IMG/VR virus record: IMGVR_UViG_3300024259_000105
Location: 1-31,794 of that record
From: a virus
DNA length: 31,794 nucleotides
Reading direction: 5' to 3' (one strand)
Within the stretch, counting starts at the first letter, position 1. Every line of letters starts with the position of its first letter. Below the pieces are notes generated by a model. It was not told where the DNA came from. It searched no databases and saw only the letters and a list, made by a program, of their open reading frames with translations. The translations under genes were made by a program, and so were the position numbers. Shown one piece after another: positions 1 to 31,794 of this stretch.

Positions 1-1325
1 TGTTCCACCGTATATTAGACGGTGGTGACTTTTTAACTCCATCAAGAGAGACTGTATTTGAGTACGTTCCGCTTGTTCCTTGTTACGCAAACTTTGAGAT
101 TTCAGAAGACAAGATAATTTATTGGGGCGTTGTAGAGAAGCTAATGGATCCGCAGCGCATACTTAATTACGCAGAATCCAGAAAGATTGGAGAAGGCGCA
201 CTGTCTCCACGAGCTAAAAAGTGGATGACTGCTGAACAAGCCGCAGGGTACGAAACTGAAATAGCCACGTTGAACACTAACGCTGATCCAGTACAGTTCT
301 ACAACCACGTACCAGATCAACCACCCCCGTTTGAAACTGGCGGAGCGCAGATAAACGCAGGTCTTCAAGAAACTACGCAAGCAATGGATTTACATATTCA
401 AGGTATAGCTAATAAATTAGACCCTACTCAAAACAACGCTTTTGGTCTTCAAAGTGGCGTAGCGTTAGAACGAGTTGAGAATAAAGCAAACAATGGCAAC
501 TATGAATATTTTATAGCTCTTGAAGTAGCCATAGCCCACACAGCAACAATACTTAAAACTGGAGCGTTAGCCAGGGTGTACGACGCACGAAGAGAAGTGC
601 AGTTAGACTCACAAGATGGTACAATTAAAACTATTACACTAAACGAACGTATATTTGACCAAGAAACTCAGCAAGTAGTAGAGTTGAACGATCTTTCTAA
701 GGGTTATTACTCCGTTGTATGCTCGGCTGGCCCTGCGTTCAATAACCGACAGGAAGAGGGCAACGCAGCGTTTGAACGTGCTGCGCAGTTAGACCCGACC
801 CTTATGCAGTTGGGTGCAGACATTTGGCTTAGGAATATGTCTGCCCCAGGTATGGACGTTATAGCCGATAGAAAACGTATCCAGATGGTAGTTGCCGGAG
901 TTATACCTGAGAACGAACTTACAGAAGAAGAGAAGCAACTATCAGCGCAGGTAGCAGAGCAGAATAAACAACCAAGTGCTGTAGATCAAGCGCTTATAGC
1001 AGAAGCTCAAGCACGTACTAAGGAAACAGAAGCAAAGGCTGCTGACACTATGAGTAAGATAGAGGAGCGTCAGAACAAACACCAAATAGCTATGGAGCGA
1101 TTGATGTTGGACGGGCAGAAAGCTGCGCAAGCACAGCAAGATAAACAAAATGAAGTAATGATAGACTTAGTTAAGTCACAAGATAATCAAATTAAGATAC
1201 TCGCAGAGACGTTAGTAGACCTTAGAAACGCATTAGGCGCTGATGAAATTGTGAGTGGTGAAACCGCATTAGCGTATAAGCAGACAGCACGTAAGCTGTC
1301 CGAAACTATAGCAACGTCAGAATAA
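1..1325 (+). CDS. Portal protein (P22 gp1-type), C-terminal part, cut by window edge
   Basis: The open frame runs from base 3, so the window opens inside the gene and the first ATG (144) is internal. The visible part is about 440 residues; P22 portal is about 725. P22-type portal proteins form the dodecameric ring at the head vertex through which DNA is packaged and ejected. The segments FHRILDGG, YWGVVEKLMDPQR and SGVALERVENKANNGNYEYF resemble the wing and crown regions of P22-type portals. The last 110 residues (from ENELTEEEKQL) are Glu/Gln/Lys/Ala-rich and predict a long helix, as in the C-terminal barrel of P22 portal. Scaffold and coat genes follow in the usual P22 order. The family call is firm; the exact subfamily is inferred from remembered sequence patterns. 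Confidence 0.88.
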   Translation, partial: FHRILDGGDFLTPSRETVFEYVPLVPCYANFEISEDKIIYWGVVEKLMDPQRILNYAESRKIGEGALSPRAKKWMTAEQAAGYETEIATLNTNADPVQFYNHVPDQPPPFETGGAQINAGLQETTQAMDLHIQGIANKLDPTQNNAFGLQSGVALERVENKANNGNYEYFIALEVAIAHTATILKTGALARVYDARREVQLDSQDGTIKTITLNERIFDQETQQVVELNDLSKGYYSVVCSAGPAFNNRQEEGNAAFERAAQLDPTLMQLGADIWLRNMSAPGMDVIADRKRIQMVVAGVIPENELTEEEKQLSAQVAEQNKQPSAVDQALIAEAQARTKETEAKAADTMSKIEERQNKHQIAMERLMLDGQKAAQAQQDKQNEVMIDLVKSQDNQIKILAETLVDLRNALGADEIVSGETALAYKQTARKLSETIATSE

Positions 1326-1330
1326 CCGTA

Positions 1331-1362
1331 CTGGACGAGTCCAGGGATAGGCTACGGTAGCC
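1331..1362 (+). other. Two tandem small hairpins between portal and scaffold genes
   Basis: Just after the portal stop codon are two back-to-back inverted repeats. CTGGA/TCCAG (1331-1344) has a 4-nt loop and GGCTA/TAGCC (1350-1362) has a 3-nt loop. Neither is followed by a T-run, so they do not look like Rho-independent terminators. The scaffold Shine-Dalgarno GGGAG lies 8 bases after the second one. They could be RNA-processing or stability signals between two genes needed in different amounts; that role is inference. Confidence 0.45.
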
Positions 1363-1382
1363 TTAATATCGGGAGAAAGATT

Positions 1383-2255
1383 ATGGTAGACCAAATTGTA
1401 GAAAGTAGTGAAAGCACAGACGAAGAGGTTCTTGACGGACAAGAACAGTCTAAGGTTGATCCAGACAGGGGCTTAAGCCCTATAGAGGATGATCCAAACG
1501 ACGAAGAATCCGGGGACGATACATCTAATGATGATACTGATGAAAGTTCAGGGGAGAGTAAAGAAGAAAAGGCTGCTAAGAAAGAAGCCTACGGTGTACA
1601 GAAGAAGATCAACAAAATGCACCGTGAGAAGAAAGAAGCTGAGGAGAGAGCAGAATCTGAACGTGCAGCACGTGTAGAGTTAGAAAGGAAGTATGCTGAA
1701 GCTACTAAGGTGGAATTGAAAGAAATTCCACCAATTCCCGATTATCTTGACCCTGATCGTGATGCTAAGATGGCAGAACGTGACCGGATAATCATAGCTC
1801 ACGCTACTGAGTCAGCAAGGAAAGAGGCCGAAAATCAGGCATCTTTGCAAAGGTTGCAAACTACTCAGAGAACGCACGCTGAAAAAGTAAACGCAGCAGT
1901 AGAGGCGTCTTATGAAGGAGCAAGTACACTTAAAATTGACAAGAAAGAGTTTGATGCAAGTCAAGCTGTTTTAGGTACGTACCTTAAAGGTAAAGCTGAT
2001 TTAGCTATGTATCTACTGGAAGACTCAGATGGGCCGTTGAACATTACCTATCTGGCCCAAAATCTTCCTGAACTTGACAAGGTTAGTAAAATGACGCAAA
2101 CGCAAGCTGCTGTTTACATTGCAACAAAAGTTACTCCGCAGGCTAAAAAGCTTAAACCGAAAACAACAAACACGCCAAAACCTCCGAATCACCCAAGAGG
2201 TAACAAGAACGTAAGGGGCGATGATCCTCGGATAAAAGGCGCTACTTTTACGTAA
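1383..2255 (+). CDS. Scaffolding protein (P22 gp8-type)
   Basis: A 290-aa protein that would assist coat assembly into the procapsid and leave before DNA packaging. Residues 1-60 are strongly acidic (Asp/Glu/Ser-rich). Residues 60-115 are a charged Lys/Glu/Ala helix of coiled-coil type. The C-terminus (about 250-290) is basic and Pro/Asn-rich, with KKLKPK and PKPPNHPRGNKN. The acidic, extended, helical make-up with a basic C-terminal coat-binding end matches scaffold proteins such as P22 gp8 (303 aa). It sits between portal and coat, where scaffold is expected. The start ATG follows GGGAGAAAGATT. Sequence conservation in this family is low, so the call rests mainly on composition, length and position. 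Confidence 0.8.
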   Translation: MVDQIVESSESTDEEVLDGQEQSKVDPDRGLSPIEDDPNDEESGDDTSNDDTDESSGESKEEKAAKKEAYGVQKKINKMHREKKEAEERAESERAARVELERKYAEATKVELKEIPPIPDYLDPDRDAKMAERDRIIIAHATESARKEAENQASLQRLQTTQRTHAEKVNAAVEASYEGASTLKIDKKEFDASQAVLGTYLKGKADLAMYLLEDSDGPLNITYLAQNLPELDKVSKMTQTQAAVYIATKVTPQAKKLKPKTTNTPKPPNHPRGNKNVRGDDPRIKGATFT

Positions 2256-2269
2256 GGAGATAAAATAGA

Positions 2270-3562
2270 ATGCCTAACGCTACTAATAATCTGGACTCGA
2301 ATTTTACAAGAAAACTGGCAAGAGTATTTTTGGCTGAATTTGAATCAAACCGAATCATGTCAAAAAACGTTAACACGCAGCTTTTGAAAGGCAGATTTAA
2401 CCCTGCTTCTGGTGCGAACGTTGACTTTAAACGCCCAACTGATTTTCTGTCTGTACGTACCTCAGATGGTGATGTGTCAAGCGAAACTGTAAATAACATC
2501 ATCACTGGTAAGGCAACTGGAACCGTCCAGAACTACTTTACCGCTTTCGTTGATTACGACGAAGCTGATGAAGCTATCAAACTTGACCAGCTTGACCAGT
2601 TGCTTAGACCTTTAGCAACTCGTATCAAAACTGATCTTGAGCTTGACTTTGCATCTTACATGATGAAAAATTGTGCCCTTCTCGCCGGTACTGTTGGCAC
2701 AGCAGCAGACACCTGGGAAGATATTGCTGAAGCTGGCGCTATGATGCAGGCTCACGGTGTGCCAATGGATGCTCCTTGGTACTATGCGGTTAATCCGTTT
2801 ACCCAAAGAAAACTCGCCACTAACCAGCGCTCATTAGGTTCTGGCGGAAACTCCGGTAAACTGATTACCGAAGCGCATGAAAAAGCCAAAATTGCTTCTG
2901 ACTATGCCGGTTTTGATGCCGTTATGACCGCAACAACTCTTGCAAGTTACACAACTGCTGCTGGCGCTGACAAAGCTGGTACACTGTCAGGAACCCCAAC
3001 TGTAACTTACGTTGGAGCAAAGGACACAATGACTCAGGTACTCGCTGTAACCGCATTAAACGGCGGGTCTGACCTTGTTGTAGCTGCTGGCGAGCGTATC
3101 CAAATTACAGGGCGCAATCGCTTGAACCTGTCTACCCGTGAAGTCATCCTTGATGACGCAGGGGCAATGATTCTGTGGACTGGTACAGTAACAACCGGCG
3201 TTACACTCACATCTGGCGCAGGCAACCTTACTGTAACCGGCCCTGCTATTTACGAATCAGCAGGTGCTTATAACACAGTTGACTCTTCTCCTGTATCAGG
3301 TGATGTTATTACTATGCTTGGTGCTGCAAGTACAACATACCAGCCGAATCTGTTCTGGCACAAAAATGCTTTCTCTATCGGTTCCGTACCGATTAAGAAG
3401 CTCCACAGCACAGACACATTGGCAACAACCGAAGATGGCCTTCAGTTCAGAATTTCCAAAGGTGTCAACTTCCTTGAGAATAACCAGAAAGTCAGGTTTG
3501 ACTTTAGACCTGCTTATGCGGTGTTGAATCCGTTCTTTGCTGGACACGGTTTCGGCTCGTAG
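2270..3562 (+). CDS. Major coat protein (P22 gp5-type)
   Basis: A 430-aa protein, the same length as P22 coat protein gp5, which has an HK97 fold with an inserted I-domain and forms the capsid shell. Patterns seen include a helical N-terminus (MPNATNNLDSNFTRKLARVF), DFKRPTDFLSV, DYDEADEAIKLDQLDQLLRPLATRI and a Thr/Gly/Val-rich middle (about 220-330) that may be the I-domain region. It ends in YAVLNPFFAGHGFGS. The start ATG follows AAGGAG with a 10-base spacer. The gene is followed directly by a hairpin terminator, consistent with high separate expression of coat. Family placement is confident from length, order and motif pattern. Confidence 0.9.
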   Translation: MPNATNNLDSNFTRKLARVFLAEFESNRIMSKNVNTQLLKGRFNPASGANVDFKRPTDFLSVRTSDGDVSSETVNNIITGKATGTVQNYFTAFVDYDEADEAIKLDQLDQLLRPLATRIKTDLELDFASYMMKNCALLAGTVGTAADTWEDIAEAGAMMQAHGVPMDAPWYYAVNPFTQRKLATNQRSLGSGGNSGKLITEAHEKAKIASDYAGFDAVMTATTLASYTTAAGADKAGTLSGTPTVTYVGAKDTMTQVLAVTALNGGSDLVVAAGERIQITGRNRLNLSTREVILDDAGAMILWTGTVTTGVTLTSGAGNLTVTGPAIYESAGAYNTVDSSPVSGDVITMLGAASTTYQPNLFWHKNAFSIGSVPIKKLHSTDTLATTEDGLQFRISKGVNFLENNQKVRFDFRPAYAVLNPFFAGHGFGS

Positions 3563-3574
3563 TAGTTAACCCAC

Positions 3575-3606
3575 GTTAGCGCCTTTAATTAGGCGTTAAC
3601 TTTTAA
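3575..3606 (+). terminator. Rho-independent terminator after coat gene
   Basis: A 10-bp stem, GTTAGCGCCT paired with AGGCGTTAAC (one G-T wobble), encloses a TTAATT loop and is followed by TTTT and a T/A-rich stretch. It begins 13 bases after the coat stop. It is probably partial, because the next genes lie downstream in the same direction with no clear new promoter. Confidence 0.7.
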
Positions 3607-3626
3607 ACTTTTACGGAGATACTATA

Positions 3627-3791
3627 ATGGTTACAAGCAAACAAAAAAGTGAAGCAAAAACAAAAGTAAAGAAGGCAAAGAAAGGTTTTATCGTGTGGGA
3701 AAAACCTTCCGGTATTAAGGTTGAGACTAACGATGAATTTTTCAATGTTGACGCTGCGCAGAGTCTTGGTTGGACTCGTGTAGGGGAATAA
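3627..3791 (+). CDS. Small Lys-rich virion-region protein, 54 aa
   Basis: The start ATG follows ACGGAG with an 8-base spacer. The product begins MVTSKQKSEAKTKVKKAKKG and continues with FIVWEKPSGIKVETNDEFFN to a C-terminus reading AQSLGWTRVGE. A basic, disordered head is joined to a short beta-like domain ending in a Gly-Trp turn. Small proteins of this general form sit directly after coat genes in many phages, but I cannot assign a function. It lies between the coat terminator and the gp4-like gene, with good coding structure, a Shine-Dalgarno site and a clean stop. A head-decoration or assembly role is possible but unproven. Confidence 0.7.
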   Translation: MVTSKQKSEAKTKVKKAKKGFIVWEKPSGIKVETNDEFFNVDAAQSLGWTRVGE

Positions 3792-3817
3792 AATAAACGC
3801 ATTAAGAGGAGTTACAA

Positions 3818-4282
3818 ATGTCGGAAACAGTTGAAGCCATATTAAGAGATGCGTTTGAAGACATAGTTGTGTCTGTAGACGAAGCTGCTTTAGAGTCCTC
3901 TGATGCACAAACTGGCATACGTATAATCAATCGAATTATGCACACACTCGCCGCTAACGGAGCCGACTACGACGATTACGTTGACGTTGACTCCGTTGAC
4001 GACGAAGTGTTAATTGACGATGGCGCTGTAGATGCGCTTGTATCAGTAATAGCACTAAGACTGTGGCCTAAGTATCGTAAAGGCTCAGCAACACAAGAAG
4101 TTCTTGTTAACGCAAGAAACGGAATCAAGCAGTTGTACAAACTTAAAGTAACGTTAACCGAATCTCAATTCCCAGGTATACTGCCTGTAGGCTCTGGACA
4201 CATGGGTAATGAGACTGGGCCGTTCTACTCAGGCGTTGATGAAGAAGCAGCAGAGTTAGCTGCTGCAATCCTTTTGGAGTAA
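3818..4282 (+). CDS. Head-tail connector / DNA stabilisation protein (P22 gp4-type)
   Basis: A 154-aa, largely helical and acidic protein; P22 gp4 is 166 aa. P22 gp4 binds the portal ring after packaging and starts tail assembly. Resemblances are the N-terminal helical layout, the helix VDALVSVIALRLWPKYRKGS near 71-90, and PGILPVGSG (119-127) close to the C-terminus, which recalls the Pro/Gly-Ser-Gly turn of gp4. The order coat, gp4-like, gp10-like is that of P22. The start follows AGAGGAG. Sequence similarity is modest and position supports the call. Confidence 0.78.
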   Translation: MSETVEAILRDAFEDIVVSVDEAALESSDAQTGIRIINRIMHTLAANGADYDDYVDVDSVDDEVLIDDGAVDALVSVIALRLWPKYRKGSATQEVLVNARNGIKQLYKLKVTLTESQFPGILPVGSGHMGNETGPFYSGVDEEAAELAAAILLE

Positions 4283-4285
4283 CAA

Positions 4286-5710
4286 ATGGCAGAACTTAAT
4301 TTAACAAACGGATTTTACATAAGTGACTCGTTACCTTTCTCACATCAAAGGTGTCAGAATCTCTACGTAAACATTCCACAGCAACCTTCGTTCTCACAGA
4401 AGTCTTTGTTCGGAACTCCTGGCATACGTTCGTTAGGAACTACCGGAGCAGTTTTACAGAAGAACAGGGGCGCACTTAAAAAAGACGATATAGCGTATTG
4501 TGTTAATGGCACGACGCTTTATAGAATAGATAAAGTAACTACGTTGGGCATTGTTAGTTACCCTTCAACCTCGCTTGGAACAATAGCTGGCGATGGTCGG
4601 GTGTCAATGGCAACTAATGGCACGCAGTTAATGGTCTTAGTCCCTGGTGGCGCAGGCTACGTGTATAACGAAGATGCAGTACCGGCGTTTGCTGAAATCA
4701 CAGATGGAGACTTTACTGCAAGCGGTAATCCTCAACACGTAGTGTTCGTTGACGGTTACTTTCTTGTCACTACAGACGAAAAGAAGTATGCAGTATCTAA
4801 TTTAAATGACGCACTATCATGGGACGCGCTTGACTTTGGTTCAGCGGAATCTGATCCTGACGCAGTAGTTGCACCTCTTATAGTGAATAATCAAGTATAT
4901 ATAACTGGAACAGAAACGACAGAAGGTGCTTCAAATATGGGTGGAAGTGGTTTCCCGTTCCAACGAAACGGTGTATTTTTGGATAAAGGTTGCGTAGCGC
5001 CTTTTACCCTTATAAAGAGCAACGTTTCATTTTTCATGGTCGGTGCAGGTAAGAACGAATCACCCGCAATATGGCAGTTTACAAATAACTCCTATACACG
5101 TATCTCTACAACTGCGATTGAGAACGTGCTTAACGCCTACTCTTCAACAGAGATAAGTAACTCCTTTGCAATAGCTTATTCAAAGAAAGGCGCTTACTTT
5201 GTGTCCTTCTCATTTCCTGATCGAACGTTTACTTACGACTTAACCACACAACTTTGGCACGAACGAGTATCCTTTATAAACAAGTCAGATACCAAATGGC
5301 GTGTAAGTTCTTTATTAAGTGTGTATGGTATTACAATGGTTTTCGACAACATTGACGGAAGATACGGAGAGCTTGTACAGGGATTAAATACAGAATACGA
5401 CGAACCAATTATAAGTCTTTGGACTACTCAACCGTTTGTTGGTGACGGCGAAATATCATTAGTTAAAATAGAACTGACTATGGAAGCTGGTGTAGGTGAC
5501 TCTACAACTACTGACCCTGTTGTCTCTATGGCGCTGTCTAAAGACGGTAAAGTGTTCGGAGCAGAGCGTAACCGTAAAATAGGTAAAGTTGGAGAATTTC
5601 ACAAGAGAGCAATATGGCGTAAGAACGGCACGTTCTCAAGAATGGCTGTGTTGTTATTTAGAATATCTGACCCTGTTAAGAAAGCTATATTGAAGCTGGA
5701 GGCCGAATGA
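4286..5710 (+). CDS. Tail hub / packaged-DNA stabilisation protein (P22 gp10-type)
   Basis: A 474-aa protein; P22 gp10 is 472 aa. gp10 hexamers extend the portal-gp4 tube and plug the tail hub. The N-terminus has QNLYVNIPQQPSF and a GTPGIRSLG segment, matching the 'pro-N-x-x-PG-I' opening of this family. Repeated beta-rich, propeller-like blades follow, with GDGRVSMATNG, VVFVDGYFLVTT and GAYFVSFSFPD, and the C-terminus has FHKRAIWRKNG. Its Shine-Dalgarno (GGAG) is inside the end of the gp4-like gene, 3 bases upstream in the same operon. Its own end overlaps the next gene by 4 bases (ATGA). Confidence 0.85.
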   Translation: MAELNLTNGFYISDSLPFSHQRCQNLYVNIPQQPSFSQKSLFGTPGIRSLGTTGAVLQKNRGALKKDDIAYCVNGTTLYRIDKVTTLGIVSYPSTSLGTIAGDGRVSMATNGTQLMVLVPGGAGYVYNEDAVPAFAEITDGDFTASGNPQHVVFVDGYFLVTTDEKKYAVSNLNDALSWDALDFGSAESDPDAVVAPLIVNNQVYITGTETTEGASNMGGSGFPFQRNGVFLDKGCVAPFTLIKSNVSFFMVGAGKNESPAIWQFTNNSYTRISTTAIENVLNAYSSTEISNSFAIAYSKKGAYFVSFSFPDRTFTYDLTTQLWHERVSFINKSDTKWRVSSLLSVYGITMVFDNIDGRYGELVQGLNTEYDEPIISLWTTQPFVGDGEISLVKIELTMEAGVGDSTTTDPVVSMALSKDGKVFGAERNRKIGKVGEFHKRAIWRKNGTFSRMAVLLFRISDPVKKAILKLEAE

Positions 5711-5958
5711 TAGTAACTCCCCCAAGCAACGTAAGCATCGTTGATGAAGAAGGTTTCATGCGTGAGTTGTTTAGAGATTTCACCTTCAAAGTATCAAGGC
5801 TTTCTCTTATGTCAGGTTCAGGCAGCCCAGAGGGTGTAGTTGAAGCAGAGCAGCTTAGAATGTATATGGATACAGCAGGAACAGCAAGCGCTATTATGTA
5901 CGTAAAGAGAGACGCAGATATTGGTGGCGATAAGACACAAGGTTGGATTTTAATATAA
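5707..5958 (+). CDS. Short tail-associated protein with PEGVV module, 83 aa
   Basis: Overlaps the gp10-like gene by ATGA. The C-terminal half, GSGSPEGVVEAEQLRMYMDT followed by ASAIMYVK and ending QGWILI, matches a short beta module (GxGxPEGVVxA...YVK...GW) that recurs in phage tail, needle and fibre proteins. The N-terminal half, ending FRDFTFKVSRLSLM, may be a helical or oligomerisation part. In P22 this position is held by the tail needle gp26. This protein is far shorter than gp26 (233 aa), so it may be a cap or an adaptor rather than a full needle. The specific role is inference. Confidence 0.65.
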   Translation: MIVTPPSNVSIVDEEGFMRELFRDFTFKVSRLSLMSGSGSPEGVVEAEQLRMYMDTAGTASAIMYVKRDADIGGDKTQGWILI

Positions 5959-5971
5959 TAAGAGGTTTATT

Positions 5972-7534
5972 ATGGGCGCAGGATGGGACGCATTATTTAC
6001 GATAGGCGGTGCGATAGTAAGTAGCATGATTACCGACAAAGCAGCAGGCGAGCAAGCTGATGCGATAGTTAACGCACAAGGTATATCTAAAGAAGCTGCC
6101 GAAAAAGCAAGTAAAGACATACTAACTTCTTATGATGCCGCTTATAACGGCTTAGTTACTAATGTTCAAGCAGGTATTGACGAACTTTCAAGTGGTGCTA
6201 ATACTGCTTCCGGTATAATAAACAATGGACTTCAAGAAGCAAACAAGCAGTTAGCTGCTGGTTTTGACGGCGCTTACCAAACTGTTGGTTATCTCGGTAA
6301 GAAAAGTCTTGCTGATACGTCAGAAGGTTTCTTGAAAGCTGGGCAGACTGTTTCAGATCAAGCTGTAAAGGCTAAAGGTGAGTTGACTACAGGCTTTGAC
6401 CAAGCAACCGCTGACTTAGGTACTCAAGCAGCATTAGGTGAGAACGCGCTTAAACAGGGATTTGCGCAAGGTGCTACAGATTTAACAGGACAAGCAGCTA
6501 AAGGTATAAACGCGTTAAACACAGGTTTTGGTGAAGCTAAAGGCGCAGTACAGGCCGGAACAACAGCGGGCTTAGGCGAGGTTGCAAAATTTGCAGATAC
6601 AGGTGAAGCTGCGTTAGGTAAACAAGCAGCTTTTTCTGGTGCGTTAGGTTCAGCAGCGCAGCAACAAGCGTTTGACTCGTTCTCAGAATCTCCTGGGCAG
6701 AAGTACCTTAGAGAGCAACAAGAACAAGCACTTCTAAGGAACTCGGCAGCTATTGGTGGGCTTGGTGGGGGAAATGTACGTAAGGCACTACAGGAACAAG
6801 CAGCAGGTATAGCAGCACAAAATTACCAGCAGAACTTCAACAATCTTGGAGGACTGTCTGCGGGCGGTTTAAACGCAGCAACTACACAGAGCGGTATACA
6901 GACTGGTGCAGGTTCACAACTTGCGTCATTAGCAGCACAACAGGGTGTGTCCGTGCAGCAGTTAGAGTCCGAATTAGGATCAGCATTAGCTACTTTAGCA
7001 GCTCAAGAGGGTATATCTGTAGAGGCTGCAAAAGCCAAGTATGGAGAGCAGTTAGCTTCTGTATCTGCGCAAAAAGGAATATCACTTGCAGATGCAAGCA
7101 CAGCTTTAGGCACGGCACAAGGCAACCTTGCAACCGGTAAAGGTACAGCACTTACTGGAATAAACACAACTGCCGGTTCTCAGCTTGGTACGTTACAAGC
7201 TCAGAAAGGACAGATAGGGGCTGCAACTACAACAGCTAACGCAGCACAGCAAGCAGGTTTAGAGAGCAACGCTTCAACTAATATATCTAATTTAGTTACC
7301 AGCGCTGGGCAACAACTTGCAGGGTTACAAACTGGAGCAGGTACGAACTTAGCGAATATTGCACTTGGACAAGGCTTACAACAGGCAGGTTACGCAGGAC
7401 AATTAGGCGATGCAAAATCGGCAGGTACATTAGGAACTGGCGCAGCAATACAGAACGGTCTTGCAGGAGTAGCTAACATTTACGGATTCCAAGGTTACCC
7501 ACAGCAAAAACCAGTAGCAGGGGCAGTAGTTTGA
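5972..7534 (+). CDS. Probable DNA-ejection protein built of 22-residue repeats
   Basis: A 520-aa, Ala/Gly/Gln-rich protein with only a short hydrophobic N-terminus (MGAGWDALFTIGGAIVSSMI). Residues 53-206 fall into seven 22-residue repeats, each commonly opening with GF-D/A/G (for example GFDGAYQ, GFLKAGQ, GFDQATA). Residues 295-470 form eight more 22-mers opening with LA-S/T-LAAQ. Between them lies SESPGQKYLREQQEQALLRN and GLGGGNVRKAL, a motif known from podovirus and siphovirus virion proteins annotated as injection or pilot proteins. Its place before two other ejection-like genes recalls the P22 gp7-gp20-gp16 series. The exact P22 equivalent cannot be fixed by eye. Confidence 0.65.
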   Translation: MGAGWDALFTIGGAIVSSMITDKAAGEQADAIVNAQGISKEAAEKASKDILTSYDAAYNGLVTNVQAGIDELSSGANTASGIINNGLQEANKQLAAGFDGAYQTVGYLGKKSLADTSEGFLKAGQTVSDQAVKAKGELTTGFDQATADLGTQAALGENALKQGFAQGATDLTGQAAKGINALNTGFGEAKGAVQAGTTAGLGEVAKFADTGEAALGKQAAFSGALGSAAQQQAFDSFSESPGQKYLREQQEQALLRNSAAIGGLGGGNVRKALQEQAAGIAAQNYQQNFNNLGGLSAGGLNAATTQSGIQTGAGSQLASLAAQQGVSVQQLESELGSALATLAAQEGISVEAAKAKYGEQLASVSAQKGISLADASTALGTAQGNLATGKGTALTGINTTAGSQLGTLQAQKGQIGAATTTANAAQQAGLESNASTNISNLVTSAGQQLAGLQTGAGTNLANIALGQGLQQAGYAGQLGDAKSAGTLGTGAAIQNGLAGVANIYGFQGYPQQKPVAGAVV

Positions 7535-7902
7535 TTACTTTCAAAGTCATAGGTGGTAACGACTTTATATACTATTATAAGTATATACAGGAAATGAAGT
7601 CTACAAACCTATCTCCAGAAGTGTGCTTAGGCCGATGCTTAACAGGACAGTATCACGGTCTTGCAGGATTTGAGGGCGAGAAGTTCGCTGGCATTATGGT
7701 TTATTATGTTACAGGCGATGTTTGCAGAGTTGTTTATCTACACGCTATTAATGCTGTAAAGAAGTTTAGAGACGACTTTTATGAGTTGCTAAAAGAACGT
7801 CGTGTAAAGAGTGTACAAGCCGAATCAACCCACAATGAAAAAGCTTATGAAAGACTAATGGGCATGAAGAAATTATATACAGTCTACGGGAGAACCTTAT
7901 GA
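7531..7902 (+). CDS. GNAT-like acetyltransferase-fold protein, 123 aa
   Basis: The best start is TTG at 7531, overlapping the previous stop as TTGA; the first ATG is 33 codons in, which would remove the first strands. The product has an N-terminal strand-helix, a central pair of strands (FAGIMVYYVTGDVCRVVYLHA) and a C-terminal helix-strand (QAESTHNEKAYERLMGMKKL), a layout typical of reduced GNAT proteins common in phage tail operons. No clear acetyl-CoA pyrophosphate loop (Q/RxxGxG/A) is visible, so catalysis is doubtful. It overlaps the next gene by ATGA and is part of the virion operon, so it may act in assembly or modify a virion or host protein. Confidence 0.55.
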   Translation: MITFKVIGGNDFIYYYKYIQEMKSTNLSPEVCLGRCLTGQYHGLAGFEGEKFAGIMVYYVTGDVCRVVYLHAINAVKKFRDDFYELLKERRVKSVQAESTHNEKAYERLMGMKKLYTVYGRTL

Positions 7903-8516
7903 TATACTCAGACAAGAAGTTAGAGAAGTTATACCTTAAACTTAATTGTGGTGGAGATGGTGGAGATGGCGACGGTGGCGCTCCGGTAGGTTTCGGTGGC
8001 GGTGGCGGTGTAGCTACTGGTGCAGGTTTCGGTGGCGGTGGCGATCTTGGTGTCGGTGGAGAAGGTACTGGTAATGTAGGTGCGAGCGGGCCTGTAGGTG
8101 GACAAGGTCAAGCATCTGAGCCAGGTTTCTTAGGCTCTATTGCACAAGGTTTCTCTGACAATATGGCAGATGTACCTACAGCGTTGAACGTAGGTCTTAC
8201 CGCTTTAGGTCTTCCTGTAGCCGGTGCTGCTGCTGTAGCTGCTGGATTAGACGCAATTACAGGAGCAATAGGTGGCACACCCGATCCTGATGCAGACGTT
8301 GGTTTAGGTGACGCAGGCGGACCTGTCCCTAATGGAAATACGCTTCCTCAAGTAGCCAATGGCGGTGGGCCTTTGCCCCCTAACGCTTCGTCCGTTGACG
8401 CTGGCCCAATTCCCGTACCACCCCCGCTGAACCCAGGATCACAGTTTACTGGCTTTAACATACCTAAAAGAACGTTACTGCAACAACTGGCGTTCGGATC
8501 AAAAGGCGGTGCTTAA
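7899..8516 (+). CDS. Gly/Pro-rich virion-operon protein, 205 aa
   Basis: Begins with a short charged helix (MIYSDKKLEKLYLKL), then a low-complexity Gly-rich stretch at residues 18-70 (runs such as GFGGGGG). A hydrophobic Ala/Gly segment follows near 100-130 (LTALGLPVAGAAAVAAGLDA), long enough to insert into a membrane. A Pro-rich C-terminal part (PIPVPPPLNPGS) and a basic end complete it. It is coupled to both neighbours (ATGA before, TAATG after). A flexible, partly membrane-active product within the ejection-protein block suggests a role in DNA entry, but there is no recognisable domain. Confidence 0.55.
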   Translation: MIYSDKKLEKLYLKLNCGGDGGDGDGGAPVGFGGGGGVATGAGFGGGGDLGVGGEGTGNVGASGPVGGQGQASEPGFLGSIAQGFSDNMADVPTALNVGLTALGLPVAGAAAVAAGLDAITGAIGGTPDPDADVGLGDAGGPVPNGNTLPQVANGGGPLPPNASSVDAGPIPVPPPLNPGSQFTGFNIPKRTLLQQLAFGSKGGA

Positions 8517-10126
8517 TGGCTGACTCAATACTTGCACAAATAGCTAACCCTGTGTTGGCTAATATCCCAGGGGCTATTGACGCTGGACGAATAACAAAAG
8601 AACGTATGCGGACTAACGCAGCTAACACGGCGTTAACTAATCAAAAGACAACTGACCTTCAGAACGTGGCTATGGCACAGCAAGGCGTATTAAATACGCT
8701 GCCGGAAGGGCTTACTCCTTTTGAGAAAAATATGTTTACACTATCTGTACGTGATCCAGAAGGTTACGAAGCAGTAAGCAAGATGAAAGGTAACTTAGAT
8801 GAACAGGGTATAGTTGAGGTAGGTAACAATCTTGCTATGGTTAGTGCAGTCCCTATGGAACAAAGCAAGCCTTTACTCAAAGAGTCTATAAAAAGATTAG
8901 GTAATAAGTCTTCATTTTTGAAAGGGCTACTTGAAGAGACACTCGAAGAGACAGACGAAAAGGTTTATAAAGCTCAGATATTTAAACTACTTGGCTTTGT
9001 TAATAAGAGTGGCGCACGTGGTAAGCAGTTTCAGAAGCAACAGGAGATTGGCATTGACCAACAGAACGCTGACTCTACTACTAAGAACGCAGAAACTGAC
9101 GCTATTGTAGCGCCTATAGAAGCTGGCGCTAAGGTTCAGGCTGCTGGCGCTAAGGTTCAGGCTGCTGCTACTGGCGCAGGTAACTTGAAATTAAAACAAA
9201 TAGACCAGACGTTTGAAGACTCACTAACGCAGCAGTACATAGGGGAAGGTCAAGACCCAGTTAAAGCAAGATTAAAAGCTAAAGGCGATATAAAGCAAGG
9301 TAACCTTGGCCCAAAAGATGAATTTTTTAAAACACTTTCAGACGAAGACAAGCGCGCGTACTTTTTAAAGTCTCTTGTCAATGTTGATCTAAGTAAGCCA
9401 CAGGATTCCATTATTACTAAAGCTAACGAAATGATTGGAGCAAAGTTAGGCGAAGACATGGCGGATGTATGGAAAGGCGGTAAAGAAGCTGTGACTCAGA
9501 ATCAGATGCTTGACAGGGTTGCGTTAGCTTTATCAAGAGGAGCTAAAACTGGGGCTGGCCAAGAACTTATATTAAATATGAAGAGTTTAGCAAAGACGTT
9601 CGGTCTTCCTGTAGGAGATTTAAGTGAGCAAGAGGTTATACGTAAAGTGTCAAATGAGATGGCATTAAGGTTACGTAATCCTGCTAGTGGTCTTGGTTTA
9701 ACTGGTAACACTTCCAATAAAGATTTAGACTTCCTTAAAGCTTCAGTTATAGGCTTAGCCAGAACAAAAGAAGGTAATATTGCAATTATAAAAGCTATGC
9801 GTAAGTTTAATGAGTATAAAATGGCGCTTGCTCAAGAACAGAACCGACTTATTAGACTTAATAAAGGCTCAACACCTTTAGACTTAGCAGGAAAAATGCT
9901 TGATTTTGCAGACAACTTTGAGCTATACTCCGACGAAGAACGTGCAGCTATCGAAGCCGCCTTACCTGAAGGTGTAGCTATTGGCGACGACTACTTACCG
10001 CCAGTTTTTGGTAACGACGACGGAGTTGTGCCTGAAGGCGTTCCACCAGGATCAAAAAAGGTAGGTACTTCAAACGGTAAAGATGTATACGAAGCACCTG
10101 ACGGAAAACGGTACATGGAGGAATAA
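8516..10126 (+). CDS. Probable DNA-ejection / internal virion protein, 536 aa
   Basis: Coupled by TAATG to the gene before it and by TAATG to the one after. The protein is mostly helical, rich in Ala, Lys, Gln and Glu. An N-terminal helical part (NIPGAIDAGRITKERMRTNA, TPFEKNMFTLSVRDPEGYE) is followed by a long polar coiled-coil-like part near 170-225. A globular helical part runs to about 470, and the tail is Pro/Gly-rich (VFGNDDGVVPEGVPPGSKK). The tandem unit GAKVQAA twice at about residues 204-217 comes from an exact 21-bp duplication. Proteins of this kind in the gp20/gp16 position are ejected with DNA. The function is inferred from place and composition. Confidence 0.6.
   Translation: MADSILAQIANPVLANIPGAIDAGRITKERMRTNAANTALTNQKTTDLQNVAMAQQGVLNTLPEGLTPFEKNMFTLSVRDPEGYEAVSKMKGNLDEQGIVEVGNNLAMVSAVPMEQSKPLLKESIKRLGNKSSFLKGLLEETLEETDEKVYKAQIFKLLGFVNKSGARGKQFQKQQEIGIDQQNADSTTKNAETDAIVAPIEAGAKVQAAGAKVQAAATGAGNLKLKQIDQTFEDSLTQQYIGEGQDPVKARLKAKGDIKQGNLGPKDEFFKTLSDEDKRAYFLKSLVNVDLSKPQDSIITKANEMIGAKLGEDMADVWKGGKEAVTQNQMLDRVALALSRGAKTGAGQELILNMKSLAKTFGLPVGDLSEQEVIRKVSNEMALRLRNPASGLGLTGNTSNKDLDFLKASVIGLARTKEGNIAIIKAMRKFNEYKMALAQEQNRLIRLNKGSTPLDLAGKMLDFADNFELYSDEERAAIEAALPEGVAIGDDYLPPVFGNDDGVVPEGVPPGSKKVGTSNGKDVYEAPDGKRYMEE
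9125..9166 (+). repeat. Exact 21-bp tandem duplication inside ejection gene
   Basis: The 21-base unit (GGCGCTAAGGTTCAGGCTGC plus T) occurs at 9125-9145 and again at 9146-9166 with no mismatch. It keeps the frame and adds one copy of GAKVQAA to a helical region. Perfect identity suggests a recent replication-slippage event or active copy-number variation. Confidence 0.9.
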
Positions 10127-11556
10127 TGACTTTTAAAGAAGTTACTGGTATTACATTAGACCAAACTAAGTTTAAAGAAGTTAATAACGTCGTGTTAGAC
10201 GTGCCTACTGAACCAGTGCCAGACACGTTTAAAGCCCAAAGAAAGATTTTGGGCTTAGACGAAGGTGCAGTCACCGCTGATGATATAGGGATAGTTGGTG
10301 AGAACACACCTTGGTTGAATGTGTTAGCGGAAGGTATGGACAACGTACCTTCAAGTGCAAAACAGTTTGCTAAAGATACGTTTAACACAGTATTTCATCT
10401 TTGGGAGACGGTAAAGGGTGTTACTGGTCTTGCTGTAGGTGCAGCACAAAAACTCCATCCTGGCGAACAGGAGCAAGAGAAAAATGTTGATTTACTTGTG
10501 GACTTTATGAAAGATCGCTATGGTAGCGTTGAAGGATTAAAACAAACTATAGCTAATGATCCTGTTGGTATGTTAGCTGATGCAGTTAGCTTTATGGTTC
10601 CAGGTGGTGCAGCGTTAAAGACTGCTGGTGCAGCAACAAAACTTAATGTGCTTAGGACTGTGGGTGGTACTATATCTAAAACAGGCGCATTATTAGACCC
10701 TTTAAACGTGATTAAAGCTGGAGCAAAGCTGCCCTTTAAACTTATACCTAAAAACAAAACTACCAATATGTACAAACGGGCTGTTAAGTTTAGTTCAAGA
10801 ATACCAGAAGACGAGCTAAACCTAATAGTCAATACAGCCATTGACAACCAGATACTTCCTACATACGATGGTCTTCATAAAATTGCAGCTAAAACAAACG
10901 TGCTTAATAAAGAGATTACTGACATGATCCAAGTAGCTGCAAGCCGTGGAGAACAGATCCAGATCAGCGACTTTTTAAAGCACCTTGACAAACTAAAGAC
11001 AAGAACAGCGCTTAATTACGATAAGAAGATAGACAAAGTTGTTGCGAGTTTTATTGACCAAAACGCTGTTAAGAAGAACACGTCAACTATGTCTCCAAAA
11101 GAAGCACAGCGTGTTAAGTTAGAGCTTTATGACGAGCTAAACAAAGCTTACGCTACAATGGCAGCAAAGCCTATTCCAACAGAAACTAAGATGTTAATCG
11201 CAAGGAATATTAAAGAGTCGTTAGAGCTAATCATACCAGAGATAAAGCAACTTAACGCAAATGAGAGCGCGCTACTCTCGCTTAGGGACAATATAGAAGG
11301 AAGAGTGGCTACGCTATCTAAAGGTAACTTAATAAACTACGATAGGATGGCACGATCTGCTGTTGGTGGTGTTTTCGGAGGGCCTCTTGGCGCTTCTGCA
11401 GGATTAAGTCTTGGAGTGTTATCGGCTCCAACTGTTCAAGCTAAAATAGCACTTGTATTAGACAGTATAAGAAACAAAGGTATAAAGATCACGCCTACAA
11501 GAACAGCAATCGGCTTGGGCTTAATAACGCCTGAACGTATAAAGGAGAATGAATAA
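10126..11556 (+). CDS. Probable large DNA-ejection / pilot protein, 476 aa
   Basis: Starts MTFKEVTGITLDQTKFKEV. Residues 90-140 (VFHLWETVKGVTGLAVGAAQ, then NVDLLVDFMKDRYGS) and IANDPVGMLADAVSFMVPGG resemble the conserved opening of large phage virion proteins thought to cross the envelope with DNA. A long helical middle (about 200-390) is followed by a Gly/Ala-rich hydrophobic segment, AVGGVFGGPLGASAGLSLGV, near 415-435 that could insert in membrane. No lysozyme or transglycosylase motif is visible. It is the last gene before the tail fibre, the position of gp16 in P22. The role is inferred. Confidence 0.6.
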   Translation: MTFKEVTGITLDQTKFKEVNNVVLDVPTEPVPDTFKAQRKILGLDEGAVTADDIGIVGENTPWLNVLAEGMDNVPSSAKQFAKDTFNTVFHLWETVKGVTGLAVGAAQKLHPGEQEQEKNVDLLVDFMKDRYGSVEGLKQTIANDPVGMLADAVSFMVPGGAALKTAGAATKLNVLRTVGGTISKTGALLDPLNVIKAGAKLPFKLIPKNKTTNMYKRAVKFSSRIPEDELNLIVNTAIDNQILPTYDGLHKIAAKTNVLNKEITDMIQVAASRGEQIQISDFLKHLDKLKTRTALNYDKKIDKVVASFIDQNAVKKNTSTMSPKEAQRVKLELYDELNKAYATMAAKPIPTETKMLIARNIKESLELIIPEIKQLNANESALLSLRDNIEGRVATLSKGNLINYDRMARSAVGGVFGGPLGASAGLSLGVLSAPTVQAKIALVLDSIRNKGIKITPTRTAIGLGLITPERIKENE

Positions 11557-13475
11557 TGCCAAGAGTAATAGACGGATTTACGCAGTTCTTTGATAACGCT
11601 GGCGCACCATTAGTGGCCGGTACGCTAAAGTTCACGGAGTCAGGTTCAAACGCTACACTTAAAGACACATACTCAGATTCCGCTGAAACCGTAGCCAACA
11701 CTAATCCTGTAGTGTTGGATGCTTCTGGCCGTTGTTCAAGTGTATTTGGCACAGGGTCATATAGAGTAACCTCTTATGATAGTGACGGTGTTCAGATTGA
11801 GCAGTTCGACCCTATGCCTGGGATTGGTGGCGTAGGGGACTTTGCAGATTGGGATACTACGGTTACTTACGCTGCAAGGGATATTGTTGTAGGTTCTGAC
11901 GGAGCTTATTACCGTTCCTTAGTTGGCTCAAACACAGCCAACGATCCAGCGTCCGGTGCAGAACCAACCTATTGGGAAGTAGTGCAGCTTATATCAGTAT
12001 TCAACGTAAACAAGGCTTATGCAGTTGACGAGATTGTTTTATGGACTGACGGTGTCTTATATACCTGTGAAACTGCAACTACAGCCGGTGATACACCTGT
12101 AACGGAACCTACTAAATGGTCGCCCGACATTACTTACACAACTGTAGCAAGCCATGCAACAACAAGCGCCATATGGGCAGTAAAGAACTCTATAATAAGC
12201 TTCACAGGTTCGGAGACAATTACCGATTTTCCAGCAGCTACTAAAGCTGGAGAAGAGCGGTTGCTTATATGCGCAGGTGCAGCGGTCTTCACTCATGCTG
12301 GCAATATCACTGTGCAGGGCGGGCTTACTTATACAGCAGCAGCCAATTACGTTGTTGTAGTCACAGCCCTGACTACCACCACTTTTCATGTAAGACCTAC
12401 AACTATTACTGCTGGTACGCTTGGTGCGTTAATTGCCGGAGCTACAGGGAAAACTACTCCTGTTGATGCGGACTCCCTTGCGCTTGTGGATAGCGCAGCT
12501 TCGAATATTATTAAAAAACTCACAATAGCTAATCTTAAAGCGCTTCTTGTTTCGGATACCGCTTATAACGCTACTTCATGGAACGCTGTTACAGACGTAG
12601 CTCCGTCTAAGAACGCCGTAAGAGATAAAGTAGAGACACTTGCTCCGTTGGCTGCACCTGCATTAACAGGCACAGTTACTATTGATGGTATTATTAGCCT
12701 TAGTTCTGGCGCTATCTCTACAACGTCGTCTTTAGGCGTCCAGTCAGATGGAAACGTGCTTCAGTTGATAACTACTGGCGCACACGCTATGAGTTTTTTA
12801 ACAACCAACACTACCAGAATGACAGTAGCTGCGGGCGGAGCTGTTAACGTTGTTGGAGCATTTTCTAAAGGTAGCGGATCATTTAAGATAGACCATCCTG
12901 TAGATCCTGATAACAAATTCTTGTATCACTCTTTTATAGAGGGGCCGAGAATTGACCTTGTTTATCGGGGGGTTGCAAAGCTTATAAACGGAACAGCAAT
13001 CATTGACTTGAACAAAGATTCTTCTGTTGCTGGAATGATGGACGGAACGTTTGAAGCGCTTACACAAAACGCTGTTGTTACAAGTTTACATAATCAAAAC
13101 GGATTTGCACGTGTTAGGTCTGAAAAGATAACTGGCGCTAAGTTTAAAATAGTTAGCGAAGAATCGGCTTCTACAGACGAAGTTGCTTGGGTTGTCATGG
13201 CTGAACGGGCTGACAAGTTTATTAAGACTTGGGACGTGACAGACGCTAATGGCCGTATGGTTCCTGAACAAGATAAAGAGGAAGCTGCGGTTGAAGACCT
13301 TAAAGCGTTAGACCCTGAAATTGTGGAAACTGACGAGAAAGACAAACCTGACGAGATAGCTGCTGTAAACGAATTGACACAAAAGAAAGGCCACCGTATA
13401 CACTTTGAAGCATACGGGGTTACAAGACCTGAGAGAGTTAAACGGTTCAAGTATAAGAGACCTGTTAAATCCTAA
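11556..13475 (+). CDS. Tail fibre / receptor-binding protein, 639 aa
   Basis: The N-terminus (residues 8-90: FTQFFDNAGAPLVAGTLKFT, then NPVVLDASGRC) matches the head-binding domain shared by P22-like tailspikes and fibres. Two carbohydrate-binding-like repeats follow at about 98-141 (W-x4-Y...G-x-Y-Y) and 150-190 (Y-x2-D-E-x-V...YTCE), recalling the CBM5/12 pattern. Residues 290-375 hold the widespread fibre motif GATGKTTPVDADSLALVDSA and SKNAVRDKVETL. The C-terminal 130 residues, with AWVVMAERADKF, are acidic then basic and look like a separate domain. No tailspike glycosidase helix is recognised. It starts by TAATG coupling. Confidence 0.82.
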   Translation: MPRVIDGFTQFFDNAGAPLVAGTLKFTESGSNATLKDTYSDSAETVANTNPVVLDASGRCSSVFGTGSYRVTSYDSDGVQIEQFDPMPGIGGVGDFADWDTTVTYAARDIVVGSDGAYYRSLVGSNTANDPASGAEPTYWEVVQLISVFNVNKAYAVDEIVLWTDGVLYTCETATTAGDTPVTEPTKWSPDITYTTVASHATTSAIWAVKNSIISFTGSETITDFPAATKAGEERLLICAGAAVFTHAGNITVQGGLTYTAAANYVVVVTALTTTTFHVRPTTITAGTLGALIAGATGKTTPVDADSLALVDSAASNIIKKLTIANLKALLVSDTAYNATSWNAVTDVAPSKNAVRDKVETLAPLAAPALTGTVTIDGIISLSSGAISTTSSLGVQSDGNVLQLITTGAHAMSFLTTNTTRMTVAAGGAVNVVGAFSKGSGSFKIDHPVDPDNKFLYHSFIEGPRIDLVYRGVAKLINGTAIIDLNKDSSVAGMMDGTFEALTQNAVVTSLHNQNGFARVRSEKITGAKFKIVSEESASTDEVAWVVMAERADKFIKTWDVTDANGRMVPEQDKEEAAVEDLKALDPEIVETDEKDKPDEIAAVNELTQKKGHRIHFEAYGVTRPERVKRFKYKRPVKS

Positions 13476-13487
13476 ATGGAGTTAAAC

Positions 13488-13742
13488 ATGACCGGAATCA
13501 CGAAAGAGACTTTCAAAGAAGCAGATACACACACTAAGTTAGATATTCTTTTCGATTACATTAAGGACATTTACAACCTTCAAGAGACACAAAACGGCAC
13601 ATTTCTTAATCATATAGATGTTTGCAACGCTAAATTTTATAAGCTAAATAAGAAGAAAATGAAAGATACAGCAATAGCCAGTGGTTTTGGCCTTATAGGT
13701 GGGTTCGCTGCTATCCTTGCTAAACTAAAGATTTGGGGGTAG
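13488..13742 (+). CDS. Small membrane protein, candidate holin or XhlA-like, 84 aa
   Basis: An upstream ATG at 13476 exists, but ATG 13488 has GGAG at ideal spacing and is preferred. The product is polar and helical, with a heptad-like stretch (THTKLDILFDYIKDIYNLQE), followed by a basic patch (KLNKKKMKD, 52-60) and one C-terminal transmembrane segment (TAIASGFGLIGGFAAILAKL, 61-80). This N-out helical plus C-tail-anchor layout is seen in XhlA-type lysis accessory proteins and in single-span holins. It sits directly before the peptidoglycan peptidase, supporting a lysis role. Not proven. Confidence 0.6.
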   Translation: MTGITKETFKEADTHTKLDILFDYIKDIYNLQETQNGTFLNHIDVCNAKFYKLNKKKMKDTAIASGFGLIGGFAAILAKLKIWG

Positions 13743-13743
13743 C

Positions 13744-14100
13744 ATGATTAACTTTTCAGAAGCAGAATTTAAGTGTTGCCGTGAGTGTAAACTCGGTTTT
13801 GAGAGTATGAATGAGGACTTTGTGCGTATGTTGGATATTGCAAGAACTCATGCAAATACGCCCTTTAAACTTACTTCAACTATTCGTTGTAGTGTACACA
13901 ACAAAACTGCCGGTGGTTCTGAAACTTCAAGTCACCTTACTGGTTGTGCAGCAGACATTGCTTGCGCAGATTCAAGTAGCCGTTATAAGATTCTTTACGG
14001 ATTACAGCAAGCAGGTTTTGAACGAATTGGAATTGCTAATAACTTTATACACGCAGATTCAGACAAGCATAAACCAAAGGAGTTAATATGGACATATTAG
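13744..14100 (+). CDS. Endolysin-like M15 peptidase
   Basis: A 118-aa protein of the Peptidase_M15 (DD/LD-carboxypeptidase) type that would cut peptide crosslinks of peptidoglycan at lysis. Zinc-binding signature residues are visible: H64 and D71 in SSHLTGCAADIA, and H103 with D105 in NNFIHAD. It has no signal peptide, so it needs a holin for release. Five Cys (C11, C12, C15, C49, C68) are unusual for so short an enzyme. It follows the small membrane protein by one base, and its end contains the Shine-Dalgarno of the next gene, with a 13-base overlap. Confidence 0.85.
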   Translation: MINFSEAEFKCCRECKLGFESMNEDFVRMLDIARTHANTPFKLTSTIRCSVHNKTAGGSETSSHLTGCAADIACADSSSRYKILYGLQQAGFERIGIANNFIHADSDKHKPKELIWTY

Positions 14101-14513
14101 GAATAGGCAACGCCGTTATGGGGGCTATTGACACAGTAGCAGACAAGTTTTTTGTGGATGCTAAGGACAAAGAAGCGTTTAAGCTTCAAGCTCTAAAGAT
14201 GGCTCAGGACGGTAAGTTTAGAGAACAGGAAAATAAACTTAGTGTTATTCTTGCAGAAGCTAAGAGCGCTGATCCTTGGACAAGTAGAGCAAGGCCGTCG
14301 TTCTTATACATTATGTATATCTTGATTTTGTTCTCTATTCCTATGGGGATTTTATCGGTCTTTAAACCGGATACCGCAACGCAGGTTGCTACAGGTATGC
14401 AAGCGTGGTTGAACGCTATACCAGACGGCCTGTGGGGAGTGTTTGGCGCAGGTTATCTTGGCTACGTTGGCGCACGTGAGTACGGTAAAAGTAAACTCAT
14501 AAATAAACCTTAG
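14088..14513 (+). CDS. Holin, Holin_3TMs type
   Basis: A 141-aa protein with an N-terminal amphipathic part (1-60), then DPWTSRARPSFLYIMYILIL (62-81) running into a transmembrane hairpin (about 71-92). A second membrane helix is at 113-128 (GLWGVFGAGYLGYVGA). The DPWTSRARP pattern before the first span and the GYxGxxxxR-like end are characteristic of the phage and GTA holin family (Holin_3TMs). It has a strong Shine-Dalgarno (AAAGGAG) within the peptidase gene. It is the last rightward gene; its TAG stop shares bases with the stop of the converging gene. Confidence 0.8.
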   Translation: MDILGIGNAVMGAIDTVADKFFVDAKDKEAFKLQALKMAQDGKFREQENKLSVILAEAKSADPWTSRARPSFLYIMYILILFSIPMGILSVFKPDTATQVATGMQAWLNAIPDGLWGVFGAGYLGYVGAREYGKSKLINKP

Positions 14514-14761
14514 TTCCTACTTGCATAAGGTGGTTTTTTAAATTTCTTTGGGTGTTTTCGTCTTGGTGCGGGAACACCCAAAGTTGCGTGTTTACCAAAC
14601 AGTATGTCGTACTCAGGTTCTCTGTAACGACCACCTTTCATTAACGGGTGTCCTTCCTTACGTCTACGTTGAACCCTGTCCCATTCACCTTCCCAACTGT
14701 CCAAGTACGCTTCTGCTTTCTTAATGTATATTGGTTCGTTCCAACCCCATTTTCCACTCAT
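14510..14761 (-). CDS. Hypothetical protein, 83 aa, last leftward gene
   Basis: The preferred start is ATG 14761, which overlaps the polymerase stop as TAATG and has GGAGG seven bases upstream. An ATG further up (14779) lies inside the polymerase gene without a good ribosome site. The product starts MSGKWGWNEPIYIKKAEAYL, is Trp-rich at the front and basic at the end (PRRKHPKKFKKPP). No family is recognised; the basic tail could bind nucleic acid. Its stop overlaps the holin stop by 4 bases. An 11-bp inverted repeat (CTTTGGGTGTT/AACACCCAAAG, 14546-14583) lies within it. Confidence 0.65.
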   Translation of the reverse strand: MSGKWGWNEPIYIKKAEAYLDSWEGEWDRVQRRRKEGHPLMKGGRYREPEYDILFGKHATLGVPAPRRKHPKKFKKPPYASRN

Positions 14762-16608
14762 TAGTCTGCCTCCGCCCAATTACGTCCGGTGTGTGTATCT
14801 ACCTTTAATGGTACGTCCAACTTAACCGCATTTTCCATTACATAGTCTAACTCTTTAAGTGCTTCCATACCTTCTGGTGTGTGAGGTGCGCTTGTGTCAA
14901 CTTCATCATGTACAAACAAATGAGGTACAAGAGTCTCAAACAACCCTGCTTTATAAGCGTTTAACATTCCTTGCTTAAATATATCTGCTGCGCTACCTTG
15001 CATGAGCCTATTGAACATGGAGTGCAGCTTCCTGCTTGGATGCGTACGTGCCTTGCGCCCTAATATAGTGAAGATATATCCACGCTGTTTGGCAACTCTC
15101 GATACGGCGTTTCGTGTCTCTTTTATATAAGGTGCTGTTTTATGGTACGATTCCATGAACAACTGGGAATCTGACATTGACCAACCGAACAAGGTTGAAG
15201 CACTTGGTATACCAATACCGTAAGCTCCACCAAAATTAAGCCTTTTTGCAGTACGTCTGTCAAATCCCGTAGCATCCTGTATCATCTTATGAAAGTCAGT
15301 ATTAGGGTCGTGGTTATACTGTTCTCTTAGTTCTATTGACCCTGGGCCTGTGGCGTAGTGCGCTATAATCCTGTACTCTATTTGTGAGTAATCAGACTTA
15401 GCCCACAAATGACCTTCCTCTGGTATAAACAACTCTCTTAATATTTTACCTTTAAGCAAGTCTAACTCGTTGTCCTCTTCGCCTTCTTCCTTAATAGCGG
15501 ACACTTGTTGTAGGTTAGGTTGTGAGCATGAGTAACGACCTGACACCGTTCCATACTTATCTGACCTTAAAGGGTTAAACGAAGCATACAACCTTCCGTC
15601 AACAAGCATATCGCTGTAGGGCATTAAGAACATATTTATCATAGTGTCCCAATGCCGGTATTCCAGTATCGTTGCGCAAATTGGGTCACGTTCAGCCATC
15701 TTTGTCAGCGCCATCTTGTCAAGGTTCGGGTTTCCTTCCGTCTTACCCTTTAGTATCATATTCTGTGTAGGTGGTTTTCTTGGGTAAGGTATTCCTTTAC
15801 GATCAAACAACTTTGCTAACTGAGCAGACGAACCTACGTTAAAGTCCTGTCCTGCCCAAGCTACTAACTTCTTCTTTACTTCAAAGTGCCTATTTGCTGT
15901 CTGAATACTGACCTGCCCAAGCTTCTTCTCGTCTATACGCACACCGTTACGTCGCATCTGTAGCATTAACGGTATAAGCGCTATCTCAAGCTCGTAGATG
16001 CCCCAAAGGTTCTGACGTTCTAAGGCCCGTTTCTGCTTAGAGAAGATTTCCAATGGCAGTATAATGTCGTTAAGTGTGTACTCTTCTGCAACCTTGAACG
16101 GCATCCGCCAAATGTTAGCTATCGCTTTACCTTGCCAACCCATGTGCTTATGGTAGGCTTCAAGAACATCTGTCTTCTTACGGTTGACAGAGTATTTCTT
16201 AGCAAGACTTGATAAGCTATAAGAACGTGCGTACTCGTCCAATAAAGGTTCAGCAAACTGTACGTCGTGAGATACACCGTTTACTTCGTAACCTTCAAAT
16301 TCCAACCACTCTTTATCGTACTTGAAGTTAGCTCCAAGTTTAGGGCCGACCGTAGGTAATAGTGTTTTAAGCACGTTCCTGCTGCGCTCTTTTGTCGCTT
16401 CGTCTGAGTCAGGGTGCGTAAGCGACAGGTAGTGCGCCATGTCACCGCCTGGGGTTTCCCGTCCGATGCCCACTCCGCAAATATAACCCTTACCCCTGTG
16501 CGTACCTGGGCCTTTGGTTAACAGTTCAGGGTCATAAGTCTCTATATCAACTGCCAACACTCTTGCTTGCTTATACGCTTCAATTTCGTTGTCTGATATG
16601 TAAGGCAT
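14761..16608 (-). CDS. DNA polymerase, family A with 3'-5' exonuclease
   Basis: A 615-aa replicative polymerase. The start at 16608 has AAAGGAG at proper spacing; the longer frame to 16638 would read through the palindromic element. Exonuclease motifs are D21-I-E23, NFKYD (94-98) and YTLND (177-181). Polymerase motifs are A (DYSQIEYR, 406-413), B (K455, F459, Y463 in AKRLNFGGAYGIG) and C (HDEVD, 567-571). There is no 5' nuclease domain, as in T7-type enzymes. F459 corresponds to E. coli F762, a state reported more often in virulent than temperate phages. It follows the UvrD-type helicase and is coupled to the 83-aa gene downstream. Confidence 0.95.
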   Translation of the reverse strand: MPYISDNEIEAYKQARVLAVDIETYDPELLTKGPGTHRGKGYICGVGIGRETPGGDMAHYLSLTHPDSDEATKERSRNVLKTLLPTVGPKLGANFKYDKEWLEFEGYEVNGVSHDVQFAEPLLDEYARSYSLSSLAKKYSVNRKKTDVLEAYHKHMGWQGKAIANIWRMPFKVAEEYTLNDIILPLEIFSKQKRALERQNLWGIYELEIALIPLMLQMRRNGVRIDEKKLGQVSIQTANRHFEVKKKLVAWAGQDFNVGSSAQLAKLFDRKGIPYPRKPPTQNMILKGKTEGNPNLDKMALTKMAERDPICATILEYRHWDTMINMFLMPYSDMLVDGRLYASFNPLRSDKYGTVSGRYSCSQPNLQQVSAIKEEGEEDNELDLLKGKILRELFIPEEGHLWAKSDYSQIEYRIIAHYATGPGSIELREQYNHDPNTDFHKMIQDATGFDRRTAKRLNFGGAYGIGIPSASTLFGWSMSDSQLFMESYHKTAPYIKETRNAVSRVAKQRGYIFTILGRKARTHPSRKLHSMFNRLMQGSAADIFKQGMLNAYKAGLFETLVPHLFVHDEVDTSAPHTPEGMEALKELDYVMENAVKLDVPLKVDTHTGRNWAEAD

Positions 16609-16621
16609 TGTTACTCCTTTC

Positions 16622-16637
16622 TGTAGTGTACACCACA
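16622..16637 (-). promoter_or_regulatory. Palindromic element, copy 1, upstream of polymerase
   Basis: On the transcribed strand this reads TGTGGTGTACACTACA. It starts two bases after the UvrD-type stop codon (the arrangement is TAA-T-palindrome) and is followed by AAAGGAG and the polymerase ATG. As RNA it can fold as a 6-bp stem with GUAC loop, with one G-U pair. As DNA it is a near-perfect operator-like palindrome. Confidence 0.8.
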
Positions 16638-16638
16638 A

Positions 16639-18018
16639 TTAAAAATTAAAATATTTTGCTGGATAATATCGGGGCCAGCTTGGGGCCAGCAAAGTCAATC
16701 GGCTTTTTGTCCTTGTCATTCCGACATAGAGACACCGCAACTCTGCATCACGTTGCTTTTCAAACTCATTGCTTACCCTCAATGAAAGATCAGGTGAAAC
16801 TATCACATTATCTTTTTCAGTACCCTTTGAGCTATGAAAAGTCTCCAATAAAACCGGCTCTTTTTCTAAACCCCCATTGCTGAAAAGCCTTTCATAGAAG
16901 GCGATTTTGGCCTTTGGTTTGTCTAAAACCTCTTGCCATTCCTTACCTACAGAAATATCTTTAAACAGGTTTCCAAACTTCTTTATATCAAGCTGTGAGC
17001 GCTCGCCTTTTAAATACTGCTTATAGGTGTTTATACCTTTTAAAGTTACTGGCTCTGCACAAGTATAACCCTTCCTTATATAATGGACGCCCATCAATTC
17101 CAGTTCTTCGCACAACTCTCTAAGCTTATAGTTCGTACGTGCTAAGATAAGTTCGCCACCTTTTAAATCCATGCTTGTTAAATTGGGCGCTCTGTCAACA
17201 ATCCCCTCTTCTCCGTTGGATATAAAGTCCTTACGTTTCCTAAGTGATATATCTCCTGATATTCTGTTAGCTATCTTACATACTTTCTCTGGCAGCCTGT
17301 AACTCTTATGGAGTACCGTACTCGTTTTAGAGAACCCAAGGAACTGCCGTGTGTCAGCTCCCGCCCATTCATACACGCTCTGGTCATCATCTCCAGCGAC
17401 AACTATCTTCTTAACGTTCTTAAACATATGGGTTACCACTTTCCATTGCAACGGGGTTAAGTCCTGCGCTTCATCAATGTAAGCTACGTCAACGTCAAAC
17501 GGTTTACAGAACGCTATGTAGTCTTCTAACAGATCATCAAAGTCCTTAATACCTAACTGCTTTTTAATGGCAGCGTAGTTGAGCTTTATATAGTCGTACT
17601 TTCTGGCGTTCATATGCTTAGACATTTTAACAGATAGCGCAGGGTTATGCTTCTCCATACTTAACGCATGAAGATACTCATCGTTAGGGCTTGTAAAGTC
17701 CTGCGTATAGTAGCCTGTAAAGTTAATACCTATCTTCTCAGATAACATCTTATAATGCTTTATCTGTAGCATATCATATTTACGCATACCAAGTTCCCTG
17801 AAACATAGCGAGTGTATGGTACGAAAGAACGGAGTATCAGAAGCCTTTAAACTGAACTTCTTATGCGCTCGCTTAGCTCCTTCATACGTCCCTTGTTTGG
17901 TGTAAGATACGAACGCTATGCTATTAGGCTTAATCGTCTTCAAGTCTTCCATTATCAGTGACATTAGATAGGTTGTTTTTCCGGTTCCAGGAGGCCCGTA
18001 TATCGTACGTTTCTTCAT
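16639..18018 (-). CDS. UvrD/Rep-type superfamily 1 DNA helicase
   Basis: A 459-aa 3'-5' helicase, compact compared with the roughly 700-aa cellular enzymes, probably with reduced 1B/2B domains. Motifs in order: Walker A GPPGTGKTT (8-16), DEAQD in YIDEAQDLTPLQWKVV, GDDDQSVYEWAGA, FHSSKGTEKDNVIV and YVGMTRTKSRLTLL. It likely unwinds DNA for replication or recombination beside the primase and polymerase. It starts by an ATGA overlap with the 64-aa gene. A divergent copy of its first 47 codons is found at 18246-18386. Confidence 0.93.
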   Translation of the reverse strand: MKKRTIYGPPGTGKTTYLMSLIMEDLKTIKPNSIAFVSYTKQGTYEGAKRAHKKFSLKASDTPFFRTIHSLCFRELGMRKYDMLQIKHYKMLSEKIGINFTGYYTQDFTSPNDEYLHALSMEKHNPALSVKMSKHMNARKYDYIKLNYAAIKKQLGIKDFDDLLEDYIAFCKPFDVDVAYIDEAQDLTPLQWKVVTHMFKNVKKIVVAGDDDQSVYEWAGADTRQFLGFSKTSTVLHKSYRLPEKVCKIANRISGDISLRKRKDFISNGEEGIVDRAPNLTSMDLKGGELILARTNYKLRELCEELELMGVHYIRKGYTCAEPVTLKGINTYKQYLKGERSQLDIKKFGNLFKDISVGKEWQEVLDKPKAKIAFYERLFSNGGLEKEPVLLETFHSSKGTEKDNVIVSPDLSLRVSNEFEKQRDAELRCLYVGMTRTKSRLTLLAPSWPRYYPAKYFNF

Positions 18019-18209
18019 TTCTTAATCTCCTTGTTAGGGTAGCATGATAATAATGCTGCAAGTTTACCCATTAAACTACCTACCTCTTCAGGTGTGTGAC
18101 GTGTGTAGTCTTTACTGTTAATAAGGCACACAACAGCGTACAAAGCTATCTTGGCCTCTTCTTTGTTAAGCTCTATATTGTCGTCTTCTTTCATTAAGTC
18201 GTTAGCCAT
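18015..18209 (-). CDS. Hypothetical protein, 64 aa, coupled to helicase
   Basis: The ATG at 18209 overlaps the stop of the copied primase tail (TGATG); a TTG three bases earlier is also possible. The product is MANDLMKEDDNIELNKEEAK followed by a helix with ALYAVVCLINSKDY and SLMGKLAALLSCYPNK. It is small, helical and acidic at the front, with no known family. Its first codons resemble those of the 50-aa gene at 18535 (MNDDLKRF), and both overlap a helicase start by ATGA. They may be allelic versions of one helicase-linked gene slot. Confidence 0.65.
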   Translation of the reverse strand: MANDLMKEDDNIELNKEEAKIALYAVVCLINSKDYTRHTPEEVGSLMGKLAALLSCYPNKEIKK

Positions 18210-18247
18210 CAAAATTTCTCCTCTTCTTTAAAGTCCATTGCCACTTC
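18207..18247 (-). repeat. 41-bp exact direct repeat, copy of primase tail
   Basis: These 41 bases are identical to 18533-18573, the end of the primase gene including its stop codon and the next start codon. The distance between copies is 326 bp. Recombination between the two would remove the 50-aa gene and the helicase stub and leave primase directly before the 64-aa gene. Confidence 0.92.
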
Positions 18248-18386
18248 CTTCATACGTTCCTTGCTTAGTGTAAGATACGAACGCTATTCTGTTAGGCTTA
18301 ATCGTTTTCAAGTCTTCCATGATAAGGGACATTAAGTACGTAGTCTTGCCTGTTCCTGGTGGGCCATAGATCGTGCGCTTCTTCAT
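18228..18386 (-). pseudogene. Truncated duplicate of UvrD helicase fused to primase tail
   Basis: The frame encodes MKKRTIYGPPGTGKTTYLMS and continues to TYEG, matching residues 1-47 of the intact helicase in 46 of 47 positions. It then ends after five foreign residues (SGNGL) because it runs out of frame into a copy of the primase 3' end. By hand alignment, 23 of 141 bases differ, 22 of them silent, so the source was a diverged allele and not a fresh copy of the neighbouring gene. It keeps a good ribosome site (AAGGAG) and an ATGA overlap, so a 52-aa Walker-A peptide could still be made. Confidence 0.88.
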
Positions 18387-18535
18387 AGCTCTTTTCTCCT
18401 TCCAAGACCTAATGACACTGCAAAAAACGGAAGACACAACGATACTTCAAACGTAAAATATTCTGATCTCCACCAAATACCTATACCGATATGCTTTTCA
18501 AACCAAATATCAAACCTCTTTAAGTCGTCGTTCAT
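18383..18535 (-). CDS. Hypothetical protein, 50 aa, between primase and helicase stub
   Basis: The start ATG overlaps the primase stop (ATGA) and the stop overlaps the helicase-stub start (ATGA). The product, MNDDLKRFDIWFEKHIGIGI then WWRSEYFTFEVSLCLPFF and AVSLGLGRRKEL, is aromatic-rich with a moderately hydrophobic second half. No family is recognised. It lies inside the segment bounded by the 41-bp direct repeat, so it may be a passenger of the recombination event or the counterpart of the 64-aa gene in a related phage. Confidence 0.5.
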   Translation of the reverse strand: MNDDLKRFDIWFEKHIGIGIWWRSEYFTFEVSLCLPFFAVSLGLGRRKEL

Positions 18536-20157
18536 CAAAATTTCTCCTCTTCTTTAAAGTCCATTGCCACTTCTTTATATGCTTCGCCTGTCTTAGCTGC
18601 TTTTAACTCCTTCTTCTTTAACGCCAACTTCTCACGCTCAGGATTACGGTCAATATCTATTAACCTACCCTTCTTATGCTGCTCTTTAAGCTCTACGTAA
18701 TTAAAGTTCATGGGCTTATGCCTTATGCGTATTGACCCACGCTTAACTCCATAGTCAGTTAGCAGTTTTCTATGCTGCATCTTTGTTACTGCTCGTAACG
18801 TCTGACATTGTAACAAATGCTCTTGCAGTATAGCAGCTTTAAAATAAAGTTTGTTACCTTTCAAGTACACAAGGCCATCTAATAACTGTTCACGTCTTAT
18901 CGCCTTACGTGTAGAAAGAAACTCTCCAACTTTCTCAATCCAATGCGATCTGTCCGACATTCCTGCGCCTATTTCATCGTCAACCTCCACTACGTTGGCT
19001 AACGCATTATTTATTATCTTAATCCATACAGTTTCTTTGAGTTTGTTAGGAATTTTATTCAGTTTACTGCCACATAATGCTCTAAACCTGTCTTGTCCCA
19101 TCAAATCTTTTATACCGTAAAGTACAAATGATACTCCGTTCACTTCCCATAGGTAATACTCATCATCATCGTCACCTTTAAAACGTTTTAACTGCCCAAA
19201 TTCAAAATCACTTACGAACTGCCCACCGACCCCGTACTTACGTGTGCCACAAACATCTTTTATGCAATACTCCTTTAGTAAAGGCGAATTACAGGCATAG
19301 TGGTAGTCTTTTTTATTAAGGGAAGCAACTACGGTTGTGTCTAATCTTACGTAGTCTAATGGATCGAGTGTATTGTTGTTAAGAAGGTGTAAATTCTCTG
19401 CGAACGCTTCACCGAAACGTGCTTTAAGGTACACACCGCAGTTAAGCATGTATACAGTCCTACTACCTTCTCTTGCCCCACCTGCTAAGAAGAGTTTCTG
19501 TAGGCAGGGCGGGGCTTCTGCTAATGGTGTCGTGTCTAACGCTGTTTTAATAGCTTTTGGTGTTGTACGTAACGCCATAGTGTTTGCAAGAAATATTGAC
19601 AACGGCAATTCTTTACCGTCGCTACTATAAGCGTAACGTTTTGTTTTCTCTGCATTATAATAAGGTAAATTTATCCAGTTGCCCCCGCCACCTTCTGCTA
19701 ACGCTGTTTGCTTTGGAAATATCTCCGTATCTGCTGGCAGTCCGAGCAACTCCCTTACGTTGTCCATTAATGGTATCGCTGTAGCTGCTTTTATTGGAGG
19801 ATTGAAGAAGCAATAAAGGTGTAAGCCACCGCTCTTGCTCCTACAACCAACCAAGGGCAACTTAGCTTTCTGTAGCATAGTTAAATACTTAACAGGGTCT
19901 AATGGATACTCGTCAACGTCAATAGCTGCAAAAGAAACGAAACCTTCCCTATTTATTGGCACTATACCAAGGCTAACTTCGCCATGTAGGTGCTTTAAAT
20001 AAGTAACGTCAGCTAAAGGTTCGGTTTTTGTGAATGATTTACCTTTAGCTTTCTCGCCATCTTTTGTAACTTTCTCAGGGATGTGTATACCATATGAATC
20101 TTTGCTACCTGCAAACAACGTAGCAAAGTCATTTGAAAACTGTCGCAGTTGTTTCAT
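18535..20157 (-). CDS. Archaeo-eukaryotic-type primase (AEP), 540 aa
   Basis: Catalytic core residues are visible: D80-x-D82 in SFAAIDVDEYPLD, S109-x3-H113 in SKSGGLHLY, and a third-motif-like stretch EIFPKQ...GGGGNWINLPYY. These match the primase domain of the AEP superfamily as found in TOTE-type and phage primases. Residues about 215-310 contain spaced Cys (PPCLQKL, MLNCG, HYACNS, YCIKDVC), suggesting a PriCT-like or metal-binding region. The rest is helical and basic. It would make primers for the family A polymerase. It follows the RecB-like nuclease; its last 41 bases are repeated at 18207-18247. A weak ribosome site (TTAGG) precedes the ATG. Confidence 0.85.
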   Translation of the reverse strand: MKQLRQFSNDFATLFAGSKDSYGIHIPEKVTKDGEKAKGKSFTKTEPLADVTYLKHLHGEVSLGIVPINREGFVSFAAIDVDEYPLDPVKYLTMLQKAKLPLVGCRSKSGGLHLYCFFNPPIKAATAIPLMDNVRELLGLPADTEIFPKQTALAEGGGGNWINLPYYNAEKTKRYAYSSDGKELPLSIFLANTMALRTTPKAIKTALDTTPLAEAPPCLQKLFLAGGAREGSRTVYMLNCGVYLKARFGEAFAENLHLLNNNTLDPLDYVRLDTTVVASLNKKDYHYACNSPLLKEYCIKDVCGTRKYGVGGQFVSDFEFGQLKRFKGDDDDEYYLWEVNGVSFVLYGIKDLMGQDRFRALCGSKLNKIPNKLKETVWIKIINNALANVVEVDDEIGAGMSDRSHWIEKVGEFLSTRKAIRREQLLDGLVYLKGNKLYFKAAILQEHLLQCQTLRAVTKMQHRKLLTDYGVKRGSIRIRHKPMNFNYVELKEQHKKGRLIDIDRNPEREKLALKKKELKAAKTGEAYKEVAMDFKEEEKF

Positions 20158-20165
20158 AGTGTAGC

Positions 20166-20822
20166 CTAATTTTTAGAGAATGTGTAGTAGTAAGCCTGCC
20201 AAAGGTTATTTTGACTTAGGTAGTCAAAGAAGTTGCTTATTTTTAACCTGATAATTCTCTCAAGTTCAGCTTGGTCTGGCGCATGGTAGTAAATATCGTG
20301 TACTGCTTGGATCGTTATCGCATCTTCATTAGCCCACTGTACGACAAGATACTTAAACTCAGGCACTTGGCGTATATAAGAGTAAATTAGGTGCTGATGC
20401 CCGTTTAGGTATTTACTCTCACCTTTATAGTTCAACGTAGTCTTCAAATCAATGGTAAGGGTAGGGAAAGTAACGTCGCAGTAGCCAAATAAAAATACTT
20501 TTTGTCGGTCAATCTCCATTTTCTTTGATAATTTCTCTTGGAACGTGCCACCTATGCACTCTGATACAACTTTTTGAAATAACTCTGATCCTTGCTTTAC
20601 TGGATTAGTTTTAAACCGTTTATTGTGGTGTGCATTACAAACTCGCACAACTGTGTCCTCAAACGATTGCCCTTTTTTTACCCACGCAGGGTAATCTACT
20701 TTTTCTCTTCTGAGTTTAGCTAAAAATCCTTCTTCGGCCCTTACTGTCCAAGATGGGGGTGCGCTCTTAGCAAATTCATATGAATCTAAAATCGTCGGTG
20801 TAACTAAGCATTGTCCGAACAT
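20166..20822 (-). CDS. RecB/Cas4-like PD-(D/E)XK exonuclease, 218 aa
   Basis: The nuclease core is visible as E55 (GQSFEDTVV), G113-x2-D116 (FGYCDVTFP), D125-L-K127 (LTIDLKTTL) and a following helix with NGHQHLIYSYI that fits the QxxxY motif. This is the RecB-family arrangement of phage recombination and DNA-end-processing nucleases. It overlaps the upstream VRR-NUC-like gene by 47 bases and lies 8 bases before the primase. The start follows AGGAG with a 9-base spacer. Substrate preference cannot be read from sequence. Confidence 0.82.
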   Translation of the reverse strand: MFGQCLVTPTILDSYEFAKSAPPSWTVRAEEGFLAKLRREKVDYPAWVKKGQSFEDTVVRVCNAHHNKRFKTNPVKQGSELFQKVVSECIGGTFQEKLSKKMEIDRQKVFLFGYCDVTFPTLTIDLKTTLNYKGESKYLNGHQHLIYSYIRQVPEFKYLVVQWANEDAITIQAVHDIYYHAPDQAELERIIRLKISNFFDYLSQNNLWQAYYYTFSKN

Positions 20823-21195
20823 AACTTTCGTCTCCTAATATGAGCAACTTGCTACCTTTAGCAACGATAAGCAAGTAACATTGTTTCTTTATAAGCGCTT
20901 GAAGCATAAAGGGTATCTGTCCAGGTTGCCATGTCATGTTGTCAAGTACGCTGGTAAGCTTCTTCGTCTTCAACATCTTAGCTTCTATCAAAACGTACTC
21001 ACTTCCTTTTAAACATAAACAATCTGGAAAACCTATCTGATTTGTGGTATCTACACGTATAAACTTCCAACCTGCTTTGTTATAAACCTGCTTAATATAC
21101 TTGTAGACCTTCGTTTCAAGCGAAAAAGAACGTGCGGCCTGTACTTCTGCACAAGCCACACGTAAACCCATCACTTCATAACTGTCAACGCTCAT
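20776..21195 (-). CDS. VRR-NUC / Holliday-junction-resolvase-like nuclease, 139 aa
   Basis: The likely start is ATG 21195 (MSVDSYEVMG), overlapping the upstream gene by 11 bases; a longer frame to 21252 runs through that gene. The PD-(D/E)XK core is seen as E27 (SLETKVYKYI), P57-D58 (IGFPDCLCL), and E71-A-K73 (EYVLIEAKML). The small size, the N-terminal helix and a C-terminal QALIKKQCYLLIVAKG helix-strand match VRR-NUC proteins, which cut branched DNA or flaps. With the next gene it gives two different nucleases in tandem. The role is probably recombination or concatemer processing. Confidence 0.8.
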   Translation of the reverse strand: MSVDSYEVMGLRVACAEVQAARSFSLETKVYKYIKQVYNKAGWKFIRVDTTNQIGFPDCLCLKGSEYVLIEAKMLKTKKLTSVLDNMTWQPGQIPFMLQALIKKQCYLLIVAKGSKLLILGDESYVRTMLSYTDDFRFI

Positions 21196-21460
21196 TCTCA
21201 AGGTAAATCTCTTCAACTGACTTATTGCATATTTTACACACAACATGCTCATTTGGCCCTAAGTGAGCTTTGATATGTGCAACAAACTTCTCGGCAGCTT
21301 CAATATTAATTTTGATCCTACTTGACTTCATACTTTCACTACAAGTAGCGAAGCATATAGGGTACAACATTCGTTGAAACCAGTTTCGTTCTACAATCAG
21401 TCTGTCTGCTGTGTCATTATGCCATACAATAAATCGCTCTTTTCTTAAAGGATTAAACAT
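21185..21460 (-). CDS. Hypothetical protein with CxxC motif, 91 aa
   Basis: The preferred start is ATG 21460, preceded by AAGGAGG; an upstream ATG (21490) lies in the end of the preceding gene with no ribosome site. The product begins MFNPLRKERFIVWHNDTADR and has helices, then HIKAHLGPNEHVVCKICNKS. The two His and CKIC (near the end) could bind zinc, although a full four-ligand set is not clear. No family is recognised. It lies between an SSB-like protein and a structure-specific nuclease, so a DNA-linked job is plausible. Confidence 0.6.
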   Translation of the reverse strand: MFNPLRKERFIVWHNDTADRLIVERNWFQRMLYPICFATCSESMKSSRIKINIEAAEKFVAHIKAHLGPNEHVVCKICNKSVEEIYLENER

Positions 21461-21470
21461 AGACCTCCTT

Positions 21471-22241
21471 CTAATACGGAACTTCGCCATTCTTAGCCAC
21501 CGCAGGTTTACCGGAATCCTGCTCTAAGAGATTATAGTCAATGGTCTTGTTCGGCAATTCTTTACGTGTCTCGGTTACGCAGGACAACTGCTCCTGTGTA
21601 ACAAAGCTTTCAAGAGTGAATTTAGGGCCGACCCATTCACCTTTGTCATTTTTCATTTCCATTACTTCGTAGTTCCATACCATGAAGAACGGGAGCGCAC
21701 GTTGTGTCGTACCTGGAATCATTGTTGAGCGCAGGTTCCTGTTAAGCTTTTTGGCTTCCTTCAACTGACTGGAAGACAAGCTAAAGATACAAACTCCGTC
21801 TTCAAGATAGTCTGGAAGGATAACGTAATACACGTAGGTGTCCATGAACTCGTTACCGTTGGCAGGGTTCACGATCTTCCAACCATCGTCAGAAATCAGG
21901 TCGTCACCGATACGTTTTTCAACGGATTCGATAGAGTGTACACCTGCGAACCCACCACGGTTAGGTCGCCATTCGATATAGTAGCGTTCAAACTTACCAA
22001 CCACGAAACGTAATGGTGTCTTATAAAGATGATTGTTAATGGTATTAAGCAGCATACCAACTTCTGCATCTTCCATGTAAGCGTCCTGTGTCTTACGTAC
22101 CTGTGGGGAAAGCTCTTGCAGCATACGAATAAACGGTACGGATTGGGTATCACCGCTCATGTCCTCAAAGCCGCCTGTGTCGCCTTCAAAATTCTCAAAC
22201 ATTTTGTTCATTTCTTCGGGTGTCGCTTCTTTTTTAGCCAT
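21471..22241 (-). CDS. Conserved phage replication-region protein, possible SSB, 256 aa
   Basis: The start is ATG 22241 after AAGGAGAACGAACA. Residues about 30-110 (VPFIRMLQELSPQVRKTQDA, VVGKFERYYIEWRPNRGG) form a beta-rich domain that I recall from phage replication clusters without a firm name. The protein ends in AKNGEVPY: an acidic residue, a hydrophobic one, Pro and an aromatic at the very C-terminus, like the DxIPF tip of bacterial and phage SSB. No canonical SSB has been recognised in the window, so this is the best candidate. It is abundant in Tyr, Trp and Phe, as expected for ssDNA binding. Inference only. Confidence 0.6.
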   Translation of the reverse strand: MAKKEATPEEMNKMFENFEGDTGGFEDMSGDTQSVPFIRMLQELSPQVRKTQDAYMEDAEVGMLLNTINNHLYKTPLRFVVGKFERYYIEWRPNRGGFAGVHSIESVEKRIGDDLISDDGWKIVNPANGNEFMDTYVYYVILPDYLEDGVCIFSLSSSQLKEAKKLNRNLRSTMIPGTTQRALPFFMVWNYEVMEMKNDKGEWVGPKFTLESFVTQEQLSCVTETRKELPNKTIDYNLLEQDSGKPAVAKNGEVPY

Positions 22242-22254
22242 TGTTCGTTCTCCT

Positions 22255-22824
22255 TTACTTAATTGTTGTTTTGTAGTACCTATACACACTTAACATCGTT
22301 TCGTCAATATCTGCTACTGCAACCTCGGCAACGGTCTTACCGTTAATGCCACAAAGTCGCCTAATGTAAGCAGCCATAGTCGCAGGGTGTACGAACTGTT
22401 TGGGCATTGCGCTAATGTCGTACGTCTCCGCAAGGTCTTTAAGGATCATACGCAAGATGTTCTTAGGCACTTTGCCAACTTCAAGCGTTATCTTCATCAT
22501 ACCATCTTCGCCCCGTTCAGTAAGGAACTCGTCAAGCTTGTTATAGTCCTTAATGGAGCAAGATACGTCCTCTTTAAAACTGATCTTCTGACCGTCGGCC
22601 AGCTTCAACTCACTAAGGCCCACTTCCATCATTGCGTTTGGAATGTCCTCTTGAGATACTTTGTTAAATAGTTTCTTTGCTTCTTTAGCCAGTTGCTCTA
22701 ACTGAGTATACTCAGCTTTACGTTGCTTCCATTCCTCTGCTAATGCTGTGATTGTCAATAGAGAGTCTGTCTGTTGTGCGCTCTCTTCTTGCTGTGCTGC
22801 CTGTTGTAAATGGTCTAAGCTCAT
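22255..22824 (-). CDS. Conserved phage protein, coiled coil plus C-terminal domain, 189 aa
   Basis: The start ATG 22824 follows AGAAGGAG and palindromic copy 2; the longer frame to 22848 would read through the palindrome. A Gln-rich head (QQAAQQEESAQQTDS) is followed by a coiled coil (AEEWKQRKAEYTQLEQLAKE). Then come DIPNAMMEVGLSELKLADGQ and a helical C-terminus with VHPATMAAYIRRLCG. This 'coiled coil, then S-x-L-KLADG strand' layout recurs in phage genomes next to SSB- and helicase-like genes, with no known activity. It is likely coupled to the 256-aa gene 13 bases away. Confidence 0.65.
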   Translation of the reverse strand: MSLDHLQQAAQQEESAQQTDSLLTITALAEEWKQRKAEYTQLEQLAKEAKKLFNKVSQEDIPNAMMEVGLSELKLADGQKISFKEDVSCSIKDYNKLDEFLTERGEDGMMKITLEVGKVPKNILRMILKDLAETYDISAMPKQFVHPATMAAYIRRLCGINGKTVAEVAVADIDETMLSVYRYYKTTIK

Positions 22825-22836
22825 GGTGTCTCCTTC

Positions 22837-22852
22837 TGTAGTGTACACTACA
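22837..22852 (-). promoter_or_regulatory. Palindromic element, copy 2, perfect 16-bp palindrome
   Basis: TGTAGTGTACACTACA, perfectly symmetric. On the transcribed strand the order is TAA (stop of the 61-aa gene), one T, the palindrome, AGAAGGAG and the ATG of the 189-aa gene: the same compact layout as before the polymerase. Confidence 0.85.
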
Positions 22853-22853
22853 A

Positions 22854-23039
22854 TTAACGGTTGACCTTTTTAACCGCATTGTTCATCGTGTCTGTAAACT
22901 TGGTGTCGTAACCTCTTGTCATTAAATACTTGTTCAAATTTCTTAATACAAACCTCCTTGCAAGTTTAACGCTTTTAAACGCAGTCCTATTACTCTTTCG
23001 CTTCTTGCCATTCTTACGTCTGTTCTTTGATACTGGCAT
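22854..23039 (-). CDS. Small basic protein, 61 aa
   Basis: The product MPVSKNRRKNGKKRKSNRTA continues with helices (VKLARRFVLRNLNKYLMTRG) and a KKVNR end. About a third of its residues are Lys or Arg, so nucleic-acid binding is likely. The start follows TAAGGAG with good spacing. It sits between the SNF2-type helicase (9 bases) and palindromic copy 2, whose upstream TAA is its stop codon. Some phage and ribosomal proteins share the Arg/Lys-rich start, but no family can be assigned. Confidence 0.7.
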   Translation of the reverse strand: MPVSKNRRKNGKKRKSNRTAFKSVKLARRFVLRNLNKYLMTRGYDTKFTDTMNNAVKKVNR

Positions 23040-23048
23040 AGTGTCTCC

Positions 23049-24659
23049 TTATAATTTAAACACTTCGTTAATAGCCTTGTTTACGAAAATGTCATTGATG
23101 TCCTTGCCTTCTTGTAATACCTCTAATACATTGTCTTCAAAACTAATATCGCTTAACAGGTCTTTGTATATAGGGCTTTTAACTGTTGTTATCCTACGTC
23201 CTCTTGCTTCTGCCTGTAACCTTGCTTCTGTTTTATAATTCCTACTATACCAATATTGAATACGAGCCATTTGTAAATTTAAACCGTAACCACCTACTGA
23301 CGGGTTCATAACCATACCCTGCAAGTGTCCTGCTTTAAATTCCCTTATAACTCTTGTTCTTTCCTGTTTAGGTGTGTCACCATGCAACTTACCTATGTCT
23401 GTGATTCTGCTGATCTGTTTGTTTATCTCTATTACCTCTGGTGTATAGACTGCACAAATAATAAACTGCTGATCGCCTATCTCTGGTATATCTTCCATTA
23501 AATATTTCATCTTATAGTTAACGCCCTTAATGGGAGTCGTTGCAAACTTACCTTCTAAGTCTGTAAGATGACTAAAATTACCACCGCATATCTGTAAAAC
23601 TCTTAAACCTATCAAGGCTTTAATGTCAATGGTCAACATTTCACCGTCGTATACTGTGGCGCTATATTTTATAAGGTCTTTGATTAACCTTTTTTGTTCG
23701 GGGTTCAATGGAAGTTTGATCTTCCTGTGTATCTTCTTAGGTATGTCGGCGCAGTCATCCAACTTAACTGCATACGTTACAGGTGCAATTTTTTCCTGTA
23801 ATTTGTCCATGTTTCTAAAACGTTGGAACTTTGGCGAGTTACGTACGAACTCAAAATCATGTGCTGCTATACCAAAACGCTTTTGAACCATAGCCGGTAC
23901 TGCTTCGTGCAATCGTCCTTGAAACGTGTTCTTAGCTATTATCTTTTTAATACTGTCGTACGTATCTCTGTCAAGGGTCATTTCCCTTGTCATTAATCTA
24001 CCCTTGACCTTAAACTTTTTGTCAATACGTACGGAGTGTGCTGCCTTAAACACTACATAACCGCAATTAAAATAATTTTGTGTGAGAAAATCGAATTGTG
24101 ACCACAAATCTACGGGGCTTTTGCTTGCAGGTGTCCCACTCATTATCATACGAAAGGAGTTAGGGTACGTATGCCTTAATGCCACGATATGCTTTACGCT
24201 TATAGCATCTGGATTCTTTATCCTACTGGATTCATCCACTATTATAATGGGTGCTTTGTTACTTGTAGATAGGAACTGTTGTATAAGGTCTTGGCCTTTA
24301 TTACCTACAAAGGTTTCAAAGTGAATACAAAGTATGTGCAAACCTTCTGCGTACTTAGCTGACATGATAAAATTGTCAAGTTTCCTGAGAGCTTTTTGCG
24401 TACTTTTAGCCTCAAATGCGTGTGTTTTGTAGTGTACACCACAATGCTCTGGCAACTGCTCGTCTACCCATTGCTCTCCAACTACTGACGGAGCTATAAT
24501 AACTACTCTATCTGATCCAATGGTGTTAAGCTTATGGATAAACCAGTCAATAGCGATACGTGTCTTGCCGGTTCCCATGTCCGCAAACAATGCTGCGTAC
24601 TGCAATGGGTTAAGTTTATTGTTTGCTGTTACTTGATGTGGGAATGGTTCGGGGATCAT
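23049..24659 (-). CDS. SNF2/DEAD-type superfamily 2 helicase, 536 aa
   Basis: Motifs in order: Walker A DMGTGKT (27-33), Walker B DESS (141-144, IIIVDESSRIKN), motif III MSGTPASKSPVDLW, then the C-terminal helicase half with VGGYGLNLQMA and the motif VI-like QAEARGRR. Its first ATG overlaps the previous gene by ATGA. The LFADMGTGKTRIAIDWF opening and DESSRIK pattern are those of phage Snf2-like ATPases that move along duplex DNA. It may remodel replication or recombination intermediates. Palindromic copy 3 lies within codons 71-76. Confidence 0.9.
   Translation of the reverse strand: MIPEPFPHQVTANNKLNPLQYAALFADMGTGKTRIAIDWFIHKLNTIGSDRVVIIAPSVVGEQWVDEQLPEHCGVHYKTHAFEAKSTQKALRKLDNFIMSAKYAEGLHILCIHFETFVGNKGQDLIQQFLSTSNKAPIIIVDESSRIKNPDAISVKHIVALRHTYPNSFRMIMSGTPASKSPVDLWSQFDFLTQNYFNCGYVVFKAAHSVRIDKKFKVKGRLMTREMTLDRDTYDSIKKIIAKNTFQGRLHEAVPAMVQKRFGIAAHDFEFVRNSPKFQRFRNMDKLQEKIAPVTYAVKLDDCADIPKKIHRKIKLPLNPEQKRLIKDLIKYSATVYDGEMLTIDIKALIGLRVLQICGGNFSHLTDLEGKFATTPIKGVNYKMKYLMEDIPEIGDQQFIICAVYTPEVIEINKQISRITDIGKLHGDTPKQERTRVIREFKAGHLQGMVMNPSVGGYGLNLQMARIQYWYSRNYKTEARLQAEARGRRITTVKSPIYKDLLSDISFEDNVLEVLQEGKDINDIFVNKAINEVFKL
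24428..24443 (-). promoter_or_regulatory. Palindromic element, copy 3, inside SNF2-type gene
   Basis: On the coding strand it is TGTGGTGTACACTACA, identical to copy 1, and it encodes Cys-Gly-Val-His-Tyr plus the first base of Lys (residues 72-76). Unlike the other copies no Shine-Dalgarno or start codon follows. It could be a shared protein-coding accident or an internal site for the same regulator. Confidence 0.6.
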
Positions 24660-24850
24660 TGAGATATGCCCTCTCTGTATTTTAATATAGCCTTCAATGT
24701 AAGTTGCATACTTTTAGGCAAAGCATCCATACGTATAAACTCTACGCCTTTTGGCCCATGTTTAGGTACATGGTCTGGAGTGTACCAAACAAGCTCGTAC
24801 ATATTACACTCAGTTATTACCACTCTTTCAGGCAGTTCTTTAGGTTTCAT
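24656..24850 (-). CDS. Hypothetical protein, 64 aa
   Basis: Begins MKPKELPERVVITECNMYEL with start ATG 24850, overlapping the stop of the 48-aa gene as TAATG; GGGAG lies upstream. It holds a Trp/Tyr/His-rich centre (VWYTPDHVPKHGPKG) and an amphipathic C-terminal helix (SMQLTLKAILKYREG). No family is recognised. It is translationally coupled at both ends (ATGA with the SNF2-type gene), so it is expressed with it. Confidence 0.65.
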   Translation of the reverse strand: MKPKELPERVVITECNMYELVWYTPDHVPKHGPKGVEFIRMDALPKSMQLTLKAILKYREGISQ

Positions 24851-24996
24851 TAGAATTTCTCCCTACCTACCCATAATAGTAGTTGTTTAAGTGTTGCGCT
24901 CTCGCAAAATAGCATTATAAGGGCTGTGTCGTCTGTAATATTTACTCGCTCATTCTTTAATAAGTGAACAAGGTCATTAAACCATAAACTAAACAT
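24850..24996 (-). CDS. Hypothetical small protein, 48 aa
   Basis: ATG 24996 overlaps the ligase stop as TAATG and its own stop overlaps the next start as TAATG. The product begins MFSLWFNDLVHLLKNERVNI and ends in TLKQLLLWVGREKF, a short helical, amphipathic protein. The two exact stop-start overlaps, a form used across this phage, are the main evidence that it is a gene. Function unknown. Confidence 0.6.
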   Translation of the reverse strand: MFSLWFNDLVHLLKNERVNITDDTALIMLFCESATLKQLLLWVGREKF

Positions 24997-26246
24997 TAGA
25001 ATTTTACCCCCTCTATCTCATTAAGCTCCATTATACAATCTCTTGGATTCTTATCTTTCCTAACGCCCCTGCTCCAAGCAACTTTAGCATGAAGTAACCG
25101 CCTGTTGCGTGCTGATAAATCCTGCCCGTCGCATACAACTACTTTACCTAACCATGCTTCCGGGTCATTGGTCAACTGCTTACGCATATGATCCGGTATA
25201 CTTGTAACCTTGGCTATTACGTGTTCGTTAAGTTCGTCACCTTCCTTAAGGTATAAAGACAACTCAACTCCACCGATAAGGTTAAGCTTAGACCATTCAG
25301 GTGTTTCAAACGTACGTGTTATAAAGGCGTCTATATCGTCGCCCACCATATCGCTGTGACTTCGTTTAACCTTGATCTGGTGCGTACGCAGTCTGCTGCC
25401 TGGAGTATACAACGCCATCTTATGCTTTAATATAACCCCTTCTCCACCTTCCTTCCATATCTTATGACAGTAGGCTTTCTTTTTTTGTGCAACTATTTTA
25501 ACGTGTAAAAATTGCCATAATGCGCACTCTGTAGGTAGCTGTAAAAGTAATACGCTTTCAATGGCATCGAGTTTCCTACCATAATAAGGTTGCATTAATT
25601 GTTTTGGGTCAATGCGATCAAATACATTAAATAACAATGTTGCTTCTTCCTGCATACGTCTTGCCCTATCTGCATTGCTGCCTAATATCTCTTGTACACG
25701 TATAAGGCTTGCATGGTCAGACAGCATTTCATCACCGTCCTTGACAGTAACTTCACAATCAAGTATACACGTACGCCCTATCAGTCCTGAAAAATTGCTG
25801 GACGTTGCTGGATAGTTTTTTGTGTAAGGGGCTTTATTAGGTTTTAAAATGATATGCTTAGTGTAGTCGGTAGGTAGAAAATTGACTGTTGACAGGTTGC
25901 CACCCCAAAACCTTGGAGTAGTGTTAGGTATAAAGGTTATCATCATGCGCCAACCATTAATCTTGCGCTCTGCTAACCATTCATTGTCGTCCTGTAATAC
26001 GTCCTCTTGTTGATATGGTCTTAATTGATTAAACCTATAAGCTTTCATAGGTGTCCATGCTCTTCTAAGCATCATGTGTTTATAGTCGTCCGAGCCTTTA
26101 ACGTAGTCTCGTTTTAAAAAGTGGTCGCCTATACAGGTTTCAAGGTCACGTGCTACTATTTGATGATTACGGCCTGTGCCTGTCCTTGGTAGCCTAATGC
26201 TACTGGCCTCTATTATCTTTATTAAATCTCCAATTCTAAGCGGCAT
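24996..26246 (-). CDS. ATP-dependent DNA ligase, 416 aa
   Basis: Nucleotidyltransferase motifs are present: motif I K95-I-N-G98 (AERKINGWRMM), motif III-like FNVFDRI, motif IV EGGEGVILKH, and motif V HQIKVKR. A C-terminal beta-rich part (about 300-390) fits an OB fold. It would seal nicks after Okazaki fragment synthesis. Motif I reads KxNG rather than the usual KxDG, keeping the adenylated Lys but changing the Asp. The start follows AAAGGAG, which lies just after the stop of the 58-aa gene. Confidence 0.85.
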   Translation of the reverse strand: MPLRIGDLIKIIEASSIRLPRTGTGRNHQIVARDLETCIGDHFLKRDYVKGSDDYKHMMLRRAWTPMKAYRFNQLRPYQQEDVLQDDNEWLAERKINGWRMMITFIPNTTPRFWGGNLSTVNFLPTDYTKHIILKPNKAPYTKNYPATSSNFSGLIGRTCILDCEVTVKDGDEMLSDHASLIRVQEILGSNADRARRMQEEATLLFNVFDRIDPKQLMQPYYGRKLDAIESVLLLQLPTECALWQFLHVKIVAQKKKAYCHKIWKEGGEGVILKHKMALYTPGSRLRTHQIKVKRSHSDMVGDDIDAFITRTFETPEWSKLNLIGGVELSLYLKEGDELNEHVIAKVTSIPDHMRKQLTNDPEAWLGKVVVCDGQDLSARNRRLLHAKVAWSRGVRKDKNPRDCIMELNEIEGVKF

Positions 26247-26257
26247 ACTTAGCTCCT

Positions 26258-26434
26258 TTATATAATGCTCATAATCTTTAATGCTACTATAGTTGTGGCG
26301 AATACTCCAACAACTATAATAGATGTAATTGTGAATACTTTTAACATTAGCGTAAATCCGTCAGTATACCAAATCCAACCAAGTAGCGCATAAACTGGTG
26401 AAGCCATTACGAAAAGCCCAAGCGTTAGTTTCAT
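26258..26434 (-). CDS. Small two-span membrane protein, 58 aa
   Basis: Starts at ATG 26434 with AAAAGGAGCGACAACAA upstream, directly after palindromic copy 4. The product MKLTLGLFVMASPVYALLGW then TDGFTLMLK and a hydrophobic end (VFTITSIIVVGVFATTIVAL) has two clear membrane segments joined by a short polar loop. No family is recognised. Its ribosome-site sequence is nearly the same as that of the 60-aa gene just upstream. It could be an early host-membrane factor, for example for exclusion of other phages; that is inference. Confidence 0.75.
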   Translation of the reverse strand: MKLTLGLFVMASPVYALLGWIWYTDGFTLMLKVFTITSIIVVGVFATTIVALKIMSII

Positions 26435-26450
26435 TTGTTGTCGCTCCTTT

Positions 26451-26466
26451 TGTAGTGTACACTACA
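26451..26466 (-). promoter_or_regulatory. Palindromic element, copy 4, before 58-aa membrane gene
   Basis: A perfect TGTAGTGTACACTACA, extendable to 18 bp (TTG...CAA). It follows the stop of the 60-aa gene (TAATAAT-palindrome) and precedes AAAAGGAG and the ATG of the 58-aa gene, repeating the stop-palindrome-Shine-Dalgarno layout. Confidence 0.85.
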
Positions 26467-26470
26467 ATTA

Positions 26471-26653
26471 TTAATGACAGCAATCGACGCACTCACCGTC
26501 AATATGTGCTGCGTGTTTATGACATACTTTACACATACTGTCGTCTGTGAACTTCTCGCCTTTGATACGGCCTATTACGTACGCTATAACCATGATAGTT
26601 AAAAATACGTATACCTCACCTACTTCGTTAAGTGTATCAATGAAAAATTGCAT
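26471..26653 (-). CDS. Small membrane protein with Cys/His zinc-like tail, 60 aa
   Basis: One transmembrane segment (about 13-30: EVYVFLTIMVIAYVIGRI) is followed by a cytoplasm-like tail with C41, C44, H45, H47, H50, C55, C58, C59 and H60 (CKVCHKHAAH...CVDCCH), dense enough to bind metal. The start has AAGGAGCGACAA. It is the first gene after the strong promoter at 26712-26740, so it should be expressed early and strongly. No family is known to me. Confidence 0.75.
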   Translation of the reverse strand: MQFFIDTLNEVGEVYVFLTIMVIAYVIGRIKGEKFTDDSMCKVCHKHAAHIDGECVDCCH

Positions 26654-26711
26654 TTGTCGCTCCTTAAAAGTATGTGTTTGTTTATGCTATATGTGCTATA
26701 ACCATGCTTCT

Positions 26712-26740
26712 AATCTACTCCTATTCTTATGGCTTGTCAA
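26712..26740 (-). promoter_or_regulatory. Strong sigma70-type promoter, leftward
   Basis: On the minus strand it has -35 TTGACA (26740-26735), an exact 17-base spacer, and -10 TAGATT (26717-26712). It is preceded by an A/T-rich UP-like stretch (26741-26760). The same two hexamers and spacer occur at 27538-27566. Confidence 0.85.
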
Positions 26741-26911
26741 GGAAAAAATAAAATAATTTCCTGTGGGCTGAAAGCCTTTATCCATAGGGGTCTTCGGATT
26801 TTTGGTATGGGTTTAAAAAAGGTGGGACTATGGTACTCGGAAAGTCTGAAACGAGCATTTAGGCTATGCTCTGGGGCCTGTTTTTCGAGGGTTTTTCATT
26901 TTCGGGCATAG
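26741..26911. other. Non-coding stretch between terminator and promoter
   Basis: No convincing gene lies here; a 60-codon rightward frame has no ribosome site. Only the bases next to the -35 can serve the leftward promoter (A/T tract). The rest is G- and T-rich on the plus strand and includes a hairpin (GAGCAT-7 nt-ATGCTC, 26853-26871) and two TTTTCGRG-like runs. The composition differs from the flanking genes. Its purpose is not apparent. Confidence 0.5.
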
Positions 26912-26942
26912 AAAAGGCCATGACTTCGGAAGTCATGGCCTT
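26911..26942 (-). terminator. Strong Rho-independent terminator, leftward
   Basis: A 13-bp perfect stem, AAGGCCATGACTT/AAGTCATGGCCTT, has a 3-base loop and is followed on the minus strand by TTTTCT. It ends the unit of the 172-aa gene, 23 bases after its stop codon. Confidence 0.88.
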
Positions 26943-26964
26943 GTTAAAGGTTATGGGTCAAGTG

Positions 26965-27483
26965 TTACTCTTCTTCGGAGTCCTCGTCCTTGGCTGCCTT
27001 TGCAGCATCAATGAGGGCCGTTACTGACAGGATAGCGAAGTCTGGGCTTTCCACATGGGCAGCAATGGACGGAATCAGATTGTCAGTTGAAAAACCTTCG
27101 GGCATCAATGGACCTTTGTCAACATATGTCCAGGTGCATTCACCGGAATCATAAGCAATCCACATTCTGTCCTCAGGTTGGGCCAGTTTCAAGCAATGGT
27201 TTACCTTTGCTTTCATCTCATTCGGGCCGACCTTGAGAGCCTTGAAAATATCCAATTCGGAAAGAACGTCTTTGTTTTCAAAGAGTGCTTCAATTTCAAG
27301 GGCTATGGTACTGGTTGCCTGTCTTGCCATAGGTGCAAGAGTCTTTAATGCTTCCTGGATAGCGCCTGGAAGTTCGCCAAAGGCAGCAGCATTAAAGAAA
27401 CCTCTAACTGTCTCTTTCGCATTACGAATAGCTGCATTTCTTGCTCTGTCTCTTTCGATCTGTTCGGGTGTCTTGGTAGCCAT
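26965..27483 (-). CDS. Hypothetical early protein, 172 aa, own transcription unit
   Basis: Begins MATKTPEQIERDRARNAAIR, helical and basic, then a helical centre (ALKTLAPMARQATSTIALEI). A short beta part holds RMWIAYDSGECTWTYVDKG, and the C-terminus is acidic (AAKAAKDEDSEEE). The start has AAGGAG. It is flanked by a strong promoter and a strong terminator and is the only gene of that unit. Expression should therefore be high and independent, as expected for an abundant early DNA-binding or host-takeover protein. No family is recognised. Confidence 0.78.
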   Translation of the reverse strand: MATKTPEQIERDRARNAAIRNAKETVRGFFNAAAFGELPGAIQEALKTLAPMARQATSTIALEIEALFENKDVLSELDIFKALKVGPNEMKAKVNHCLKLAQPEDRMWIAYDSGECTWTYVDKGPLMPEGFSTDNLIPSIAAHVESPDFAILSVTALIDAAKAAKDEDSEEE

Positions 27484-27515
27484 TTTTTTAACTCCTTATA
27501 AGGGTTGTTGTTTGT

Positions 27516-27529
27516 GGGCATTGCTGCCC
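27516..27529 (-). other. 5' hairpin of the 172-aa gene transcript
   Basis: GGGCA/TGCCC stem with a 4-base loop. It begins about two bases after the start site predicted from the -10 at 27538. Such 5' hairpins often stabilise early phage mRNAs; here that is inference. Confidence 0.5.
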
Positions 27530-27537
27530 GATGATTC

Positions 27538-27566
27538 AATCTACTAAATGCTTAAACGTTTGTCAA
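27538..27566 (-). promoter_or_regulatory. Strong sigma70-type promoter for 172-aa gene
   Basis: On the minus strand it has -35 TTGACA (27566-27561), a 17-base spacer and -10 TAGATT (27543-27538), the same hexamers and spacing as at 26712-26740. A/T-rich sequence lies upstream of the -35. Confidence 0.85.
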
Positions 27567-27580
27567 GCTTTATTTTATTT

Positions 27581-27676
27581 TTATTTTGGTTCATCGTCCT
27601 TAAGGTTATAACCTACAACTGCCCCTAAATTAAAGGCCAGTATAACAAGAAAAATAGCTATCAAAATCGTTTCCAT
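27581..27676 (-). CDS. Tiny membrane protein, 31 aa
   Basis: The product METILIAIFLVILAFNLGAV then VGYNLKDDEPK is one transmembrane helix with a short charged tail. It follows AGGAG with a 9-base spacer and ends just upstream of the strong promoter. The signals are good but the gene is very short; no function can be given. Confidence 0.55.
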   Translation of the reverse strand: METILIAIFLVILAFNLGAVVGYNLKDDEPK

Positions 27677-27705
27677 ACTTTGCGCTCCTATATAATAAGG
27701 TATAA

Positions 27706-27948
27706 TCATGCTGTTAAAAATTCCTTGACTACTCCATCAGAATCCGGTGGAAAGGTAATAGAGCCTATATTCTGTGGATCAATAACGTTATGCACTCCTT
27801 GCTTGATCTGTGAAAAACCCCACCTTGTTTTGTTGTCATAAGCAAGATTAATCATGCTGAACATATCGCCTTCGCTGTTAGTAAGAAAAATAATGCCTTG
27901 ATTGTCAATTTGATTGGTCACTGTTAAATGTAATTTGTTTTCTTTCAT
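27706..27948 (-). CDS. Hypothetical protein, 80 aa
   Basis: Starts MKENKLHLTVTNQIDNQGII with AGGAG 10 bases upstream. It appears beta-rich, with Trp, Tyr and Phe in the middle (NLAYDNKTRWGFSQ) and DPQNIGSITFPPDSDG near the end. There is no signal peptide or membrane segment. No known family. It lies in a run of very small early genes. Confidence 0.65.
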   Translation of the reverse strand: MKENKLHLTVTNQIDNQGIIFLTNSEGDMFSMINLAYDNKTRWGFSQIKQGVHNVIDPQNIGSITFPPDSDGVVKEFLTA

Positions 27949-27972
27949 TGTCTTTAATCTCCTATTTAACTG

Positions 27973-28098
27973 TTAATTAGTTGTGTCAACACACACGTAT
28001 ATTATTAAAGCAACGTACCAAGGTGTAAAGTCAAAACCTACCAGTAAAATTAAAACTGTTAAGAGTAGTATAGTATTATGCTCTTTTAATGGGTTCAT
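27973..28098 (-). CDS. Small two-span membrane protein, 41 aa
   Basis: The product MNPLKEHNTILLLTVLILLV then GFDFTPWYVALIIYVCVDTTN has two membrane spans around a short turn. The ATG lies inside the end of the 55-aa gene (23-base overlap) and lacks a clear Shine-Dalgarno, so it would depend on translational coupling. Strong hydrophobic patterning is the main support. Confidence 0.45.
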   Translation of the reverse strand: MNPLKEHNTILLLTVLILLVGFDFTPWYVALIIYVCVDTTN

Positions 28099-28243
28099 AT
28101 TTAAAATCATAGTGGTACGTTCCGCTATAGTGCTTAAAGCAACGTCCATCATAGTTGTATTTCGTATAGCGTGGGTTCAAGTGATAGTAAAGCCATCTAA
28201 GACGCAACGCTATACGTACGGAAAGGATTAAAAAGGTTCTCAT
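28076..28243 (-). CDS. Small basic protein, 55 aa
   Basis: ATG 28243 follows TAGGAG and is preferred; the frame extends up to 28294 only by reading through palindromic copy 5. The product starts MRTFLILSVRIALRLRWLYY, a short amphipathic or membrane-associated helix rich in Arg, and then is Tyr-rich (HYSGTYHYDFKYEP). No family is recognised. Confidence 0.55.
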   Translation of the reverse strand: MRTFLILSVRIALRLRWLYYHLNPRYTKYNYDGRCFKHYSGTYHYDFKYEPIKRA

Positions 28244-28272
28244 GGTTTGTTTACTCCTATTTAAAAGTTTGT

Positions 28273-28302
28273 GGGTAATTGTGGTGTACACCACAATTAC
28301 CC
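28273..28302 (-). promoter_or_regulatory. Palindromic element, copy 5, extended 30-bp perfect palindrome
   Basis: The 16-bp core TGTGGTGTACACCACA (28280-28295) is flanked by GGGTAAT and ATTACCC, giving 15-bp arms without any mismatch and no spacer. It lies between the SprT-like stop (28310) and the 55-aa start (28243). Read as RNA this forms a very stable stem. It is followed by ACAAACTTT, so it is a poor terminator. Confidence 0.85.
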
Positions 28303-28309
28303 GTTTAGA

Positions 28310-29002
28310 TTAGCTCTCGATCATGGTTTGCATATCAGTACCACATATAAGATATGCGTTAGCCTTACCCCACATAGAAAGTCCACATACAGGACACTGG
28401 TACTTTGTTCTCTTTCCGGCTGTCTTTGTTTTAGGTTCTCTTTGCTTTACTGGTATCAGTACAGGTGCTTCGCCATCTTGAGGCGCTCCATTACTGTCAA
28501 TGTCAATCACGTGCTTGGCGGTGTATGCAAGGTCGGTCGGTATCTTAGCTATTGCCATTTCAGCAAGACCTTTGGGCCTTAAGCTTGTACTAACTGACTG
28601 TCCAGTAGTTTGACCTTCTACTGCATCCTTGTCGTGAACCTGTATGTCAAGGCCCAGTTCTTCACACCTATTAGCGAACTCTTTATTATGGTAGCCTTTA
28701 CGTCCGCCCAAACCTTTATGTGATAGTTCAAGGTGTAATAGTTCATGGATTAAAACGTTATAAAGGATTAAAGGATCAGGTTCAACAAGCAAATTTGAGT
28801 TAATACCAATCTCAGGTATTGACTGCCCGTCGTTGCCTTCCCATTGATCCTTTGCATGATACCCTCCAATGACCTTGTTATTGCGTGTTAATGTCACATA
28901 ACATGGTGGCAATTCACCATTAAATAATAGGGCATCAAGATAGTTTGTTATCTCTTGCAAGCTTTCAGCCATTTTTACGGTAGGTTCAAGTTCGTTAGTC
29001 AT
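28310..29002 (-). CDS. SprT-like zinc metalloprotease, 230 aa
   Basis: The catalytic HELLH motif is at 86-90 (NVLIHELLHLELSHKGLGG) with a third zinc ligand at H105 (GRKGYHNKEF), as in SprT/Spartan proteins. The C-terminus has a zinc-ribbon-like part with C203, C206 and C220 (YQCPVCGLSM...LICGTD). The fourth Cys expected for a full ribbon is not seen. Cellular SprT/Spartan enzymes act on DNA-bound proteins. It lies directly after the AAA-VWA pair in one operon. Confidence 0.85.
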   Translation of the reverse strand: MTNELEPTVKMAESLQEITNYLDALLFNGELPPCYVTLTRNNKVIGGYHAKDQWEGNDGQSIPEIGINSNLLVEPDPLILYNVLIHELLHLELSHKGLGGRKGYHNKEFANRCEELGLDIQVHDKDAVEGQTTGQSVSTSLRPKGLAEMAIAKIPTDLAYTAKHVIDIDSNGAPQDGEAPVLIPVKQREPKTKTAGKRTKYQCPVCGLSMWGKANAYLICGTDMQTMIES

Positions 29003-29005
29003 TTG

Positions 29006-29770
29006 TTATACTCCTTTTATTATAGCGTTGTTTGATTGGATTCTTGATCCGAATATAATAAGTTCTTCATTCATTGGGAAATATTGTTCAGCATTAAGTA
29101 AGTCACGTGGTGAACCGTTGCCGAACGTTGACGTGCCTACAAAATAATCCATAATGACATTTATAAAGCTATTACATGTTTCATTGGTTTTAAGCGCACC
29201 CCATATGGACGGAAAAATAGAATCGTTATAATCTTTTACCATAATAAATATGTTCAATGGTTTTTTAAGTTCTGGTATGCGTTGCGACGTTACTCCAACG
29301 ATTTGAACTGGTCTATCGTCGCTATCACATTGCGCTATAAGTTCATAGACTGCCTTGTGTCGCTTGACCATATAGTTCTGTGACCTTTCGCAATATGGGA
29401 TTGATATATCAATTAGGATTGATAAGGCGTCATGTGTCTGTCTTAATTTTTTACGTGTCTTAAAACAACGTTTAGCGCCTGACAAATAAGAACTAACACA
29501 TAAGGAACCTGATTCTCTGTTAATAGTTTTCCAAGCCTTTTTAGGTGCGTACGCGTTGTCGTATATATCATCAAAGTTATCTTCCGCCTTTACTTTGTCT
29601 TGCATAGCGTCACTCCATTCATCCCAGTGGTGGAGTGCAGGACTATCGTCTTTATAAAAAGATTGGGTATGGTCTCTTTGTAGGCAATGAGACACTATAT
29701 CAAGACCATTGATCCAAAGTTCATTGGACCTTGGCATGGTATTCGTTAGGTATTCGTTAGGTGTTAACAT
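29006..29770 (-). CDS. VWA-like partner protein (CobT/DUF7192-like), 254 aa
   Basis: ATG 29770 overlaps the ATPase stop (TAATG). Near residues 115-165, ALSILIDISIPYCERSQNYM opens a VWA-like fold: a strand, then a degenerate MIDAS (D-I-S-I-P in place of DxSxS), followed by a helix (RHKAVYELIAQC) and strand (PVQIVGVTSQ). VWA proteins of this kind are routinely paired with MoxR/CobS-type AAA ATPases, including in phages. The N-terminus (DSPALHHWDEWSDAM) is of unknown fold. An exact 11-bp tandem repeat lies in codons 4-11. Confidence 0.65.
   Translation of the reverse strand: MLTPNEYLTNTMPRSNELWINGLDIVSHCLQRDHTQSFYKDDSPALHHWDEWSDAMQDKVKAEDNFDDIYDNAYAPKKAWKTINRESGSLCVSSYLSGAKRCFKTRKKLRQTHDALSILIDISIPYCERSQNYMVKRHKAVYELIAQCDSDDRPVQIVGVTSQRIPELKKPLNIFIMVKDYNDSIFPSIWGALKTNETCNSFINVIMDYFVGTSTFGNGSPRDLLNAEQYFPMNEELIIFGSRIQSNNAIIKGV
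29738..29759 (-). repeat. 11-bp tandem repeat at the start of the VWA-like gene
   Basis: GGTATTCGTTA (plus strand) occurs at 29738-29748 and 29749-29759 without mismatch. The unit is not a multiple of three. Gain or loss of one copy would shift the frame between ATG 29770 and the downstream ATG 29737. Confidence 0.85.
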
Positions 29771-31026
29771 TAGAAAGGCGCCTCCTCTTTTGTTTCATCA
29801 GTTATAACTGCTTCACGTGTGCTTTCAAGTTTATCCATACCAATCTTTTTCAATTCCATATTGGATAGTTGCTCAAGAAAACAAGCTTGGAAAGCTATTG
29901 CAGGATCAAGGCCGACTATAACAAGTTCAACACAAGTATGTAGCCTACGTGTGGACGGATCAAAGGAAATATTTGCCGCTTGTAGTTCATACCTAAGCTT
30001 TTTAAGCCATGCAATAATATCATCGCTATGAAGCTTGGGGAGTCTATTGACTATGTTGCGCTCAACTTCGGTACTATAACCATGCGTAAACATTGCAAAT
30101 CTATCTAATGTACTACCGTCCGCTTTCCCTGCCCCTACGTAATTTCGATCGTTGTTGCGCCCGTCTACGTTGGACGTTGCAAGTATACGCGCCTTTTCAT
30201 GTACTTTGACTATCCCTGCCAAAGTCTCTATATAGCGTTGTTTTGGTTCAAGTAAACCATTTAAACCCATAAGTATTCCTGATTCTGTGGCGAAAATCTC
30301 GTCAATCATACAAAGACAAGGTGTTTGCAATTTTACCATAAATTCCGCAAGCTTAAACTCTGAAAAGTTTTGGCCGGATTCTGGATCAACTGATATTTTA
30401 GGCGATCCGATAAGGTCTTCTTTGGTAGTATCTTCGGCGCAAGATTGTACGAAAAAATCTAAGCCTAATTGCTTAGCTAACTCTTTACCCATAAGGCTTT
30501 TCCCCGATCCGGCCGGACCTTTGATAAGGACGTTGGCGTTTTTGGCTTTCAATGCAGTTAGAATAGTGTCAAAGTTTTCAGGCTTATAATATTCTTTAGA
30601 TACTTTTGCAGGTTTGAACTCTGGCTGTTTACTGTCGAATAGGTCTTTTATATGCGTTGCACCCTTGCAAACAGGGAAAACGGTCTCTATAACGGTGTCA
30701 ATGTCCATATCTTGAGTGATACTGACAGTCTTGATGACCTCTTTTTCAATAGTGACCTCTACTTCTTTTATAATCTCTTTGACTTCGGTCTTGATCGTTT
30801 CTTTGGGCGCAATGATGTTGAACTCGAATTTAGGTGAGTATGGTTTTAATAAAGTACGTACGTGGAGACGATTATACTCTGATTTGTCGCTTTCCCATTG
30901 GTTAATGGCATTGATAAGGGGTTCCGCTTGGTAACTTTTTAGCGTGGTTTTTAGCCATGCTATGGGGCGTGATTGACTGTTGCGCACTTCAAAACCCCAA
31001 AGGGTTTTTGCTTGTTTTGGTGTCAT
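29770..31026 (-). CDS. AAA+ ATPase, MoxR/CobS type, 418 aa
   Basis: The start is ATG 31026 after AAAGGA; the longer frame to 31110 runs into the preceding gene. The N-terminal 150 residues are specific to this protein and include a Lys/Glu/Val segment (KEIIKEVEVTIEKEVIKTV). The ATPase core has Walker A GPAGSGKS (170-177), Walker B CLCMIDEI (237-244), sensor 1 ILATSN (281-286) and an LDRF element near 307-310. It is of the AAA_5 type annotated as CobS in cyanophages. MoxR-like ATPases work with VWA proteins as remodelling chaperones. It ends EEAPF. Confidence 0.88.
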   Translation of the reverse strand: MTPKQAKTLWGFEVRNSQSRPIAWLKTTLKSYQAEPLINAINQWESDKSEYNRLHVRTLLKPYSPKFEFNIIAPKETIKTEVKEIIKEVEVTIEKEVIKTVSITQDMDIDTVIETVFPVCKGATHIKDLFDSKQPEFKPAKVSKEYYKPENFDTILTALKAKNANVLIKGPAGSGKSLMGKELAKQLGLDFFVQSCAEDTTKEDLIGSPKISVDPESGQNFSEFKLAEFMVKLQTPCLCMIDEIFATESGILMGLNGLLEPKQRYIETLAGIVKVHEKARILATSNVDGRNNDRNYVGAGKADGSTLDRFAMFTHGYSTEVERNIVNRLPKLHSDDIIAWLKKLRYELQAANISFDPSTRRLHTCVELVIVGLDPAIAFQACFLEQLSNMELKKIGMDKLESTREAVITDETKEEAPF

Positions 31027-31054
31027 GGTGGGTTCCTTTGTTTGGGTTTGTGGT

Positions 31055-31435
31055 TTATCTGTCAAGTGAGTATACAACAATATTAGTTTGATCCGTATCT
31101 GGGATGTCATCTATAATAATAAAAACTGCCTGGTATAAGGGTGTTTCGGTCATAGTGATATAAAGACTCTTACCAGTCAATGATAAGTAAGAATAGCCAT
31201 TTGTTGTGGCAAATTTTAGACTGTTAATATTGGTATTAGTTAATTGCCTGTGGCCTAAAATGTTAGCAGTGTCAACATGGTTTAATACGTGGTTAATAGT
31301 GGTAAACTTCTCAGACTGTTTAATAAAACATGATCCGTGGTAGTTAAGGTTATTGTTAAGGGCTGTCTTAGTGAAGAGTGTCTTAGTGATAGTTGTTAGC
31401 GGTTGCGTGGTTTGAATGTTTGTAAGTTCTTTCAT
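31055..31435 (-). CDS. Hypothetical early protein, 126 aa, first leftward gene
   Basis: ATG 31435 has AAGGAACTAACC upstream; a longer frame to 31501 would extend into the promoter. The product starts MKELTNIQTTQPLTTITKTL, is rich in Thr, Asn and Ile and appears beta-type (NGYSYLSLTGKSLYITMTET, AVFIIIDDIPDTD). No family is known. As the gene nearest the control region it is probably the first expressed on this side, a typical place for host-interaction proteins. Confidence 0.65.
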   Translation of the reverse strand: MKELTNIQTTQPLTTITKTLFTKTALNNNLNYHGSCFIKQSEKFTTINHVLNHVDTANILGHRQLTNTNINSLKFATTNGYSYLSLTGKSLYITMTETPLYQAVFIIIDDIPDTDQTNIVVYSLDR

Positions 31436-31471
31436 GGTTAGTTCCTTGTTTGGGTTAGTGTTTGCGTGCAT

Positions 31472-31501
31472 ACTATAATAGTAATGCAGGTAGCGTGCCA
31501 A
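31472..31501 (-). promoter_or_regulatory. Likely leftward early promoter
   Basis: On the minus strand it has -35-like TTGGCA (31501-31496), an 18-base spacer and -10-like TATAGT (31477-31472). It precedes the 126-aa gene by about 37 bases. The 21-bp tandem repeats abut its upstream edge. Confidence 0.6.
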
Positions 31502-31543
31502 AGTATGCTAAGTGTGTGTAATAGTATGTTAAGTATGTGTAAT
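31502..31543. repeat. Two 21-bp tandem iterons upstream of leftward promoter
   Basis: AGTATGCTAAGTGTGTGTAA+T (31502-31522) and AGTATGTTAAGTATGTGTAA+T (31523-31543) differ at 2 of 21 bases. The 21-bp period places them on the same DNA face, directly adjacent to the -35, as for activator or replication-initiator sites. Confidence 0.75.
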
Positions 31544-31599
31544 AGTTAAGGATATTGATGGGTGAAGTTAATTGTACGTAGTAAAGGTTTTGGCATGGT

Positions 31600-31635
31600 T
31601 GGCTGATATCAACCACGCGTGGCTAATATTAACCA
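31600..31635. promoter_or_regulatory. Pair of operator-like palindromes, 20 bp apart
   Basis: TGGCTGATATCAACCA (31600-31615) and TGGCTAATATTAACCA (31620-31635) are separated by CGCG. They differ only at positions 6 and 11, which are symmetry-related (G..C versus A..T), so each half-site is kept balanced. The centres are 20 bp apart. This is the form expected for two dimers of a repressor bound side by side. Confidence 0.7.
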
Positions 31636-31639
31636 ATGT

Positions 31640-31745
31640 TGGGTGCGCTACACTATTGACAGGGTTTACAAGCTTTACAGCTAACTTATAAGAGTAGCGC
31701 TTATAATAAGGTATAAGTTGGATTGTTGGGTAGTGGGTGCGCTAC
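31640..31745 (+). promoter_or_regulatory. Control region with 12-bp repeats and possible rightward promoter
   Basis: TGGGTGCGCTAC occurs at 31640-31651 and 31734-31745, with its inverse core GTAGCGC at 31694-31700. Between them are -35-like TTTACA (31665-31670), a 16-base spacer and -10-like TATAAG (31687-31692), plus a TATAAT at 31702. No gene is visible from 31502 to the window end. It is probably the space between divergent units, with a rightward gene beyond the window. Confidence 0.5.
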
Positions 31746-31794
31746 GTACACGCTGAAAAACGTCTCTTTTTTTTTGTATTCAATTTTTTGAAAA

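Follow-up and report, generated by a model that had tools for sequence, protein, structure and literature searches.

A probable scar of illegitimate recombination between the primase and helicase genes of a phage replication operon

The boundary between the primase and helicase genes of the phage replication operon described here is best explained as a recent scar of illegitimate recombination (probability about 0.82, judged from one contig and one relative). The operon lies on the minus strand of a 31.8-kb IMG/VR virus record, which was analysed over its whole length (31,794 nucleotides) and is referred to below as the window. Its genes are arranged in the order primase, 50-codon ORF, helicase stub, primase-tail copy, 64-codon ORF, UvrD-like helicase, and family A DNA polymerase. 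An origin by illegitimate recombination is well supported, and the event is of a known kind, namely ordinary phage mosaicism rather than a new process.

The anatomy of the region was observed directly, by translation and by repeat and sequence comparison, and all genes are on the minus strand. The primase gene (18535..20157) is intact and encodes a 540-aa TOTE-type archaeo-eukaryotic primase (AEP; PF22548, E=2.5e-15; phrog_21866, E=1.1e-78); its final 41 nt, taken with the next ATG (18533-18573), are the original of the duplicated tail. The 50-codon ORF (18383..18535) begins with an ATG at 18535 that overlaps the primase stop (TGATG), and its own stop overlaps the ATG of the stub (ATGA). The stub (18246..18386) comprises codons 1-47 of a diverged helicase allele, including the P-loop GPPGTGKT, and its open frame (18228..18386, 52 aa) continues with SGNGL to a TAA that lies out of frame inside the second copy of the primase 3' end. 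This copy (18207..18247) carries a Shine-Dalgarno sequence (GAGGAGA) and the TGATG start of the 64-codon ORF (18015..18209), the stop of which overlaps the helicase start (ATGA). The intact 459-aa UvrD/Rep-like SF1 helicase (16639..18018; phrog_1967, E=2.7e-66) matches the N- and C-terminal UvrD domains (PF00580, E=3.8e-25; PF13361, E=9.7e-9); the stub covers just positions 16-59 of 271 of PF00580, and a complete helicase domain is absent from it. Shine-Dalgarno-like sequences and stop/start overlaps are kept at the starts of both small ORFs and of the intact helicase, and each small ORF holds a Shine-Dalgarno sequence upstream of the helicase start that follows it. A search of the window against Rfam gave no match.

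In the repeat search, positions 17878-18018 and 18246-18386 were 84% identical over 141 nt (spacing 368), and positions 18191-18250 and 18517-18576 were 90% identical over 60 nt (spacing 326); the self-BLAST E-values of the two repeats, 1e-37 and 1.5e-16, are far beyond chance. The stub and the intact helicase head agree at 118/141 nt and 46/47 aa, with codon differences consisting of 22 synonymous changes and 1 amino-acid change, and the primase-tail copies at 18207-18247 and 18533-18573 are identical at 41/41 positions. The two pieces share 2 bp at the junction (18246..18247; TC on the plus strand, GA on the coding strand). Weak similarity (11/16 nt by visual count) continues from the helicase heads into the opening codons of the two small ORFs, which differ from each other. 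The coordinates and values of the initial annotation (84%, 46/47 aa, 41 bp identical, 2-bp overlap) were reproduced to the base, and its two structural proposals, an illegitimate junction with minimal homology and a complete downstream module behind an upstream stub, agree with the 2-bp overlap and with the presence of an intact 459-aa helicase and 64-codon ORF against a 47-codon head. Its description of a helicase head joined to a primase tail applies at the DNA level; the stub does not continue in the primase frame and is therefore a truncation, with no fusion protein.

The sole close relative found was IMGVR_UViG_3300022821_000008 (G001), a 41,192-bp IMG/VR phage that aligns to the window from 14.6 to 31 kb, mostly at 67-80% DNA identity and at about 77% over the primase and helicase genes (86% and 82% protein identity, respectively). 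A 127-bp direct terminal repeat in G001 (L005 1-127, L007 1066-1192) suggests that its genome is complete at about 41 kb. In G001 the helicase start directly overlaps the primase stop (TGATG; TTTTGATGAATAAGCG) and the small ORF, the stub, and the second tail are absent, so that a scar-free arrangement exists in the one relative compared. Since this only close relative has neither the 50-codon ORF nor the stub, the primase-50-codon ORF-stub arrangement is probably derived. Searches of viral_contigs by protein and degenerate DNA (helicase, primase, small ORFs, and conserved motifs) returned G001 or nothing; the primase-tail pattern matched only G001 there, which lacks the segment, and no relatives of the 50-codon and 64-codon ORFs were found in viral_contigs and phages. 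A search of genome_contigs with the helicase gave no match, and a DNA search of the INPHARED phages gave nothing useful. The initial annotation had set against a scar the case of many relatives sharing the whole segment; the exact junction had 0 matches in viral_contigs, and the only close relative is without it.

At the junction, the helicase side ends in ...TATGAAGGA and the primase side starts with GAAGTGGCAATGG, and the G001 primase reads TATAAGGAAGTGGC at the corresponding place. The observed homology is the 2-bp overlap; had the tail donor carried AAG at this codon, as G001 does, the shared stretch would be AAGGA, at most 5 bp, and the predicted product would match the window exactly. 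Homologies that are very short (5-13 bp) or diverged have been reported to suffice for phage recombinases (PMC2327257). The join is abrupt and sets pieces of differing ancestries, the diverged-allele stub and the identical primase tail, against each other.

A foreign-allele signature was observed directly in the stub. Its identity to G001 over 141 nt is 124/141 (88%), compared with 111/141 (79%) for the intact head, and 88% identity to G001 is reached in none of the 2729 141-bp segments of the primase or helicase of the window itself. The synonymous difference between the stub and G001 is 10/40 codons, a value as low or lower in 35 of 2966 47-codon windows from nine genes. These sequence comparisons are no more than suggestive of a third allele nearer to G001. 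The ratio of 22 synonymous to 1 amino-acid codon difference argues that the stub diverged while it was part of a working helicase, and this synonymous bias, together with the greater closeness to G001 than that of the intact head, argues for a foreign allele and not a decayed local duplicate, consistent with the related-phage allele of the initial annotation. The primase 3' end just upstream of the stub is 72-77% identical to G001, not visibly closer than the rest of the window. A recent date for the join is probable, because the tail copy is unchanged and there is no in-frame stop within the 47 helicase codons, an argument that rests on short pieces, of which the 41-bp tail is strongly conserved anyway (39/41 in G001).

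Under illegitimate recombination, incoming DNA from a related phage would have contained a small gene and, downstream of it, the helicase allele of that phage. The helicase sequence would have broken off after codon 47 and been joined, at the homology given above, to the final 41 bp of the primase gene. Downstream of the join, a complete set of primase tail, 64-codon ORF, and helicase would keep the operon working, and upstream of it a defunct helicase head would be left behind together with the 50-codon ORF. The operon would still be translatable after the event because the duplicated tail brings a Shine-Dalgarno sequence and TGATG, the small ORFs carry Shine-Dalgarno sequences, and the overlaps are kept. 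The cost would be a 52-aa by-product with a P-loop and without a helicase domain, which is taken as non-functional. The two parents are hypothetical, neither parental order having been found in any genome searched, and the join itself may have been made by a template switch at replication or by end-joining.

Two routes to the scar were rated about equal and divide its probability between them. A single unequal crossover between phage A (primase-50-helicase) and phage B (primase-64-helicase), with all sequence upstream of 18246 from A and all downstream from B, is a plausible but tentative choice. The observed anatomy is exactly its expected product; however, the primase adjoining the stub lacks the closeness to G001 that the stub has, neither parent was recovered, and the tail copies are identical though the helicase heads differ by 16% (a weak objection, as the tail is conserved). 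Alternatively, and with a similar degree of caution, a patch may have arisen by template switching during replication fork copying: a fork on phage B would have jumped to phage A where the primase end is conserved, continued through the 50-codon ORF into 141 bp of the helicase of A, and returned to B 41 bp too early, so that the primase tail was copied again before the 64-codon ORF and helicase. This accounts for the identical tail copies and for the stub alone standing out toward G001, but requires two switches, and the mosaic signal is weak with one relative. Because a crossover predicts closeness to G001 in the upstream primase, which is not seen, a single crossover is no more likely than a local template-switch patch or an additional homologous exchange. 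The unequal recombination between 50- and 64-codon parents put forward in the initial annotation is upheld as illegitimate recombination, but as a route it is one candidate of two; the upstream primase is not visibly closer to G001, and the order in G001 is a third one that differs from both proposed parental orders.

The remaining explanations concern the contig, the stub, and the origin of the repeats. That two strains from the source sample were fused during assembly or amplification would be conceivable for a single record from a virus contig collection in which repeats of 41 and 141 bp are present, but is unlikely: the join has only 2-5 bp in common and overlap assemblers need tens of bases; the 41-bp repeat is also shorter than ordinary read length, and the region retains its reading frames, start/stop overlaps, and ribosome-binding sites throughout. 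It is slightly harder still to accept that selection maintains the stub as a P-loop mini-peptide, acting for instance as a dominant-negative regulator of the helicase of a competitor, or that the primase-tail/start region is a recurrent anchor for small-gene exchange, with the tail copied each time for its ribosome-binding site. That the 52-aa stub is a functional mini-gene under selection is in itself very improbable: the open frame, the Shine-Dalgarno sequence, and the ATGA overlap are retained and 46/47 aa are conserved, but helicase ancestry fully explains this conservation, a P-loop by itself makes no folded helicase domain, the 3' codons derive from out-of-frame primase sequence, and no relative carries the stub, so that sharing under purifying selection was not observed. 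Tandem duplication within the genome followed by divergence would fit the duplication of pieces of adjacent genes, but a dead copy would not gain 22 synonymous changes and 1 amino-acid change while its tail stayed identical, and the flanking small ORFs differ; it was rejected on the substitution pattern and is given next to no weight.

The primase/helicase boundary appears to be a site of small-gene turnover, since its content varies among distant phages: an 85-aa gene in DSL-LC04, a 235-aa gene in HTVC027P, an overlap without a gene in R5C, and a short gap in 023Pt_psg01. These four phages resemble the window in the order primase, variable or absent small gene, UvrD-like helicase, and PolA, and differ from it in protein sequence (about 27-32% identity) and in an annotation without stub or duplicated tail. 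The 50-codon ORF is not claimed as a homologue of the 85-aa gene at the same place in DSL-LC04 (BLASTP E 0.014 in a single comparison; shuffling p about 0.04 in 1/6 comparisons). At the helicase/polymerase boundary (window 16638/16639; L005 14646-15029), a 127-aa ORF is present in G001 and missing in the window, and no counterpart was found in G001 for the 61-aa and 64-aa ORFs of the window (22854-23039 and 24656-24850). A translated search of the other small-ORF intervals of the window revealed no second scar of the stub type.

An 18-bp palindrome, TTGTAGTGTACACTACAA, occurs in 7 copies in the window (13887, 16621, 20623 (weak), 22836, 24427, 26450, and 28279) and in about 8-10 copies in G001 (including L005 95, 154, 4353, 6191, 7862, 9258, and 14696), compared with a shuffled expectation of 0.3-0.4 (up to 4 mismatches). 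Several copies directly precede a Shine-Dalgarno sequence and start codon and several hold their position in both phages, which makes the palindrome probably an operator/promoter element of a phage- or host-encoded regulator. It is extended to a perfect 30-bp palindrome in the window (28273-28302) and to a 40-bp, 95% palindrome in G001 (L005:143-182). Strong hairpins of differing sequence, probably terminators, are located at about corresponding places (window 26914-26942; L005 5796-5825).

Most described phage mosaic junctions are clean. The window differs from the junctions of lambdoid phages and mycobacteriophages in that the head of the losing gene and the duplicated tail of its neighbour are both still visible. 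It shares with them the abrupt joining, with little or no homology, of modules that come from different relatives and the swapping of small genes at boundaries (PMC3029335, PMC2327257), and illegitimate recombination is recognised as one way in which phage mosaicism arises (PMC3029335). Homology-facilitated illegitimate recombination has been proposed for the displacement of T6SS effector modules in Vibrio cholerae (PMC5361080), where, as in the window, an incoming module replaces a gene and an old piece is left beside the new complete module; those clusters are on a bacterial chromosome and keep old 3' ends or immunity genes, whereas the window keeps the 5' head of a phage replication gene (PMC5361080). 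A literature search for quasi-tandem or partial-duplication scars in phages found no paper in the collection covered. As an illegitimate-recombination scar, the region would be a preserved product of module exchange in which both broken ends are readable, which locates the join to within 2 bp, and it would show how an operon is kept translatable where the gene end that was duplicated also contains the start signal for the gene after it.
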